Shown in pieces: positions 1 to 64,000 of a stretch of DNA of 64,000 nucleotides (the first letter of the stretch is position 1; every line of letters begins with the position of its first letter). The notes beneath the pieces are model-generated. The model searched no databases, was not told the origin of the DNA, and saw nothing but the letters and a program-made list of their open reading frames with translations. The DNA comes from Deltaproteobacteria bacterium (GTDB taxonomy: Bacteria > Desulfobacterota > Syntrophia > Syntrophales > UBA2210). The position numbers and the translations under genes are program-made. Location of the stretch: assembly GCA_019313905.1 (NCBI GenBank), contig JAFDAI010000004.1, positions 1 to 64,000 of the forward strand. Direction: 5' to 3'.

Positions 1-84
1 ATATTCTACAACAGGATCAGGAGGCATTCATATTTGGGATATGTTTCTCCTGTTGACTTTGGCAGGCTGTCTATGGCAGCTTAA
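1..84 (+). CDS. IS3-family transposase (OrfB), C-terminal end, cut by window edge
   Basis: Reading frame 1 is open from base 1 to a TAA at 82-84. It encodes a tail containing FYNRIRRHSYLGYVSPVDF, which matches the well-known end of IS3/IS150-type OrfB transposases (Y-N-x-x-R-x-H-S-x-L-G-Y-x-S-P). In that family this lies just downstream of the DDE catalytic core of the integrase-like domain. Only the last 27 codons are in the window, so whether the transposase is intact cannot be judged. The stop codon is followed within a few bases by a plausible IS terminal repeat. Confidence 0.85.
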   Translation: MFYNRIRRHSYLGYVSPVDFGRLSMAA

Positions 85-89
85 CTGGG

Positions 90-114
90 TGTCTGTTATT
101 TCGGGGGAAGATCA
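90..114. mobile_element. Right terminal inverted repeat of the IS3-family element
   Basis: Read on the minus strand the segment begins TGATCTTCCCCCGAAATAAC and continues to ACACC. This form (TGA, a C-rich run, then ACACC) is typical of IS3-family ends. It starts 6 bases after the transposase stop, as expected. The outer boundary is placed at the TCA ending at 114; a 3-4 bp target duplication cannot be tested because the left end lies outside the window. Confidence 0.65.
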
Positions 115-1055
115 GGTATTTTCGGTGCATTGGAAAAAATACTCGAATTATCGAATACGCCAAAACGGATTCTTATAAAATCATAGATTTCTTTTGGGAT
201 GTCTATGTTACAGCAACTTTCTATTCCCTCGAATCCCGGGGATGAGTTGGCTTCGCATATCTTGTAATGATCTCCGGCAAACAGCAGATCTATTCCCGCC
301 ATGTCCAGTTTCAGTATCTGAGAGGTTTGTGTGGCCAGCCATTCGATCTCAGGGGTGATCTCGTGCTGTTTGACAGTGCCTCCGCGGGAAAAGCTGGCCT
401 TGAAGCTGCCATCCGATACGCTTCTCTCCATACAGGCAATCGCCCGCCCGCCTATGGTTATAACTCTTAGATCACGTCCCATCGTTGATTCGATAAATTC
501 CTGAAGGATAATATTGGTTGTGCTGTCCGATGCCTCTATCAGCTGCATCAGATCTTCAAAACTGGTTTCCGATTCAGACAGAAATACGCCGAAGCCCTGA
601 GAACCGGAGAGGGTTTTGACAACAACGGGGAATCCTATATGTTCACGGACCTTTTCAATATCAACAGGAAACTTTGCAAGCATTGTTTTGGGAATGGGCA
701 GGTTGTTTTCGGCCAGGATCTGGTGTGTGTACAATTTGTCCTTGACGACCTCTATGCTGTGTGACGGGCTGAAAGAGTACACACCCAGCCGTTCCAGGTG
801 TCTTATTATAGCCAGCGCGAAATATGTTGTACCTGCGCCCATCCTCGGTAACAGAAAATCCGGTAATGACACGGGTTCACCATCGAGCAGGATACTCTCG
901 CGGTTTTCTCCGGAGACGATCAGATCAAATTGTTCCGGCTGTATAACAGTAATCTCGATATTATTTTCTCCGGCGACCTCTATCATGCGATTTATTTCGT
1001 ATGTTTCAGGCTTCAATCTGTTCGCAGAATCCTCGTATAATATCCAGCCTTTCAT
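96..1055 (-). CDS. ATP-grasp ligase of the RimK (alpha-L-glutamate ligase) type, 3' end rewritten by an IS
   Basis: About 319 residues. ATP-grasp hallmarks are visible: a linker motif around VVKDKLYTHQIL, the nucleotide-binding segment VVVKTLSGSQGFGVF, a glycine-rich RDLRVITIGGRAIA strand and the metal-binding end LLFAGDHYKICEANSSPGF. RimK-type enzymes join glutamate or another amino acid to a carboxyl group of a protein or small molecule; the substrate here is unknown. The start at 1055 is chosen because GGGAGG lies 9 bases upstream; an upstream in-frame start at 1103 lacks such a site. The last residues (D-L-P-P-K and stop) are read from the inverted repeat of the adjacent IS3-type element, so the original C-terminus has been replaced. 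The catalytic core appears complete, so the protein may still work. Confidence 0.8.
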   Translation of the reverse strand: MKGWILYEDSANRLKPETYEINRMIEVAGENNIEITVIQPEQFDLIVSGENRESILLDGEPVSLPDFLLPRMGAGTTYFALAIIRHLERLGVYSFSPSHSIEVVKDKLYTHQILAENNLPIPKTMLAKFPVDIEKVREHIGFPVVVKTLSGSQGFGVFLSESETSFEDLMQLIEASDSTTNIILQEFIESTMGRDLRVITIGGRAIACMERSVSDGSFKASFSRGGTVKQHEITPEIEWLATQTSQILKLDMAGIDLLFAGDHYKICEANSSPGFEGIESCCNIDIPKEIYDFIRIRFGVFDNSSIFSNAPKIPDLPPK

Positions 1056-1256
1056 CGGTACAACCTCCCGCGTCCTTATTCTTATAATAGTCTGTTTTGT
1101 CACGGGGAAAATATATGAGAACTCTTCCTTTATGTCAATTGAGAAAAAGATTGTTGCGTGTGGGCACTTTTGACAGAGTTAATCTATTGACAAAAATGGA
1201 AGTTTGGGTCACAAATAGAACAATCTGTGGCCATATAGGTTTTTGGAGAGTATGAA

Positions 1257-3254
1257 ATGGAGCAATTCAACATCGTTACAGATTTCAGACCTAAGGGGGA
1301 TCAGCCCCGGGCAATAGCAGGGCTTATAGAGGGTGTTGAGAAAGGATTGGGACACCAGGTACTTCTCGGGGTTACCGGTTCCGGGAAGACCTTTACCATC
1401 GCAAATGTTATTGAGGCGGCGCAGAGGCCCTCTCTTGTTATCGCTCACAATAAGACACTGGCGGCGCAACTCTATAATGAGTTCAAGATACTCTTTCCGC
1501 AGAATGCCGTGGAGTACTTTGTCAGTTACTATGACTATTACCAGCCCGAAGCCTATATGCCGAGTACTGACACATATATTGAGAAAGATTCCTCCATAAA
1601 CGACAGGATAGACAAGATGCGCCATTCGGCCACCCGCTCGCTGCTGGAGAGGAGGGATGTGATTGTTGTGGCCAGCGTGTCATGCATCTATGGGATAGGC
1701 GCGCCGGACAAGTATGCCGGCATGCAGATACTCCTAGAAAAAGATATGGAAATCGGGAGAGATCACCTTCTCAGTAAACTGGTGGAGATACAGTATGAAC
1801 GCAACGATATGGATTTTCATCGAGGCACCTTTCGCGTTCGTGGAGATGTGGTGGAAATATTCCCTTCATATGAAGAAGAACGGGCGATAAGGGTGGATTT
1901 TTTCGGAGATGTTATTGAATCCATATCCCTCGTGGATCCCCTCCGGGGGAAAAAGTTGAGCGGGCTTGGCAGGACAGCCATATACCCGTCAAGCCACTAT
2001 GTGACCACAAAAGACACTCTGGCGGGGGCCATTATCGCGATAAGGGACGAACTGGCATTGCGTCTTGACAGCCTGAGATCACAGGACAAACTTCTGGAGG
2101 CGCAGCGCCTTGAACAGAGAACGATGTTTGACCTGGAGATGATGGAGGAGATGGGATACTGCCAGGGGATAGAAAATTATTCCCGTCACCTCACAGGGCG
2201 CGCACCGGGAGAAGCAGCCCCCACGCTGATGGAATACCTGCCCAGTGACGCGCTTGTTATTATCGATGAGAGTCACGCCACTGTTCCACAGATAAACGCC
2301 ATGTACAGGGGGGATCGATCACGGAAGAGAACCCTTATAGAATATGGATTCAGGTTGCCCTCCGCCCTTGATAACAGGCCCCTTACCTTTAAGGAATTTG
2401 AGGCCTTTCCAAATCAAAGACTCTATATATCGGCTACCCCGGCAGATTATGAACTAAAAAAGTCGGAAGGGATCGTTGTGGAACAGATAATACGTCCCAC
2501 CGGACTTATAGACCCGGAAATTGTGATCAGACCGGTTGCCAACCAGGTGGATGATCTGTTTGGCGAAATCAACAGAAGGGCCGAACAGGGGGATCGCGTA
2601 CTTGTAACCACACTGACAAAAAGGATGGCGGAAAATCTTACTGAACACTATCACGATCTCGGGATGAAGGTGGCGTATCTTCACTCCGATATCAACACCC
2701 TTGAACGGGTTGCGATTATAAGGGACCTTCGGATGGGGAAGTATGATGCCCTTATCGGGATAAATCTGCTCAGAGAGGGGCTCGATATCCCGGAAGTTTC
2801 TCTTGTGGCCATTCTTGACGCGGACAAGGAGGGATTCCTGCGTTCCGAACGAGCGCTTATACAGACGAGCGGACGGACGGCGAGAAACATAAATGGCCAG
2901 GTCATAATGTACGCGGACAAGATCACAGGAGCCATTCAGGCATGTCTTGAAGAGACGAAGAGAAGACGGCAGATACAACAGCAATTTAATAAGGAGAACA
3001 ATATTACCCCGGAGTCTGTCAAAAAGGAGATAACCGACATTCTGGGCTCCGTCTATGAAGCGGATTATGTCACTGTCAGCGTCGATGAGAAGATGGAAGC
3101 GTATGTGTCCGGAGATGTTCCAGCTATGATAAAAAGACTGGAAGGGGAGATGAAACAGGCAGCCAAAAACCTCGAATTTGAAAAGGCGGCAAAGATCAGG
3201 GACGAGATCAGGGAACTGTCGCGGATAGAGACGGAGATCGGGTTGTGGGGATAA
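1257..3254 (+). CDS. uvrB: Excinuclease ABC subunit B
   Basis: 665 residues, the usual UvrB length. It is the helicase-like damage-verification subunit of nucleotide excision repair. Walker A is GVTGSGKTF near residue 38-46; the beta-hairpin region that clamps damaged DNA follows ([12 protein letters not shown]); a DEAD-type box IIDESH lies near the middle; helicase motif VI reads [11 protein letters not shown]-terminal UVR helix pair (about 622-657, [15 protein letters not shown]) binds UvrC. The ATG at 1257 is preceded by GGAGAG. Two TTGACA hexamers (1170-1175 and 1187-1192) lie upstream, but neither has a convincing -10 box. Its 3' end overlaps uvrC, which implies co-translation. Confidence 0.97.
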
Positions 3255-5089
3255 AAGATGTGAACCTGCTGAAAGAGAAGATAAAAAATGCCCCCGGGCG
3301 TTCGGGTGTTTATCTCATGAAGGACGGAGATGACAGGATCATCTACGTCGGGAAGGCAAAGAATCTTCATGCCCGTGTGCGTTCATATTTCGGGGGAACG
3401 GATTCAAGAAGGATGGTGTCGTTTCTGCTTTCCAGAATAAATGATATAGAATTTATTGTAACAGAAACGGAAAAAGAGGCCCTGATCCTTGAAAACAACC
3501 TGATAAAAAAACACAGGCCCAGGTACAATATCAACCTGAGAGATGATAAAAATTTTTACAGCATAAGGATTGACACAAAGGAAAACTTTCCTCGCTTTCA
3601 ACTGGTGAGGCGCGTGAAAAAAGACGGAGCGAGATATTTCGGGCCCTATTCATCAAGTGCTTCAGTGAAGCAGATGTTTCGCTATCTGCATCGCATATTC
3701 CCCCTCCGGACATGCGGAGACCTGGAATTCAAAACAAGGGAGAGGCCCTGCATGGAGTTTCAGATAGAGAGGTGTCTCGCCCCCTGCTGCGGGTTTATTA
3801 CAGGCAGAGATTACCGGAAGATTGTGACGGAGGCGATCCTGTTTGTGGAGGGGCGCGGCGGGAGACTCATCCGGCAGCTCCGGTCGCGGATGGACAAGGT
3901 CGCTGAAGAGCTGGACTTTGAGGAGGCGACGCGGCTAAGAGACAAGATCAGCGCGATTGAGGCAACACTGGAAAAGCAGCGAATAGTGTCCACATCTTTC
4001 AAAGATCAGGATGTTTTCGGTCTTTACAGGGCAGGGGACAGGACTCAGGTATACACCATATATGTAAGAAGGGGGGCCGTCATCGGGCAGAGGAGATTTC
4101 CCCTTATGAAGACAAGGATGGAATCGTCCGAGGTCCTCTCATCTCTCCTGAAACAGTATTACAACAGGGGAGCAACAATTCCCGGGGAGATTATCGTTCC
4201 CGAATATATGGAAGATACAGGGGTCATCGAACAGTGGCTTACTGAAAAGAAGAATGGAAAAGTCTCTCTTATTCTTCCCCGGAGAGGGGACAAAAAAGCA
4301 CTCCTTGCCATGGCGCTGTCCAATGCCGAGAATGCGTTACGGGCAGAGGAAAAGCTGGAGACGGATAATGAGGGGGTACTTGAAGAGCTTATGAAAAAAC
4401 TCCTGCTGAAAAAGGTGCCACGCCGGATAGAATGTTTTGACATATCCAATATAGGTGGGAAATATGCCGTCGGTTCGCTGGTTTCTTTCAACAGAGGAGA
4501 TCCGGAAAAATCACGCTACAGGCGTTTCAGGATAAAGACGAAAGAAGATGCCGACGACTACGGGATGATGCGCGAGGTGTTGGAAAGGCGTTACAGAAGG
4601 AAAAAAAATATCCCCGATCTGATCGTTGTTGACGGTGGAAAGGGACAGCTTGGTGTCGCCCTTTCCGTACTTCGCGGGCTGGGGTTGGAAGAAGTGGACG
4701 CCATCGGACTTGCGAAAGAATCACGCATGCTCCCGGCAAGAGGGCTATCCTGGGTTTACAGGGACAGGGTATATTTACCGAACAGGAAAAATCCCCTTTA
4801 TCTTTCGAAGCATCCGCAGGCGCTCTTTCTCCTTCAGAGAGTGAGAGATGAGGCCCATCGTTTCGCGGTAACCTACCATCGCAAGGTTAAGGAAAAGGAG
4901 GATTTTCGTTCTGTGCTGGACAACATTCCCGGAATCGGCAAGGCCAGGAAGAATGCGTTGCTCACCCATTTTTTGGAAATGGATAAAATAGCGAGCGCCT
5001 CCCGTGAAAAACTTGAAGAGGTTCCTGGAATAGGGAAAGATGCCGCGTACAGAATCTTTGAATATTTTCATGCTCAAAGGGAGATTTGA
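3245..5089 (+). CDS. uvrC: Excinuclease ABC subunit C
   Basis: 614 residues. UvrC makes both incisions around a lesion after loading by UvrB. Domains in order: GIY-YIG nuclease at the N-terminus (GVYLMK ... IIYVGKA), a cysteine-rich patch, a UVR motif ([15 protein letters not shown]) that contacts UvrB, an RNase H-like second nuclease ([10 protein letters not shown] ... [11 protein letters not shown]), and tandem helix-hairpin-helix motifs ([26 protein letters not shown]) for DNA binding. The GTG at 3245 overlaps the last codons of uvrB; a second GTG at 3260 is an alternative. The overlap suggests translational coupling, which would keep the two subunits in step. Confidence 0.97.
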
Positions 5090-5164
5090 TAGTTTCGTGA
5101 AGAATCAAAATTGGAATCAAATTGTCCCTGTGAATCTAAGCAGTTAATCAAAAAGGAGACAGGT

Positions 5165-5449
5165 ATGGCTGAAAAAAATGATCAGGCAAAGCAGGTACAG
5201 ATTAAAACCAGCGACGAAATGTCCAGGGGCAGGTACAGCAATAATATGCTTGTGACCCACAGTCCGGAAGAATTTGTCATTGACTGGCTTTTTAATTTTC
5301 CCGGAGGAACTCACCTGGTTTCAAGAATTGTTGTCTCGCTGGGTCACATGAAGAGAATTGTTGCCGCACTGGAAGACAATTTGAAAAAATACGAATCGAG
5401 TTTTGGAGAAATAAAATCTGTAGAATCCAGCGAGCAGAAATTTCATTAA
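5165..5449 (+). CDS. DUF3467 family protein
   Basis: 94 residues. The sequence (RYSNNMLVTHSPEEFVIDW, then FPGGTHLVSRIVVSLGHMKR and a C-terminal helix) is the DUF3467 pattern found widely in bacteria next to unrelated genes; its function is not established. No signal peptide or membrane segment. The start at 5165 is chosen because AAGGAG sits just upstream; the longer frame from 5111 lacks a ribosome site. It follows uvrC by about 75 bases and may share its transcript. Its end faces the RNase D-like gene on the other strand. Confidence 0.75.
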   Translation: MAEKNDQAKQVQIKTSDEMSRGRYSNNMLVTHSPEEFVIDWLFNFPGGTHLVSRIVVSLGHMKRIVAALEDNLKKYESSFGEIKSVESSEQKFH

Positions 5450-5503
5450 CAGCGGGGAAACTGTTGCATAAGACAGCCACACATGTTCCCCTGCCCCTGA
5501 TTT

Positions 5504-6382
5504 TTACGAAGCTGTTTTCATTGTCTTTCTGAGTATTTTTATAAGCTCAGGGCCAAAGGCCTTTGATTTTGCGGCTGATATTATGCCGGTTTCACTCAAC
5601 GACTCAATGGCCTGGCCGTTTCTCCTTGACATGTCCATAATGTTCCGGTCGGAGAGGACAAGAAAAGCGGCTGTATTGGTCCTTTTTGCCGTTTCAAACC
5701 GCCAGCGGTAGAGGGTTTTCAGCCGATGCCTCTGAAAATCCTCTAAATCGTCGTACCCGTCAATTCTTGAAACGCCCTCCGGATGAAAGGTTTTTTCACT
5801 CCACCTTACACCTGCCATTTTCTCAAAGATGATCCCGGCCTCTTCTTCCAGTCTATAGCGTGTCAGGCTTTCTTTGAGGCAGGAGTACAGACCTGTCAGA
5901 TAACAGGTATCAAGTGCCGCGTAATCCAGTTGTTCATTTGTCAAGGGACGTATATCCCATCTCGACCGTTGGATCTTTTTTGTCTTCTTCAGTGTCACCC
6001 CCAGATATTCCCGGACGATTGATGTAAGAGAAAGGGCCGTGTTCCCCAGAATGGAAGCCGCCCTGTAGGTATCGAAGATATTTTTGAACCTGAAGCCATA
6101 ATCCCGGTTCAGTAGGCGGATGTCATTGTCACATGCGTGGATAATTTTGATGGTTGCGACATCTGCGAAGACATCTCCCAGAAAAAAGATATCCATATCC
6201 AGAAGCGGATCAAAGATATATGCGCGAGATTCCGTGCGTATCTGTATCAGGCACAGTTTTTCCCGGAAATACCTGAATGAATCATATTCGGTATCTATTC
6301 CTATATGCCGCGCGCTGAGTATGTCGCTCCGTGCCGATTCGAGCTTTTGCTGGTTATCTACGAGCGTCCAGCTGTTGTCCAT
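5504..6382 (-). CDS. Ribonuclease D-like 3'-5' exonuclease with HRDC domain
   Basis: About 292 residues. The DEDDy exonuclease core is visible: Exo I IGIDTEYDSF, Exo II around HACDNDIRLL and Exo III YAALDTCYLTGLY. A single HRDC-like helical domain follows (about residues 200-280), giving the short RNase D architecture rather than the longer one with two HRDC domains. The expected role is trimming the 3' ends of tRNA precursors and other structured RNAs. The start at 6382 has AGGAG 8 bases upstream; the frame extends further to 6451 without a site. Divergent from dusB. Confidence 0.85.
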   Translation of the reverse strand: MDNSWTLVDNQQKLESARSDILSARHIGIDTEYDSFRYFREKLCLIQIRTESRAYIFDPLLDMDIFFLGDVFADVATIKIIHACDNDIRLLNRDYGFRFKNIFDTYRAASILGNTALSLTSIVREYLGVTLKKTKKIQRSRWDIRPLTNEQLDYAALDTCYLTGLYSCLKESLTRYRLEEEAGIIFEKMAGVRWSEKTFHPEGVSRIDGYDDLEDFQRHRLKTLYRWRFETAKRTNTAAFLVLSDRNIMDMSRRNGQAIESLSETGIISAAKSKAFGPELIKILRKTMKTAS

Positions 6383-6553
6383 AGGGGATCTCCTGCTATC
6401 GATTTCTTTTCTGTGGACAGGTATATCCAAATTGCTGCGCACTGATATCATATTTTTCCGGCTGGGGGAAGCTTTGCGTGAGGATCAGAGTGCGTTAACA
6501 CATCGGATAACAAAAGCCGATATAACTTTGATAATCTGCGCTCGTTAAAAAAC

Positions 6554-6582
6554 TTGATTGGAAGGTCTCGTGATTGTATATT
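6554..6582 (+). promoter_or_regulatory. Putative sigma-70 promoter for dusB
   Basis: TTGATT (6554-6559), a 17-base spacer, then TATATT (6577-6582). The spacing and -10 are near consensus. It would give a leader of roughly 220 bases before dusB at 6812. Confidence 0.45.
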
Positions 6583-6606
6583 GTAAAAAGCAGGGTAACA
6601 TTTTAT

Positions 6607-6632
6607 CACGACTTGTTACGAGTGCATCAATT
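6607..6632. repeat. Half-copy of the GTAAAAAGTC repeat family (right end only)
   Basis: CACGACTTGTTACGAGTGCATCAA resembles the right end of the complete copies elsewhere in the window (GACTTTTTACGAGTGCATCAA type). No partner arm was found nearby. Confidence 0.5.
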
Positions 6633-6811
6633 TCGACGGGCAGATATTCTCAGTTACACATACAAAAGGGTTTTCATAAGGTGTGCTGTGACGACAGATC
6701 TGACGAATGTGCTGCATGCCTTGCGGCAAAAGAAATCGAAAGGCCATGCGCGAAAAACCTCATGCACTGTTTGATGGGGGTCTCCCTGTCCGGTTATCAC
6801 AGAGAAATCAT

Positions 6812-7816
6812 ATGCTTTCCAAAATGAATATAGGTAGTTTATCCCTTAGAAATAATATCTTTCTGGCGCCGATGGCCGGCATTACCGACCTGCCATTTCG
6901 GGTGTTGACAAGAACCTTCGGCAGTTCTCTCTGTTTTACTGAAATGGTAAGCGCAAACGGTCTGGTCAGAAGGACTCATAAGAGTTACGAATATCTCAAA
7001 TCGTCCCCGGACGACAGCCCCCTCGGTGTGCAGATATTCGGGTCCGATCCGGACATACTTCGCGAAGCGGCCGGGATTGTGACCGAGCTGGGAGCCGACC
7101 TCATAGACATCAATGCTGGATGTCCGGTAAAAAAGGTGTTGAAGACAGGGGCGGGCGCCGCCCTGATGCGGGATCCCGCGAAATTCGAGGCTATTGTAAA
7201 GAGCGTCAGGGGAGCCACTCATCTGCCACTTACAGTGAAGATACGCTCCGGATGGGGGAATGACGAACTAAACGCTATTGAGATTGCCGGAATAGCAGAG
7301 GATTGCGGTGCGGATGCTCTGTCGCTGCACCCGCGGACGGTAAGGCAGGGATTTAGCGGAATAGCTGACTGGAATCTGATTGGCCTGGCAAAAAAAAGCA
7401 TAGGCATTCCCGTTATAGGAAGTGGCGACATCAGGAAATCTGAAGACGTCCTTGAAATGATAGAAAAAACCGGTTGTGACGGGGTGATGGTGGGAAGGGG
7501 TGCCCTTGGAAACCCTTGGATATTCAAGGCAATAACAGCTTTCATATCGAATGGAACTACTCCCGACCCGCCTTCTCCAATAGAAAGGGAAGCAGTAATA
7601 CTTCAGCATCTTGAGATGAATATAAGTCTGTATGGTAAAGAAATGGGGGTAAAAAATTTTCGTAAACACCTTCTGTGGTATACTAAAGGGTTGAAGGGGG
7701 GAAGCAAATTCAGAAAAGCCGCCATTTTGGTAAACGAGATGAACGAACTGCTTGAGATGGTCCACGAATACCTGCAGCCCTTGTCAAACGGGACATCTGG
7801 TGCCGAAAAATTGTAA
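6812..7816 (+). CDS. dusB: tRNA-dihydrouridine synthase, DusB type
   Basis: 334 residues. It reduces specific uridines in the tRNA D-loop using FMN and NADPH. The TIM-barrel signature is clear: FLAPMAGITDLPFR at the start, the catalytic cysteine in INAGCPVKKV, KIRSGWG, HPRTVRQGFSG, the phosphate-binding IGSGDI and VGRGALGNPWIF, and a C-terminal helical RNA-binding domain (NFRKHLLWYTKGLKG). The ATG at 6812 or 6824 matches the family N-terminus; upstream in-frame starts from 6707 add 35 residues without homology. Confidence 0.93.
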   Translation: MLSKMNIGSLSLRNNIFLAPMAGITDLPFRVLTRTFGSSLCFTEMVSANGLVRRTHKSYEYLKSSPDDSPLGVQIFGSDPDILREAAGIVTELGADLIDINAGCPVKKVLKTGAGAALMRDPAKFEAIVKSVRGATHLPLTVKIRSGWGNDELNAIEIAGIAEDCGADALSLHPRTVRQGFSGIADWNLIGLAKKSIGIPVIGSGDIRKSEDVLEMIEKTGCDGVMVGRGALGNPWIFKAITAFISNGTTPDPPSPIEREAVILQHLEMNISLYGKEMGVKNFRKHLLWYTKGLKGGSKFRKAAILVNEMNELLEMVHEYLQPLSNGTSGAEKL

Positions 7817-7830
7817 CCTGGGGTCGCGAT

Positions 7831-7855
7831 CCCGATTTGATAAATCCAGATCGGG
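7831..7855. other. Hairpin downstream of dusB
   Basis: CCCGATTTG, a 7-base loop, then CAGATCGGG form a 9-bp stem with one wobble. No T-run follows on the plus strand, so it is not a textbook terminator. Confidence 0.35.
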
Positions 7856-7918
7856 TCATATTCCCGGGAATCCAGACTTCAAAAAAATCGAAGGTTTCGC
7901 CCATTTGCCAATTACATC

Positions 7919-7947
7919 TTGACAAATACTTTAAATTGTGGTGAAAA
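7919..7947 (+). promoter_or_regulatory. Possible promoter for rpmH-rnpA
   Basis: A perfect TTGACA (7919-7924) lies 58 bases before rpmH. With 17-base spacing the -10 position is TGAAAA, which is weak, so only the -35 is convincing. Confidence 0.3.
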
Positions 7948-7982
7948 GGACAGCTTACATATATTGAGAGAGGCTTTTACTG

Positions 7983-8120
7983 ATGAAAAAGAATTTAACC
8001 CATTTAAGTAACATCAAAAGAAAAAGAACACACGGCTTTCGAGCCCGAATGGCAACGCGGTGGGGCAGGCAAATACTGAACAGAAGAAGGGCAAGGGGAA
8101 GAAAAAGGCTTGCCGTTTAA
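7983..8120 (+). CDS. rpmH: 50S ribosomal protein L34
   Basis: 45 residues, the normal L34 length. The conserved core [17 protein letters not shown] is followed by the basic tail [13 protein letters not shown]34 is a small, very basic large-subunit protein. It is read directly from the ATG at 7983 to the TAA at 8118-8120. It begins the conserved rpmH-rnpA-yidD-yidC-jag-mnmE run. dnaA, often upstream of rpmH in other bacteria, is absent; dusB lies there instead. Confidence 0.96.
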
Positions 8121-8183
8121 CTCTGTATTGATGGCATCGGATCATAGAACGCCACGTAGCGTTTGGGGTGTACCCCGAATCAA

Positions 8184-8522
8184 ATGGAAAAGCAATCCTT
8201 CGGAAAAAAGGAACGGGTACGCAAGAGGAAAAACTACTTAAACATATATCAAAGGGGGACCCGGGTTCACTCAAGCAATTTCACTGTTATATTGAACCCA
8301 AATCCATCAGGGGAAAAAAGGCTTGGAGTAACGGTCAGCAAAAAGGTGGGAAACGCGGTAAAGAGAAACAGGATCAAACGCCTTTTAAGAGAGTTTTTCA
8401 GATTAAACAAAGACAGACTGCCTGATTCAAGAGACGTGGTAATAATAGCGAAAAAGGATGTGTCTTCGCTTAAATACCAGGATGTATATCTGGAATTAGC
8501 CGATCTCTTTAAAAAAAAGTAG
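8184..8522 (+). CDS. rnpA: Ribonuclease P protein component
   Basis: 112 residues. This basic protein partners with RNase P RNA to remove 5' leaders from pre-tRNAs. The family signature [14 protein letters not shown] is intact, preceded by the [13 protein letters not shown] strand. The ATG at 8184 matches family length; the frame opens at a TTG at 8163. It starts 63 bases after rpmH and ends 5 bases before yidD, so all are probably one transcript. Confidence 0.94.
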
Positions 8523-8527
8523 CGCCC

Positions 8528-8746
8528 ATGCGGATTCTAAAAAAGATTTTAGTTTTTTTCATAAGGTTTTACCAGATAGTTATCTCTCCCTGTTTCCCTC
8601 AGAGTTGCCGTTTTTCTCCTACATGCTCTGAATATGCCATAACAGCTATTGAGCGCCATGGACCTTTCAGGGGAGCCCTCCTTGGTTTGCTGCGCATACT
8701 CAGGTGCAATCCCTTCAATCCGGGTGGATACGATCCAGTAAAATAG
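8528..8746 (+). CDS. yidD: Membrane protein insertion efficiency factor YidD
   Basis: 72 residues. The YidD pattern is complete: an N-terminal amphipathic/hydrophobic helix ([10 protein letters not shown]), the cysteine-containing [12 protein letters not shown], and [13 protein letters not shown] at the end. It is a small inner-membrane-associated protein thought to help YidC-dependent insertion. It sits between rnpA and yidC, the usual position. Confidence 0.94.
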
Positions 8747-8765
8747 TTAATCATGGAGGTCTTTA

Positions 8766-10406
8766 ATGGACAAGAGGACATTTCTCGCCATTGCCCTGTC
8801 ATTAGTGTTATTGATGGGATACCAGTATTTTTTTCAGCAGCCTCATCCCCGTACACCGGGTGAACTCGTTCAGAATACCGGCGAGACGGTCGGCGAAACA
8901 GAAAATGTATCCCAGGAAATCATCGGCGATCAGAGTACATATGCGCCACCTGCCATTAACCGTCAAAAATCACTGACGAAAAAGGACGAAGACAAGGGGG
9001 CTGGACGGGATATTATCGTAGAGGGGTCCATGTATACAGCCATCTTCAACTCCAGGGGCGCGGGTTTAAAATCTTTTAAATTGAAGGATTACCGTAAGGA
9101 TATGAGCAAAGATTCGCCTCTGGTAGAACTGGTCAAGATGGGAGGGAGCACAGACTATCCCCTTACCATAACCTTTCCGGAATCCAGCATAGATATCCCG
9201 GCGGATGTAATATACGAATCAAAATCAGACTCCGTAGATCTTATTGATGCAGTGGATGCAAAAGAGCTGGTCTTTTCCTGGTCATATCCGGGCGAGGTCA
9301 GGGTGGACAAGATATACACTTTTTATCCGGATAAATACTCTTTCGATCTTGAGGTCAAGCTTACCAACCTGTCGGATGGCACCATCCGGGAAAATGCACT
9401 TCTTGACTGGAACCGGTATGTTGATCCTTCGGAAAAGGTGAGCAAATATAGCCATGAAGGTCCCATTTCATATGTAAAAAACAAGACCGTCTCTGAAAAG
9501 ATAAAGAAACTGGGGGCAAAAAAGTTCAGTGGACCGGATGTGTCGTGGGGAGGATTCGAAACAAAATATTTCATAGCGGTCATGATACCGGAACAACCGT
9601 CTCTCACCAACTTTGTCGTTTCCAAAGATTCGAAAGATATGGTTGCTACAGCTCTCCAGGGCCCCAAAAATATTATACCTCCCAGTCAATCGGGATCATT
9701 CAGATATGTTTTATATGTTGGTCCGAAGGAGTATGACAGGCTTCAGGCACAGGATGTCGGTCTTGAAAACTCCGTTAGCTTTGGATCATGGGTAAAGTGG
9801 CTTTCCATTCCACTCCTCAAGGCACTCAGATGGATCGACAAATATGTGCATAACTACGGAATTGCGATTATCATTCTTACCATACTGGTAAAGATTATCT
9901 TCTGGCCACTGGGGAATATAAGCTACAAATCCATGAGGGGAATGCAGAAGCTCCAGCCCCAGATGAAGAAGCTCCAGGAAAAATATAAAGATGACAAAGC
10001 CAGACTCCAGCAGGAAACAATGACCCTTTACAGAGCAAACAAAGTAAATCCAATGAGCGGGTGTTTTCCCATGGTACTCCAGCTCCCCGTATTCTTCGGG
10101 CTTTACAGAGCATTGCTTTATTCAATAGAGCTGCGGCACGCACCATTCATTTTCTGGATACAGGATCTTTCGGCCAAAGATCCGTATTACATAACGCCGA
10201 TTATTATGGGTGCAACCATGTTTCTGCAACAGAAGATGAGCCCTCAACCGGGAGGAAATGAAATGCAGGCAAAGATGATGATGTGGATGCCGGTTATATT
10301 CACGTTTCTCTTCCTCAATTTCCCGTCGGGGCTGGTAATCTACTGGCTATTCAACAACGTGTTGAGTATCGGACAGCAGTATTACATAAATAAGACAAAT
10401 CCTTGA
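8766..10406 (+). CDS. yidC: Membrane protein insertase YidC
   Basis: 546 residues, the Gram-negative form. An N-terminal membrane anchor (about 5-20) is followed by a large periplasmic beta domain (about 75-330). The conserved insertase core has five membrane segments, with the coiled-coil cytoplasmic hairpin (KSMRGMQKLQPQMKKLQEKY) and the groove segment LQLPVFFGLYRAL. It inserts small or Sec-delivered proteins into the inner membrane. The start has a GGAGG-like site (ATGGAGGTC) upstream. It ends in TTGA, touching the next reading frame. Confidence 0.97.
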   Translation: MDKRTFLAIALSLVLLMGYQYFFQQPHPRTPGELVQNTGETVGETENVSQEIIGDQSTYAPPAINRQKSLTKKDEDKGAGRDIIVEGSMYTAIFNSRGAGLKSFKLKDYRKDMSKDSPLVELVKMGGSTDYPLTITFPESSIDIPADVIYESKSDSVDLIDAVDAKELVFSWSYPGEVRVDKIYTFYPDKYSFDLEVKLTNLSDGTIRENALLDWNRYVDPSEKVSKYSHEGPISYVKNKTVSEKIKKLGAKKFSGPDVSWGGFETKYFIAVMIPEQPSLTNFVVSKDSKDMVATALQGPKNIIPPSQSGSFRYVLYVGPKEYDRLQAQDVGLENSVSFGSWVKWLSIPLLKALRWIDKYVHNYGIAIIILTILVKIIFWPLGNISYKSMRGMQKLQPQMKKLQEKYKDDKARLQQETMTLYRANKVNPMSGCFPMVLQLPVFFGLYRALLYSIELRHAPFIFWIQDLSAKDPYYITPIIMGATMFLQQKMSPQPGGNEMQAKMMMWMPVIFTFLFLNFPSGLVIYWLFNNVLSIGQQYYINKTNP

Positions 10407-10426
10407 TATATGAGGCAACCGAAAAC

Positions 10427-11188
10427 ATGAAAGACGTAATAGAGATAGAAGGAAAAACAATAGATGAAGCCATACAAAGAGCCTGTATGGAATTTAACGT
10501 TTCAAGAGAGAAATTGAATATAGAGATACTCTCCGAAGGGTCCCCGGGTTTTCTCGGTTTTGTGGGAGGTAGCAAGGCCTTTATCAAAGCCAGTCTCCTG
10601 TCAATTGATATTGGCATGGACAGTTCGTTGGGAGAAAGGACGGAAGGAGACATCGAATCCGATGATGTCAGTCTGGACAATTCATTGGGAGAAAGATCAA
10701 AGGAAAGCACTGATTTCACTGAAGATGTTGCGCTCGAAGCAAAGGTATTTATCGAAGGGTTGCTCTCGCATATAGGACTTGACTTTCCCGTAAATGCAGA
10801 AGCAAACGGGAACTATACTGTACTGAATATTCAGGGTGACGGAGGCGGTTTACTTATAGGAAGAAGTGGGCAAACCCTGGATGCCATGCAGTATCTCACA
10901 AACAAAGTGCTGAATAAAAACGGAAGGGCTAGGAGAAGAATCACCTTAGACACGGAGAATTACAGGAAAAAAAAGGAAAAAAATCTTATATCCCTGGCTG
11001 AGAAATTGGGGGGAAAGGTCAAACGGACGGAAAAACCCGTTACTGTAAATCCGATGAATGCGCATGACCGGAGAACAATACACATCGCATTACAAGACGA
11101 CAGAGATCTGGTTACGAGAAGCCGCGGAGAGGGAGCCTTTAGAAAGATCGTCATCCTGCCGAACAAAGGGGGCAAAACAAAGTCCTGA
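10427..11188 (+). CDS. jag: Jag/KhpB RNA-binding protein (Jag-N, KH and R3H domains)
   Basis: About 253 residues. The N-terminal Jag domain (EIEGKTIDEAIQRACMEFNV, GFLGFVGGSKAFI), a type II KH domain with the loop GLLIGRSGQTLDA, and a C-terminal R3H domain (DRRTIHIALQDDRDLVTRS) are all present. Such proteins bind RNA and are linked to cell-envelope control; the target is unknown. The linker between Jag-N and KH holds a near-duplicated stretch (DSSLGERTEG and DNSLGERSKE), which looks like a local duplication. The ATG at 10427 has GAGG upstream; an alternative TTG at 10403 overlaps the yidC stop. Confidence 0.9.
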   Translation: MKDVIEIEGKTIDEAIQRACMEFNVSREKLNIEILSEGSPGFLGFVGGSKAFIKASLLSIDIGMDSSLGERTEGDIESDDVSLDNSLGERSKESTDFTEDVALEAKVFIEGLLSHIGLDFPVNAEANGNYTVLNIQGDGGGLLIGRSGQTLDAMQYLTNKVLNKNGRARRRITLDTENYRKKKEKNLISLAEKLGGKVKRTEKPVTVNPMNAHDRRTIHIALQDDRDLVTRSRGEGAFRKIVILPNKGGKTKS

Positions 11189-11218
11189 CCTGAGATACGG
11201 GAAGTAGTTATTACGCAA

Positions 11219-11329
11219 TGTTAACGGCTTTGTAAATCCCGACATATCGGAATTGCGCACCTTAAATTTGTCCCGACATGTCGGGATTACTTTGCCATCC
11301 AATCTTGACTTTTTACAAGTGTATCAATG
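11219..11329. repeat. GTAAAAAGTC-family palindromic repeat, copy B1
   Basis: Left end GTTAACGGCTTTGTAAA and right end GACTTTTTACAAGTGTATCAA form imperfect inverted termini about 110 bases apart. Between them are two smaller palindromes of the TCCCGACATGTCGGGA type. The mnmE start codon (11327) lies in the right terminus. Confidence 0.6.
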
Positions 11330-12709
11330 TTGACAAAAGACGACACAATAGCGGCCATAGCCACGCCACACGGTGTAGGAGGAATCGGTATTGTGAGGGT
11401 AAGTGGTCCGGATGCGGAAGAAATCTGCCGAACCCTGTTCAGACCGACGGCAGACACTGGTCCCCTGAGAAACCGCTACCTGTATCATGGCGACATCATA
11501 TCGCCAGAAACAGGCAGCATCATTGACGAGGTGCTGCTTACCCTGATGAGAAGGCCTCACTCCTACACGGGAGAAGACACCCTGGAGATAAACTGTCATG
11601 GCGGATATCTTGTCCTGCAGGCAGTTTTGAATGAAGTAATAAAGGCTGGGGCTCGTCCCGCGGAGCCGGGTGAATTTACTAGAAGGGCCTACCTCAACAA
11701 CCGTCTGGATCTGTCTCAGGCAGAAGCGGTTACAGACCTGATCACCGCAAAAACAGATAGGGGCCGTGCTCTTGCCCTCTCCAGCCTCAAAGGCAAACTG
11801 TCAGAAAAACTGCAATCCATACGTTCCGGTTTGATTGAAATACTCACGTCCCTTGAATCCTCGATAGATTTCACCGAAGAAGATGTATCACTTGGCCCCC
11901 ATCGTAACCTGTCCAAAGATGTGGAGGATGTGATCATCCGCATAAACGGCATCCTTTCAACATACAAAGAGGGAAAGCTTTTCAGGGATGGTCTTAATGT
12001 CGTAATCACAGGAAAGCCCAATGTGGGGAAATCGAGCCTTCTGAACAGGCTTCTCGGCGAGAGACGCGCCATTGTTACCTCCGTCCCGGGAACCACAAGG
12101 GACTTTATTGAGGAAACAATCAATATCAGGGGAATCCCTGTAAAGCTCACCGATACGGCAGGGGTCAGAAAATCCACAGAGGCCATAGAAAAAGAGGGAA
12201 TAAAATTTGTATGGGAAAAGGTCCTGGCCGCGGACATGGTTATTATTCTCATTGACGGCAATACCCGCCCTACAGAGGAAGACGTCGAAATCATAAACAG
12301 AAACAGGAAGAAAAAAATAGTGCTGGCCATCAACAAGTCGGATCTTCCGCACAAGATAACGGATGTGGAACTAACCGATATAATACCCGACGCGGAACCA
12401 CTATGGATATCCGCAAAATATGGCGGCGGCATTTCCGAACTGAAGGAAAGGATCTACTCGCTGGCATCAGATGACGGGGAGCATATGGAGTCAGACGTTG
12501 TCCTGACCAACCTTCGTCACAAAATCTCCCTTGAAAAGACCGCAGAATCTCTTGCAGCGGCAAAAGACAACATCTCCCGCGAAAGTGCCGCGGAATTAGC
12601 TGCTTTTGATATCAGAGATGCCCTTGATCACCTGGGTAATATCGCCGGAGAGACGACAAACGAAGATATCCTGAACAGGATATTCTCAAATTTTTGTGTT
12701 GGGAAATAG
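11327..12709 (+). CDS. mnmE: tRNA modification GTPase MnmE (TrmE)
   Basis: 460 residues. Together with MnmG it places the carboxymethylaminomethyl group on U34 of several tRNAs. N-terminal folate-binding domain (IAAIATPHGVGGIGIVRVSG), helical domain, and an inserted GTPase with G1 GKPNVGKSS, G2 region TTRDFIEE, G3 DTAG and G4 NKSD. It ends with the catalytic C-terminal motif FCVGK. The ATG at 11327 lies inside the terminus of repeat B1 and no ribosome-binding site is visible in front of it. Last gene of the rpmH cluster. Confidence 0.96.
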   Translation: MLTKDDTIAAIATPHGVGGIGIVRVSGPDAEEICRTLFRPTADTGPLRNRYLYHGDIISPETGSIIDEVLLTLMRRPHSYTGEDTLEINCHGGYLVLQAVLNEVIKAGARPAEPGEFTRRAYLNNRLDLSQAEAVTDLITAKTDRGRALALSSLKGKLSEKLQSIRSGLIEILTSLESSIDFTEEDVSLGPHRNLSKDVEDVIIRINGILSTYKEGKLFRDGLNVVITGKPNVGKSSLLNRLLGERRAIVTSVPGTTRDFIEETINIRGIPVKLTDTAGVRKSTEAIEKEGIKFVWEKVLAADMVIILIDGNTRPTEEDVEIINRNRKKKIVLAINKSDLPHKITDVELTDIIPDAEPLWISAKYGGGISELKERIYSLASDDGEHMESDVVLTNLRHKISLEKTAESLAAAKDNISRESAAELAAFDIRDALDHLGNIAGETTNEDILNRIFSNFCVGK

Positions 12710-12761
12710 AAACTTTTCATTCCCTCTCCGTTTCCCTTTTCCCAGTCAATCAAGGGTATGG

Positions 12762-12905
12762 TGAATTGAACAGCGAGCGCATTCCCCGCTGCTTGCGGCG
12801 GGGTTAGCGAGCGAATAAAAAATAAACATTTTCCTTAACAATCGGAGATTCCCCGCAACTTGTTGCGGGGAGCTTTCCCCGCAACTTGTTGCGGGGAGCT
12901 TCAAT
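12762..12905. repeat. CCCCGCAAC-hairpin repeat family, copy A1
   Basis: GAATTGAACAGCGAGCG, a first hairpin (CCCCGCTGCTTGCGGCGGGG), AATAAAAAATAAACATTTTC, CTTAACAATCGGAGATT, then two tandem copies of the hairpin CCCCGCAACTTGTTGCGGGG and GCTTCAATA. The same blocks recur in reverse orientation at 33786-33870 and 57241-57440. This copy is the only one with the hairpin doubled. It occupies most of the 246-base gap between mnmE and mpgP. Confidence 0.8.
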
Positions 12906-12955
12906 ATGGTAAAAAAGGATGCCGTGGAGGAAATCACGGGATCAGAGGAATTGTG

Positions 12956-13792
12956 ATGATCATTATTTTTAGCGATTTAGACGGTACCCTTCTGGATGCC
13001 GAAAGCTATTCGTATGAACCCGCAAGGGAGGCCCTGAAAGAAATATCTACACTTCAGATTCCCCTTGTCATGATAAGCAGCAAGACAAAGAAGGAAATCG
13101 AGTCTGTGCGCAGGAGTCTGGGCAACACCTACCCCTTTGTTTCGGAAAATGGGGGCGGGATCTTTGTCCCGGAAGGGTGTTTCCCCTTTCCTGTTTCTTA
13201 TGCCAGGAGAACAGGTAACTACCTGGTCGTCGAATCCGGGATCCCTTATGCGCGTTTGACGGAGTTTCTTGACAGGATCATCCGGGAAGATGCTCTGCCG
13301 ATCAGGGGGTTTCATTCTCTGTCGGTGGAGAGTATCTCCCGTCTTACGGGGCTTTCGATAGAGACCTCCTCCATGGCAAAGGAGAGAGAATACGACGAAC
13401 CCTTTCTGTTTGACGGGGATGAAGCTCAATGGAATCGGTTGGAAAAACTGGTTGAATCGGATGGTCTTGCGCTTACCCGTGGTGGGAGATTTAACCATTT
13501 AAGCGGTCAGAATGACAAGGGTACGGCCGCCGGCATACTTATAGATTGCTACCGTCATCAGTATCCCGATGCCCTGATTGTAGGGCTGGGAGATGCCGCC
13601 AACGATCTGCCGTTTCTGCGTATGGTTGATTATCCTGTCCTGATTCAGAGGCCTGACGGTACTTACGAGCCGGAGATTGACACCCCGGAGCTTCATCATG
13701 CACCCCACCCAGGCCCGGCAGGCTGGAACAGTGCCGTTCTCGAACTTATCCGCAAGGATATATCCACTTCCAATCAGGGTCTGAATATGTGA
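12956..13792 (+). CDS. mpgP: Mannosyl-3-phosphoglycerate phosphatase-like HAD hydrolase
   Basis: 278 residues. HAD superfamily, Cof/MPGP branch: motif I FSDLDGTLLD at the N-terminus, motif II ISSKTKKEI, a cap domain in the middle and the metal-binding GLGDAANDLPFL near residue 225. MPGP removes phosphate from mannosyl- or glucosyl-3-phosphoglycerate to give the compatible solute mannosyl- or glucosylglycerate. The assignment is strengthened by the convergent glycosyltransferase that overlaps its 3' end by 19 bases. The start at 12956 has AGAGGA upstream. The substrate sugar cannot be told from sequence alone. Confidence 0.8.
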   Translation: MIIIFSDLDGTLLDAESYSYEPAREALKEISTLQIPLVMISSKTKKEIESVRRSLGNTYPFVSENGGGIFVPEGCFPFPVSYARRTGNYLVVESGIPYARLTEFLDRIIREDALPIRGFHSLSVESISRLTGLSIETSSMAKEREYDEPFLFDGDEAQWNRLEKLVESDGLALTRGGRFNHLSGQNDKGTAAGILIDCYRHQYPDALIVGLGDAANDLPFLRMVDYPVLIQRPDGTYEPEIDTPELHHAPHPGPAGWNSAVLELIRKDISTSNQGLNM

Positions 13793-14997
13793 CTCTTTGT
13801 CAGATACAGTCCCATCAGATACGGTTTCTGGGATAGAAACGCCCTTGATTGATTTTTTATCTCCTTTCCCGCGAAATTGACGCTGTACCGAAAGGTTTTG
13901 TAGTCGAAAGTAATACTGCGCGCAAAATACAGAGGTTTCAGGGCATCAATAATTTCCTGTTTTGTTTCTTCCTCGGCGCCATCAAACAGGAAAAGGAGCC
14001 GGTATACAATCTGTGTCCAGATCATTGTGTCCAGATCATAATTGTCGATCATGAACATGTAACGGATCCTGTTGTAGGTATACGGGTTCAGATACTGCTT
14101 TATCAGGTGCTTATACGTTTCGTATTCGTCCCGGCACTGTTTCTTCAGTCCTATGATGTCTATGGACAGGGCTTGTGGTTCCATCACCTTTTCAAGGCCG
14201 TATCGGTTTGTTGTATGTTCAGGCCGATATATATCGGGTGAATCCTCCAGCAGCGGAGTCTCCAACCACATGTGGCGGTATCGAAGAAGTGTTGAAAAAA
14301 GCGTATAGACCACCTCCTCAAACATCTTCCCAAGCTTTGGAGAGCTTGCGTTGTGGATCTTGTTTCCAAGCCCCGACTCACATATGTTAAACCCGCCGAA
14401 AACCGCGTTAAGCGACATAAAAATATCGATTCCATACTGTCTTGTCATATCGGTCCATTCCTGGTCGAGCCAGTAGGAACAGAGCCTTGGCGAGAAGGCA
14501 AAATCTCCCCCTATCGGTTGCCGAACGTCAAATCTTGCCAGGGAGAATATGAGTGGATAGCACAGATGATTTGTGATAGTGGCGTCGAACTGGTGTCTTG
14601 AATAGAAGGGGGCGACAAAATCCTCCCCCGCTTTTATTGGATGACCGAGATATTTTATCCATTCGGGTGTGATCGATCGAAGGTCCGCATCGACAACAAT
14701 CGTAACCTTTGCCTCCGCGTCTCTACAAAACTGGAAGAGGTTGTAGAAGTTATTCCCCTTTCCCTTTATCCCTTCCGGTGTAGATATATATTTTTTCCTG
14801 ATCTTCTCGGGAACTTCCGCAGAAAGGAATGCGTCCTTCGTGCCGTCCATGCTGTTGTTGTCACAGTTGATGATGACGCTTCTCGCATCAGGGAAGTATC
14901 TGGCAAGCCCCTCTCCAACCATTTTGGTAACATAACCTATGGTCTGTGATTCGTTGTAAGATGGGATACCGACTACCACATCAAATCTATCTTTCAT
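13774..14997 (-). CDS. Family 2-like glycosyltransferase, probable glucosyl/mannosyl-glycerate (or phosphoglycerate) synthase
   Basis: 407 residues. GT-A fold features: VVGIPSYNESQTIGYV for the nucleotide-sugar fold, then INCDNNSMDGTKDAF, and the DxD-type metal site VVDADLRSITPEWI. No membrane segments are visible, which separates it from cell-wall GT2 enzymes. Length and motifs resemble the GT78/GT81 enzymes that make mannosylglycerate or glucosyl-3-phosphoglycerate. A neighbouring MPGP-type phosphatase supports a two-step solute pathway, although the two genes are convergent rather than in one operon. The exact donor and acceptor are inference. Confidence 0.7.
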   Translation of the reverse strand: MKDRFDVVVGIPSYNESQTIGYVTKMVGEGLARYFPDARSVIINCDNNSMDGTKDAFLSAEVPEKIRKKYISTPEGIKGKGNNFYNLFQFCRDAEAKVTIVVDADLRSITPEWIKYLGHPIKAGEDFVAPFYSRHQFDATITNHLCYPLIFSLARFDVRQPIGGDFAFSPRLCSYWLDQEWTDMTRQYGIDIFMSLNAVFGGFNICESGLGNKIHNASSPKLGKMFEEVVYTLFSTLLRYRHMWLETPLLEDSPDIYRPEHTTNRYGLEKVMEPQALSIDIIGLKKQCRDEYETYKHLIKQYLNPYTYNRIRYMFMIDNYDLDTMIWTQIVYRLLFLFDGAEEETKQEIIDALKPLYFARSITFDYKTFRYSVNFAGKEIKNQSRAFLSQKPYLMGLYLTKSHIFRP

Positions 14998-15136
14998 ATC
15001 CTTCCCTCGCAGACTGTATTTTTACACATGTGGCGCAAGAAATACCACAGGCAATACCTGCAGGCAACAGAAAATCGCATGCATGGGTGAATCCCGACAA
15101 GGGATATAGGCAGTTCCGCAATCTATCCCGGCATAA

Positions 15137-15910
15137 TTACAGATAAGATCTGGCGCCGGCATATCGTTTCTTGTAGTATTGATTTGAGAGCGAGCTTGTG
15201 CGCACTGTTTTACCCGTTCGTGGCGCATGGATAAATTTATCCTGACCGGTATATATTCCCACATGGGAGATCCTTCTACTGCCGGAAGTGGAAAAGAATA
15301 CCAGATCACCCTTTGCCAGTCTTTCCCGGCTGACCCAGGCACCCGTTTTGTACTGTTCCCCTGACGTGCGTGGAAGCTTCAGGCCATTCAGCCTGTAAAC
15401 CGCCATCGCAAGCCCGCTGCAGTCAAATCCCTTCTCGGCGGAAGAGCCGCCCCATTGATAGGGGACACCGATAAAGTTCCCGGCCGTCTTCACTATCTCA
15501 TTTCTGAAGTATGTCTCACCATATTTCTGTTTCTTCGTTATGGAATAATCATCCGGACGGACAATATAGAATTCATCTATAACTCCCATTGCCCTCAGAA
15601 TTTCCGCTTCTCTGCAGGCAAGTTCCCTGGATTCAAAACTACCGAAGCGAACCTTGTACAACCCTTTTTTGTAGAGGAAATAATATGCATCCAGATTATC
15701 GTTGTTCAGACAATTGACAAGTCGGGCGGCATTCTCAACTTTTGAAAAGGCGCCAACCTGGATGGCGTAGCCCATCCGGTTCAACTTTTCTTCTTTTGTA
15801 ACCGGATGATAGTTATGGGAAGGAATTTGCCGTGGGCCGCATCCCGTCATAAGAAACAGGGCAAGAAGAGAAACTATGGCCGGAATACCCGGTAATCTAC
15901 ATGGTTTCAT
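15137..15910 (-). CDS. Lipoprotein with SPOR and NlpC/P60 domains (peptidoglycan endopeptidase)
   Basis: 257 residues. A signal peptide ends in a lipobox (LFLMTGC, Cys about 24), so it is likely anchored in the outer membrane. A SPOR-like repeat (YAIQVGAFSKVENAARL ... YKVRFGSFES) would bind glycan strands lacking stem peptides. The NlpC/P60 papain-like domain has catalytic Cys in FDCSGLA, His in ISHVGIYTG and a polar third residue in FIHAPRTG. It would cut peptide cross-links in the cell wall, possibly at the septum. The SPOR plus NlpC pairing in one lipoprotein is less common than either alone. Confidence 0.85.
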   Translation of the reverse strand: MKPCRLPGIPAIVSLLALFLMTGCGPRQIPSHNYHPVTKEEKLNRMGYAIQVGAFSKVENAARLVNCLNNDNLDAYYFLYKKGLYKVRFGSFESRELACREAEILRAMGVIDEFYIVRPDDYSITKKQKYGETYFRNEIVKTAGNFIGVPYQWGGSSAEKGFDCSGLAMAVYRLNGLKLPRTSGEQYKTGAWVSRERLAKGDLVFFSTSGSRRISHVGIYTGQDKFIHAPRTGKTVRTSSLSNQYYKKRYAGARSYL

Positions 15911-15984
15911 AGTTCCCGAACATAAAAGGTCTTCAAAAGATAAGGGATCTGGATAATCTGCCTACTGCACAGACGACATGCGTA

Positions 15985-17874
15985 TCAACCTATCTTCGCG
16001 CCTACATTGGCATCGCCATCAAAGGAGAGCAGCGAAACCCTGTCTCCCGCATCCGCCGCCAGAAGCATGCCGTGTGACTCTACCCCCATCAGTTTAGCCG
16101 GTTTCAGATTCAGTATGACGGTTATCTTCTTTCCTACAAGATCTTCGGGCCTGTAGTTTTTACCGATCCCCGCGACGATAGTCCTTTCTTCGCCAACATC
16201 AACCTTCAGTTTCAGCAGCTTATCTGAATTCTTTATCCTTTCGGCTTCAACAACCCGCGCCACTCTCATGTCAATCTTCTCAAAATCCCGGAAGGATATC
16301 TCTTCTTTTATGTCTGTAAGCTTTGCCGCGGGCGCATTCTCCGGTTTTTCATATTCCACACGGGGAAACAGGGATTCGCCGCGAGTGAGGACATTGCCCT
16401 CCGAAAGACCGCCCCATGTACGCACACTGTCAAAGTTCGGGGATTCAATATCCTCTATGCCGAGTCTGGTCAAGATATCCCCGGCGGAATCGGGCATAAA
16501 GGGAAAGAGCAGGATGGAGATAATACGAAGGGCTTCCAGTATATTGTAAATAACTGTGTCCAGCCTTGCCTTGGAAGAAGGGTCTTTGGCCAGGACCCAG
16601 GGTTCCCGTTCCACTATGTACCTGTTTGTCATGTTGATAAAGTCCCATATGGAAATGAGGGCCTTATGAAACATCAGGGACTGGAAAGATCTTTCCACTT
16701 CGGGAAAAAGTTTTGCCGCCCTTTCGATAAGGGGAGCATCATCAGGATAGTTGCCCGCCTCGGGCACCCGGCCGTCACAGTATTTCACCGCCATTGAGAG
16801 GGACCTGCTGACCAGGTTTCCCAAGTCATTCGCCAGATCGGAGTTTATTCTCTGGACAAAGGCATCCTCGCTGAAGTTCGAATCAAGACCGAAGACCATA
16901 TCTCTCATGAGAAAATATCGAAACGCATCCAGACCGTACTTGTCCTTCAGATCGAGTGGTTTCACCACGGTCCCGCGGCTTTTCGACATCTTGTTCCGGT
17001 CAATGTTCCAGTACCCATGCACGTTCAGATGCTGATAAGGATCTATACCCGCCCCTTTAAGCATGGTGGGCCAGTAGATGCCATGCGGCTTGAGAATATC
17101 CTTGGCTATCAGGTGCTGAGAAACGGGCCAGAAGGTTTTAAATTCTTCACTGTTGGGATATCCTATCCCCGTCAGATAATTTATCAGCGCGTCAAACCAT
17201 ACATAAGTCACATAATTTTCATCAAAGGGAAGCGTTATACCCCATGTCAGTCTTGTCTTGGGCCTTGATATGCAGAGGTCTTCGAGTGGTTCTCTCAAAA
17301 AGGCGAGTACCTCATTCCTGTATCTTTCAGGTCTGATAAAGTCCGGATTATCCTTGATATACCCGATCAGCCAGTCCTGATATTTACTCATTCTGAAGAA
17401 ATAATTACTTTCTTTCCTGGTTTCGGGAACCGTGTGGTGATCGGGGCACATCCCATTCACCAGCTCGCTTTCCCTGTAGAATCGCTCACATCCCACACAA
17501 TAATATCCCTCATACTCACCGAAATAGATGTCCCCCCCGTCATATACCTTCTGTAGTATTGACCTGACCACTTCCACATGGTCTTTATCTGTTGTCCTGA
17601 CAAAATAGTCATTGGTTATCGCAAGCTTTGGCCAGAGGGCTCTGAATTGTCCGCTTATCCTGTCCACATAATCCTGGGGGGTTTCACCGGCCTGTCCTGC
17701 AGCCTCCGCGACCTTGTCTCCATGCTCGTCAGTACCGGTTAAAAAATAGGACCGATATCCGGCCATCCGGTGGAAGCGAGCCATGATATCGGCTACTATG
17801 GTGGTATATGCGTGTCCTATATGCGGAGACGCATTCACGTAATATATGGGTGTAGTGACGTAAAAATTCTTCAT
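15985..17874 (-). CDS. metG: Methionyl-tRNA synthetase
   Basis: 629 residues. Class I synthetase with the HIGH signature (SPHIGHAYT), a zinc-knuckle insertion (YYCVGCERFYRESEL, C-P-D-H) and KMSKSRG near residue 290. A C-terminal OB-fold tRNA-binding domain (FEKIDMRVARVVEAERI ... LKVDVGEERTIVAGIG) promotes dimerisation and tRNA capture. The start at 17874 has GGAGAG upstream; the frame extends to 17904 without one. It follows ricT closely (about 40 bases), so it is co-transcribed with the ricT-holB-tmk group. Confidence 0.96.
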   Translation of the reverse strand: MKNFYVTTPIYYVNASPHIGHAYTTIVADIMARFHRMAGYRSYFLTGTDEHGDKVAEAAGQAGETPQDYVDRISGQFRALWPKLAITNDYFVRTTDKDHVEVVRSILQKVYDGGDIYFGEYEGYYCVGCERFYRESELVNGMCPDHHTVPETRKESNYFFRMSKYQDWLIGYIKDNPDFIRPERYRNEVLAFLREPLEDLCISRPKTRLTWGITLPFDENYVTYVWFDALINYLTGIGYPNSEEFKTFWPVSQHLIAKDILKPHGIYWPTMLKGAGIDPYQHLNVHGYWNIDRNKMSKSRGTVVKPLDLKDKYGLDAFRYFLMRDMVFGLDSNFSEDAFVQRINSDLANDLGNLVSRSLSMAVKYCDGRVPEAGNYPDDAPLIERAAKLFPEVERSFQSLMFHKALISIWDFINMTNRYIVEREPWVLAKDPSSKARLDTVIYNILEALRIISILLFPFMPDSAGDILTRLGIEDIESPNFDSVRTWGGLSEGNVLTRGESLFPRVEYEKPENAPAAKLTDIKEEISFRDFEKIDMRVARVVEAERIKNSDKLLKLKVDVGEERTIVAGIGKNYRPEDLVGKKITVILNLKPAKLMGVESHGMLLAADAGDRVSLLSFDGDANVGAKIG

Positions 17875-17913
17875 GTTTCTCTCCGAAAAGTCAGGGCCTG
17901 TCATGATAGACCC

Positions 17914-18765
17914 TCATTCCTGATTTTTTGTTGGTGGTTTCCGATTTCTGTCTCTCCTCTGGATCTCATCTACAGGTACCTCCACCTCTTTTCCATCACC
18001 GAGATCCACAACGACCATTTCTTCAAGTATGTTCTGTCTTACTACTTTGCCTTTTCCTTCCGTGGTGGTCACCATCTTTCCACATTTAGGCATATTCTTT
18101 TTTGCCTTCACATAGGTTTCATGCTCAAACGCAAGACAGCACATAAGTCTGCCACAAAGACCGGATATCTTTTCCGGATTGAGCAGCAGATTCTGTTCCT
18201 TGGCCATTTTTATCGACACAAGCGCAAAGTTGTTGAGAAAGCTGGAGCAGCATAGTTCCCTGCCGCACATGCCTATGCCGCCATATATGCGAGCCTCACT
18301 CCTGACCCATATCTGTCTCAGTTCAATCCTTGTCTTGTACTTCTGTACAAGATCTTTTACCAGTTCTCTGAAATCGACCCTGTTTTCCGCGGTGAAGCAA
18401 AACACCAGTTTGCTTTTATCAAATAGAGCTTCAACGTCAACCAGCTTCATGGAAAGATTTCTCGCTTTGACCCTCTCTATACAGAATTTTAATGCCTCTT
18501 CCTCGGTCTTTAGATTCTCTTCATGAACCTCCATGTCCTCATCTGTAGCTCTACGCACAATTTTCTGAAGGTTATGGGGCAATCTGCTGTGCGGGAGGAC
18601 ATAAATGCCGGTTGCAACAACTCCCATCGCCGGGCCTGATTCAGTATTGGCAATAACCCTGTCGCCTTCCTTCAAAGCAACATCGATGGCGTCGAACGAA
18701 TACACCTTTCCCCTGTCTTTAAATCTGATGCCTACAATGCTCAGAGAACTCTGGTTATCTTCCAT
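17914..18765 (-). CDS. ricT: PSP1-domain protein, RicT/YaaT family
   Basis: 283 residues. PSP1 C-terminal domain with a cysteine cluster (GGIGMCGRELCCSSFL, SGLCGRLMCCLAFEHETY). In Bacillus RicT is part of a complex carrying Fe-S clusters that affects RNase Y-dependent RNA processing; the role in deltaproteobacteria is not established. The cysteine arrangement is complete, consistent with Fe-S binding. It lies 4 bases after holB and before metG, the usual setting in this lineage. Confidence 0.88.
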   Translation of the reverse strand: MEDNQSSLSIVGIRFKDRGKVYSFDAIDVALKEGDRVIANTESGPAMGVVATGIYVLPHSRLPHNLQKIVRRATDEDMEVHEENLKTEEEALKFCIERVKARNLSMKLVDVEALFDKSKLVFCFTAENRVDFRELVKDLVQKYKTRIELRQIWVRSEARIYGGIGMCGRELCCSSFLNNFALVSIKMAKEQNLLLNPEKISGLCGRLMCCLAFEHETYVKAKKNMPKCGKMVTTTEGKGKVVRQNILEEMVVVDLGDGKEVEVPVDEIQRRDRNRKPPTKNQE

Positions 18766-18769
18766 AATC

Positions 18770-19753
18770 TTAAACCGGACTAAAGGCCTTTAACCGGAAT
18801 GCCATGGATTCCAACATCAATTGCCTATTGACATTGCGTTCAATGGCACCATGTGTGTTACTTATGGTTTTTATACTCTCCAGGATATCAGCCCCTGCCA
18901 TTCTTTCTGAAAGTTTTTTCGTGGTGTCGGCAACGTCCCGGTGAATCAGCTTGTTGACGTCGTGTGTTTCCCGGTACACCAGCATATCCCTGTACCATCC
19001 CCTTAATATGTCAAGCCTCTGCAGGGTGGAATCCCTATCCTTCCCGAAATTGTCAGCAAGAAAAAGCAGTGACATGGGAACAGCGCGGGCAGTTGAAAGT
19101 ATCTTGATCACATCATTCATAAAGTCAAGAGATGATTTTTTTCTTATTTCCAGCGCCCTGCCGATACTGCCTCCAGCCGACGAGGCAATATCCCGTGCAG
19201 GTTCCTCAGTCATTGACATCCTGTCTGTCAGAAAAGAGTTTATTACCTCCGGCCGCACAGGATTAAATCTTATCTTCTGGCACCGTGATACGATTGTTTG
19301 AGGAAGCTTATGGACACGAGACGTAGTCAATATAAGGACATTGGAAGGTTTCGGTTCTTCAAGAGTCTTCAGGAGGGCATTAGCCGACGCGTCGTTCATC
19401 CTCTCCGCATCTACTATTATAAAAACCCTCTTTCTACCCTCAAATGGCCTGAATTTTATTTGATCCTGCAGAGCTCTGATCGTATCGATCTTTATAAAGA
19501 TACCTTCGGGTTCTATAAAAACAATATCGGGATGATTGTCATGCTCTATCTTCAAACATGAAGGGCACGTGCCACAGGAATCACCATCTTTCTCTCTGCA
19601 ATTCAGGGCTTTTGCAAGGATTTTAGCCGTAGTCCTTTTCCCGATACCTTTTATGCCATGAAAAAGATAAGCATGTGGGACACGACCCCTCTTCATAGTA
19701 CTCTGCAGTACGCTTATCTGCTTGTCCTGACCATAAATATCACTGAACGGCAT
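18770..19753 (-). CDS. holB: DNA polymerase III delta-prime subunit
   Basis: 327 residues. AAA+ clamp-loader subunit with a Walker A-like loop (FHGIKGIGKRTTAK), a four-cysteine zinc module (NCREKDGDSCGTCPSCLK), sensor/SRC motif (TIVSRCQKI) and a C-terminal helical collar domain. It loads the beta sliding clamp with gamma/tau and delta. Its start overlaps the end of tmk by 14 bases, as in many bacteria. Confidence 0.93.
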   Translation of the reverse strand: MPFSDIYGQDKQISVLQSTMKRGRVPHAYLFHGIKGIGKRTTAKILAKALNCREKDGDSCGTCPSCLKIEHDNHPDIVFIEPEGIFIKIDTIRALQDQIKFRPFEGRKRVFIIVDAERMNDASANALLKTLEEPKPSNVLILTTSRVHKLPQTIVSRCQKIRFNPVRPEVINSFLTDRMSMTEEPARDIASSAGGSIGRALEIRKKSSLDFMNDVIKILSTARAVPMSLLFLADNFGKDRDSTLQRLDILRGWYRDMLVYRETHDVNKLIHRDVADTTKKLSERMAGADILESIKTISNTHGAIERNVNRQLMLESMAFRLKAFSPV

Positions 19754-20399
19754 AACCCTGTCTTTCGATTAACCCCTCCAGATGAATACGCACTTCCTGG
19801 TGTACTGTATCAACATCTCTGGAAGCATCTATAATCTTGAATCTATCCGGATTCTCTTCAGCCAGCGCGAGGTATCCGTTTCTGATTGTTTCGTGAAATC
19901 TCAGGTGCTCTTTCTCGAAACGATCCTCAAGTGGAACATTCCCCATCCTGCGCGCGCGGTCTATTACCCTGTCGAGCCCCTTATCGGCGGAAATATCAAA
20001 AAGAAGCGTCATATCGGGAGTCAGAGACCGAGACGCAAAATCGCATATTGCCCGTATGGGTTTTATGTCTTGTTTTCTACCGTAACCCTGATATGCGACA
20101 GTAGCATCGGAAAAACGATCGCACAAGACCACCTCTCCTTTTTCCAGAGAGGGCTCTATAACCTCTTCAACATGCTGAGCCCTGTCCGCCGCAAAGAGCA
20201 ACAATTCCGTCCTGCAGGACAGCACAAGAGACGTCTTGTCAAGCAGGATTTTTCTCAGTTCGGTTCCTACGGGAGTGCCTCCGGGCTCGCCGGTTAATAC
20301 ACAAGGCACGTCTTTTTTTTTCAGATAACCCCCCGCCATCCTGATCTGGGTCGTTTTTCCGGAACCTTCGATTCCCTCAAATGTAATAAATAAACCCAT
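19740..20399 (-). CDS. tmk: Thymidylate kinase
   Basis: 219 residues. Phosphorylates dTMP to dTDP. P-loop FEGIEGSGKTTQ, the DR motif in LCDRFSDATVAYQGYGR, and the LID region (DRARRMGNVPLEDRFE). The ATG at 20399 begins the family sequence MGLFITFEG; the open frame extends to 20516 without homology. It lies just downstream of the ferredoxin gene and overlaps holB. Confidence 0.95.
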   Translation of the reverse strand: MGLFITFEGIEGSGKTTQIRMAGGYLKKKDVPCVLTGEPGGTPVGTELRKILLDKTSLVLSCRTELLLFAADRAQHVEEVIEPSLEKGEVVLCDRFSDATVAYQGYGRKQDIKPIRAICDFASRSLTPDMTLLFDISADKGLDRVIDRARRMGNVPLEDRFEKEHLRFHETIRNGYLALAEENPDRFKIIDASRDVDTVHQEVRIHLEGLIERQGYAVQ

Positions 20400-20446
20400 T
20401 TCATCCGGCCTCACAAAAAAAGGGATAAAAGAAAAAGCCAGCGCGG

Positions 20447-20641
<195 letters not shown>

Positions 20642-20662
20642 TTACCCTCCAAAAAATATTTA

Positions 20663-20678
20663 TCCCGATTTATCGGGA
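20663..20678. repeat. Short palindrome TCCCGATTTATCGGGA
   Basis: A 7-bp stem with a TT centre between the ferredoxin and the upstream lipoprotein gene. Related short palindromes occur in repeat B1 (TCCCGACATGTCGGGA) and copy A3 (CCCGTTTATCGGG). Confidence 0.5.
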
Positions 20679-20756
20679 CTAAACTGCCACAACCTCAACG
20701 ACCCCGGAAATTCTTTCTCCGAGATATTTTCCGATATTCTTATTTAGGATGGTCTC

Positions 20757-21350
20757 CTAATGAGGCATATGAGAGATCATCTCCTCTGCAACTTCTTTTG
20801 CAAGATCAGCCAAATCCGGCTTGAACCACTTATAGCTCTTTGTATCGTGGTGTTTTGCCCTCCACATAATCTTTCCCGTCTGCGCCTCTATCAGATCCAT
20901 GCTGAAGCCAACCTTGGCGAGTTTATCATCTCCCCGTGTTGTATAATTCCAGAAATCCACATCCACAACAAGGAGAGCATCAGCATTGCATGTTTTACCT
21001 ATATATCTGCTCATATCAGGATCGGAAAAGTTTACCTTTTTCAACTTTGCAAGATAGTCTGCCGCTGTATGTTTCAGGTTATCGTTGTTCTGCATCAGTT
21101 TCGTCATATTCCCCGGTGAAATAACGCCGGAGAAACACCCTCGTTCAGAAACTGCACCCGCAATGAGATTGTCGGCTATGTTTCCCACCTCTGTATAGGC
21201 GCCTGTATTAACCGGAAACACGCATATCTTTTCAGGATGAAAATCCCCAATGCCCGGAGCAACCTGAGAGAAGCGCAACCCCCCACAGGCTGAAATCATT
21301 GCAAAAAGCAAAGCGAAAAGGAGCGTCCTTTTTAATAATCTCATATACAT
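20757..21350 (-). CDS. Predicted lipoprotein of unknown function
   Basis: About 197 residues. A hydrophobic signal ends in a lipobox-like MISACGG (Cys about 22). The mature part reads like the GNA1162/CsgG-type small lipoproteins that set up a nucleotide-free alpha/beta domain (KICVFPVNTGAYTEVG, ADALLVVDVDFWNYT, MDLIEAQTGKIMWRAKH), but no specific family is certain. The ATG at 21350 has GAGAG upstream. It follows the ispH-ubiA fusion gene by 23 bases and is probably co-transcribed with it. Confidence 0.65.
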   Translation of the reverse strand: MYMRLLKRTLLFALLFAMISACGGLRFSQVAPGIGDFHPEKICVFPVNTGAYTEVGNIADNLIAGAVSERGCFSGVISPGNMTKLMQNNDNLKHTAADYLAKLKKVNFSDPDMSRYIGKTCNADALLVVDVDFWNYTTRGDDKLAKVGFSMDLIEAQTGKIMWRAKHHDTKSYKWFKPDLADLAKEVAEEMISHMPH

Positions 21351-21373
21351 TGAAGATCTCTCTTTCAAAGGTC

Positions 21374-23092
21374 TCACTGTATTTTTGTTACAACAAACCA
21401 CAGACAAGCACTCAATCCGGCAATTACATAGTTCATTCCTAGTAACCCCTCAAGTGTCATCCGGGAAAACCAAATTTTCCTATCACAAAGTTTCAGACAA
21501 ATCCATATATAAAACACCGGCACCAGCAATATTAAACTCAATGAGGGAGTGCATCCCGCATACATTGCAGCAACAAGCACAATGCCTGCAAAAATTGATA
21601 TGCCCTTCAACAGGGTCCGGGCATGTGTTTTCCCCATAACAACGGGTATTGTCTCCCGACCGAGCAGGCGGTCACTCTGAACATCAATCGTATCTGAAAG
21701 CACGGATTTCGAGAAAACAAGAACAAACACAAACAGAAACGCCACCACCATACCGCAGGTTATCTCCAGATTAACGCTCATCTGGGGAACAACAGCAGTC
21801 ACGACAGCCCATGCCATAGCAGTAAAAACATTTTTGGAAGCGGGCACATCTTCCAGCCTTCTTCCTCCTACACTGACGTTATAGAGCAAACCGGAGAGCG
21901 AAACAAGTCCGACCAGAATAAAAGGCGCCGGACCTGCCACAAAGGAAAGCACGGATGCAAGCACAAGAGAGATCATGGCAACGGTTATGTAGATGCCTCT
22001 GTATTTTATATAGGATTCTTCCCTGAAGCTTCCCCTTATCCTTCCAAAACTTCTGCTCTGCAGCCTGTTTATAGTATGTATGGCATATACACATAAAGAG
22101 GCGATCAGGATATTCGACAATCCCACACTGAGCCCCTGAAGCAACATGCTGACGAATGAGAGGCATCCGGCGCCAATGGCGGAAGCAATATCTGTTCTGA
22201 CTAAAAATATCCAGAGATTGTAAAAACCTCTCAGCTTCCCCGGCGCCTTTCCTTTTTGACTGTGGATAAGGTAATCTATCACGCTTTCAGTTATCCAGTT
22301 GGGCGTGGATGCCCCCGCAGAGACACCAATGTTTTTACATTTACTGAGGTCTGCATCTTTAAGTTCTTCAGCAGTCTCAATATGAAAGGTTAATGTTCCA
22401 TGGTCTCTGGCTATCATGGCAAGCCTTTGCGTATTCGCGCTGTTTTTCCCCCCCACGATTATGATTCCGTCCATTTCAGAGGCCAGCTCTTTGATCTCAG
22501 CCTGTCTGTTCTCAGTCGAATCACATATGGTGTTAAAGATTACGGCTCTTGGAAATTTTCGTGTAATTTCTTTTGTTATTTTCCTGTATTTCACAGCATC
22601 CTGCGTGGTTTGAGCAACGATGCATACTTTGTCGTATGGGGGAAGATCGTTGACATCCTTTTTATCATTAATAACAATTCCATTATCTGAAGAATATCCC
22701 AGGAGACTTGCGACCTCGGGATGCTCTTTGTCTCCAGCTATGATAATTGTATAACCAAGCGCGGCATGCTTTTTGATTATAGCCTGGACGCTTGCAACCC
22801 TGGGACATGTGGCGTCTACAATTTTTACTCCCCTTTCCCTGATTTCTTTCTTTTCCCGGGGCGATATTCCATGAGCCCTGATAACAACGATCCCATCCTG
22901 AATCTCATCAATACTATCCACAGGAATAACACCTCGTTTTCTGAGAAGTTCGATTGTTTGAGGATTGTGTATAAGTGGACCGTATGTATACACCTTTTTA
23001 TCCCCTTTATTGCGGGCTATCTCAAGGACCATATCGACTGCTCTCTTCACACCCATGCAGAAGCCTGCTGTCTCGGCAAGTTTAATTCCCAT
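21374..23092 (-). CDS. ispH: Fusion of IspH (HMBPP reductase) with a UbiA-like prenyltransferase membrane domain
   Basis: 572 residues in one uninterrupted frame. Residues 1 to about 282 form a complete IspH: cluster cysteines at 12 (TAGFCMGVK), 96 (DATCPRV) and 189 (NTICDSTENRQ), with RAHG and KEHPEV histidines. IspH makes IPP and DMAPP in the last step of the MEP pathway. Residues about 290-572 hold some eight hydrophobic segments like UbiA enzymes; the second Asp motif is present (DTIDVQSD, 466-473), while the first (NDxxD) is degraded to NRLQS around 341. The fused half may bind prenyl diphosphates or may have lost catalysis. It sits with tlyA, dxs and ispA, consistent with isoprenoid metabolism. 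Confidence 0.88.
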   Translation of the reverse strand: MGIKLAETAGFCMGVKRAVDMVLEIARNKGDKKVYTYGPLIHNPQTIELLRKRGVIPVDSIDEIQDGIVVIRAHGISPREKKEIRERGVKIVDATCPRVASVQAIIKKHAALGYTIIIAGDKEHPEVASLLGYSSDNGIVINDKKDVNDLPPYDKVCIVAQTTQDAVKYRKITKEITRKFPRAVIFNTICDSTENRQAEIKELASEMDGIIIVGGKNSANTQRLAMIARDHGTLTFHIETAEELKDADLSKCKNIGVSAGASTPNWITESVIDYLIHSQKGKAPGKLRGFYNLWIFLVRTDIASAIGAGCLSFVSMLLQGLSVGLSNILIASLCVYAIHTINRLQSRSFGRIRGSFREESYIKYRGIYITVAMISLVLASVLSFVAGPAPFILVGLVSLSGLLYNVSVGGRRLEDVPASKNVFTAMAWAVVTAVVPQMSVNLEITCGMVVAFLFVFVLVFSKSVLSDTIDVQSDRLLGRETIPVVMGKTHARTLLKGISIFAGIVLVAAMYAGCTPSLSLILLVPVFYIWICLKLCDRKIWFSRMTLEGLLGMNYVIAGLSACLWFVVTKIQ

Positions 23093-23106
23093 AGTTCATT
23101 TCCGTG

Positions 23107-23859
23107 TTAATTTCCGGTATGTTTTCTGGCGTACAGAAAAAATTCCCTGTTTCCGGCCGGACCGGTAATCGGTGACTCGCATGTGCCCACCGTTTCGAAA
23201 CCCAGTTCCTCTGAAAATTTTACAATTTCTTCAACAACTTTTCTCTGCACCCTGGAATCCCTTATAACCCCCCTGCCCACTTCGCCTCTGCCTGCCTCAA
23301 ACTGTGGTTTAATCAAAGCAAGGATGGCGGCATTTTTACCTGTGAGTTTAAATGCGACGGGCAACACCAGCTTCAGGGAAATAAAGGAGACATCTATGAC
23401 GGCGATGTCTATTTTGTCCTCTATCTCCTCACCTGAGAAATATCTGATATTGGTCTTCTCAAAAAGTATTACTCTACTGTCTGTTCTGAGTTTCCAGTCG
23501 AACTGGCCATACCCCACATCTATCGCGTATACCTTTTTTGCCCCTTCCTGAAGGAGGCAATCGGTAAATCCACCAGTGGAGGCGCCTATATCCATGGCCA
23601 CAACATTTTTCACGTCAACATCAAAGGACAGCAATGCCCCTTTGAGCTTCAATCCTCCTCTGCTGACATAGGGATTTCCTCCGCCCTTTATTCTTATCCC
23701 GGCATCATGGCGTACAAGGGTCCCCGCCTTGTCGATTCTTTCCTCTCCCACCACAACCAGGCCTGACATTATAAGGGCTTTGGCTTTCTCGCGAGTCATC
23801 GCAATGCCCCTGTCAACCAGGAGTCTGTCCAATCTGATCTTAGGATTTTTAGTCTTCAT
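23107..23859 (-). CDS. tlyA: TlyA family rRNA (cytidine-2'-O)-methyltransferase
   Basis: 250 residues. N-terminal S4 RNA-binding domain (RLDRLLVDRGIAMTREKAK) and an FtsJ-like methyltransferase with the SAM loop AMDIGASTGGFTDCLL. TlyA proteins 2'-O-methylate 16S and sometimes 23S rRNA; they were once called hemolysins. The start at 23859 follows the family N-terminus. An 18-residue upstream extension in the same frame comes from repeat B2 and is probably not translated. Fifteen bases separate it from ispH. Confidence 0.92.
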   Translation of the reverse strand: MKTKNPKIRLDRLLVDRGIAMTREKAKALIMSGLVVVGEERIDKAGTLVRHDAGIRIKGGGNPYVSRGGLKLKGALLSFDVDVKNVVAMDIGASTGGFTDCLLQEGAKKVYAIDVGYGQFDWKLRTDSRVILFEKTNIRYFSGEEIEDKIDIAVIDVSFISLKLVLPVAFKLTGKNAAILALIKPQFEAGRGEVGRGVIRDSRVQRKVVEEIVKFSEELGFETVGTCESPITGPAGNREFFLYARKHTGN

Positions 23860-23868
23860 GTGATTCAG

Positions 23869-24068
23869 ATTTGATGCATTCGTAAAAAGTCTTTTCGTAG
23901 CGAATCCAAGCATTTTGGGAAAAAGATGCTGGTGGTAACCGGTGTTAAGAAAATCTAATTGTTTGATCCCGCGAATGCGGGAGAGTTTTAGATTTTTAGC
24001 CGGGCAATAACAGCATCCCCAAAATGGTTCTGAGCGAAGAAAACTGACTTTTTACGAGTCTGTCAGAT
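23869..24068. repeat. GTAAAAAGTC-family palindromic repeat, copy B2 (about 200-base cruciform)
   Basis: Termini TTTGATGCATTCGTAAAAAG and its inverse-like GACTTTTTACGAGTCTGTCAG. Inside them are nested inverted pairs: CATTTTGGG with CCCCAAAATG, GATGCTG with CAGCATC, AAAATCTAA with TTAGATTTTT, and a central CCCGC/GCGGG hairpin. Nearly the whole element can fold on itself. It fills the space between tlyA and dxs. Confidence 0.75.
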
Positions 24069-24108
24069 TTAATGGGACAAAGAAGCGAAAGAAAAAGAGA
24101 TATACCGA

Positions 24109-25995
24109 TCAGGATTCCACAATCTTCCGGACGGCATTTGCTATGCCCTCTGCGTCAATGCCATGTTTTTTCCTCAACTGGGCCTGTGTAGCGTGTTCCA
24201 CAAATTCGTCCCCGATGCCGAGTCTCTTTACAGTGACCCCGGAGATTCCCGTCTCTGCAAACAATTCAAGAACCGCGCTGCCGAATCCACCCATAAGGAC
24301 ATTTTCTTCCACTGTGATGATCTTTTTGAACGAAGATGCCAGCTCGCATAAGAGAGTTTTGTCGAGGGGTTTTACAAAGCGGCTGTTGACAACGGTTACC
24401 TGGATATTTTCATCCGCAAGTCTTCGGGCAGCTTCAAGGGAAGGATATACTGTGGAGCCTATGGCTATTACAGCCACATCTTTACCCTCGCGGACGATCT
24501 GGGCCTTTCCTATCTCAATACTCTCCGCTGCCTGATCAAGAGGAACGCCCACTCCGCTGCCACGTGGGTATCTTATTGAAGCGGGCCCTCCGCACCCCAC
24601 GGCCGTTCTGAGCATACGCCGGAGTTCATTCTCGTCCTTCGGGGCCATAACAACGATATTCGGAATGGTTCGGAGGTAAGAATAATCAAAAAGTCCATGG
24701 TGAGTGGCCCCATCGTCTCCAACTATTCCCCCCCTGTCAAGAGCGAAAACAACAGGCAGATTTTGAAGGCAAACGTCATGGAGCACCTGATCATAGGCCC
24801 TCTGCAAAAAAGTAGAATATATGGCAACAACGGGTATAAACCCCTCTGTGGCCAGACCCGCGGCAAATGTAACACCATGTTGCTCGGCGATGCCGACATC
24901 ATAGAACCTTTCAGGGATCTCTCTTGAGAACTGGTCAAGGCCGGTCCCATCCGTCATGGCCGCTGTTATCGCGACAATTGCATGGTTTTCGCGCGCCAGT
25001 TGCACCATTGTGCGGCCGAACACCTCCATGTAAGAGGGTATGGAATTATCTGCGGCGACAGTTTTCCCGGTGGCGATATCAAAAGGTCCTACGCCATGGA
25101 ATCTGGACGGTTCCTCTTCGGCAAAGCTGTAACCCTTTCCCTTTTTGGTAATGATATGGACCAGGACGGGTCTTTCCATGGCCTTAACATTCCGGAGATT
25201 TTTTATCAGGTGATCCAGCCTGTGCCCTTCAAGGGGCCCGATATATTTGAATCCCAACTCTTCAAACAACATGCCCGGAACGATAAAGGCCTTCAACGAT
25301 TCTTCAGTCTGTCTTGCGAATTTGATTACATGTTCTCCTACACCGGGCACGGTCTTCAGAAAATCACGGATTTTCGCCCTCAGTTTCGTAATCTGCTGGC
25401 CCGCCATAATGCGATTCAGATACGATGACATGGCGCCCACGTTGGGCGAGATAGACATCTCATTATCATTCAGTATAACGATCAGATTCCTCTTCCTTTC
25501 CCCAGACCAATTGAGTCCCTCAAATGCCATTCCGGCGGTCATGGAGCCATCTCCAATGATCGCGATTACCTTGAAATCACCGTTTTCAAGACACCCTGCC
25601 TCGGCAATACCGGAAGCAGCGGATATGGAGGTGCTGCTGTGCCCCACGCCAAAGGTGTCATAAACACTTTCTCCCCTCTTGGGGAAACCACTTATGCCGC
25701 CCATCTTTCTAAGTGTATGAAAATCATCTCTCCTGCCAGTAATGATTTTGTGGGCATATGCCTGATGTCCCACATCCCAGACGACCTTGTCCCCTGGTGT
25801 ATCAAACACGTAGTGGATGGCAAGAGTGAGCTCTACCGCCCCCAGAGATGGCGCAAGGTGGCCACCGTTTCTGGAAACCACTTCCAGTATCGACTCCCGG
25901 ATTTCTCCGGCAAGAATATTCAATTCTTCAATACTCAGACACCTGATATCTTCAGGGCTGTTTATGCCCTCCAATATGCCATTCTTCTGATCCAT
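24109..25995 (-). CDS. dxs: 1-deoxy-D-xylulose-5-phosphate synthase
   Basis: 628 residues. First enzyme of the MEP pathway: condenses pyruvate with glyceraldehyde 3-phosphate using thiamine diphosphate. TPP-binding motif GDGSMTAGMAFEGLN with the metal-binding NDNEMSIS, transketolase pyrimidine domain (DVGIAEQHGVTFAAGLA) and C-terminal domain. The ATG at 25995 has GGAGAAGG upstream; a TTG immediately before it is a second option. It belongs to an isoprenoid run with ispA, although 180 bases and a half-repeat separate the two. Confidence 0.97.
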   Translation of the reverse strand: MDQKNGILEGINSPEDIRCLSIEELNILAGEIRESILEVVSRNGGHLAPSLGAVELTLAIHYVFDTPGDKVVWDVGHQAYAHKIITGRRDDFHTLRKMGGISGFPKRGESVYDTFGVGHSSTSISAASGIAEAGCLENGDFKVIAIIGDGSMTAGMAFEGLNWSGERKRNLIVILNDNEMSISPNVGAMSSYLNRIMAGQQITKLRAKIRDFLKTVPGVGEHVIKFARQTEESLKAFIVPGMLFEELGFKYIGPLEGHRLDHLIKNLRNVKAMERPVLVHIITKKGKGYSFAEEEPSRFHGVGPFDIATGKTVAADNSIPSYMEVFGRTMVQLARENHAIVAITAAMTDGTGLDQFSREIPERFYDVGIAEQHGVTFAAGLATEGFIPVVAIYSTFLQRAYDQVLHDVCLQNLPVVFALDRGGIVGDDGATHHGLFDYSYLRTIPNIVVMAPKDENELRRMLRTAVGCGGPASIRYPRGSGVGVPLDQAAESIEIGKAQIVREGKDVAVIAIGSTVYPSLEAARRLADENIQVTVVNSRFVKPLDKTLLCELASSFKKIITVEENVLMGGFGSAVLELFAETGISGVTVKRLGIGDEFVEHATQAQLRKKHGIDAEGIANAVRKIVES

Positions 25996-26120
25996 CAAAA
26001 CCTTCTCCAGCTCTTTAAAAAATGGAGCTGATCCGCGCTTAAATCCTCGCGCTTATTTACTTGATCTCAACTTTGTGTATATCCTGTTGTCCTGTCAAAG
26101 TCTTTTCCAAACAAAACGTG

Positions 26121-26196
26121 ACAAACTCGTAAAAAGTCTTCTCGGAGCGCATTAAACTTGATGTACCCATCAAACTTATGATTTTCGCTCAGCGAT
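26121..26196. repeat. GTAAAAAGTC-family repeat, partial copy B5
   Basis: ACAAACTCGTAAAAAGTCTT followed by CTCGGAGCG matches the left arm of copy B2 (TCGTAAAAAGTCTTTTCGTAGCG). An imperfect palindrome (GGAGCGCAT..TTGATG TACC CATCAA..CGCTC) follows and runs into the last codons of ispA. No right-hand GACTTTTTACGA arm is seen. Confidence 0.55.
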
Positions 26197-27078
26197 AAAC
26201 CTCGCTATCATTCTCAGGGGTTCGGCCTTTTCATCAAAACGGCTTATGTCTGACAGCGCATCTTCCACAAGCTTTCGTGTTTTCTCTTTGGATTCTTTAA
26301 GGCCGATCAGCGCGGGATAGGTCGCTTTTTTGCTTCCCTCATCACTGCCCGTGTCTTTTCCCAGGATTTCCCTGCAGCTTTCAATATCCAGTATGTCGTC
26401 GGCTATTTGAAAGGCAAGTCCCGTCTTTCTCCCATATTCCGAAAGGGCGTTCATGTCATCTTCGCTGGCGCTGGCTACTATTGCGCCCGCCCGGATGGAA
26501 ACCGTTATAAGCGCCTGCGTCTTGTGGGTGTGTATGTAGTTCACCCTTTCCATATCCACTTCTTTACCTTCTGCCCTGAGATCCGCCATCTGGCCACCTA
26601 TCATGCCCTGAAATCCCGCCGTTGTCGAAATCTCATGAATTATGGACAGACTCTTTTCAGGGGATATCCCCGGGGTTCTCCCGGACAGAAGGCAAAAGGC
26701 CTCTGTGAGAAGGGCATCTCCCGCCAGGACTGCCACACCCTCACCGAATGCCTTATGATTCGAAGGTTTTCCCCTTCTGTAGTCATCGTCATCCATCGAC
26801 GGCAGGTCGTCATGTATCAGAGAATAGGTATGGATCATCTCAATGGCGCATGCGACAGGCAGCACTGTATTCGCGCTGCCGCCAACCGTTTCCGCGGAAG
26901 CCATACACAGTACAGGTCTTATTCTCTTTCCACCGGCAAACAGAGTATATCTCATGGATTCGGAGATTTCAGAAGAAAAGCCGTCTCTTTTCGGAAGGTA
27001 TTCCTCAAGAGCCCTGTCAACAATTTTCTTTTTTGTCTCAAGATATTCTTCAAGCAACATCTTCCGGTTTTCCACCAT
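26176..27078 (-). CDS. ispA: Polyprenyl (farnesyl/geranylgeranyl) diphosphate synthase
   Basis: 300 residues. Trans-prenyl elongase with the first Asp-rich motif DDLPSMDDDDYRRG (bacterial type with two inserted residues) and the second DDILD. KRIRPVL binds the IPP phosphate. It makes C15 and possibly C20 chains from IPP and DMAPP; chain length is not decided by what is visible. The ATG at 27078 has GAGGGA upstream and lies inside the xseB coding region (29-base overlap). The upstream TTG at 27090 is less likely. Confidence 0.94.
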   Translation of the reverse strand: MVENRKMLLEEYLETKKKIVDRALEEYLPKRDGFSSEISESMRYTLFAGGKRIRPVLCMASAETVGGSANTVLPVACAIEMIHTYSLIHDDLPSMDDDDYRRGKPSNHKAFGEGVAVLAGDALLTEAFCLLSGRTPGISPEKSLSIIHEISTTAGFQGMIGGQMADLRAEGKEVDMERVNYIHTHKTQALITVSIRAGAIVASASEDDMNALSEYGRKTGLAFQIADDILDIESCREILGKDTGSDEGSKKATYPALIGLKESKEKTRKLVEDALSDISRFDEKAEPLRMIARFIAERKS

Positions 27079-27298
27079 CTTTTCCCTCAAACGGCCTGAT
27101 ATTTAATGCGTCTTCCTCTTTGAGAAGGATATTGACTTTTCTCTCCGCCTCATCCAGCTTGTCAGCGCAAAAACGGGAGAGTTTGATTCCCTCTTCAAAA
27201 GCCTTTAATGATTCTTCGAGGGACATATTTCCTTCTTCCATCTTTTTTACAATTTCTTCCAGCTCTTCCAGGGCTTTTTCAAATTTTTTCTCTGCCAT
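27050..27298 (-). CDS. xseB: Exodeoxyribonuclease VII small subunit
   Basis: 82 residues. Typical XseB helical hairpin: FEKALEELEEIVKKMEEGNM followed by SLEESLKAFEEGIKL. Several copies bind the large subunit to form exonuclease VII. It starts 4 bases after xseA and overlaps ispA, the classic xseA-xseB-ispA order. Confidence 0.95.
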   Translation of the reverse strand: MAEKKFEKALEELEEIVKKMEEGNMSLEESLKAFEEGIKLSRFCADKLDEAERKVNILLKEEDALNIRPFEGKDGGKPEDVA

Positions 27299-27302
27299 TG
27301 TC

Positions 27303-28688
27303 TTACTCCTTCAAAATCCTGGTTACTTCTGCCTTGAAACTCCCCGATGAAACCTTCACATCGACACTATCGCCCACCGCGAGCATGGCCACATCCCTGA
27401 CGATGGTTCCGTCAGACAATCTTACTATACCAAAACCCCTCTTCAACACGGAAAGAGGACTCAGATTATCTAACATGGACATATTTTTCTGAAACATGCC
27501 TTTCAGATTGTTCATATAAAACCGGGTTCGCACATCCATTTCTTTTTTTATGTTTTCAACCCTGCGACGCAACTCACGAATCCTTGTCCCGGGGGTTAGG
27601 CGTATCAGCATCCTGTGTGCGGGGAGGAGGCCGTTCTCTCGCATTTCAAGAGTACGCCGCATTCCTCCTGACAGCCTGATGTACCAGTCATCCAACCCTA
27701 TGCGCAGGTCCGAAATTCGTCCCCTCGGATCACGCAAGCCCTTCACAACAAAATCCAGCCTGTTTTCCAATTCACGCAGAGACACACCACGGGCATTTAT
27801 CAATCGTGATTTCAATCTTCGGATTCTCTCGATCAAATCTTTCCTGTTTGGCACAACCAGCTCAGCCGCGGCGGAAGGGGTCGGCGCTCTGAGATCGGCC
27901 ACAAAATCGGCGATGGTGAAGTCAATTTCATGGCCAACAGCCGATATAACGGGGATTTTCGAAGAGTGGATCGCCCGCGCGACCCTTTCATCGTTGAAAC
28001 AAAACAGATCCTCAAGCGATCCTCCTCCCCTGGTAACAATAATTACATCCGCACCAATTAAGTTCAGATCCGATATGGCGTCACATATCTCCATGGGCGC
28101 TTCCGTCCCCTGCACAGTAGCGGGGGCAATGATGATATCAATGGATGGGAATCTCCTGCCTGTGATATTCAATATGTCCCTGACAGCCGCGCCTGAAGGG
28201 GATGTGACTATCCCGATCTTCCCCGGCAGAAAGGGTATGTTCTTTTTGTGAGAAGGATCGAACAGGCCCTCTTTTTCCAGACGTTCCTTGAGCTGCTCGA
28301 AGGCCATCTGAAGGGCTCCAAGACCCTTCGGTTCCGCGGCATCTATGATGAGCTGGTATTCGCCCCTTGCGGGGTAGACATTCAGTTTTCCCCTGCAGAC
28401 TATCTTCATTCCATCTTCAAGATCAAAGCCTATCCTGCCCGCCGCGCTCCTGAAAGCAACCACCCTTATCTGTCCGCCGTCATCCTTGAGAGTAAAATAC
28501 AGATGTCCAGAGGCGGGACGGCGAAGATTGGAAATCTCACCCGTGACCCATATGACGCCAAAACCGGATTCCAGAAAGTCTTTTATGGCCCCGGTCAGTT
28601 CTGTAACCGTAAATATATCTTTCATAAAAATTCCAAGGGAACTATTTGATATCTCTGTAGAGCTGGTTTTCCGAAGATCTCTATCCAT
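27303..28688 (-). CDS. xseA: Exodeoxyribonuclease VII large subunit
   Basis: 461 residues. N-terminal OB fold (FTVTELTGAIKDFLE, VTGEISNLRRPASGHLYFTL), catalytic domain with the conserved GIVTSPSGAAVRDIL and VTRGGGSLEDLFCFND, and a C-terminal coiled coil. Degrades single-stranded DNA from both ends to oligonucleotides. The ATG at 28688 has GGGGAAA upstream; ATG at 28625 would start right at the conserved MKDIFTVTEL and is also possible. Confidence 0.95.
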   Translation of the reverse strand: MDRDLRKTSSTEISNSSLGIFMKDIFTVTELTGAIKDFLESGFGVIWVTGEISNLRRPASGHLYFTLKDDGGQIRVVAFRSAAGRIGFDLEDGMKIVCRGKLNVYPARGEYQLIIDAAEPKGLGALQMAFEQLKERLEKEGLFDPSHKKNIPFLPGKIGIVTSPSGAAVRDILNITGRRFPSIDIIIAPATVQGTEAPMEICDAISDLNLIGADVIIVTRGGGSLEDLFCFNDERVARAIHSSKIPVISAVGHEIDFTIADFVADLRAPTPSAAAELVVPNRKDLIERIRRLKSRLINARGVSLRELENRLDFVVKGLRDPRGRISDLRIGLDDWYIRLSGGMRRTLEMRENGLLPAHRMLIRLTPGTRIRELRRRVENIKKEMDVRTRFYMNNLKGMFQKNMSMLDNLSPLSVLKRGFGIVRLSDGTIVRDVAMLAVGDSVDVKVSSGSFKAEVTRILKE

Positions 28689-28765
28689 CAAATTTCCCCA
28701 ACTATTTTATTGACATCTTCCTGATCCTGTTGTCAAATAAAAACTTGTAAGAGGATAAGAACGCC

Positions 28766-29149
28766 ATGGATAAAAACATCATCAATACCAGCAGGGCACC
28801 CCGGCCAGTGGGTCCATATTCTCAGGCGGTCAAAGCCAATGGCTGGTTGTACATATCCGGGCAAATCCCCATTGATCCGGAAACCGGAGAGCCTGTGGAA
28901 GGGCCATTTGAGCTCCAGGCGCGCAGGGCGCTGAACAATCTCAAAGAGATACTGGAGGCAGGGGGATCAGAACTTGACCGCGTTATAAAGGTCATGATTT
29001 TCCTGACAGACATGAGATGTTTTGCGCAGTTTAACGATATATACACGGAATATTTTGGAAAGTCCCGCCCGGCCAGGGCCTGCGTGGAAGTAAGCCGCCT
29101 GCCTAAAGATGCCACCATAGAGATAGAAGCAGTGGCCCTTTGCGATTGA
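28766..29149 (+). CDS. ridA: RidA family enamine/imine deaminase
   Basis: 127 residues. Typical YjgF/YER057c/UK114 protein: APRPVGPYSQAVKANGWLYI near the start and the signature ARACVEVSRLPKDATIEIEA with the arginine that binds the substrate carboxylate. Hydrolyses reactive 2-aminoacrylate made by PLP enzymes. AGAGGA lies upstream of the ATG. It is alone on the plus strand between xseA and rpoD. Confidence 0.93.
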   Translation: MDKNIINTSRAPRPVGPYSQAVKANGWLYISGQIPIDPETGEPVEGPFELQARRALNNLKEILEAGGSELDRVIKVMIFLTDMRCFAQFNDIYTEYFGKSRPARACVEVSRLPKDATIEIEAVALCD

Positions 29150-29199
29150 CTTGCCGCCACATAAACAAGGAAGCGACATCTCTTAATATATCCAACCCC

Positions 29200-30957
29200 T
29201 TACTTGATTCCTCCTTTTATTTCTCTCCTCCGCGAGGTTCCACGCATTCTCTTTAATACGTTATTTTCAATCTGCTTGGCCCGTTTTACCGTATCACTCA
29301 TCTCCGCTTCTTCTCCCAGATTCAGGCCCTGATCTGTCTTTTCGCTGATGCCGAAACGCATTCTCAGGACCTTTTCTTCCCTCGGTGTCAGAGTAGACAG
29401 TATCTTCCTGGTTTGCTGGGCAAGATCCATGCTCATAGTGGCATCGGAGGGGGACATGATCTTCTTGTCCTCTATAAAATCTCCGAGAGAACTGTCCTCT
29501 TCCTCTCCTATAGGCGTCTCCAGAGATATCGGCTCCTTGGCTATTTTCAACACCTTTCTCACTTTATCCAGAGGAAATTCCATCTTCTCCGCAACCTCGG
29601 CCGGGGTGGGCTCTCTCCCCAGTGCCTGGACCAGATACCTCGAAGTTCTGATAAGTTTATTTATGGTTTCAATCATATGTACCGGAATTCTTATCGTTCG
29701 CGCCTGATCCGCTATAGCCCTTGTAATAGCCTGCCGTATCCACCATGTCGCGTAGGTGGAAAATTTATACCCTCTCTGGTATTCGAACTTTTCAACGGCT
29801 TTCATCAACCCTATATTTCCCTCCTGAATAAGGTCCAGGAATTGCAGCCCCCTGTTCGTGTATTTTTTGGCAATGCTTACAACCAGTCTGAGATTCGCCT
29901 TTATCAATTTCCGCTTTGCCAGTTCTGCCTCCAGCTCTCCCCTTTTCATAGAAGTGACCACCAGTTTCAGCGTCTCCTTTGATGCGCCAATTTTTCCCGT
30001 TACCCTCTTTCTGTTATTGCGTGCCTGCCGGATTATCCTTTCGTACTCCACTAATTTTTCAACGGGGATACCGGTCTCTTCGGAAACCTGCTCCTCTTCG
30101 CCACCTCTCATCCGGGAGAACATCTTATCCAGAGTATTGAGTGACATTCCCGTTCGTTTCCTGCATGCTGTTATTTCCCGCTCACCCCTGTTAATATCGG
30201 CAACGACTTTCTTAAGCTCCAGAACCATCGCATTTATGCGCCTCTTACTGAAATTTATATCCTTACAGAGCTTTATGATTTTTCTGAGATTTTTTTCCAG
30301 TTCCTTTTTTAGCTTTTCTTTCTCAAAATCATCCAACTCTTTCCTTTTCAACTCTGCCTTCAGTATGGTATTCCGTGCATCCAACTTTGCCACTCTGCCG
30401 GCAAGTCTTTGCACCCTTTCCCGATGCACATTCTCTTCAGTAAAACCATTTTCGTCTTCAAGATTATCAACAACTGTTTTTACCTTTATCTTGTCGTTTC
30501 TGAGTCTGTCTCCTATATCCACAGCCTTTTTTATGAAGATCGGCAGGCTGAAAAGGGTTTCTTTAATTCTCTGTTCTCCCCTTTCAATCCTCTTTGCTAT
30601 CTTTACCTCTTCCTCACGGCTAAGCAGGGGCACAAGACCCATCTCCCTCAGGTACATTTTTACAGGATCCCCTGTCTTACCCAGCGCTGCCAGGGGCAGG
30701 GGCAGTATTCCATTCTTTGCTTTTTCCGGCTTTTCCTGGGTCTTAGCGGCCGGTTTACGGATAATTTTTCCATTCTTGTCAACATCGACAATTTCAATAT
30801 TTTTCTCATGGAAAAGCATCAATAGATCGTCTATCTGTTCTGAAAATATAATGTCGGACGGCAGGGTATTATTGATATCATCATAAGTAAGAAATCCCTT
30901 CCCTTTGCCCAGCGAAATAAGCTTGTTTACCTCATCCGACTTGATTACTTTTTTCAT
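29200..30957 (-). CDS. rpoD: RNA polymerase primary sigma factor RpoD, with divergent region 4.2
   Basis: 585 residues. Regions 1.1 (N-terminal), 1.2 ([20 protein letters not shown]), 2 ([19 protein letters not shown], then [20 protein letters not shown]), 3 ([15 protein letters not shown]) and 4.1 ([15 protein letters not shown]) are conventional. From about residue 540 the sequence departs from the family: the expected TLEEVGxxFxVTRERIRQIE is replaced by [20 protein letters not shown] (about 542-561), which changes the residues known in E. coli to read the -35 box (R584/E585/R588 positions become V/K/K). No alternative frame restores the consensus. The ATG at 30957 lies inside the end of dnaG. 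Confidence 0.93.
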
Positions 30958-32716
30958 TTTTGGTTAGTCCTCTCTCTTCTTTTAACAATCTATTTCTCTC
31001 CTGCAACAGGCTGTTGCTCAACTCTCTGTCATCCATCTCCTGTGCGCGGATCAGTTTTCTCTTCAGTATATTGTGTCTGCCCTTGTACCACTTGTTTTTT
31101 ATCTGCCTGATATTATCGTCAAAAACCCGGCCGACAATCTTTCTGTCCAGGACGGGATGCTCCATTGCCAATTTTAAGAGTCTTTCCTTTACAGGACCGT
31201 CTTCCAGATCGCCGACAAAACCGGAAATGTTGCCCGTTCTATCTGTTATTGCCTGCCCCAGTTTTTTCAATGTTTCTGAAGCAAAACAATCCAGAATACC
31301 CTCCCGTGTTACCACATGGATCTTCTCGGGATACTCTATCATCATATAGATAAGGTTTAATTCCACCATGTCAACCTTTTCCGCCCTTTTTTCCGGAGGC
31401 GCGGCTTTAGTTGCGGTTTTGTAATTAGCAGATGCCTTCCTTATCTTGTCCTTCAAAAGTTTCTGGTCAATGCCAAGTTTTTCAGATACCCTTTTTATGA
31501 ACAGGTTTCTTTCAACCGGATCGCTTATAGTGCTTATAAAAGAGATTGATTCCCTGATAGCATCCAGATTGTCTTCAAGCGTATCTCTGCTGCCCATTAT
31601 TGCCTCTATATAGTAGTCTACCATCATCGGGGAATGGGCTATAATGTTCTCCAGGGCTTCCGGGCCAAATTTTTTCACATAGTCATCAGGGTCATATCCT
31701 TCTGGGAGAACGACCACCCTAGCATGCATATTCTCCTCAAGAAACAGTTTCAGGCTGCGCTCGACCGCGTGTCTGCCCGCTTCATCGGGATCAAAGATGA
31801 CGGCAACATTCCGCGTAAATCGCCTGATCAGTTCGACCTGCTCCCTGGTCAGAGCGGTGCCCAGCGTTGCCACCACATTGTTCACCCCCGCATCTCGGAG
31901 GGAGAGAAGATCAACATATCCCTCCACAATTATAACGTAATCCTTATTGCGGATGCTGTCTTTCGTCCTGTACATGCCATACAGGACCCTGCCCTTTGTA
32001 TATACGGGAGACTCAGGCGAATTGAGGTATTTAGGCATATCGTCACCGAGAGCCCGTCCGCCAAAAGCCACAACCCTGCCGCTCAAATCTTCTATCGGGA
32101 AAATCAATCTCCCGCGAAACCGGTCATAGAATCTGCCACTCTCTTTAGATATGATAAGGCCGGTTTTTTCGACAAGTCCGAGTGGAACCCTTCTGCCTTC
32201 AAAATAGTTGACAAGATGGCTCCATCCCTCTGGGGAATAACCCAGGCGAAATTCTCCGGTTATAGCAGCCCCCATCTTTCTTTTGTCAAGATAATCACGA
32301 GCTGCCCGGCCATTCTCAGAAGAAAGCTGCTCAGAAAAATAATCCGCCGCCATCGCGTTTACTCTGTTCAGTTTTTCCTTCTCGCTTGCCGCTGTCCTTT
32401 CCGCGCCGGTCATCTTTCTGACAGGTATCTCGATCCCAGCTTTATTAGCCAGATATCTTGCCGACTCGGCAAAACTCGCGCCGTTTATCTTCATCAGAAA
32501 GGCGAAGATATCTCCACCCTCTCCGCAGCCAAAGCAGTAAAATATCTGTTTTTCGGGATTAACGCTGAAAGATGGTGTCTTCTCCTTGTGAAAGGGGCAG
32601 AGACCGACAAAATTTCTGCCGGCCTTTTTCAGGGTAACATACTCTGAAACAAGATCCACGATATTTACCCTGCTCTTTATCTCTCCTATCTTTTCCTGAG
32701 GTATATATCCCTTCAA
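30932..32716 (-). CDS. dnaG: DNA primase
   Basis: 594 residues. N-terminal zinc finger [20 protein letters not shown] (CHC2 type), TOPRIM domain with [13 protein letters not shown] and the acidic [14 protein letters not shown], and a C-terminal helicase-binding region. Synthesises RNA primers for replication. The start is a TTG at 32716 with GAGGT about 10 bases upstream; no ATG is nearby. It overlaps rpoD by 26 bases, the macromolecular-synthesis operon order yqeY-dnaG-rpoD. Copy B3 of the dispersed repeat separates it from yqeY. Confidence 0.95.
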
Positions 32717-32756
32717 GCTGTTCTTACCTCTATGGACAAACGCATTGCTCAGGCCA

Positions 32757-32918
32757 ATCTTGATGCACTCGTAAAAAGTCTAAATTAGATGGCAAAGTAA
32801 AAAGCTTCAAATTCAAGGCGCGCAAATCGTAAGGAATGAGGCGTACTTACTGTACGCCGCAGTGACGAAGGATGCAGCGGAACGCAGAAGTTGGACTTTT
32901 TACAAAGCCATCAATCTT
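32757..32918. repeat. GTAAAAAGTC-family palindromic repeat, copy B3
   Basis: Left end ATCTTGATGCACTCGTAAAA and right end GACTTTTTACAAAGCCATCA are about 24-base imperfect inverted repeats, 160 bases apart. A central hairpin GGCGTACTTACTGTACGCC lies inside. The right end contains the stop codon of yqeY. Confidence 0.75.
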
Positions 32919-33349
32919 GCCTTAACCGCCTCGCCCACAGCCTTTCCATCGGCTTTTCCGGTTAACTTGGGCATAAGAAGTTTCATGACCTTTCCCATAT
33001 CCCGGATGCTTGCAGCGCCCGCTTCTTCTATGGCATTTTCAATCTCCGCTTTTATCTCTTCTTCCGGCATCTGTTCCGGCATGAACTCCTGGATTACCCC
33101 GATTTCCCCTTCCTCTTTTTTCGCAAGCTCCGGTCTCCCCCCATTTCTGAATTGTTCAACAGAGTCTTTTCTCTGCTTTATCATAGAGGACAACACCTGC
33201 AGGATTTCTTTCTCGCCAAACTGGTCCTTTAAATCTATCTCTTTGTTATGCAAAGCCGATTTGATCATACGAAGCACAGATAACTTCGCCTTATCCTTAT
33301 CTTTGGCAGCTTTGATCATTTCACTCGACACACGCTCTCTTATATCCAT
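32900..33349 (-). CDS. yqeY: GatB/YqeY domain protein
   Basis: 149 residues. Whole-length YqeY protein (MIKAAKDKDKAKLSVLRMI near the start, IQEFMPEQMPEEEIKAEIE, and DMGKVMKLLMPKLTGKADGK at the end). The domain is shared with the GatB tail and probably binds tRNA; its cellular role is unsettled. It commonly precedes dnaG-rpoD, as here. Its last codons (L-M-A-L, stop) are supplied by the terminus of repeat B3. The start at 33349 agrees with family length. Confidence 0.9.
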   Translation of the reverse strand: MDIRERVSSEMIKAAKDKDKAKLSVLRMIKSALHNKEIDLKDQFGEKEILQVLSSMIKQRKDSVEQFRNGGRPELAKKEEGEIGVIQEFMPEQMPEEEIKAEIENAIEEAGAASIRDMGKVMKLLMPKLTGKADGKAVGEAVKARLMAL

Positions 33350-33435
33350 CTCATCTTTACCTTTCTCTTTTTCTGAACAGGGAGTATCCGGCCACACAAG
33401 TCATTATTTCTTCTCCGTGTCTCCGAATCTAAGCG

Positions 33436-33771
33436 TTACCCCATGTCATCACTCAATTTTCTGCCTCCCAGAATATGGACATGAAGGTGAAAGATTACCT
33501 GGCCGCCATTTTCATTACAATTGACAACCGTCCGGAAACCCTTTTTGTCAATTCCCTTTATTTTTGCGATCTCCTGCACCGCTGAAATCATGCCATCCAT
33601 CATGCCGCCCGATACATCCATAAGAGTTGCCACGTGTATTTTAGGCACTGCAACAACATGAACAGGGGCCATAGGATTGACATCATCAAATGCCAGAACA
33701 TTTTCAGATTCGTAAACAATGTTCGCGGGTATTTCTCCCCTTACAATCTTGCAGAATATACAATCCTCCAT
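33436..33771 (-). CDS. HIT family (HinT-like) nucleotide phosphoramidase
   Basis: 111 residues. The N-terminal DCIFCKIVRGEIPANIVYE and the C-terminal histidine triad HLHVHILGGRKL identify the HinT branch. Hydrolyses adenosine phosphoramidates and acyl adenylates. The full family length is present. It lies between yqeY and the hisA end, separated from hisA by copy A2 of the hairpin repeat. Confidence 0.93.
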   Translation of the reverse strand: MEDCIFCKIVRGEIPANIVYESENVLAFDDVNPMAPVHVVAVPKIHVATLMDVSGGMMDGMISAVQEIAKIKGIDKKGFRTVVNCNENGGQVIFHLHVHILGGRKLSDDMG

Positions 33772-33785
33772 CCGACAATCCTCCT

Positions 33786-33870
33786 ATTGAAGCTCCCCGC
33801 AACTTGTTGGGGGGAATCTCCGATTGTTAAGGAAAAGGTTTATTTTTTATTCGCTCGCTGTTCAATTCAA
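33786..33870. repeat. CCCCGCAAC-hairpin repeat family, copy A2
   Basis: ATTGAAGCT, hairpin CCCCGCAACTTGTTGGGGGG, GAATCTCCGATTGTTAAGG, AAAAGGTTTATTTTTTATTC, GCTCGCTGTTCAATTCAA. Orientation is opposite to copy A1, and it lacks the inner CCCCGCTGC hairpin. The hairpin has one mismatch. The right half encodes the C-terminus of HisA on the minus strand. Confidence 0.8.
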
Positions 33871-34594
33871 ACGAGGAAACTCTGGCAATAGCTTCTTCCA
33901 GTTTCAATGCCCCGGTGTAAATGGCCTTTCCTGTAATTACACCCATTATTCCCGAATCCGCCGCTTCAAGCAGTCTTTCAATATCATGGATATCCGCGAC
34001 ACCACCGGAGGCAATTATCGGTATATCCACAGATTCCGCAAGCACTTTTGTGGATTCTATGTTCACACCCGACTCCATACCGTCCCGCTGTATATCAGTA
34101 TATATGATTGAGTTCAGCCCGCATTCCTCATAACCTGACGCGATCTCTACGGGAGACTGATCAGTACTTTCAGTCCATCCCTCAACCGCGACTCTGCCGT
34201 CACGCGCGTCAATAGCAAGAATAATGCGCCCTCTGTAATTAGCGCACGCATCGAGAACAAATTTTCTATCCTTCAGGGCGACCGTTCCCAGTATGACATA
34301 ATTGACGCCCATATCTATATAACTATCAACGGTTTTCATGTCTCTTATCCCGCCACCCACCTGCAGGGGCACATCCACCGCACGGGCAAGTTCCCTGATA
34401 ATGTTCATATTTCGGGGGGATCCGTCACGAGAACCGTCAAGATCAACCACATGAATGCGCTTCGCTCCCTTTTTCTGCCATTTTGCGGCGATATCTGCGG
34501 GATGATCCGAATAAACGGTAGACAGGTTAAAATCACCCTGAAGAAGGCGCACACACTTCCCATCCTTCAAATCTATAGCGGGGATTATAAGCAA
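33827..34594 (-). CDS. hisA: Phosphoribosylformimino-5-aminoimidazole carboxamide ribotide isomerase
   Basis: 255 residues. TIM barrel with catalytic Asp in IPAIDLKDGKCVRL and the second in YTDIQRDGMESG. Two phosphate-binding loops are present (LQVGGGIRDM, IIASGGVADI). Catalyses the fourth step of histidine synthesis. It starts with TTG at 34594, directly after the stop of the lipoprotein gene. The last 13 residues (ELNSERIKNKPFP) are encoded by repeat A2 and look like an added tail beyond the normal barrel end. Confidence 0.95.
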   Translation of the reverse strand: MLIIPAIDLKDGKCVRLLQGDFNLSTVYSDHPADIAAKWQKKGAKRIHVVDLDGSRDGSPRNMNIIRELARAVDVPLQVGGGIRDMKTVDSYIDMGVNYVILGTVALKDRKFVLDACANYRGRIILAIDARDGRVAVEGWTESTDQSPVEIASGYEECGLNSIIYTDIQRDGMESGVNIESTKVLAESVDIPIIASGGVADIHDIERLLEAADSGIMGVITGKAIYTGALKLEEAIARVSSFELNSERIKNKPFP

Positions 34595-35311
34595 TTATGA
34601 ATCTCCCTTCGAATTCGGAAAGTTCTTCAAGATCTCATCGATACCCTCCCGTGATAATTCTTCAGTGGTAACCCATTTCCCCCCGCCTTTTATAAAGGGT
34701 AAGATATCAAAGAGATTCTCCATCAACGAACTCTGGGTCTTGTCAAACACGCCTTTCCATACCGATACACCGTCTTTAACCCTGATAAGATGCACGCAGA
34801 AAGCCACCGAAGCGGGTCTTTCCACGGAATAACCAAAACCCTTCCTCTCCATATAATAAAAGAGGTATCCCGCAATAATCCCGTCCGCTCCGATCTCTTT
34901 TCCAACCTCTGTCAATATCTCCGGGGGAGATTTTCCGAACAGGGTGGCAGAAACCCTCTTATAAACACCATCCACATACCCGGACGGGATCAGGGAATAT
35001 TGTTCGGAAGATTCAATCCCTTTCAGAAAAATTTCTTCTATCTTTTTCTCCGGGTTCCCCGCAAAGTCGCATGTTCTGAAAGTCGTTCCACAAACAGGAC
35101 ACTGGACAACCCTGATGCCAGGATCATCCGAAGTTACCGCCTGAAAGGGAACAACAGCAATCTTTTTTAAACCGGAGGCAGCTTTCCGGCGAAGGGTGTT
35201 CGCTCCGCCGGCATTCTTAGAGACACATCCGGTAAGCAGCGCTACAGATATCGCCCCGCAGAGAAGAAGCCGAACAAGATAAAAGGAAAGGTGTTTTTCC
35301 ATGATTATCAT
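34595..35311 (-). CDS. Predicted lipoprotein with a CxxC motif, inside the his cluster
   Basis: 238 residues (start 35311; ATG 35302 is equally possible and no ribosome site decides). A signal peptide ends in LLTGC. The mature domain (KKIAVVPFQAVTSDD ... IGADGIIAGYLFYYMERKG ... VWKGVFDKTQSSLMENLF) resembles periplasmic lipoproteins that assemble envelope complexes, but no named family is certain. An unusual VVQCPVCGTTFRTCDF insertion looks like half of a zinc ribbon or a disulfide site. It abuts hisA with no gap, so it must be co-transcribed with histidine genes. Confidence 0.7.
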   Translation of the reverse strand: MIIMEKHLSFYLVRLLLCGAISVALLTGCVSKNAGGANTLRRKAASGLKKIAVVPFQAVTSDDPGIRVVQCPVCGTTFRTCDFAGNPEKKIEEIFLKGIESSEQYSLIPSGYVDGVYKRVSATLFGKSPPEILTEVGKEIGADGIIAGYLFYYMERKGFGYSVERPASVAFCVHLIRVKDGVSVWKGVFDKTQSSLMENLFDILPFIKGGGKWVTTEELSREGIDEILKNFPNSKGDS

Positions 35312-35340
35312 CTATTTTCATATTCCCGGACAGAGGGGCA

Positions 35341-35928
35341 CTAAATACTTCCCTTTGTTGACAGTACACCCTTGATCCGGTCATCCATACGGACAGCATT
35401 CTTTAAAGCACGGGCAAACGCCTTGAAGATAGCCTCCGCTATGTGGTGAGGATTCTTACCATATATGACATTTACATGCAAGGTTATTCCCCCGTGATCC
35501 GAAAAGGACTTAAAAAACTCCTCAAGGAGAAGGGGATCAAAATCTCTTATCTTCTTACCGCCAAAATCGGCTCGAAAAACCAGATAAGGTCTTCCGGAAA
35601 TATCAATGCAGACATGACACAGGGTTTCATCCATGGGCACAAAGGCGGTGCCATAGCGACTTACTCCCTTTTTGTCTCCCAGAGCTCCTTTTACCGCTTC
35701 TCCGAGACATATGCCTATATCTTCCACGAGGTGATGATAATCTACATCCGTATCTCCACTACCCTTCACATCCAAATCAATAAACCCGTGCTTCGCAAAA
35801 AGGTCGAGCATATGATCAAGAAATGGTATCGTCGTGGATATCTTTCCTGTCCCTTCCCCATCGAGATTTATCTCCACAGCGACATCCGTCTCCGTGGTTT
35901 TCCTGATTATTTTTTTATTTCTTGCCAT
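35341..35928 (-). CDS. hisB: Imidazoleglycerol-phosphate dehydratase
   Basis: 195 residues, monofunctional HisB (no phosphatase domain). The di-manganese His motifs DYHHLVEDIG and SDHGGITLHV are visible, together with IPFLDHMLDLFAKHGF. Catalyses the sixth step of histidine synthesis. It follows hisG by 16 bases and lies upstream of the lipoprotein and hisA. Confidence 0.96.
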   Translation of the reverse strand: MARNKKIIRKTTETDVAVEINLDGEGTGKISTTIPFLDHMLDLFAKHGFIDLDVKGSGDTDVDYHHLVEDIGICLGEAVKGALGDKKGVSRYGTAFVPMDETLCHVCIDISGRPYLVFRADFGGKKIRDFDPLLLEEFFKSFSDHGGITLHVNVIYGKNPHHIAEAIFKAFARALKNAVRMDDRIKGVLSTKGSI

Positions 35929-35944
35929 AATGCCGGACCTCCTT

Positions 35945-36817
35945 TTACAAGACCTTGTTAAGAGGATATTCTATTATACCTTCAGCTCCGGCTTCCCGGA
36001 GAAGAGGTATCAGTTCTCTTACGATACTACGATCTACAACGGCTTCGACGGCAAACCAGTTTTTGTCATACAGTCCTGAAGTGGTGGGCGCCTTGAGAGA
36101 GGGAAGCAACAAGACAACTCCTCCAAGATTTTCCCTGGCAACATTCATCTTAAGTCCAACCTTGCCCATGGCCATAAGCGATCCTCCGAGGAGAATGCTT
36201 ATCTGCTCTATTTTTTTCCTCTTCCATGGATCATCCCATGCCCTTCTGTTGGCAATCAACTGGGTATTTGTCTTCATAAGTTCATGAATGATTCTTAATT
36301 TGTTGGCCTTCAGAGTGCTCCCCGTTTCTGTAACCTCTACTATCGCGTCCACAAGGCCCTCGACCACCTTGGCCTCTGTAGCGCCCCAGGAAAATTCCAG
36401 ATGAGCGTCTATTCCTCTCCCTTTAAGGTAATTCCGGGTAACATTCACCAGTTCCGTGGATATTCTCTTCCCGGAGATATCTTCTATGGTCTTTATCGGA
36501 GAATCTTCTCTTACTACAAGCACCCACTTGGCCTGCCGTGTAGATGCTTTTGAATAAACAAGATCCTGAACCACAATAACATCAGACTCGTTTTCCAGGA
36601 TCCAGTCTTTCCCGGTAAGACCAAGGTCAAGCGTCCCATCATCAACATACCGGGACATCTCCTGAGCTCTTACAAGGGCGCAGGAAATATCTTCATCATC
36701 AATATCGGGGAAATAGCTTCTAGAATCATAAGTTATGGACCACCCTGCCTTTTTAAAAAGCTCAATCGTGTTGGATTCAAGACTCCCCTTCGGTATTCCC
36801 AGCTTCAAATTCTTCAT
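35945..36817 (-). CDS. hisG: ATP phosphoribosyltransferase, long form
   Basis: 290 residues, so the long HisG with its own C-terminal regulatory ACT-like domain ([20 protein letters not shown]); this form does not need HisZ. Catalytic part: [29 protein letters not shown] and [19 protein letters not shown] (PRPP loop). First, feedback-controlled step of histidine synthesis. It overlaps hisI by 4 bases (ATGA). Confidence 0.96.
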
Positions 36818-37197
36818 TTTTTATAAACTTCCTCCGGATCGAATATCCTCTCGCCAATTATTTCCATTTTTCCATCTGACACCCTTCGGTAAAAACAGGA
36901 CCTATAGCCCATATGACATGCCGCTCCCCCCACTTGATCCACCTTCAGAATAACTGTGTCAAGATCGCAGTCCACAAAAATTTCCCTGACAATCTGAACA
37001 TTGCCCGATGTTTCACCTTTGACCCAGAGAGTCTTTCTTGATCTGCTCCAGTAGGTTGCCCTGCCCGTTTCCAACGTTTTCAGCCATGCCTCCCTATTCA
37101 TATAGGCCAGCATCAAGACATCGCTCGTCTCATAGTCTTGGGCCACGACAGGAATAAGCCCTTCTCCCTTTTTAAAATCAAGTTCCACCATTGGCAT
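36814..37197 (-). CDS. hisI: Phosphoribosyl-AMP cyclohydrolase
   Basis: 127 residues. Zinc and catalytic residues in [16 protein letters not shown], then the conserved [13 protein letters not shown]; only the cyclohydrolase domain is present, so the pyrophosphohydrolase (HisE) must be elsewhere. It is the first gene of the his run hisI-hisG-hisB-lipoprotein-hisA. hisH, hisF, hisC and hisD are not in the window. Confidence 0.95.
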
Positions 37198-37287
37198 CCT
37201 TCCCCCGGTCCTCCACGGAACCGGGAATCTGTCATATAAAATAAAGTTTGTCTGAAAGCCTATAAAACTAATCTAATATTTCTTTTT

Positions 37288-37321
37288 AGGCAAGTCCTTT
37301 TTCTCTATTTTGAACTTGCCT
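37288..37321. other. Hairpin between hisI and the next plus-strand gene
   Basis: AGGCAAGT and ACTTGCCT form a perfect 8-bp stem around an 18-base T-rich loop, in the divergent region. Function unknown. Confidence 0.35.
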
Positions 37322-37425
37322 GTGCCTTATTTTTGTGTTAGCTGGAGATGTCTGCTTGTTGATGTGTCTTTGCCACAACAGCCATGGTAAAAATTCAAAT
37401 TGTGATAGAGGGAGGATATAGAATT

Positions 37426-37758
37426 ATGAAGGTATTGATAGGAGGTATTATAGGAGCGGTCCTGGGACTTATCGGGTTGGGAATCTGGTGGGAGCCTTTT
37501 CTTAATCTTCTTGCAGGTGGAATCCCGATCATTCTTCTGCTGGGAGGTGCTCTTGCCATATATGTCGGCTACGACGAGATAAAGGACCAGATGAAGTCGA
37601 AAAAAGAGGAAAAAGCAAGCGGGGTAGATCTGGAAGCTACCAAAGAAGAACTGCAAAAGGTAAAGGCTGAGGCGGAAAAGTACAAAGCAGAGCTGGAGAA
37701 AACAAAAGCCGAAGACAAGGCAGAGCCGGGGAAAGCAAAGGCCGCAAAGAAAAAATAG
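37426..37758 (+). CDS. Small membrane protein with charged coiled-coil tail, unknown function
   Basis: 110 residues. Two hydrophobic segments (MKVLIGGIIGAVLGLIGLGI; LAGGIPIILLLGGALAIYVG) are followed by about 60 residues rich in Lys, Glu and Ala with heptad character (EELQKVKAEAEKYKAELEKT). The ATG at 37426 has GGAGG upstream, an excellent site. Probably an inner-membrane protein with a cytoplasmic helix. No family is recognised with confidence. It stands alone between the his cluster and the TRAP genes. Confidence 0.7.
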   Translation: MKVLIGGIIGAVLGLIGLGIWWEPFLNLLAGGIPIILLLGGALAIYVGYDEIKDQMKSKKEEKASGVDLEATKEELQKVKAEAEKYKAELEKTKAEDKAEPGKAKAAKKK

Positions 37759-38213
37759 AATAATCGTTCAGGAAAATAAAACAGCCCGGTTTGAAATATC
37801 AGGTATTCTCATTTTCATGTTTCTATGTGGATGATGTATATCGTGATGCAGCGTCCGGGTAGTCGGAGCTGGTTCATTTATGCTCCTGTAAGTCTAAGTT
37901 GTCGTAAATTTTACATTCTTCCACGGGCCGCAAATAAAATTTGACAAGCCGGAAGAAATCAGTTACGAAACTCAGCTACGTCTTTAAAATCGGATAAAAG
38001 TTATGGAGAACAAAACTTCAATTTTCCCGCCAACCATTTCCTGCCGCAAGAACTACATGTATTAATGCCTGCTTCTTGCCCCTGACTGGGCGGGAAAGCA
38101 GGCCATCCAGATTTGTATTTTCCGTTGCGTATTTACATTTAACACAAGCGTTTTTTGCTGCCCATGACGGGAGCAAAGTTTAGGGCCAAATATTATTTGA
38201 AAGGGAAAAAACC
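37759..38213. other. Gene-free interval upstream of the TRAP transporter
   Basis: 455 bases with no plausible gene. The only clear structure is a hairpin at 38067-38103. Regulation of the TRAP genes probably sits here, but no recognisable operator is visible. Confidence 0.5.
38067..38103. other. Hairpin upstream of dctP
   Basis: GCCTGCTTCTTGCC and GGCGGGAAAGCAGGC pair in an 8-bp perfect outer stem with an imperfect inner part, about 110 bases before dctP. No T-run follows. Confidence 0.4.
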
Positions 38214-39230
38214 ATGAGAAAGAATCTTCTGATAATTTTGATGATAGGAATGGCGGTATTTTTAGTGACAACAGGCTGCCAGAAAAAAGAAAAGACCACA
38301 GAACTTACCTACAGCATATTTTTTCCACCCACCCACAGCCAGTGTAAAGCGGCCGTGTCATGGGCCGAGGAGATAAAAAAGCGTTCCGACGGAAGAATAA
38401 AAATCACCGTCTTTCCGGGAGGAACTCTGACGAAGGCAAATCAGTGTTACGACGGTGTTGTAAAGGGGATATCGGATATAGGGATGTCCTGCTTTGCTTA
38501 CACAAGGGGGCGTTTCCCGGTAATGGCGGCGGTTGATCTTCCCCATGGCTATCCCGACGGTAAAGTGGCGACCCGTGTAGCCACTGAGTTTTACAAGAGT
38601 ATGTCACCGAAGGAGCTGGATGATGTAAAAGTTCTTTACATACATGGTCATGGTCCGGGATTGTTGCACACAAAGAAACCGGTCAGGGCATTGGAAGATA
38701 TGAAGGGAATGAAGATACGTTCGACGGGGCTGAGTGCCAAGGTCGTAAAGGCCCTCGGCGGAGCGGCCGTAGCAATGCCCCAGAACGACACGTACGAGGC
38801 CCTGCAAAAGGGCGTAGTTGAAGGTACTTTTACACCCATAGAAACTCTCAAGGGATGGAGACAGGCGGAAGTTGTCAAGTACACAACAGAATGCGCTGGT
38901 GTCGGCTATACCACCTCCATGTTTGTAGTGATGAATCCTGAAAAATGGAACGCTCTCCCGAAAGATCTCCAAAAAATAATTGAAGAGGTAAGCGAGGAAT
39001 GGGTAGACGTGCATGGAGAAGCTTGGGACAAAGGCGATGATGAAGGGCGCGTGTATACCTTAAGCAAGGGCAACGAGATCGTTGCTCTCTCTGAAGAAGA
39101 AAACAAGCGATGGGCAGAGGCAGTAGGGCCGATTATTGAAGACTATATAAACACCACCGAAGAAAAAGGATTACCGGGAAAAAAAGCCGTGAGGCAGGTG
39201 AAAGAACTCATAGCCAAATACAGCAAGTAA
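38214..39230 (+). CDS. dctP: TRAP transporter substrate-binding protein, DctP family (lipoprotein form)
   Basis: 338 residues. The signal ends in a lipobox (VTTGC, Cys 22), so it is tethered rather than freely periplasmic. The DctP fold is clear: TELTYSIFFPPTHSQ, GGTLTKANQCYDGV, the arginine-containing GMKIRSTG that binds a substrate carboxylate, and GVVEGTFTPIETL. Binds an organic acid and delivers it to DctQM for Na+-driven uptake. The actual substrate is not readable. First gene of a P-Q-M set. Confidence 0.93.
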   Translation: MRKNLLIILMIGMAVFLVTTGCQKKEKTTELTYSIFFPPTHSQCKAAVSWAEEIKKRSDGRIKITVFPGGTLTKANQCYDGVVKGISDIGMSCFAYTRGRFPVMAAVDLPHGYPDGKVATRVATEFYKSMSPKELDDVKVLYIHGHGPGLLHTKKPVRALEDMKGMKIRSTGLSAKVVKALGGAAVAMPQNDTYEALQKGVVEGTFTPIETLKGWRQAEVVKYTTECAGVGYTTSMFVVMNPEKWNALPKDLQKIIEEVSEEWVDVHGEAWDKGDDEGRVYTLSKGNEIVALSEEENKRWAEAVGPIIEDYINTTEEKGLPGKKAVRQVKELIAKYSK

Positions 39231-39248
39231 AAGATCAGAGATCGGGGG

Positions 39249-39280
39249 CCGGGGATCGGGATCTTGACTCCGATCCCCGG
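39249..39280. promoter_or_regulatory. Strong stem-loop between dctP and dctQ
   Basis: CCGGGGATCGG, a 10-base loop, then CCGATCCCCGG: a perfect 11-bp GC-rich stem in the 70-base gap. No T-run follows, so it is not a simple terminator. Position suggests an RNA-stabilising or attenuating element that allows more binding protein than membrane subunits. Confidence 0.65.
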
Positions 39281-39300
39281 AACTCGAAACGCGGAACCAT

Positions 39301-39783
39301 ATGTTACGTCTGGAAAAACAGCTCGACAATTTCAGCAGTGCGTTCAACTGGCTGGCGGCGGGTGCCATCATGGTCATGATGTTGCTCACGTGCGCCGACG
39401 TGATGTTGCGTCTTTTCCGCCACCCTATCCCCGGAACGTATGAGGTTGTGGGTCTTATGGGGACTGTTGGTGTTTCCTTTGCCCTGGCTTATACCACGGC
39501 AAAAAAGGGACATATAATGGTGGAGTTTTTAACCAACAGGATGCCGAAGAATGTGCAATTCATTGTTGCCGCAGCCGGCGAATTCTTCAGCGCCTTACTG
39601 TTCGGAATAATAGCGTGGCAAAGCGCCTTATATGCCCTGGACCTGAAGCGTACCGGCGAAGTTTCTCTCACTATTGAGATGCCTATATATCCGTTCGTTT
39701 TCAGTATAACGATCGGCTGCTTTCTCGTGTTTCTTATTCTTGCAACGGATTTCTACAAATCATTAAAGAGGATTAAAGGGTGA
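39301..39783 (+). CDS. dctQ: TRAP transporter small membrane subunit, DctQ family
   Basis: 160 residues with four predicted membrane segments and the DctQ pattern (AADVM-like TCADVMLRLFRHPIPGTYE, then AYTTAKKGHIMVEFL). It pairs with the large DctM subunit. The ATG at 39301 lies 20 bases after the intergenic stem-loop; no strong ribosome site is visible. It overlaps dctM by 4 bases. Confidence 0.92.
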   Translation: MLRLEKQLDNFSSAFNWLAAGAIMVMMLLTCADVMLRLFRHPIPGTYEVVGLMGTVGVSFALAYTTAKKGHIMVEFLTNRMPKNVQFIVAAAGEFFSALLFGIIAWQSALYALDLKRTGEVSLTIEMPIYPFVFSITIGCFLVFLILATDFYKSLKRIKG

Positions 39784-41081
39784 GCCCTACAGCAATAGGC
39801 CTTATCGGTATTGCAGCTCTTTTTATATTGATATTTCTGAGGATACCCGTCGGCTTCGTCATGGCGGCGGTGGGATTTTTAGGTTTCGGTTGCGTTGTTT
39901 CTTTCGACGCATCCATGAATATGATCGCGAAAGATCTCTTCTCCGTCTTTGGATCTTATAACCTGACCGTGATACCTCTCTTTGTGCTGATGGGACAGCT
40001 TGCGTACCATTCCGGAATAAGCAAGAGACTATTTAACGCAGCCTATAAATTTATTGGTCATTGGCCCGGTGGGCTTGCCATTGCAACCGTAGGGGCATGC
40101 GCGGCCTTTGCCGCCATCTGCGGTTCCACAAATGCGACAGCTGCAACCATGGGCGCAGCAGCCCTCCCGGAGATGAAAAGATACAACTATAAACCGGAGC
40201 TTGCTACCGGAGTGGTCGCCGCAGGCGGAGGCCTGGGCATCCTGATCCCCCCGAGCGTCATATTTATTGTCTACGGGATACTCACAGAGCAATCCATAGG
40301 CAGGCTCTTTATGGCAGGCCTGTTGCCCGGCCTCATTCTTGCTCTCCTTTTCGTTCTTGCCATTGTCATATGGACACGTATACGACCGGAACTGGGACCA
40401 AAAGGGCCAAAAGCTCCTCTTAGAGAAAAACTGGCATCGCTTTCAGGACTTATTGAAACCCTGCTCCTGTTCCTGCTGATAATGGGCGGTCTATTCTGGG
40501 GGTTTTTCACTCCCACGGAGGCCGGAGCAATCGGTGCCTTCGGCACACTTCTTCTGGCGCTTGCAGGCCGCAATCTCACCATGAAAGGATTTATTGCATC
40601 CCTCTCTGAAACGACAAGAATATCCTGCATGATCCTCATAATCGTTGCAGGGGCCACCATATTCGGACACTTTCTTGCAGTAACCAGGATCCCCTTCGAC
40701 ATCGCAAGGGGAGTATCGGAAATACAATTGCCACGCTATGCCGTCATGCTGATTATTATCATGGTGTATCTGGTGGGGGGATGTGTCATAGATTCACTGG
40801 CGCTTATTATGCTGACGATACCCATCTTTTACCCGGTCGTGCTGTTTCTGGGCTATGACCCGATATGGTTTGGTGTCATAATAGTACTGGTGACCCAGAT
40901 CGGTGTAATCACTCCACCTGTAGGAATAAACGTCTATGTGGTAAGCGGTGTAGCCAGAGACGTCCCGCTCGAGGTCATTTTCAAGGGAGTGCTCCCCTTT
41001 CTTGCAGCACTGATAATAGGCACTCTCCTTCTCATCCCCTTTCCCCAGATCGCCCTTTTCCTTCCGGGTCTGATGGGGTAG
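39780..41081 (+). CDS. dctM: TRAP transporter large membrane subunit, DctM family
   Basis: 433 residues, about 12 hydrophobic segments. Conserved signatures include VIPLFVLMGQLAYHSG, AAICGSTNATAATMGAAALP (sodium-site region), GILIPPSVIFIVYGILTEQS and GVITPPVGINVYVV. It forms the transport path driven by Na+. The GTG at 39780 overlaps the dctQ stop, implying coupled translation. Confidence 0.95.
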   Translation: MSPTAIGLIGIAALFILIFLRIPVGFVMAAVGFLGFGCVVSFDASMNMIAKDLFSVFGSYNLTVIPLFVLMGQLAYHSGISKRLFNAAYKFIGHWPGGLAIATVGACAAFAAICGSTNATAATMGAAALPEMKRYNYKPELATGVVAAGGGLGILIPPSVIFIVYGILTEQSIGRLFMAGLLPGLILALLFVLAIVIWTRIRPELGPKGPKAPLREKLASLSGLIETLLLFLLIMGGLFWGFFTPTEAGAIGAFGTLLLALAGRNLTMKGFIASLSETTRISCMILIIVAGATIFGHFLAVTRIPFDIARGVSEIQLPRYAVMLIIIMVYLVGGCVIDSLALIMLTIPIFYPVVLFLGYDPIWFGVIIVLVTQIGVITPPVGINVYVVSGVARDVPLEVIFKGVLPFLAALIIGTLLLIPFPQIALFLPGLMG

Positions 41082-41120
41082 CTCCCAAGCACATTATGCC
41101 TTGAAAGATGTTTCTTCATT

Positions 41121-41636
41121 ATGATAGACAAATTGATCATGGTGTATGACACGAAAGCACAAAAGGCATTCGATATGACCAGATTACAGACGAAAATCTG
41201 TTTATGCCTTATCCCCGTTGTAATGTCTTTTTTTCTCTATGGCTGCTGTCTCTTTCCAAAAGGCAAAGAATACAAGAGAGTGGTTCGTAAGATGGTTGTA
41301 ACTGCCTACGATGCCGGCCCCGAATCATGCGGCTGGGAGAGGAAATACTGGTGCATCGGGCCGCCGGTTTACGCCTATGGGCCTCTCAAGGGTAAAAGGA
41401 AGAGGGTTGGTATCACTGCCGACGGAACAGAAGCAAAGCATGGAACGATCGCGGCGGATATCAGATTGTATCCTTTTGGTACCAAGATGTATGTGCCGGG
41501 TTATGGTTGGGGTGAGGTGCATGATACGGGAAGCGCTATAAAGGGAAATCACATCGATCTGTTTTTTTCCAACCGCGATGATGCTCTTGAATGGGGGAGA
41601 AAATATCTGAAGGTGGTTGTTCTACTGCCGAAGTGA
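41121..41636 (+). CDS. 3D-domain lipoprotein (MltA-like double-psi barrel)
   Basis: 171 residues from the ATG at 41121, or 153 from the ATG at 41175, which has AAAGG upstream and puts a signal with lipobox FFLYGC at the N-terminus. The 3D domain shows its three aspartates (GITADGTEAKHGTIAAD, GEVHDTGSAIKGNHIDLFF), the fold shared by MltA lytic transglycosylases and Gram-positive resuscitation factors. Probably acts on peptidoglycan. Its 3' end overlaps lspA on the other strand by 15 bases. Confidence 0.82.
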   Translation: MIDKLIMVYDTKAQKAFDMTRLQTKICLCLIPVVMSFFLYGCCLFPKGKEYKRVVRKMVVTAYDAGPESCGWERKYWCIGPPVYAYGPLKGKRKRVGITADGTEAKHGTIAADIRLYPFGTKMYVPGYGWGEVHDTGSAIKGNHIDLFFSNRDDALEWGRKYLKVVVLLPK

Positions 41637-42116
41637 CCTTAACTTTTTTCTTACGAACATCTCTACAATAAGCAACACGGCTCCGACCGATATGGCTGAA
41701 TCAGCTACATTGAAGGCGGGCCAGTGACAGGACGCTATGTAAAAATCAAGAAAGTCCACAACATCTCCGAATCGTATCCTGTCTAACAAATTCCCTGCGG
41801 CTCCACCTAATATCAGCGAAAGGGCAAAGGTAAGGAGCATCCCTGCTGACCTGTTTTTCGCAAGAAACCACAGGATCATCACGATAGCCGCTACCGATAC
41901 GACTATCAAAAACAGCGATCGAAACATGGGGGTTGCATTCGCAAGAAAACCGAAGGCGGCACCCGGATTGCGCACATAGGTGATATTGAAGAAGCCATCA
42001 ATTACCGGATACGAGGCATGAAGAGACATTACCGAACTTATATATATCTTGGAGATCTGATCCAGGCCCACAACCAGCAGCAGTGTTATAAAGAAGACGC
42101 CATGTTTTTTACTCAA
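41622..42116 (-). CDS. lspA: Lipoprotein signal peptidase (signal peptidase II)
   Basis: 164 residues, four membrane segments. Aspartyl protease catalytic pair in GNLLDRIRFGDVVDF and FNVADSAIS; also the conserved NPGAAFGFL loop. Cleaves prolipoproteins just before the lipid-modified cysteine, needed for the many lipoproteins in this window. It follows ileS by 13 bases, the common ileS-lspA order. Confidence 0.96.
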   Translation of the reverse strand: MSKKHGVFFITLLLVVGLDQISKIYISSVMSLHASYPVIDGFFNITYVRNPGAAFGFLANATPMFRSLFLIVVSVAAIVMILWFLAKNRSAGMLLTFALSLILGGAAGNLLDRIRFGDVVDFLDFYIASCHWPAFNVADSAISVGAVLLIVEMFVRKKLRSLRQ

Positions 42117-42129
42117 AGGCCTGTGCCCC

Positions 42130-44919
42130 CTACAGATTTTTCACGCACCTCGCGCAAATGGTTGGATGATCGGCATTTTTACCTACCGTCTCGCTGTAAT
42201 TCCAGCACCTCTCGCACTTCAATCCCCGTGCCTTGGAAACTTCTATCTTCAGACCTTCAAACTCCGTGCTTTCGTAAGAGTCGGAAATTTTGTCCGCCGG
42301 AACAAGATTTATCTGGGACACGATAAGGAGTGCCCTCATATTATCGAGATAACCCTCCAGAAATGCCTGCAGTTTTTCCGGGGCATGAATATTCACACAA
42401 CTGTCAAGGGAATGGCCCACTACCTTCTTCTGCCTGGCTATCTCTATGGCCTTTGACACCTCTCCCTTGACGGCGATAAGTGTCTCCCATTTTTTACCGA
42501 GATCTTCATCAAAATATTGAGGATCTATATCTGGAAACTGCGCCATATGAACGCTCTCTTCTTTACCGTCATAATCGGGCATACTCGACCATATCTCCTC
42601 GGAGGTAAAAACAAGCACCGGAGTCAGAAGCCTTGTCATGGCATCAAGGATGATATACATCGCGCTCTGCGCGGATCTTCTCTCTCTTGCCCCGGCCTTT
42701 GAGGTATAAAGCCTGTCTTTCAGGACATCCAGGTAGAGGGCGCTGAGATCGACACTGCAGAAATTGTACAGCGTGTAGTAAACAACGTGGAACTGATAGC
42801 TCTCATACGCGTTCCTCACCCTCCGGATGATTTCTTGGAGGCGGTGGAGTGCCCACCTGTCTATCTCCTCCATATCTTCCACAGAAACCATATCCTTCTT
42901 ACAATCAAAATCATACAGGTTGCCCAGTATATATCTGCTCGTATTACGAATCCGCCTGTATGCCTCAACAAGACGCTTCAGTATCTCATCAGATATCCTG
43001 ATATCAGCAGTATAGTCCTCAGCGGCAACCCACAGCCGCAGTATCTCCGCCCCATATTGATCAACCATTTTCTGGGGGTCTATAAAGTTGCCCAGTGACT
43101 TGGACATCTTCTTGCCCTCTCCATCCACTACAAAACCATGGGTAAGCACATTCTTATAGGGTGCTCTGCCCCGGGTTCCTACTGACTCCAGAAGGGAGGA
43201 ATGAAACCATCCTCTGTGCTGGTCACTTCCCTCCAGATACATGTCACAGGGCGATCCGAGATCATCTCTCTTCTCAAGCACTGCCGCGTGGCTCACCCCG
43301 GAATCAAACCAGACATCAAGGATATTGGTCTCCTTCTTGAAATCCGTTCCATCACAGATAGGGCATACAACCCCGCCAGGAAGGAGATCGTTCACGTCTC
43401 TCTCAAACCATACATCGGCGCCATGTTCCCTGACCAGGGCGACAACATGATCCAGGATTTCTTTCGTGGCCAGATAGTTCCCGCAGTTTTTGCAGTAAAA
43501 TACCGTAATAGGCACACCCCACGAACGCTGTCTCGATATGCACCAGTCGGGCCTGTTTTCTATCATGCCATATATACGATCGCGTCCCCATGAAGGAAAC
43601 CAGTTGACACTATCTATGGCCCTGAGCGCCTTCTCACGCAGACCATTTTTCTCCATCGAAATAAACCACTGCTCCGTTGATCTGAAGATAATGGGATTCT
43701 TGCACCTCCAGCAGTGCGGATACTGGTGCTCCATATCCATAGTGTTCAGAAGAGCTCCTACTTCTCTCAGTTTCTCATTCACCGCATCATTCGCGTCAAA
43801 CACGAACTGGCCGGCAAAAAAGTCCACATCGGGAGTAAACCTGCCGTCATCATCCACCGGCGCATAGACATCCAGTCCATATTCAAGGCCTATCTCATAG
43901 TCTTCCTGGCCATGACCTGGAGCAATATGCACACATCCTGTTCCGGCCTCAAGTGTCACAAAGGGCGCGAGTATCAATACGCTGTCACGTTCGATAAAGG
44001 GGTGCCGGCATTTTAATCCCTTTAAAGCGCTGCCTTTAAACTCATCCAGAATCTCATATTCTTTTCCCCTGAAGCCAAAGGCATCCAGACAGTAGTCCTT
44101 CAGGTCCTTCGCAAAGATCAGCACCTCTCCCTCCACCTTGACCGCCACATAGTCAAAATCTTCATGGAGAGCGATGGCGAGATTTGCGGGAAGTGTCCAG
44201 GGTGTAGTCGTCCAGATGACCACGCTGATCTTTTCACCGGAAAGTCTGGGGAGCACGCCGGATATATCAGACGTCATCGGAAATTTTACATATATGGAAG
44301 GTGTCATGTGATCGGCATATTCTACCTCCGCCTCAGCTAGGGCCGTCTTACACGAGGCGCACCAATAGACCGGTTTTTTCCCTTTGTAAACATCACCGCT
44401 CAGCAGAAGTTTTCCGAATTCCTCAATTGTTGTAGCCTCATAATCGTAGTCCATAGTCACATAGGGGTTGTCCCATTCACCAAACACGCCAAACCGCTTG
44501 AACTGTTTTCTCTGAATGTCAACGAATCCACTGGCGTAGCTACGGCAGAGTCTTCTCTTCTCCGCCTGTGGCATGGTATGCTGTTTCTCGCCCAGCTTCT
44601 GGTCCACCTGATGCTCTATGGGAAGGCCGTGGCAGTCCCATCCCGGGACATAAATGCAGTCAAATCCCACCATATTCTTTGACTTTATTACAATATCCTT
44701 GATGACTTTGTTCAGCGCCGTACCGAGATGGATGTCCCCGTTAGCATAGGGGGGGCCGTCATGAAGGATGTATCTTTCTCGTCCCTTTGACACCGCTCTT
44801 ATTTTTCCATAGATATCCATCTCTGCCCATTTTTCAAGCAGTTCCGGTTCCTTACGGGCCAGATTTGCCTTCATTGAAAAACCGGTTTTCGGCAGATTCA
44901 GTGTGTCTTTGTAATCCAT
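42130..44919 (-). CDS. ileS: Isoleucyl-tRNA synthetase
   Basis: 929 residues. HIGH-type motif in GPPYANGDIHLGTALNKV, KMSKSLGN, the editing (CP1) domain with TTPWTLPAN, and a C-terminal zinc module (CERCWNYSETVGK..CARC) as in E. coli-type IleRS. Charges tRNA-Ile and edits valine. The ATG at 44919 is preferred because AGGAG lies 7 bases upstream; another ATG at 44925 directly follows that site. Confidence 0.97.
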   Translation of the reverse strand: MDYKDTLNLPKTGFSMKANLARKEPELLEKWAEMDIYGKIRAVSKGRERYILHDGPPYANGDIHLGTALNKVIKDIVIKSKNMVGFDCIYVPGWDCHGLPIEHQVDQKLGEKQHTMPQAEKRRLCRSYASGFVDIQRKQFKRFGVFGEWDNPYVTMDYDYEATTIEEFGKLLLSGDVYKGKKPVYWCASCKTALAEAEVEYADHMTPSIYVKFPMTSDISGVLPRLSGEKISVVIWTTTPWTLPANLAIALHEDFDYVAVKVEGEVLIFAKDLKDYCLDAFGFRGKEYEILDEFKGSALKGLKCRHPFIERDSVLILAPFVTLEAGTGCVHIAPGHGQEDYEIGLEYGLDVYAPVDDDGRFTPDVDFFAGQFVFDANDAVNEKLREVGALLNTMDMEHQYPHCWRCKNPIIFRSTEQWFISMEKNGLREKALRAIDSVNWFPSWGRDRIYGMIENRPDWCISRQRSWGVPITVFYCKNCGNYLATKEILDHVVALVREHGADVWFERDVNDLLPGGVVCPICDGTDFKKETNILDVWFDSGVSHAAVLEKRDDLGSPCDMYLEGSDQHRGWFHSSLLESVGTRGRAPYKNVLTHGFVVDGEGKKMSKSLGNFIDPQKMVDQYGAEILRLWVAAEDYTADIRISDEILKRLVEAYRRIRNTSRYILGNLYDFDCKKDMVSVEDMEEIDRWALHRLQEIIRRVRNAYESYQFHVVYYTLYNFCSVDLSALYLDVLKDRLYTSKAGARERRSAQSAMYIILDAMTRLLTPVLVFTSEEIWSSMPDYDGKEESVHMAQFPDIDPQYFDEDLGKKWETLIAVKGEVSKAIEIARQKKVVGHSLDSCVNIHAPEKLQAFLEGYLDNMRALLIVSQINLVPADKISDSYESTEFEGLKIEVSKARGLKCERCWNYSETVGKNADHPTICARCVKNL

Positions 44920-45076
44920 TTCCATCTCCTGAGTATATGTCCTTAAATTTATTGCCTCGCCCTAATAACACAATTTGCCGTAAACAGGCAACTCTTTAAC
45001 CCGGAAGAACCCTGTTAATCCGGTTTCTATTTTTCTTGAAAGTGATAATCAAGGAATTTTTTTGAAAATGCGGGCA

Positions 45077-46531
45077 TTAGAAGCTGTATTTGATTTCGCA
45101 AAACAGGCGGTCGTTGTCACCTATATTTTTGTATCTTGCGAGATCACCGGATTTGTAGAGTACAACCCCGCCCGTTATTTGAATCGAGTCGGTTACATCG
45201 TATTCCGCGGAAAACCGTTGTAACGCGCCGTCCTGGCCGGTTGCACCATATGTGGATGCTAAAAGGGTTAAGGTAAGGGTGTCATTTAGAAAATCTCTGG
45301 TCAATCTTACTACCCACTGAAATTCATCCTCCCGGGCATTATCCGGGGGAAGTTTCAAGGCTTCATCAAAATCGTTGATATGTCTGTTCACGGCCTCGAT
45401 GCTGAGTGTAGTATCTTTAAAACCGGAATATTCAGTGCCGGCCAATACATCTGTTCGCGAATACTCTCTGCCGGGTGGACTGAAGAACTCGAATCCGTCT
45501 ATATACGCGGTTTCTGCCTTCAAAAGCCAGTTGCCAAGTGCCTGGTTGAAAGCTACGCCAAACATTTTCAGACGTGCGTGTTTCCACCCGGTCTGCGGGG
45601 GCGGGCCTGCGGATACAAACTGTGTATGAGGCATGTCATTGTAATAGTCAGCCCAGTAAAATGAAATATCCCATCCACTGAAAATCCCGTTGATTGCAGC
45701 CGCATACTCGGTGTTTCTGTAACAGGAGTCCGGTTTATCTTCATGAGGCGGTGGCTGTGAACCCGGATAAAAGTCACTTCCATATTCCGGGATTTTGTTA
45801 AAGCGGATTTCATGGATCGCAATACCGGTCAGACTCCAGTCACCGATGTAATAGTCGAGCCGGGTCATTGTGACAGGAAGCCGCAGGTCTTCAATGTCGG
45901 TTAAGCCGGGTTCACGCATGTCAAGAGGGTTGAGCACATCCGTAACACGTATATTGTCAGATTTTCCCCACACCACAATCTGGTGGCCGAGCTTAATATC
46001 AAGACTTTTTGTAAGGTTCCCCTGGAGATAAGTTTCACCGAGCTCAAGCTCTTTTTCATAATTATCAATCACTTCATTCGTGAATTCATCCCTGCCCCTG
46101 ATCGCATAAGCAAAATCGTATGCTCCCTTACCGCTTATGCGCGCCTGCCATGAACTGGAGAATCTGGCGTTCAGTTCAAGATTCAGTTCTGTGCGCAGGC
46201 GTGACAGGCCTCGCCAGTCGGTTTCACTTCCTTCAGGTTTATCATGGGCAAAGTTGTAGGAAGCACCGAATTCGACATCGCCGTTTAAACTGAAAATAGA
46301 TGGTTTAATTTCATCTTTTGTAAATTCGGGTTTAACTTCTTTAGTATCGTCATCAAAGCCTTCAAGCACGTCTTGCATGGCATCGGCAGGTGCACCAGGC
46401 TTTTTATCGTCAAAGCCGCTGATTATTTCATCAAGTGGTTCATTCTCGACAGCAAAAGCCAGCTTCGGCAATAATAATGTGAAAACCATAAGAAGAACAA
46501 AAATCACGGCAGTGATGCGATTATTCAGCAT
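45077..46531 (-). CDS. DUF1302-like outer-membrane beta-barrel protein
   Basis: About 484 residues. Signal peptide (LLLPKLAFA) then two acidic repeats (DEIISGFDD, DVLEGFDDD), then many alternating aromatic/polar strands typical of a beta barrel, ending KYSF with the terminal Phe recognised by the BAM machinery. DUF1302 proteins commonly accompany RND exporters and LolA-like proteins and are thought to form the outer-membrane exit for hydrophobic compounds. It lies last in the tetR-RND-lolA-like cluster. Confidence 0.8.
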   Translation of the reverse strand: MLNNRITAVIFVLLMVFTLLLPKLAFAVENEPLDEIISGFDDKKPGAPADAMQDVLEGFDDDTKEVKPEFTKDEIKPSIFSLNGDVEFGASYNFAHDKPEGSETDWRGLSRLRTELNLELNARFSSSWQARISGKGAYDFAYAIRGRDEFTNEVIDNYEKELELGETYLQGNLTKSLDIKLGHQIVVWGKSDNIRVTDVLNPLDMREPGLTDIEDLRLPVTMTRLDYYIGDWSLTGIAIHEIRFNKIPEYGSDFYPGSQPPPHEDKPDSCYRNTEYAAAINGIFSGWDISFYWADYYNDMPHTQFVSAGPPPQTGWKHARLKMFGVAFNQALGNWLLKAETAYIDGFEFFSPPGREYSRTDVLAGTEYSGFKDTTLSIEAVNRHINDFDEALKLPPDNAREDEFQWVVRLTRDFLNDTLTLTLLASTYGATGQDGALQRFSAEYDVTDSIQITGGVVLYKSGDLARYKNIGDNDRLFCEIKYSF

Positions 46532-46558
46532 AAGGTTTCCAGTATCCGGTTTCAAATT

Positions 46559-47386
46559 CTACAACCCCTTTTCCATCCGGCGAACCGTGAATAAATCATA
46601 TTCAAGGTTCCGGTTGAATTTTACATCACTTAGCTTCAGGATGGTTTTATGTACTGTATTCTTACCTTTTTTCTTTGTTACATGCATTTCGGTTGCCACC
46701 CAGATACCGTCGACAAGGTCGAGCTTTTTAATGTCCATGTATTTCAGGTAGCCGCCGTCACGAACCCAGTGCAGCGCCCGGATAACAAAGAAATTGTCCT
46801 GGCGCACAAAAATAAGTGATTTTTCATATCCGGTTTCCTCAATTACATCTTTTGAACGGGGAATCGACCAGATTGCCCATATTTTAACACCCTTTATATC
46901 TTTCTCTTTTCCCTTTTCATAAAAAGAATAATCATAGTCTTCAAGGTTGCGGGAGGTCATATCCGAGTATGTAAGATCGGAACCCATGAAACTGCCGCTT
47001 TTATCAGTTGACGCAATTCGCTTGGTCTTTCGAAGTGCGGGCAGGTACAGCCACTGATCGTCGTCTTTATCGGGATCGTCATAGTCATATGTAAGAAAGG
47101 ACGTGTCCTTGACATCTGCCGGATGCTGAAAGAACATCAGTTTCAGTGTATCCTCGCCCTTGTCTTTGCTGAATGTATGGATTTTGCGAATCCTCTCTCT
47201 TCCCTTTTTATCGATCAGGATCATCTCCATGTCGGAGATCTGGTTGTCCCCGTCATCTCTCGCGTCCACCATTTCCATGATTGCCCGTGCTTCGGGGTCA
47301 TCAGCAGAGGCGCAGGGGGTGGCAAAGGGTAGCATTAAAAAAACAATGAGAACCAGTGTAAGGCATCTTTTCTTTATATTTTTCAT
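46559..47386 (-). CDS. LolA-like outer-membrane lipoprotein-sorting family protein
   Basis: 275 residues. Signal peptide (MLPFATPCASA) and a LolA/LolB-like incomplete barrel: ISDMEMILIDKKGRERIRKI, DDQWLYLPALRKTKRI, FMGSDLTYSDM. In gene pairs with MMPL-type RND pumps these proteins are expected to bind a hydrophobic ligand in the periplasm. Spacing to the RND gene is 15 bases, so one operon. Not the general LolA of lipoprotein traffic, judged by context. Confidence 0.8.
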   Translation of the reverse strand: MKNIKKRCLTLVLIVFLMLPFATPCASADDPEARAIMEMVDARDDGDNQISDMEMILIDKKGRERIRKIHTFSKDKGEDTLKLMFFQHPADVKDTSFLTYDYDDPDKDDDQWLYLPALRKTKRIASTDKSGSFMGSDLTYSDMTSRNLEDYDYSFYEKGKEKDIKGVKIWAIWSIPRSKDVIEETGYEKSLIFVRQDNFFVIRALHWVRDGGYLKYMDIKKLDLVDGIWVATEMHVTKKKGKNTVHKTILKLSDVKFNRNLEYDLFTVRRMEKGL

Positions 47387-47401
47387 GATATCTCTCCTTA
47401 T

Positions 47402-49822
47402 TTATTGACTGACTGTCTTCCCCGGCCTGTTCACAATCACCATAAGAGCAGGCGCAATAAAATAGTCCGCAAGCAGAGCCATGATAATGGTAAAGCCGGT
47501 TAGAAAACCGAAATGAATCAGATTGTTCATAGTAGCAAACATGAAAATAAAAAACCCGATAGAGAGTACACAGGATGTAACCAGCATTGCCCTGCCGGTT
47601 GTATGCAGGGTTTCCATGACAGCGAATTTTGCATCTCCGGACTCTTCAAAATACCTTCTGAAATTGTGCATGAAATGAATCGTATCATCTACAGCAAGGC
47701 CGATGGCAATGTTACCCACCAGCATGGTAAAAAGGTTCATCGGTATCTTAAACCAGCCTATGATGCCGAGGGTGACGATAATCGGCGCGAGATTGGGCAC
47801 CATGCTGAGAAGGCCTATGCGCACACGCCCGATGAGGATAATCATCAAGATAGTGATAACGATTAAAGCGTATATGTAGCTTTTACCCATGCTGGCAATC
47901 GCGTTGGTTACGGTCCTGAACATAAGCGCTGACATACCGGTTACGGTGATTTTTACATCCGGGTACATTTCTTGAAGATGCTCATTTACCTTTTCAAGGA
48001 ATTCAATGTAGGCAATGGCGTTTACAAAAGGTACTTTGACCATCAGACGCGCCTTTGAAAGCTGGCTGTCTGTAAAGTCTTCTATATCGTCTGACCCGCT
48101 GTTTTCAAAAAGAAGCAGTTCCTGGGCAATCAAACTTTTGTTTTCAGGAATGGCATAGAATTCCTGCCGGTTTTCATTTAAGGCGCGATTTGTTTCTTTT
48201 AAAATTGTTGTAAGGGACCAGGCTTTTCCGGCAAATACTTTCCCTACCTCAAGTGTTTCAAGATATGCGGCAGTCTGTTCCATTCTATTTAAGATATCCG
48301 GATCGTATAAACCATTTTCTTTTTCTGTATCTATAATAATCTCCAGACTGACGGAACCGCGAAGCTCTTTGTCGATTTTTTCCGTTGCAATGCGGACGGA
48401 GTTTTCTTTTGGAAGCCATTTCAAAATATCGTGTGAAAAGTGGATTTTCATAATACCAACTATGGACAGGGCGATGATAACAGCCGATATGATAAGTATC
48501 TTATACGGATGACCGGTTGAAATCAGGCCTGTTTTAGTAAGAACCCTGTCGATTACCGTGTCTTCCGATTGGTCTTTGTTTTTGGTTTTAATCGGTACAA
48601 TAGCAAGAAGTGCCGGCAGGAGTATAATTGTATAAACCATGGCAAGCAGTACACCCGTGCCGGCAAAAACACCAACATCCGCAATAGGCGCAACCTCTGA
48701 AGTTGAAAAGGAAAATAACCCGCCCGCAGTAGTTGCGGCTGTCATAACTACGGCAAGTCCTGAATGGCCGAGGGAATGGGATATGGCTTCCTCTCTACTG
48801 CTGCGTTTTTGAAAATTATAATAGAACATGGCCAGAATATGAACACTGTACCCAACACTCACCGCAAGCATGAAAGAGGGGAGGATCTGGGTAGGCAGCT
48901 TTATCGGCACTCCGAATGCCGCCATGAGACTTATTGTCGAAACAAGTGAAAGAATGGCAATTAAAAGAGGCAGGACAACGCCTGAGACTCGTCGAAACAT
49001 GATAAAGAGAAATGCGCCCACGGTGATAAAGGCAAGCAGTAAAAACCTGCGGACATCTTTTAGCATCGACTGCTTCAAAAAGTGGGTTACCGCCGATGAA
49101 CCTGCGATATAAATTTCAAAATCAGGGCCTTTATATTTTTCCGCGATTTCATTCACAGCGAGGACGACTTCGCTGTTTTCCTTATCCGTCAAGTACTCTT
49201 TTCCATCAGATTTGCCTGAATTTGTTAAGTCCCGGTTTGTACTATCTCCAAATCCTTCAAGAACATCGATGTCATCTCCGGATGAAGAATAGGCTTGGGT
49301 TTGAATCACAATGGTGGTCATTTTACTGTCTTCGGATATCAGAAGGTTTTTATACAGAGGGTTATCAAGCGTTCGATGCCTTATCAATGCAATCTCTTCA
49401 GGTGTTTTAGGCCAGTTTTCAAGCAGGTCCTCAACGATAAGTTCATCTTTTTCTCCCCTTGTATTCCTCGCATTGATCAGACTGGTAATATCTTCAATAT
49501 AAGGAACATTCTCTTTCAGATCTTCATGGAGTTTGTTTAATTTTTCAAGGAAGTTGCCTTCAAAGATTTCCGGAGAGCGGATCGCAACAATAATAAGCTC
49601 GTCCCTGCCGAACTGGTCACGAAAGTTGTTATAATCTATAAGGGTCGGGTCGGATTTGTGCATGAACCCTTCCGTGGAGATATCAATGGTCAGCTTTGGA
49701 AGTTGCGACACGATGGCCGCTATTAACACAGCCATAATAAAAAGGGTTTTAAGCCGGTTGTGATATATGGTCCGCGCCAGGGAAGCGAACCATTTCTCCA
49801 TGTTGTTTCTAACAGCGGTCAT
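47402..49822 (-). CDS. RND superfamily exporter (MMPL/HpnN-like)
   Basis: 806 residues, twelve membrane segments in two similar halves, each with a large periplasmic loop; no periplasmic adaptor gene is nearby. This is the MMPL branch, which moves lipids and other hydrophobic molecules. Conserved proton-relay-type residues occur in the half-repeat GLAVDDTIHFMHNFRRYFEE and its partner around SVGYSVHILAMFYYNF. A motif DVLEGFGDS (185-193) resembles repeats in the DUF1302 partner. The ATG at 49822 has GAGGAA upstream. Confidence 0.88.
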   Translation of the reverse strand: MTAVRNNMEKWFASLARTIYHNRLKTLFIMAVLIAAIVSQLPKLTIDISTEGFMHKSDPTLIDYNNFRDQFGRDELIIVAIRSPEIFEGNFLEKLNKLHEDLKENVPYIEDITSLINARNTRGEKDELIVEDLLENWPKTPEEIALIRHRTLDNPLYKNLLISEDSKMTTIVIQTQAYSSSGDDIDVLEGFGDSTNRDLTNSGKSDGKEYLTDKENSEVVLAVNEIAEKYKGPDFEIYIAGSSAVTHFLKQSMLKDVRRFLLLAFITVGAFLFIMFRRVSGVVLPLLIAILSLVSTISLMAAFGVPIKLPTQILPSFMLAVSVGYSVHILAMFYYNFQKRSSREEAISHSLGHSGLAVVMTAATTAGGLFSFSTSEVAPIADVGVFAGTGVLLAMVYTIILLPALLAIVPIKTKNKDQSEDTVIDRVLTKTGLISTGHPYKILIISAVIIALSIVGIMKIHFSHDILKWLPKENSVRIATEKIDKELRGSVSLEIIIDTEKENGLYDPDILNRMEQTAAYLETLEVGKVFAGKAWSLTTILKETNRALNENRQEFYAIPENKSLIAQELLLFENSGSDDIEDFTDSQLSKARLMVKVPFVNAIAYIEFLEKVNEHLQEMYPDVKITVTGMSALMFRTVTNAIASMGKSYIYALIVITILMIILIGRVRIGLLSMVPNLAPIIVTLGIIGWFKIPMNLFTMLVGNIAIGLAVDDTIHFMHNFRRYFEESGDAKFAVMETLHTTGRAMLVTSCVLSIGFFIFMFATMNNLIHFGFLTGFTIIMALLADYFIAPALMVIVNRPGKTVSQ

Positions 49823-49838
49823 TATATTCCTCGATCCT

Positions 49839-50471
49839 TTACTTTTTTACAGCCTTTAAAATCAGTTTTTCGATTTCTCTTGAAACGTCGCCCGAAACGC
49901 TCCCGCCCAGTTTTTTGACGGTTTCAGGAAAACCGGCATATCTGGACCGGACAAGATAGCTACTTTGATAAAACATAATACCTCCTATAACCATAGAGTG
50001 TATAATAAACGGAGTAATTTTAATAAAAACACCCTGTTTTGCACCTTCTTCAAGGATATTTGTAACCATGCCGATTATTGAGGCAAAGTCTCCGGCAATA
50101 ATTTCAGGAAGGTTTTGTCCTCCTGAAGCCTGTTCCCGCATCATAATAGGGGCAATCAGTGGATTTTGATCCATGGTTCGAGTGACGGCATTTATATAAT
50201 ATTTCAATTTTTGTTCGGGTGACTGATTTTTATCTAAATCGCTCATGAAACGTTCGGTCGCATTACCTATAATATCGTGGAGCACTTCGGCATACAGGGC
50301 TTTCTTGTCGCCGATATGGTAGTAGATGGTAGCCTTGTTTACCATGGCGCGCTTTGCGATTTCATCCATTCGGGTGCCCGCGAAACCCGCTTCAGAAAAG
50401 ATCTTTGCCGCAGCGTTAATGATGCGGCGGATTGTTTTATCCCGTTTCGATTCTGCTGATTTATTAACCAT
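49839..50471 (-). CDS. TetR/AcrR family regulator of the RND cluster
   Basis: 210 residues. N-terminal HTH (IINAAAKIFSEAGFAGTRMD, then ATIYYHIGDKKALYAEVL) is classic TetR; the ligand domain is unassigned. It is the first gene of the RND-LolA-DUF1302 run and lies 17 bases before it. Tandem inverted repeats in its promoter suggest it represses its own operon and may also affect the divergent deacetylase-like gene. The start has AGGAGG upstream. Confidence 0.9.
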   Translation of the reverse strand: MVNKSAESKRDKTIRRIINAAAKIFSEAGFAGTRMDEIAKRAMVNKATIYYHIGDKKALYAEVLHDIIGNATERFMSDLDKNQSPEQKLKYYINAVTRTMDQNPLIAPIMMREQASGGQNLPEIIAGDFASIIGMVTNILEEGAKQGVFIKITPFIIHSMVIGGIMFYQSSYLVRSRYAGFPETVKKLGGSVSGDVSREIEKLILKAVKK

Positions 50472-50503
50472 AAAATGCCTCCTGAGAAATGTTTTACCAA
50501 AAG

Positions 50504-50538
50504 GTTTAACTAACTGTTTGGTTAAACTGTACGGTTAA
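50504..50538. promoter_or_regulatory. Tandem operator for the TetR regulator
   Basis: GTTTAAC..GTTAAAC (50504-50510 and 50521-50527) is an inverted pair, and a further GGTTAA (50533-50538) pairs with the adjoining TTAAAC to give overlapping palindromes. The pattern covers the downstream edge of the promoter, where repressor binding would block transcription. Confidence 0.65.
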
Positions 50539-50564
50539 TATACTATCCGTTGCGGGTTTGTCAA
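50537..50564 (-). promoter_or_regulatory. Sigma-70-like promoter for the tetR-RND operon
   Basis: On the minus strand TTGACA (50559-50564), a 16-base spacer, then TATATT (50537-50542). It overlaps the operator at the -10. Confidence 0.6.
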
Positions 50565-50630
50565 CAACAATTTTCTCTTGCCGTAGGGTTTGAACTTTAT
50601 TAAAAGGGATAACATAAGGAGGGAAACGAT

Positions 50631-51371
50631 ATGAAAGTCATATGTCACGAAGATTTTAAAGAGTCTTATTGTTTCGATCCTGCCGCCGCCGATGGACGGA
50701 TCGAAGCCGTTATCGAGGTTATAAAAGGCAAGGTTGAATTTATTGACGCGATTCCCGCCGATGAAGAGGATATTCTTGCCTGCCATACGGATAATCATGT
50801 GGCGCACGTGAGAAGACAGGGACTTTACGATATAGCTGCCCTTGCGGCAGGGGGTGCCATCCAGGCAGCCTTCAACGGTCTTGTCGAACCCTGCTTTGCC
50901 CTTATAAGACCCCCGGGACATCATGCGTCTGCGAACAGCTCATGGGGCTTCTGTTTCTTTAGTAATATGGCCATTGCCATATCAAAATTGAAGAGAGAAA
51001 ACAGGATAAAAAAGGCATTTATCCTGGATTTTGATCTCCATTTCGGTGATGGCACCGTAAACATACTGGGAAAATCCGATTATGTAACCATATACAACCC
51101 TACAGAATCCGATCCAAACAAATACCTCAGACATGTAGAGGAGATGCTTCCTGATGATGCGGATATCATTGGTATTTCAGCCGGTTTTGATAATCACAAG
51201 GAAGATTGGGGTGGCGTCCTCTCCACAGATAATTACCGGGAGATGGGGCGAATGGTCCGTAACGCGAGCCGGAAAAGCGGCGGAGGCTGCTTCGCCATAC
51301 TGGAGGGAGGTTACAACCACAAAGTGCTGGGGCAGAATGTCATGGCCCTGATAGAGGGGTTGGAAGAGTAA
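50631..51371 (+). CDS. Histone deacetylase-superfamily amidohydrolase
   Basis: 246 residues, shorter than most (about 300 or more). Zinc-site residues are intact: RPPGHHA, the D-x-H in FILDFDLHFGDGT, GISAGFDNHKED, and the catalytic Tyr in EGGYNHKVL. Relatives deacetylate polyamines, acetoin-pathway enzymes or other acetyl-amines; the substrate here is unknown. AAGGAGGG precedes the ATG. It is divergent from the TetR gene, sharing the 159-base intergenic region. Confidence 0.85.
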   Translation: MKVICHEDFKESYCFDPAAADGRIEAVIEVIKGKVEFIDAIPADEEDILACHTDNHVAHVRRQGLYDIAALAAGGAIQAAFNGLVEPCFALIRPPGHHASANSSWGFCFFSNMAIAISKLKRENRIKKAFILDFDLHFGDGTVNILGKSDYVTIYNPTESDPNKYLRHVEEMLPDDADIIGISAGFDNHKEDWGGVLSTDNYREMGRMVRNASRKSGGGCFAILEGGYNHKVLGQNVMALIEGLEE

Positions 51372-51599
51372 GAAAACCCGGGAATGAATTGGCCTGACTG
51401 GCGGCTATCTGAATTTGATTCAATGGGGAATCATTATTGACTTCACCTACCTATACGTAACATATCCTGTATTAGCTATTGATATTAGGATATTATGTAG
51501 TGTTTATTAGTTCATAGCTTTTCTTTCTTGACAAGATATCATAATGAAATTAGTGGGTTAACTCGTTCTGTAAGTTTTTCACTATCCACGGGGGAATTA
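51372..51599. other. AT-rich interval with one member of a 19-base direct repeat
   Basis: No gene is seen. CTATACGTAACATATCCTG at 51451-51469 recurs exactly at 53635-53653. Confidence 0.5.
51451..51469. repeat. 19-base direct repeat, left copy
   Basis: CTATACGTAACATATCCTG, identical to 53635-53653; the two copies are 2.2 kb apart and bracket the integrase, tRNA and transposase relics plus the DUF4382 gene. Confidence 0.75.
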
Positions 51600-51754
51600 A
51601 TGGCAACGAAAGAGATTGTCAAGACTTTAACGTTCAGTCTCGGTAATATGTTCGGGTATGCCAAGAAGGGTGGTAACTTGATCGCTACAACATAGTGTCA
51701 CCAGAAGATCTCAAGGAAGTTGCTCGAAAGCGGAAGGAATTTAATGAGTTGTAA
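51600..51754 (+). pseudogene. Tyrosine recombinase (integrase) relic
   Basis: Two out-of-frame pieces. From 51600 a 31-codon frame ends in LTFSLGNMFGYAKKGG, like the helical core-binding domain of phage-type integrases. From 51677 another frame reads LDRYNIVSPEDLKEVARKRK and then EFNEL before the stop; D-R-Y-N-I-V followed by a basic helix is the end of many tyrosine recombinases, including the nucleophile tyrosine. The catalytic middle is missing, so this is a decayed gene. It lies 73 bases from a tRNA 3' end. Confidence 0.65.
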
Positions 51755-51780
51755 GGGTCTCGGTTACAGTGGCTCTTTCA

Positions 51781-51819
51781 AAGAAAAAAGGGTTGTCGCC
51801 TTTCCCGACGCAACCCTTT
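51781..51819 (-). terminator. Intrinsic terminator beyond the tRNA fragment
   Basis: On the minus strand AAAGGGTTGCGTCG, a 7-base loop, CGACAACCCTTT, then a T-rich tail. The stem has one 2-base bulge. It is oriented to end transcription of the tRNA fragment. Confidence 0.7.
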
Positions 51820-51827
51820 GATTGTTA

Positions 51828-51881
51828 TGGTTCCGGAGCTCGGAATCGAACCGAGATGACCGTAAGGTCGGGGGATTTTTA
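51828..51881 (-). pseudogene. 3' half of a class II (tRNA-Leu-like) tRNA, probable attachment-site remnant
   Basis: On the minus strand: anticodon-stem 3' side TCCCC preceded by an A-rich loop, a long variable arm with stem GACC/GGTC, T-arm CTCGG TTCGATT CCGAG, acceptor 3' strand CTCCGGA, discriminator A and encoded CCA. The D-arm and 5' acceptor half are absent upstream. Long variable arm plus loop TTAAAA suggests Leu (UAA). A tRNA 3' end without its 5' half, beside an integrase relic, is the usual scar of integration at a tRNA gene. Confidence 0.75.
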
Positions 51882-52084
51882 ATGAACCGCGAAATATTAC
51901 AGTGTATCTATTGCGTCAGATACAGGGTGAAAACCTTAATAACATAGGTGAACTGCTTAATATTGAAGCATACAGCACTGTAAGCAGCATAATAAACAGA
52001 ATTTCGATGCTTAGAAAATATGACAGTAAAATTAAAAAACAGATAAAGAGAATACAAAACAGTATAATCAAGAGTCAACAGTAG
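51881..52084 (+). pseudogene. RAYT-like (REP-associated tyrosine) transposase C-terminal relic
   Basis: An open frame with EPRNITVYLLRQIQGENLNN and then IGELLNIEAYSTVSSIINRI. This is the DnaA-C-like helix-turn-helix that ends many Y1 transposases of the RAYT group in deltaproteobacteria. The catalytic HUH/Tyr domain is absent: the frame is cut off at the tRNA fragment. RAYTs mobilise palindromic REP repeats, which this genome carries. Confidence 0.6.
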
Positions 52085-52174
52085 ACTTGACTCCTCTGGC
52101 CTCTGGTATCGATATGGTATATTACGAGGTACGGCATTAACCGCACGCCCGTCATCAATCCCCTCTCAAGCCAT

Positions 52175-53308
52175 TCAGCTACCACTCTCAAAATTTATAT
52201 CAAGCTCGGTTGTGCTATCCTCCGTTATATCAACGGTGTGAACCTGGGGATCATATCCTTCAGTCTCTGCCACGATCTCATAAGTTCCGACGGGAAGGTT
52301 CACACTATAGTCTTCAACATCTATTATATTAAAGAAAACAATCTCGATTTTTGTATCTATTCCCGTTTCACATTGTGTCGACTGTCTTACACTAATCGAT
52401 ACATATGGGTCTTCGAGTTCCGTATCAACATTCACATGACCTCCAAGAGTTCCCATTAAGGCGGAGGCGAGAGTCAAGTTCTTGTCAATATAATTGCACT
52501 TGGGATCATACCCTTCCACATACGCAACCAGATTATAAACGCCCGGTTCCACGAATAAAACGTAGTCACCATCTTCGTCCGTTATGGTCGATGCCTGGAC
52601 AATTACGTCATCGTCGTCGGAATTATAAACCTGGGCACTCACCAAAACCCCCTCGAGGCCGCCATTTCCTTCCTCGCCAACATTACCCGAAATGGTTGCG
52701 ACGGTAGTTCCGAGCACCTTGATTGTCGGTTTAAGGAGCCACTTTCCGCTGTTACCGGCCTTCACGACTGAACGCGACGCATCAAAATCGAGAATCAGTT
52801 CGGTTGTCTGATTTTCATAAATGTCAAAGCCGGACACCAGCTTGATGCCCGTCTGAATGCCGCTCGGTATTTTCAGTTTATGATAAGCATCCGCATCGTC
52901 TACAATATAATTTCCATCATAGGAGGGGGGATGATTCACGCCCAGTATATTCAATCCGTCATCGGCAGTCGTCCCGATTATGAGTCTCATCTGTGTGTAA
53001 TGGCCTGCGTCTAAATCCGTGATACCGAGCTGTTCCTGGACTCCATTTACGAGTTCCAGCAGATTATAGGTCTTTTCCGGTTCTGCCACGGTGAGCCAGC
53101 TATTTTCTTCTCCTTCGTTTTCATCATCAAGGCAGACCCGAACTTCCTCTATAGTCACATAGACCGCTTGATAGTCATTAGTTGTGGCATCCGTGAGTTT
53201 CAAAGATAGAGAGCCATCCGAAGACGAACTCCCGCCACCACCACAGGCCGTTAAAAACAGCATAATAGAAAGAGAACAAATGCTGATTATGGATTTTAAG
53301 AGTTTCAT
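52175..53308 (-). CDS. DUF4382 lipoprotein with carboxypeptidase-regulatory-like repeats
   Basis: 377 residues. Signal with lipobox LFLTACGGGG (Cys about 22) followed by a Gly/Ser spacer. DUF4382 domain (GSLSLKLTDATTNDYQAVYV..IEEVRVCLDD, LLELVNGVQEQLG), then two beta-sandwich repeats (TISGNVGEEGNGGLEGVLVS; a second ending YEIVAETEGYDPQ). Probably surface-exposed on the outer membrane; function unknown. The start at 53308 has GGGGGG upstream. It lies inside the AT-rich relic region between two 19-base direct repeats. Confidence 0.85.
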   Translation of the reverse strand: MKLLKSIISICSLSIMLFLTACGGGGSSSSDGSLSLKLTDATTNDYQAVYVTIEEVRVCLDDENEGEENSWLTVAEPEKTYNLLELVNGVQEQLGITDLDAGHYTQMRLIIGTTADDGLNILGVNHPPSYDGNYIVDDADAYHKLKIPSGIQTGIKLVSGFDIYENQTTELILDFDASRSVVKAGNSGKWLLKPTIKVLGTTVATISGNVGEEGNGGLEGVLVSAQVYNSDDDDVIVQASTITDEDGDYVLFVEPGVYNLVAYVEGYDPKCNYIDKNLTLASALMGTLGGHVNVDTELEDPYVSISVRQSTQCETGIDTKIEIVFFNIIDVEDYSVNLPVGTYEIVAETEGYDPQVHTVDITEDSTTELDINFESGS

Positions 53309-53609
53309 TGGGTAGCCCCCCTTATTCATTAGGCTTTGGTGTCTTCTACCATATATAAGAATTTTTATCAGTTAAATAGCTCACACTTTCGATGTAAAAT
53401 CCCCCCGGCAAAGGTTCTTATTAAATGTCCATACGGAATGATGGGGATCAAAAATTTCCTCCATTTTTATCACACCGCTTTTGTAAAAACTATCATAATG
53501 AATTTATTCTTCAAGGCAGAGCTTATAGTCATCTTTGTAAATGAAGTCAAGTCTACTATTGACCCATGGAAGATCCTAATTTTTACATATAATGTGTTAT
53601 AGGTTGCCG

Positions 53610-53741
53610 ATGAAAAAATCTCGCTTTCAGGAAGCTATACGTAACATATCCTGAATTGTTTATGCCGAGTCAATAGGCGGCAATATCGTCATTGACATAA
53701 ATGATGAAGAGTACGTTTTTATATATGGTTCAGAGGGTTAG
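53610..53741 (+). other. 44-codon frame interrupted by one in-frame TGA
   Basis: ATG at 53610 gives MKKSRFQEAIRNIS, then TGA, then 28 more codons in the same frame (IVYAESIGGNIVIDINDEEY and so on) to TAG. The second part reads like a small beta-rich protein. The simplest reading is a decayed small gene; a selenocysteine reading is possible but weak, with a 5-bp stem (TGCCG/CGGCA) 8 bases after the TGA. No known selenoprotein family matches. Confidence 0.3.
53635..53653. repeat. 19-base direct repeat, right copy
   Basis: CTATACGTAACATATCCTG, identical to 51451-51469. Here it overlaps the small TGA-interrupted frame. Confidence 0.75.
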
Positions 53742-53767
53742 CTCCAGCATTTCACGAAACACTCGCG

Positions 53768-54763
53768 TTAAATCACACCGGCAATAACCCCGGAATCAGT
53801 TGGACCCTGGAAAGGAAGGTGTTGAATTTCCTTTACACCGGCTTTGGCAAGCATATCGGTTATCTGTTTTTCAGAATATGACTGGCCGGCAGGCGTACCC
53901 AAAAACATATTAAGGGAAAAAAGCGCTGGAAAAAGAGGACCGTCCATTGTGTTGTTTAAAATAAAATCATGCACGATTATCATGCCTCCCGGCTCCAGGG
54001 CTGAAACAGTCTTTTCGATGATCCGCTGACACTCCTTTTGCCCTTCTCCGTGGAGAATGTGGGATAACCAGGCCACATCATAGATCCCTTCAATGCCCTC
54101 TTCCATATAGTTGCCGTCCATGAAATCTATCCGGTCGGTTAAACCAAATTTTTCAATGGTTTTTTCCGCAAAAGGCCGGGTAGTGGAAAGGTCGTAAACC
54201 ATAGCTTTGAGCCCGGGATTTTTCAGGCAAAAATGGATGGCATAGGTCCCAGGCCCGCCGCCCAGGTCGAGCATGTGATGTCGTCCGGAAAGATCTATTT
54301 TGTCTGCCAACAAAGGAGCCATGCTCATGCCTATATTGAACATTCCCATAAGGAAACTTTCCCGCCATTCAGGACTTGTGTGAGACACTCTTACTCTGAC
54401 AGGCGCTCCTGTCTCAACAGCCTGATCCAGCTTAGACCATGAATCTATCAGGTGGTGATGGTGGGTGATGATATAGCCGATATATTTTGGAGAGTCTTTT
54501 GAGAGAAAAGTTTTGCCTGCACGGGTGTTGGAAAACTTATCATCTGATTTCTCTATCAGGTTCATGGCAGTAAGGGCATTAAGAAGCCTTGTTATTCCCT
54601 CTTTGCTCACATTTCGTTTCTGTGCGATATCATCGCTTGAAAGCAGCCTGTTACCTATTGCGGTAAATACATCAAGCTTAACTGCAGCATGAAGCGTGCA
54701 TGTTGCCCAGTACTGACCTGACAATTGAAGAAGTCTGCCTGAATTCCATTCCTGTTTTTCCAT
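53768..54763 (-). CDS. SAM-dependent O-methyltransferase (plant/CrtF-like family 2)
   Basis: 331 residues. N-terminal dimerisation winged helix (LHAAVKLDVFTAIGN, then SKEGITRLLNALTAMNLIEK), then a Rossmann methyltransferase with the SAM loop HMLDLGGGPGTYAIHF and the catalytic-base region AWLSHILHGEGQKEC. The family O-methylates small molecules such as hydroxyindoles, polyketides and carotenoid or bacteriochlorophyll precursors. No biosynthetic partner genes adjoin it, so the substrate is open. Confidence 0.85.
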   Translation of the reverse strand: MEKQEWNSGRLLQLSGQYWATCTLHAAVKLDVFTAIGNRLLSSDDIAQKRNVSKEGITRLLNALTAMNLIEKSDDKFSNTRAGKTFLSKDSPKYIGYIITHHHHLIDSWSKLDQAVETGAPVRVRVSHTSPEWRESFLMGMFNIGMSMAPLLADKIDLSGRHHMLDLGGGPGTYAIHFCLKNPGLKAMVYDLSTTRPFAEKTIEKFGLTDRIDFMDGNYMEEGIEGIYDVAWLSHILHGEGQKECQRIIEKTVSALEPGGMIIVHDFILNNTMDGPLFPALFSLNMFLGTPAGQSYSEKQITDMLAKAGVKEIQHLPFQGPTDSGVIAGVI

Positions 54764-55175
54764 CTTTATTCTCCATTTTTATTTTAAAGAAAAATTAAAA
54801 AAACACTAACATGAATGTTATGACAGAGCAATTACTTCCCAGGATCGACGTCAAATCCGCACATTGACAAAAGGTCTGTAAGAGAGTGAAATAATTTTAA
54901 AATTACCATATATTGATGACATCAATTTTCAAGGGAAGGAATTATAACTGGACTTTTGGAGCCCTGTTTTTTTTGTAATGAAAGGCAGAGTTTTGTTTTT
55001 CTAAGTTTCGTTTCAACTGAAAGTGGCAAAAAGCAAGACCTGATAACCAACAATGCACATATAGATTGCCACGTCGCCTTCCGTCACGCTTCGCTCGCGG
55101 CTTCGGCTGACTCGGGCAATGACCGGAAACGTAGTTATGGAAAGGTCTCAATCCGCTCAGCTTCCTGTGTCCATT
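54764..55175. other. Gene-free interval between the methyltransferase and ubiB
   Basis: 412 bases with no gene. It holds a palindromic dispersed repeat at 55064-55124. Confidence 0.5.
55064..55124. repeat. GATTGCC..GGCAATGAC type palindromic repeat
   Basis: GATTGCCACGTCGCC at one end and GACTCGGGCAATGACC at the other, with CGCTTCGCTCGCG between. It is a REP-like sequence of the kind scattered in many proteobacteria; only one complete copy is seen here. Confidence 0.55.
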
Positions 55176-56870
55176 TCACATCCTTCCTGATCGAAGGATA
55201 GATATCAGCAGACCTATTCCGAAAATGCCTGCAATACTGAAACCCGCAAGCCCCAGTATCGGGAAACCGAAAAGAAACGGTCCGATTTTTGTCCTGATGA
55301 TAAGGGATGATCCGATAATAAGGGAGGAAATAATGAGCGAAGAAGCTATCCGGTTTGATGATCTGTCCAGTCCGGATATTACATTTTCAAGTCCCCTGTG
55401 CTCAAATACTATGCTGGCCTTTCCCTGCCTTAGCTGTTTCAGGATAGTCCGCAGTTCTCCGGGGATATCCTTGAGAAGTTGAACAAGATCCCCTCCGGAT
55501 TCGAAAAAATCACCCACTACCCGTTTCGGAGAAAGCCGCTCCAGCTTGATATGCTTGATGAAGGGGGTGGCCCTCTGGGTCATGTCAAAATCGGGGTCCA
55601 GCACCAGGCCCAGTCCCTCTACCTGAGCCATTGCCTTAATCATAAGAAAAATATCTGCCGGAAGTCGCAACCCATGATTTATAATTAATTCGAGCAGTTT
55701 TTGAAAAATGTCACCTATATGCAGTTCTTTGAGAGGCTTGTACAAATACGACTCAACGAAATCGCTTATATCCCTTTCAAGGATACGGCGGTCAGGTTCT
55801 ATGTCCCACTCTACGACCTTCAGTATGGCATCCGCAATTTTGGACTCATCCCGCCTGACATAACCATACACAATATCCGCGAAATGCTCCCTCGCATATC
55901 GGTCAACACGCCCCATCATCCCGAAATCAAGATAACAGATAACATTATCCGGCATGATAAAGACATTACCCGGGTGAGGATCAGCGTGAAAAAATCCGTG
56001 CTTAAATACCTGCTCAAGTATTAAATCCGCCCCACGAGAAGCTATGATATTTCTGTCAAGACCATCATTATCCAACTTGTCAATCTCAGATGCCTTTATA
56101 CCGTTTATAAACTCCATGGTAAGGACTTGCTTCGTTGTTGTTTCCATGAAGATACGTGGAACATAAACCGATGAATTTCCAATAAACTGCCTGGCGAACC
56201 TCTCCGCGTTTGAAGCTTCGATCGTATAGTCTATCTCTTTTTCAAGTGAACGGGCGAATTCTTCGACTATTCTTGTGGGCCGGTGTATTTCCCATTCCTC
56301 AATATGTCTCTCAATCAGGATCGCCAGGTGGAGCAATATCTCTAAATCCACCTCGATAGTCGTGCGTATACCGGGTCGCTGTACTTTGACGATGACATCT
56401 TCTCCGTCTTTAAGCTGTGCCCGATGTACCTGGCCAATGGAGGCAGCCGCCAGGGGGGTTTCTTCAAATCTTTGAAATATCCCATCTATCGGAGATGTTA
56501 ACTCGGCCTCGATGATTTCTCTGACCTGGGAAAAGGGAAATGGAGGCACGCTGTCCTGAAGCTTTGACAACTCCTCTATGAATTCCACAGGGATAAGGTC
56601 CGGGCGAGAAGAGAGTATCTGTCCCATCTTCACAAAGGTGGGACCCAGTTCCTCAAGAGCCATTCGCAGGCGTTCAGATCTTGTAAGTTTTTCAACGCGC
56701 TCACGGCGTTTTCTCGAAACCATCTGCATGCCGATCTCGAGATATTGCCCCACATGGAGCCGGTCAACCAGATCACCGAATCCATATTTAAACAGGACGG
56801 TGATGATCTGACGGTATCGGTTCATATGTCGATATGTACGGGAAACGATGCCGATTTTTCTTATAAGCAT
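55176..56870 (-). CDS. ubiB: UbiB/ABC1 (AarF) family atypical kinase
   Basis: 564 residues. Hallmarks: the KxGQ motif (TFVKMGQILSSRPDLIP), alanine-rich loop LAAASIGQVHRA that replaces the normal glycine loop, catalytic GFFHADPHPGN and CYLDFGMMG, and two C-terminal membrane helices (about 505-560). UbiB proteins are ATPases supporting ubiquinone or menaquinone synthesis and lipid handling. Transcribed after the phasin-like gene with 3 bases between them. Confidence 0.93.
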   Translation of the reverse strand: MLIRKIGIVSRTYRHMNRYRQIITVLFKYGFGDLVDRLHVGQYLEIGMQMVSRKRRERVEKLTRSERLRMALEELGPTFVKMGQILSSRPDLIPVEFIEELSKLQDSVPPFPFSQVREIIEAELTSPIDGIFQRFEETPLAAASIGQVHRAQLKDGEDVIVKVQRPGIRTTIEVDLEILLHLAILIERHIEEWEIHRPTRIVEEFARSLEKEIDYTIEASNAERFARQFIGNSSVYVPRIFMETTTKQVLTMEFINGIKASEIDKLDNDGLDRNIIASRGADLILEQVFKHGFFHADPHPGNVFIMPDNVICYLDFGMMGRVDRYAREHFADIVYGYVRRDESKIADAILKVVEWDIEPDRRILERDISDFVESYLYKPLKELHIGDIFQKLLELIINHGLRLPADIFLMIKAMAQVEGLGLVLDPDFDMTQRATPFIKHIKLERLSPKRVVGDFFESGGDLVQLLKDIPGELRTILKQLRQGKASIVFEHRGLENVISGLDRSSNRIASSLIISSLIIGSSLIIRTKIGPFLFGFPILGLAGFSIAGIFGIGLLISILRSGRM

Positions 56871-56873
56871 TGC

Positions 56874-57173
56874 TTATACCTTGGTTTTCCGGGATTTCTC
56901 CATTTTTTCGATCTTGCTTTTCAGCGCCGCGAATTCTTTCCTTGTCGGAATGTTTAATTTTTCTATTGTGTCGGCAACAGTCTTTTCCACCTTTTTCGTC
57001 AGCTCTTTTTTAAACTCTTTTGACTTCTCCGTGAATTCTTTAATGGTTTCTTTACCCTCTTTTTCCGTCATTTCACCTTTTTTTATCAGTTCATCGACTG
57101 TCTTTTCTACTTTTTCCCTTGTTAAGGCCGCCAGACCTATACCCGCCAACATACTCTTTTTAAAAAAATCCAT
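56874..57173 (-). CDS. Phasin-like small helical protein
   Basis: 99 residues. Starts MDFFKKSMLAGIGLAALTRE and continues as charged amphipathic helices (VEKTVDELIKKGEMTEKEGK). It resembles the PhaF/phasin-type proteins that often sit next to UbiB genes. May coat granules or act as a UbiB accessory; not proven. It starts the two-gene unit phasin-ubiB. Confidence 0.75.
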   Translation of the reverse strand: MDFFKKSMLAGIGLAALTREKVEKTVDELIKKGEMTEKEGKETIKEFTEKSKEFKKELTKKVEKTVADTIEKLNIPTRKEFAALKSKIEKMEKSRKTKV

Positions 57174-57240
57174 CTTTCTTGCCTCCTTATCAAAATAAGT
57201 TTTAAGTTGAAAACCTCTGCAAAAAGCTGATCTTCCAGTA

Positions 57241-57440
57241 ATATTGAAGCTCCCCGCAACAAGTTGCGGGGAATCTTCAATTGTTTAGTAAGTTAGAAAT
57301 TATTTTCTGTGTTTTTCTGGCAGAAAATAATTTCGTTAACGCACTTATCCCGTTTATCGGGGTAAGGAAAGTGTTTATTTTTTATTCGCTCGCTAACCCC
57401 GCCGCAAGCAGCGAGGAATGCGCCCGCTGTTCAATTCAAA
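57241..57440. repeat. CCCCGCAAC-hairpin repeat family, copy A3 with an 80-base insertion
   Basis: ATTGAAGCT, hairpin CCCCGCAACAAGTTGCGGGG, GAATCTTCAATTGTTTAG, then extra DNA, then GTAAGGAAAGTGTTTATTTT, TTATTCGCTCGCTAACCCCG, CCGCAAGCAGCGAGG and GCTGTTCAATTCAAA. Same orientation as copy A2 but with the inner CCCCG hairpin of copy A1. The inserted segment contains its own strong hairpin (57296-57334). Confidence 0.75.
57296..57334. other. Perfect 14-bp hairpin inside copy A3
   Basis: GAAATTATTTTCTG, 11-base loop, CAGAAAATAATTTC. It lies in the segment that interrupts the repeat. Confidence 0.7.
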
Positions 57441-57570
57441 CCCTGTAACATTAAAGATTGATTAAAGCACAATCCCATTCTCATGCCATGTTTACATTAC
57501 AAACCGAAGAAAAAGTGACAATAATAGAAAAATCATTATAACACTTTAATATAACCCAACAACAGGAAAA

Positions 57571-57732
57571 GTTGACGGCTTTGTAAAAAGTCCCAAAAAT
57601 GTCATGCCGGACTTGATAAGCTTGCCCCGTACTTGATACGGGGGCATCCAGAACATATTGAAATGACTCGATTCCGGCTTCCGCCGTAATGACGAAAAAT
57701 GATGTTTCCTGATTTTTTACGGGTGCATAAAA
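57571..57732. repeat. GTAAAAAGTC-family palindromic repeat, copy B4
   Basis: Left end GTTGACGGCTTTGTAAAAAG and right end GATTTTTTACGGGTGCATAA are imperfect inverted termini about 160 bases apart. The interior carries a GTCATGCCGGAC .. TTCCGGCTTCCGCCGTAATGAC element of a type scattered in many bacterial genomes. With copy A3 it fills the 740-base gap between the phasin gene and ilvN. Confidence 0.7.
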
Positions 57733-57794
57733 GTTAATTTTTAATGAGATAGTTTGGTCGAAGGGGTAAGCGAAAATTTCTTTGACAGGGCGGT

Positions 57795-57833
57795 GAAACA
57801 GAAAACACCGCAGGCACAACTATGCCTGCGGTG
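57795..57833 (-). terminator. Intrinsic terminator of ilvB-ilvN
   Basis: On the minus strand CACCGCAGGCA, a 6-base loop, TGCCTGCGGTG, then TTTTCTGTTT. A perfect 11-bp GC-rich stem with a U-tract, 80 bases after ilvN. Confidence 0.85.
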
Positions 57834-57913
57834 AGGAGATTCCGGTCTTGCTGAAGCAGCCGGGAAATTTGCGGCTGCCCACAGTAGAAGAGTATCTTTG
57901 AACAGCGTGCTGG

Positions 57914-58408
57914 TTAAAATTCACTGTCTTTTTGCCGTAAGGCAACCACACCGGTCCTTGCGATCTTATCAATACCGAGGGGTCTGAGGAGATTGATGAT
58001 TGTTCCCATCTCTTCCCTGCTTCCCGCAGCCTGGATAATACAGTAATCATTACGCATGGAAATAATCTTGCAATCGAACATGCCGACACACTGTATTACC
58101 TCCGGCCTGTTTTTCTGATCCAGATCGATCCCTATAAGTATCATTTCCCTCTGCGCGGATTGACCCGGGACCAGCTCGGTAACATCCAGGACATCGACCA
58201 GCCGGCTCAACTGCTTTTTCACCTTTTCGATAAAATCCGAATCCGCGTTGGTAATTGACGTTATTCTTGAAACTTCGGGAGAAATCGTCTCCGCCACGCA
58301 GAGACTCTCTATATTATAACCAAGCCTTCCGAATACACCGGTAACCCTGGATAATACACCCGGCTTGTTGTTAACCAGTATCGCAATTATACGTTCTCTC
58401 ATCTCCAT
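57914..58408 (-). CDS. ilvN: Acetolactate synthase regulatory (small) subunit
   Basis: 164 residues. ACT domain at the N-terminus (ILVNNKPGVLSRVTGVFGRL, YNIESLCVAE) that binds valine for feedback control, and a second ACT-like half from about 80. Forms holoenzyme with IlvB. It follows ilvB by 120 bases and is closed by a strong terminator, so ilvB-ilvN is a compact unit. Confidence 0.95.
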   Translation of the reverse strand: MEMRERIIAILVNNKPGVLSRVTGVFGRLGYNIESLCVAETISPEVSRITSITNADSDFIEKVKKQLSRLVDVLDVTELVPGQSAQREMILIGIDLDQKNRPEVIQCVGMFDCKIISMRNDYCIIQAAGSREEMGTIINLLRPLGIDKIARTGVVALRQKDSEF

Positions 58409-58528
58409 TTTTTACTATCCTTTCGTATCAATATTCAGTTCTTCAAAAAATTTGACAGAACCAACAGAATTTCCAAAATCCAAAATCAATAATTACGCCA
58501 GGGGGTATAATCTTTTACCCTCCACAAC

Positions 58529-60208
58529 CTATCCCTGTCTTCCACCTATCATATCTATGTTCGATCCTCCCGGCGGTATGATAGGAAAGACATAAGTATC
58601 GGGATCAACGAGCACCTCCAACAGAAATGGCCCGTCGGCGGCGCACAATTTTTCTATACCTGCCCCGGAATTCTCAACAGGGACCCTGTCGGCCTGGATG
58701 CCGAAGCCCTTGGCTACAGCAACTATATCAACCTTGTCACCCAGTTCTATATCATTGAAGCGGGCGCCATAGAACAGGTCCTGCATCTGGCGTATCATAC
58801 CGAGATGACCGTTGTTGAAGACCACTATCTTGACAGGCAGATTGTAATAACTTATTGTCGCAAGCTCCTGTATGTTCATAAAGAATCCACCGTCTCCCGA
58901 AAAGACAACCACCCCGTGGTCCGGCATTCCGATCTTCACACCCATCGCCGCGGGGAGGCCAAATCCCATCGTACCCAATCCTCCCGGTGTAATCATGCCG
59001 CGAGGAGTTTTTGTTTTCCAGGATCGGACCGTCCATATCTGGTTCAGCCCCACGTCCGTAATAGCTATGGTTTCCTCCGGCATAGCCGTCTGGACATCTC
59101 TGATAAAGGCGCCCGCTGGTCCACATTCTTTCATTGACCTGTCCTTGCCCAGGGCATTTCTTTCTTTCTCTATCCTGTTCAACCACCCGCTCCTCTCTTT
59201 TCTTTCCACGAGTGGAGTCAACTTTGCAAGAGCTTCGTGAATATCACACACCAGGGATATATCCGCCTTTATGACCTTGCCGATGGAGGATGGATCTATA
59301 TCTATCTGGGCAATGGTGGCAAGCGGGGCGAATTCTTTCACGATCGACGTACTGCGATCACTGAAGCGGGCGCCCACTGTCAGGATAAAATCTGAATCGT
59401 GTACGATACGATTGGCCAGTTTATTTCCATGTGTGCCTATGAAGCCCAGATTGAACCCATTTGAAGCGTATACCGAACCAATGCCCATCATTGTTGAAAC
59501 AAACGGGATATTCCCCTTTTCAATCAATCCGGCAAGTTCCTCACATGCCTGGGAGAGTTTCACGCCTCCACCGATGAGAATAACCGGCCTTTCAGACATA
59601 TTCATATAGTTCGCGATTTGCTGCAGCTGTTTCTTATCTTTTTTGCTCTCCGCATGCTGTTTCCCCGGCACTGTAGCTGCGGCATCCTCATCTTCACTTT
59701 GTTCACACTTTGCAGCCATTACGTTTCTCGGAAGGTCTATAAGGACAGGTCCGGGCCGGCCGCTCCTCGCAATCTCAAACGCCTGTTTTACAGTGGCTTC
59801 CACCTCGCCCGGATCACTTACCAGGTAGCTGTGTTTTGTGATGGGCATGGTAATCCCTATTATGTCAGTTTCCTGAAAGGCATCGCTTCCCAGAAGCTCC
59901 GTCGTTACCTGCCCTGTGAGGACGACCATGGGAGTTGAATCCATGTACGCCGTTGCAATACCGGTTACCAGGTTGGTAGCACCCGGACCCGAAGTGCCCA
60001 TACATACACCAACCTTGCCGGTTGCCCTGGCGTAGCCATCCGCGGCATGAGCGGCCGCCTGTTCATGTCTCACAAGATAATGTCTTATCGGGCTTTCATC
60101 CAGACTGTCGTGAATGGGCAGGCTGTTCGCCCCTGGATATCCGAAGATAACCTCAACGCCCTCTTTTCTCAATGCCTGCAGCAGTATTTCAGCTCCTGTC
60201 TTTTCCAT
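58529..60208 (-). CDS. ilvB: Acetolactate synthase catalytic (large) subunit
   Basis: 559 residues. TPP-dependent enzyme making acetolactate or acetohydroxybutyrate, the first common step to Val, Leu and Ile. Motifs: VIFGYPGANSLPIHD with RHEQAAAHAADGYARATGK (catalytic Glu), the FAD-domain middle, and the TPP motif VFSGDGGFFMNIQELATISY. The ATG at 60208 has GGGGAG upstream; the frame extends to 60286 without homology. Expression is expected to be controlled by the leader attenuator upstream. Confidence 0.97.
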   Translation of the reverse strand: MEKTGAEILLQALRKEGVEVIFGYPGANSLPIHDSLDESPIRHYLVRHEQAAAHAADGYARATGKVGVCMGTSGPGATNLVTGIATAYMDSTPMVVLTGQVTTELLGSDAFQETDIIGITMPITKHSYLVSDPGEVEATVKQAFEIARSGRPGPVLIDLPRNVMAAKCEQSEDEDAAATVPGKQHAESKKDKKQLQQIANYMNMSERPVILIGGGVKLSQACEELAGLIEKGNIPFVSTMMGIGSVYASNGFNLGFIGTHGNKLANRIVHDSDFILTVGARFSDRSTSIVKEFAPLATIAQIDIDPSSIGKVIKADISLVCDIHEALAKLTPLVERKERSGWLNRIEKERNALGKDRSMKECGPAGAFIRDVQTAMPEETIAITDVGLNQIWTVRSWKTKTPRGMITPGGLGTMGFGLPAAMGVKIGMPDHGVVVFSGDGGFFMNIQELATISYYNLPVKIVVFNNGHLGMIRQMQDLFYGARFNDIELGDKVDIVAVAKGFGIQADRVPVENSGAGIEKLCAADGPFLLEVLVDPDTYVFPIIPPGGSNIDMIGGRQG

Positions 60209-60245
60209 TTCTCCCCTTCCTGATAACGTTTTTATTATAAAATCG

Positions 60246-60268
60246 GTTCTCACAGTTTGTGTGGGAAC
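60246..60268. other. Hairpin just upstream of the ilvB ribosome-binding site
   Basis: GTTCTCACA, GTTTG loop, TGTGGGAAC: 9 bp with one wobble. It lies between the attenuator and ilvB. Confidence 0.45.
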
Positions 60269-60314
60269 AGGCAAATAAAAAGCCACAAACTCTTTATGCG
60301 AGATGCGGCTTTTC

Positions 60315-60349
60315 TACAAAAAAGCCGCGGGCTTTGGGGCCCGCGGCTT
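60315..60349 (-). terminator. Attenuator terminator in the ilvB leader
   Basis: On the minus strand AAGCCGCGGGC, a 6-base loop, GCCCGCGGCTT, then TTTTTTG. An 11-bp GC-rich stem with a U-tract, placed between the leader peptide and ilvB. A second hairpin can form from the terminator 3' arm and a downstream GAAAAGCCGC. Confidence 0.85.
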
Positions 60350-60384
60350 GATTTCTTTTTTAGTCCATCAGGATCAAGCAGCGG
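60341..60384 (-). promoter_or_regulatory. Antiterminator pairing in the ilvB leader
   Basis: The leader RNA segment CCGCTGCTTGAT (60373-60384), which spans the end of the leader peptide and its stop, is complementary with one mismatch to ATCAAGCCGCGG (60341-60352), the 5' arm of the terminator. A ribosome stalled on upstream Val/Leu codons would leave the first segment free to pair and block termination. Confidence 0.75.
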
Positions 60385-60457
60385 TCCCCGTAAGTACTAC
60401 TACGAGTACGAGTACACTTACCAAAACTGTAACCGCTTTTTCAAATGGACGTATCAC
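60374..60457 (-). CDS. Val/Leu-rich ilv leader peptide
   Basis: 27 codons from a GTG at 60457 to TGA at 60374-60376, preceded by GAGGAG at a good distance. It reads MIRPFEKAVTVLVSVLVLV then VVLTGTAA: eight Val and four Leu codons, most in one cluster, five of the Val codons being GTA. Peptides like this (ivbL of E. coli) sense charged tRNA-Val and tRNA-Leu. The terminator and antiterminator pairing follow it directly. Confidence 0.85.
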   Translation of the reverse strand: MIRPFEKAVTVLVSVLVLVVVLTGTAA

Positions 60458-60490
60458 TGACTGTTCTCCTCAAACGAAATTAAATCCAAC

Positions 60491-60516
60491 CTTATATAAA
60501 AAAACTCTTTTGTCAA
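60491..60516 (-). promoter_or_regulatory. Possible promoter of the ilv leader
   Basis: On the minus strand TTGACA (60511-60516) followed by a T-rich spacer and TATAAG (60491-60496). The spacer is only 14 bases, shorter than usual. Confidence 0.4.
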
Positions 60517-60531
60517 GAGATTTCTCAACCG

Positions 60532-62928
60532 TCAATCCCCTGAATCAAGATCATACTGGAAAAATTCTTTATCTTCGCTGGCATCATCCTCGGGTACAAT
60601 TTCGGTAGGCGCCGTTCCCTCCAGAAAACATTCAAATATGTATTTTTCGGAGCCAGGACCAGCCAGAGCTCCTGTTTCGGGATCTATTTTGGCAAATACA
60701 ACTCCCTCGGGAGGCGAGAAAGATTCAACCGGAGTACCGGCAAGCGCCTTTTCCATAAAATATAAAAAGATGGGACTGGCGGCACGTGAACCAGTTTCAT
60801 GTTTACCCAGTGGTTTCAGATCATCAAAACCGACCCATACACCCGCGGCAAGCGAAGGGGTAAATCCCATAAACCATGCATCCTTGAGATCATTGGTTGT
60901 GCCTGTCTTGCCTGCCACAGGCCTGCCAAGGGCTTTTACCCGCCAACCGGTGCCTCCTTTGACAACCTCCTGGAGCAGATGAGAGGCTATATATGCGATG
61001 CCGGAATCAACAACCTGTTCTACTTCAGGCACATTCTCCTCCACTATGTTGCCGGTGCGGTCAACAATCTTCTTTATAAAGAATGGTCTGACCCTCTTGC
61101 CTCCATTCGCGAAAATTCCATAACCCCTTACCATCTCCAGAAGCGTCACGCCCGATGTCCCGAGGGCCATGGAAAGGTCTCTCGTGAGTGGGGTTGTTAT
61201 CCCCATATTAACAGCGTAATCAGCAGCATAATTTATCCCGATCTCCTTCAGGAGTTTTATGGTTACCAGATTCCTCGATTTGATGAGAGCAGTCCTTAGA
61301 GTTGTGGGGCCGTAAAACTTCTCTGAAAAATTTCGCGGTTTCCAGAGACTGTCCTTCAGTGTATCTCTGTAGATGACAGGGCTGTCCATAAGTGTGGTCG
61401 CGGGAGTCATGCCCTTGTCAAAAGCCGCGGTAAATATAAAGGGTTTGAAAGCGGACCCCGGTTGTCTTTTTGACTGTGTGGCGCGGTTGAACTCACTCTT
61501 TTTGTAGCTTCTGCCCCCGACCATCGCTTTTATCTTTCCGGTATTCGAGTCCATGGCGAGAAGTGCGCCCTGCACCAGAGGTTCCTGCTCCAGGGCCAGC
61601 TCCAGCTTTCCATCCGCAACGCTCAGGACCTTCACTTTCACGACATCTCCTGTCTTGAGCACATCCGCCGGATCTTTAACTTTAGCCGCATTGTAGGCAA
61701 TTTTCGGATCGGGTACCCTGGCCCACGACATATTTTTCAGCGTCATAGTGCCTTCATATTCGCCCACCCTTAATCTTACAATTTTTTCCCCGCTGTCCAC
61801 ATCCACCACGATGGCCTTCACAATACGGCCCTCCAGTGGCTTATCCATGTCCACTTTCATGTCTTGCACAAAAAACTCAATGTCTTCCTCGGGCACCCTT
61901 TTCAGAACTCCTCTGTACCCCTGTCTCTTGTCCAGTTCTCTCAGCCCTTTTGCCACGGCATCCCTGGCCGCCTTCTGACAGGTCATGTCCAGTGTGGTAT
62001 ATACCTCAAGACCTTCTCTATACAGGACATCGCTGCCATATTTAGTCTGGATATACCGGCGGACGTTTTCGGTAAAATAGGGCGCTATCTTATCCTTGCT
62101 CTCGGCCTTTTTCAGCTCTACAGGCGCTTCGATCGCTGCCATCTTCTCCTTTTCCGTTATGTATCCATCCTCTGCCATCCTGTTCAGGACGTAGATCTGT
62201 CTCCGGCGGGCACGTTCGGGATGCAGTGAAGGGGAATACCTGCTGGGGGCCTTGGGAAGACCTGCAAGGAGGGCCGCTTCAGAAAGGGTAAGTTTCTCGG
62301 CGGATTTTGCGAAATAGTGTTGCGACGCGGTTTCTATACCATACGCCCCATGTCCGAGATATATATGGTTCAGATAGAGGTTGAGTATCTCATATTTCTT
62401 TAAATATTTGTCTATCCTGTAGGCCAGAATAGCCTCTTTCAGTTTCCTGATATATTTCTTCTCCGGTGACAGGAAAAGAGATTTGGCTACCTGCTGAGTT
62501 ATGGTGCTTCCCCCCTGAACGATTGTTCCCGCCTCCACGTTTTTAAAAAAGGCCCTGATAATACTGTTGATATCGATTCCCTTGTGGCGAAAGAAACGGG
62601 CGTCCTCTGCCGCCACAAATACCTGTATTACAAATTTTGGCAGATCGGTAACCTGGACAACCTTCCTGTCTTCAAGATAGAACTCGTCAATCAACTGGTC
62701 GTTGTCCGCGTATACTCTGGTTATTATGCTGGGCCGGTAATCCTTCAGTGAAGAGATGCTGGGCAATCCATCCACAAGAAAATAGATGAACCCCGCCCCT
62801 GCAAGGGTCGGCAGGAGGGCCAGGACGAAGATCCAGAGAAAGATTCTCTTTACAATCCCCCCCTTCTTTGTTCTTTTCTTTCCTATATCTTTCATCAATT
62901 GTTGCTTATTATTCATCATCTTTTTCAT
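60532..62928 (-). CDS. mrcA: Penicillin-binding protein 1A (bifunctional transglycosylase/transpeptidase)
   Basis: About 798 residues. Cytoplasmic basic N-terminus, one membrane anchor, GT51 glycosyltransferase (AAEDARFFRHKGIDI, GGSTITQQVAKSLFLSPEKK), an OB-like insertion, and transpeptidase with SxxK in RQPGSAFKPFI, SxN in IKSRNLV and KTG in GKTGTTNDLKDAW. Polymerises and cross-links peptidoglycan. The acidic tail ends QYDLDSGD. Start uncertain: several ATGs (62928, 62919, 62916) occur in the overlap with tatC, none with a strong site. The name mrcA/ponA reflects class only. Confidence 0.93.
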   Translation of the reverse strand: MKKMMNNKQQLMKDIGKKRTKKGGIVKRIFLWIFVLALLPTLAGAGFIYFLVDGLPSISSLKDYRPSIITRVYADNDQLIDEFYLEDRKVVQVTDLPKFVIQVFVAAEDARFFRHKGIDINSIIRAFFKNVEAGTIVQGGSTITQQVAKSLFLSPEKKYIRKLKEAILAYRIDKYLKKYEILNLYLNHIYLGHGAYGIETASQHYFAKSAEKLTLSEAALLAGLPKAPSRYSPSLHPERARRRQIYVLNRMAEDGYITEKEKMAAIEAPVELKKAESKDKIAPYFTENVRRYIQTKYGSDVLYREGLEVYTTLDMTCQKAARDAVAKGLRELDKRQGYRGVLKRVPEEDIEFFVQDMKVDMDKPLEGRIVKAIVVDVDSGEKIVRLRVGEYEGTMTLKNMSWARVPDPKIAYNAAKVKDPADVLKTGDVVKVKVLSVADGKLELALEQEPLVQGALLAMDSNTGKIKAMVGGRSYKKSEFNRATQSKRQPGSAFKPFIFTAAFDKGMTPATTLMDSPVIYRDTLKDSLWKPRNFSEKFYGPTTLRTALIKSRNLVTIKLLKEIGINYAADYAVNMGITTPLTRDLSMALGTSGVTLLEMVRGYGIFANGGKRVRPFFIKKIVDRTGNIVEENVPEVEQVVDSGIAYIASHLLQEVVKGGTGWRVKALGRPVAGKTGTTNDLKDAWFMGFTPSLAAGVWVGFDDLKPLGKHETGSRAASPIFLYFMEKALAGTPVESFSPPEGVVFAKIDPETGALAGPGSEKYIFECFLEGTAPTEIVPEDDASEDKEFFQYDLDSGD

Positions 62929-63682
62929 CTTCTTTATTATTTTTTTTTCTGCGGGCAAGTTTTTTCTCTCCCATTTTTACAACCCAGATGCTTATTTCAT
63001 AGAGAAGCATAAGGGGCAGGGCCATCAACCCCTGTGTCACAATATCCGGGGGAGTGAACAGGGCAGCGATAACGAACACCAGGAGTATCGCGTATTTTCT
63101 CTTTTTCACCAGAGTCCTGGAGTTTACCATTCCTATCTTTGCCAGGAAGAACATAAAAATGGGAAGCTCAAAGATAACGCCAAACGCGATAAGGAGTTTC
63201 ATGGAGAAAGAAAGATATTCCCTCAGAGAAAGCATTGGCCTTATAACATCATTTCCGAAGCCGATAAAGAATTTAAAACCGAACGGGAAAACAACATAAT
63301 ACGCGAACAGGGAACCCCCTAAAAAGAATATAGTGGAGAATGTAACGAAAGGCACCACATATTTCCTTTCGGATTTGTGGAGACCCGGCGATATAAATTT
63401 CCATAGCTGGTACAGAACGTACGGGCTTGCAAGAAAAATGGACGCAAAGAAAGATACCTTGAGATAGGTAAAAAATGCCTCCGGAAGACTGGTAAATATC
63501 ATGGAACTGTTATCGGGAAGCACGGCAACGAGAGGAAGCGTCAAGACCTTAAACATCTGTTCCTTAACAAAATAACATATAACGAAACAGACACCGATCG
63601 CAATCAGCGCACGCGTTAACCTTGTTTTCAATTCTTCCAGATGGAGTGTAAACGGCATCTTTTCATCTGTCTGATCGGTCAT
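62909..63682 (-). CDS. tatC: Twin-arginine translocase subunit TatC
   Basis: 257 residues, six membrane segments. Conserved MPFTLHLEELKTRLTRALIA at the N-terminus and FVFVIAALFTPPDIVTQGLM near the end; the signal-peptide receptor of the Tat export pathway for folded proteins. The basic tail (KKLARRKKNNKEDEKDDE) is longer than usual and overlaps the start of the PBP1A gene. tatB lies upstream, 177 bases away. Confidence 0.95.
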   Translation of the reverse strand: MTDQTDEKMPFTLHLEELKTRLTRALIAIGVCFVICYFVKEQMFKVLTLPLVAVLPDNSSMIFTSLPEAFFTYLKVSFFASIFLASPYVLYQLWKFISPGLHKSERKYVVPFVTFSTIFFLGGSLFAYYVVFPFGFKFFIGFGNDVIRPMLSLREYLSFSMKLLIAFGVIFELPIFMFFLAKIGMVNSRTLVKKRKYAILLVFVIAALFTPPDIVTQGLMALPLMLLYEISIWVVKMGEKKLARRKKNNKEDEKDDE

Positions 63683-63747
63683 AATGCAGGTCCGTACTAT
63701 ACTATTATATTAGCGTTATGTTAGCGCTCTCGGTCGGTGGTTAAAAG

Positions 63748-63773
63748 CAATAAAAAGGTAACTCTTTTTATGC
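63748..63773. other. Hairpin between tatB and tatC
   Basis: ATAAAAAG, GTAACT-type loop, CTTTTTAT: 8-bp AT-rich stem extended by GC on both sides. May lower tatC transcript relative to tatB, but it lacks a separate T-run. Confidence 0.4.
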
Positions 63774-63859
63774 CTTGAAAAATTATCTAGACAGTGGAAT
63801 GATGGAAGATGATCGCTCAAGTTCATGGGTGCAAAGGAAAAAATCGAAATTACAGCGGA

Positions 63860-64000
63860 TTATTCCGAACTCTTATCTACCGTATCCTGAGTCTCGTTTT
63901 TCGCCTTCCGGTCGTTGTTTTCAGGTTCCTGCTTCTTTTTTCCATAGAGGACCGAATCCTTGAAATCATCCACTTCATCCTTGATCTGGTCCACATTGAG
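63860..64000 (-). CDS. TatA/TatB family protein, C-terminal end, cut by window edge
   Basis: A minus-strand frame enters at 64000 and ends at TAA (63860-63862), 46 codons. It reads VDQIKDEVDDFKDSVLYGKK and then a charged Glu/Lys/Asn tail. Amphipathic helix plus acidic-basic tail upstream of tatC is typical of TatB (or a TatA-like protein). The membrane helix and Phe-Gly hinge that would decide lie outside the window. Confidence 0.7.
   Translation of the reverse strand, partial: LNVDQIKDEVDDFKDSVLYGKKKQEPENNDRKAKNETQDTVDKSSE

Follow-up and report, generated by a model that had tools for sequence, protein, structure and literature searches.

Results

A Val/Leu leader peptide and a tandem hairpin element precede ilvBN

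The window, that is, the whole 64,000-nt stretch of DNA analyzed here, carries ilvB and ilvN on its minus strand. Upstream of ilvBN lies an intergenic stretch (60518-60209, minus strand) that holds the candidate attenuator; its 5′ neighbor, assigned by eye, is a penicillin-binding-protein-like gene with a stop codon near 60532. The genes and elements are as follows.

60491-60516, minus strand: promoter-like TTGACA (60516-60511) and TATAAG (60496-60491), spacer 14, from the sequence
60466-60471, minus strand: Shine-Dalgarno sequence of the leader, GAGGAG, from the sequence
60374-60457, minus strand: leader peptide frame, GTG start, 27 codons, Val/Leu-rich, ending in GTAA-stop, from the sequence; kept in 99 of 100 aligned relatives
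60432-60450, minus strand: region 1, start of the leader frame, predicted to pair with region 2 and onward past the stop codon as far as 60363, from the fold and pairing versus shuffles
60373-60389, minus strand: region 2, 5′ strand of the antiterminator, GGGGACCGCTGCTTGAT, containing the leader stop codon, from sequence and aligned pairing
60336-60352, minus strand: region 3, 3′ strand of the antiterminator, overlapping the 5′ arm and loop of terminator 1, from sequence and aligned pairing
60318-60349, minus strand: terminator 1 (3:4), 11-bp stem with a U6 tract at 60323-60318, from sequence and aligned pairing
60320-60328, minus strand: region 4, 3′ arm of terminator 1, GCGGCTTTT, complementary to region 5, from the sequence
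60305-60313, minus strand: region 5, 5′ arm of terminator 2, AAAAGCCGC, from the sequence
60277-60313, minus strand: terminator 2 (T2, 5:6), a second hairpin at 60313-60278 with a U-tract to 60277, from sequence, aligned pairing, and a control
58529-60208, minus strand: ilvB, acetolactate synthase large subunit, 559 aa, start at 60208 (TIGR00118)
57914-58408, minus strand: ilvN, acetolactate synthase small subunit, downstream of ilvB (NF008864)

The initial annotation had described a 27-residue frame with eight Val and four Leu codons behind GAGGAG, followed by an 11-bp terminator with a U-tract, and re-reading of the sequence bore out both. The predicted leader product, MIRPFEKAVTVLVSVLVLVVVLTGTAA, comprises 27 aa with 8 Val and 4 Leu. 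In the 100 copies that we aligned for the pairing and leader tests, the frame is open in all but one; Val, Leu, and Ile make up 22%, 16%, and 7% of the codons of this predicted frame, and 97 of the 100 leaders have at least four Val. The frame ends in GTAA-stop in the genus of the window versus GTAARFL-stop, three codons later, in many relatives. Nearly all inspected relatives have the TTGACA hexamer in this position, and the promoter-like call is nevertheless weak because its spacing of 14 is short. The Val codons of the aligned leaders are mostly GTA (418/621 versus 31/141 in four neighboring genes), a bias that may arise from a codon preference linked to sensing or from the GUAC motif, which pairs with itself in the 1:2 stem.

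The antiterminator is conserved and is predicted to exclude terminator 1

A 12-nt antiterminator had been proposed to arise directly from the end of the leader coding region. The pairing of 60384-60373 (CCGCTGCTTGAT) with 60352-60341 (ATCAAGCCGCGG) is indeed present with one mismatch, and its 5′ strand takes in the leader stop codon; the proposed length, however, was too short, as complementarity reaches 17 nt with two mismatches between GGGGaCCGCuGCUUGAU (60389-60373) and AUCAAGCcGCGGgCCCC (60352-60336). Across the 100 aligned copies, 94.8% of antiterminator cells form standard pairs, compared to 39.5 to 63.2% when the strands are slid, a count that leaves out two mostly mismatched positions. 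The covariation anticipated for this helix was found as well, with a score above that of every shuffle. We looked in relatives for a breakdown of the antiterminator pairing or for leaders without Val/Leu codons, either of which would have spoken against attenuation; both features are kept at the frequencies given above.

Upstream, we identified a putative protector helix (1:2) both in the fold of the window and by comparing pairing with shuffles: the region 2 core is 76% paired with the leader start versus 48% in shuffled leaders, and real leaders exceed shuffled ones in 47 of 50. When region 1 is left out of the computed folds, region 2 wins over terminator 1 in 65 of 100 copies; the same holds for the window, with respective values of 0.99 and 0.004. 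Antiterminator and terminator 1 are thus mutually exclusive at the level of predicted structure, and a translating ribosome would presumably decide between them by masking region 2. Given the usual ribosome footprint, stalling in the Val run would leave the 12 nt of the originally proposed antiterminator, if not more, uncovered, and region 2 would be covered by a ribosome that has reached the stop codon.

The leader region as a whole folds 3.9 SDs better than shuffles (z = −3.9). This, together with the recovery of the element by a covariance model in 144 of 155 genomes (see below), argues that it is not a chance structure.

A second terminator-like hairpin follows the first

The stem of terminator 1 (60349-60322) has 11 pairs, nine of them G-C, and is followed by its U-tract; by sequence and structure, an intrinsic terminator is therefore predicted ahead of the first structural gene. 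The attenuator had been considered complete at 60315-60457. The parts listed within these limits are all present, but the downstream boundary is not where it had been placed, since the T2 hairpin (60313-60278), which had been missed, comes next. Jointly, the two terminators are 94.0% paired in the 100 aligned copies versus 35 to 58% when slid.

Such tandem arrangements are rare in control DNA. In 464 kb from the order, both strands included, only one of 223 terminator-like hairpins has another within 35 nt, and this sole case is the ilvB leader of the window itself; the single terminator-like hairpin behind ilvN (57833-57806) represents the ordinary situation. By the same terminator finder, at settings slightly looser than those used for the control DNA, tandem terminators were called in 27 of 30 ilvB leaders that had been found through their protein. 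This figure includes L027, whose leader is of the Ile type and shows just one evident terminator by eye, and misses L030, in which T2 is present in the covariance model.

With a median of −16 kcal/mol, the T2 stem is weaker than the stem of terminator 1 (−20 kcal/mol), as might be expected if T2 were not a terminator but a hairpin for RNA stability or processing, placed either 5′ on the ilvBN message or 3′ on a short leader RNA. We regard this as improbable in view of the conserved U-tract that stands behind the T2 stem in almost every copy. Standing about 70 nt ahead of ilvB, T2 should be conditional, since a terminator that always acted at this point would shut off the operon. In most members of one family (f14; L145, L149, L202-L254), the U-tract of terminator 1 is broken by a G (UUUGUUG) and that of T2 is intact, so T2 may be the stronger stop there.

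The element is widespread in the order Syntrophales

The ilvB protein was present in 40 of 41 related genomes, and 30 loci were recovered. Most of their upstream regions contain a Val/Leu run (e.g., GTACTCGTAGTAGTACTTAC), the sequence GGGGACCGCTGCT(C/T)G, its antiterminator partner GAGCCGCGGGCCCC, and a terminator. A covariance model, R1, built from 20 ilvB loci of relatives, found matches in 144 of 155 genomes of the order Syntrophales. Exact-pattern matches that also scored with R1 came from genomes named as Syntrophaceae, Syntrophales, and “Deltaproteobacteria” MAGs. By these names, the organism carrying the window belongs to the Syntrophales, which used to be counted among the Deltaproteobacteria. 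Several R1 matches on the opposite strand were discarded as palindrome artifacts. When the window was searched against Rfam (release 15), including its other amino-acid leaders, no model reached its gathering score and no permissive match was credible.

Leaders of other amino acid specificities share the two-hairpin tail

Among the other SPECIFICITIES, the weaker R1 matches proved to be other attenuators with the same two-hairpin tail, including trpE with an NWWWW leader. Outside the order, R1 matches lay ahead of leuA with Leu-rich leaders, of one ilvB, and of DAHP synthase and 2-amino-3,7-dideoxy-heptulosonate (ADH) synthase genes with Tyr/Phe- or Trp-rich leaders. In five loci from other orders (L178, L179, L185, L189, and L192), Tyr/Phe-rich leaders stand before ADH synthase-like genes of the alternative aromatic pathway.

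Phe-rich leaders (e.g., GFFSFFGFFAGVCPPRS) were found before a Peripla_BP_6 substrate-binding protein, as seen at L156, L157, L158, L159, L163, L167, and L194, the last in the genome of the window (C151); L156 also has an ABC-ATPase-like frame, assigned by eye. Their position suggests that this ABC transporter is a phenylalanine- or aromatic-type importer. At L164, a Phe-type leader lies ahead of an acyl-CoA ligase gene. Two loci, L027 and L028, belong to a second group of ilvB paralogs, with an Ile-rich leader (e.g., MRKTGATNIQSAGIIIGIIIITSYMYGGWVMV) in place of Val/Leu.

Because R1 contains T2, its matches are selected for T2, and we therefore gathered trp leaders independently, via the trpE protein. 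A Trp-run leader was present in 26 of 28 readable loci, and nearly all of these 26 show both hairpins. The finder listed two neighboring hairpins in at least 22 of the 26; by a stricter script, L285 and L290 came out unpaired and L294 and L299 were miscalled. Within the phylum, T2 also occurs in leaders of the Tyr/Phe, Leu, and Phe types. The genome of the window alone carries the design three times, at ilvB, at trpE (L278), and at the Phe-type leader.

Matching codons in the trp, Leu, and Tyr/Phe relatives, the conserved Val/Leu frame, and the lack of an Rfam family match all speak against a T-box, a small-molecule riboswitch, or any other non-ribosomal sensor as the controlling device. No support for such a sensor was found, and we consider control of this kind highly implausible.

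Regions 4 and 5 are complementary and might couple the two terminators

Region 4 is complementary to region 5, with a 6-nt loop between them. Computed folds in which region 3 is sequestered and region 6 is not yet made give a 4:5 pairing probability of about 1 for every one of the 100 copies; the median falls to 0.03 when region 2 is masked. Once region 6 is made, T2 equals or exceeds 4:5 at equilibrium in most copies (0.86 versus 0.14 in the window), so a 4:5 step would have to be kinetic.

This complementarity can also be read in another way, namely, that the attenuator is classical, T2 is a mere fail-safe for polymerases that escape terminator 1, and regions 4 and 5 match only because the terminator stems are alike. 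Both stems do share an outer AAGCCGC/GCGGCTT, and the equilibrium preference for T2 fits the same reading. We therefore compared own with swapped 4:5 pairs. Own pairs were stronger in ilvB leaders (mean −17.2 versus −15.9 kcal/mol; 0/5000), within the largest ilvB family (108/5000), and in a diverse set of 18 leaders from the phylum, scored on non-overlapping segments (−19.3 versus −17.1; 0/10000), although shared base composition within lineages may help the last result. The gain was not significant in most single families nor within the trp leaders.

In one large family, a G occurs in the U-tract of terminator 1 exactly where the 5′ arm of T2 has a C left without a partner in the 3′ arm of T2. 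The resulting +4/−4 G/C contingency (28/33 versus 2/67) is not counted as many events, as the double change behind it is essentially a single one on the tree. A mirror control gave divided results: 4:5 is stronger than 3:6 in 86 of 100 ilvB leaders, but in the diverse leaders 3:6 is about as good and 4:5 is not favored.

The advantage of own over swapped pairs and the ilvB mirror control argue against a mere fail-safe, as does the consideration that T2, unless released by the antiterminator, would stop wanted transcripts too. Equally, the evidence for 4:5 is suggestive and not decisive, and one control fails to back the pairing outside ilvB. We judge the fail-safe reading a serious contender, if somewhat short of an even chance, and 4:5 coupling in the element of the window to be about evenly balanced between true and false. 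For the relay as a design common to the Desulfobacterota, in which region 4, freed by the antiterminator, sequesters region 5 in Val/Leu (ilvB), Trp (trpE and DAHP synthase), Leu (leuA), Tyr/Phe (DAHP and ADH synthases), and Phe (ABC transporter) leaders, our confidence falls just under the midpoint.

Discussion

The element upstream of ilvBN is very probably a ribosome-mediated Val/Leu transcription attenuator with two terminators. Comparison of the aligned copies establishes, at the level of sequence and predicted structure, the leader and the 1:2, 2:3, 3:4, and 5:6 elements together with their conservation. Ribosome-mediated attenuation, the reading first offered for this locus, stands on its leader, antiterminator, and terminator, all now retraced in the 100 copies; that account was incomplete in omitting the 1:2 helix, T2, and a possible 4:5 coupling. 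We infer that the signal is ribosome stalling, set by the charging of Val- and Leu-tRNA, and that T2 terminates, with 4:5 perhaps forming in the cell. Val/Leu supply as the signal is well grounded because the leader and antiterminator tests and the ribosome geometry agree with it.

Under the proposed mechanism, ample charged tRNA would let the ribosome reach the stop codon and cover region 2; region 3 would then pair with region 4 to form terminator 1, and in any polymerase that passed it, region 5 would pair with region 6 to form T2. With charged tRNA scarce, the ribosome would stall in the Val/Leu run, leaving region 2 free to pair with region 3. Terminator 1 could not form because region 3 would be taken, and region 4 would be left to pair with region 5 ahead of the synthesis of region 6. 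This would block T2 too, and ilvBN would be transcribed. The relay would thus have two states, 2:3 with 4:5 for readthrough, and 1:2, 3:4, and 5:6 for two successive stops.

The enterobacterial ivbL-ilvBN and ilvL-ilvGMEDA attenuators each have one terminator. The element described here resembles them in its Val/Leu(-Ile)-rich leader, its alternative 1:2, 2:3, and 3:4 helices, and the ilvB-type gene downstream, but it adds T2, whose 5′ arm is complementary to the 3′ arm of terminator 1. Attenuators of ilvB are known in several lineages, and the ilvB-OMG, ilvB, and ilvB-II RNA motifs likewise precede ilvB, carry a uORF with many branched-chain codons, and have been proposed to act by attenuation (PMC10272879). 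Our element shares their position and type of uORF and differs from them by the Rfam comparison, in which none of the models scored above threshold on the window.

Tandem arrangements have precedents elsewhere. The rimP leader of some Gammaproteobacteria has two tandem terminators, the upstream one with a possible antiterminator and with no reported coupling between the two (PMC2965389); the gene and sensor are unrelated, and there is no amino-acid leader peptide. The Salmonella mgtCBR leader also has two decision points, and is reported to involve two short ORFs (PMC3641672), whereas a single ORF would serve both hairpins here. We found no account of tandem terminators in amino-acid attenuators, or of such attenuators in this phylum, in the open-licence literature, a scope that makes this absence weak evidence.

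The textbook picture of attenuation comes mostly from enterobacterial leaders that have a single terminator. The attenuator of ilvBN is itself of a known kind; what is distinctive is the conserved T2 common to several specificities in the phylum. R1 can be used to search for leaders that Rfam lacks, and the leaders offer specificity predictions for the genes behind them, as with the Phe-type leader before an amino-acid-type ABC transporter. If T2 is conserved across specificities in this phylum, which is not that of the enterobacteria, the standard attenuation scheme would be incomplete there. If the relay holds true, it would offer a simple route to tighter shut-off without losing full induction.
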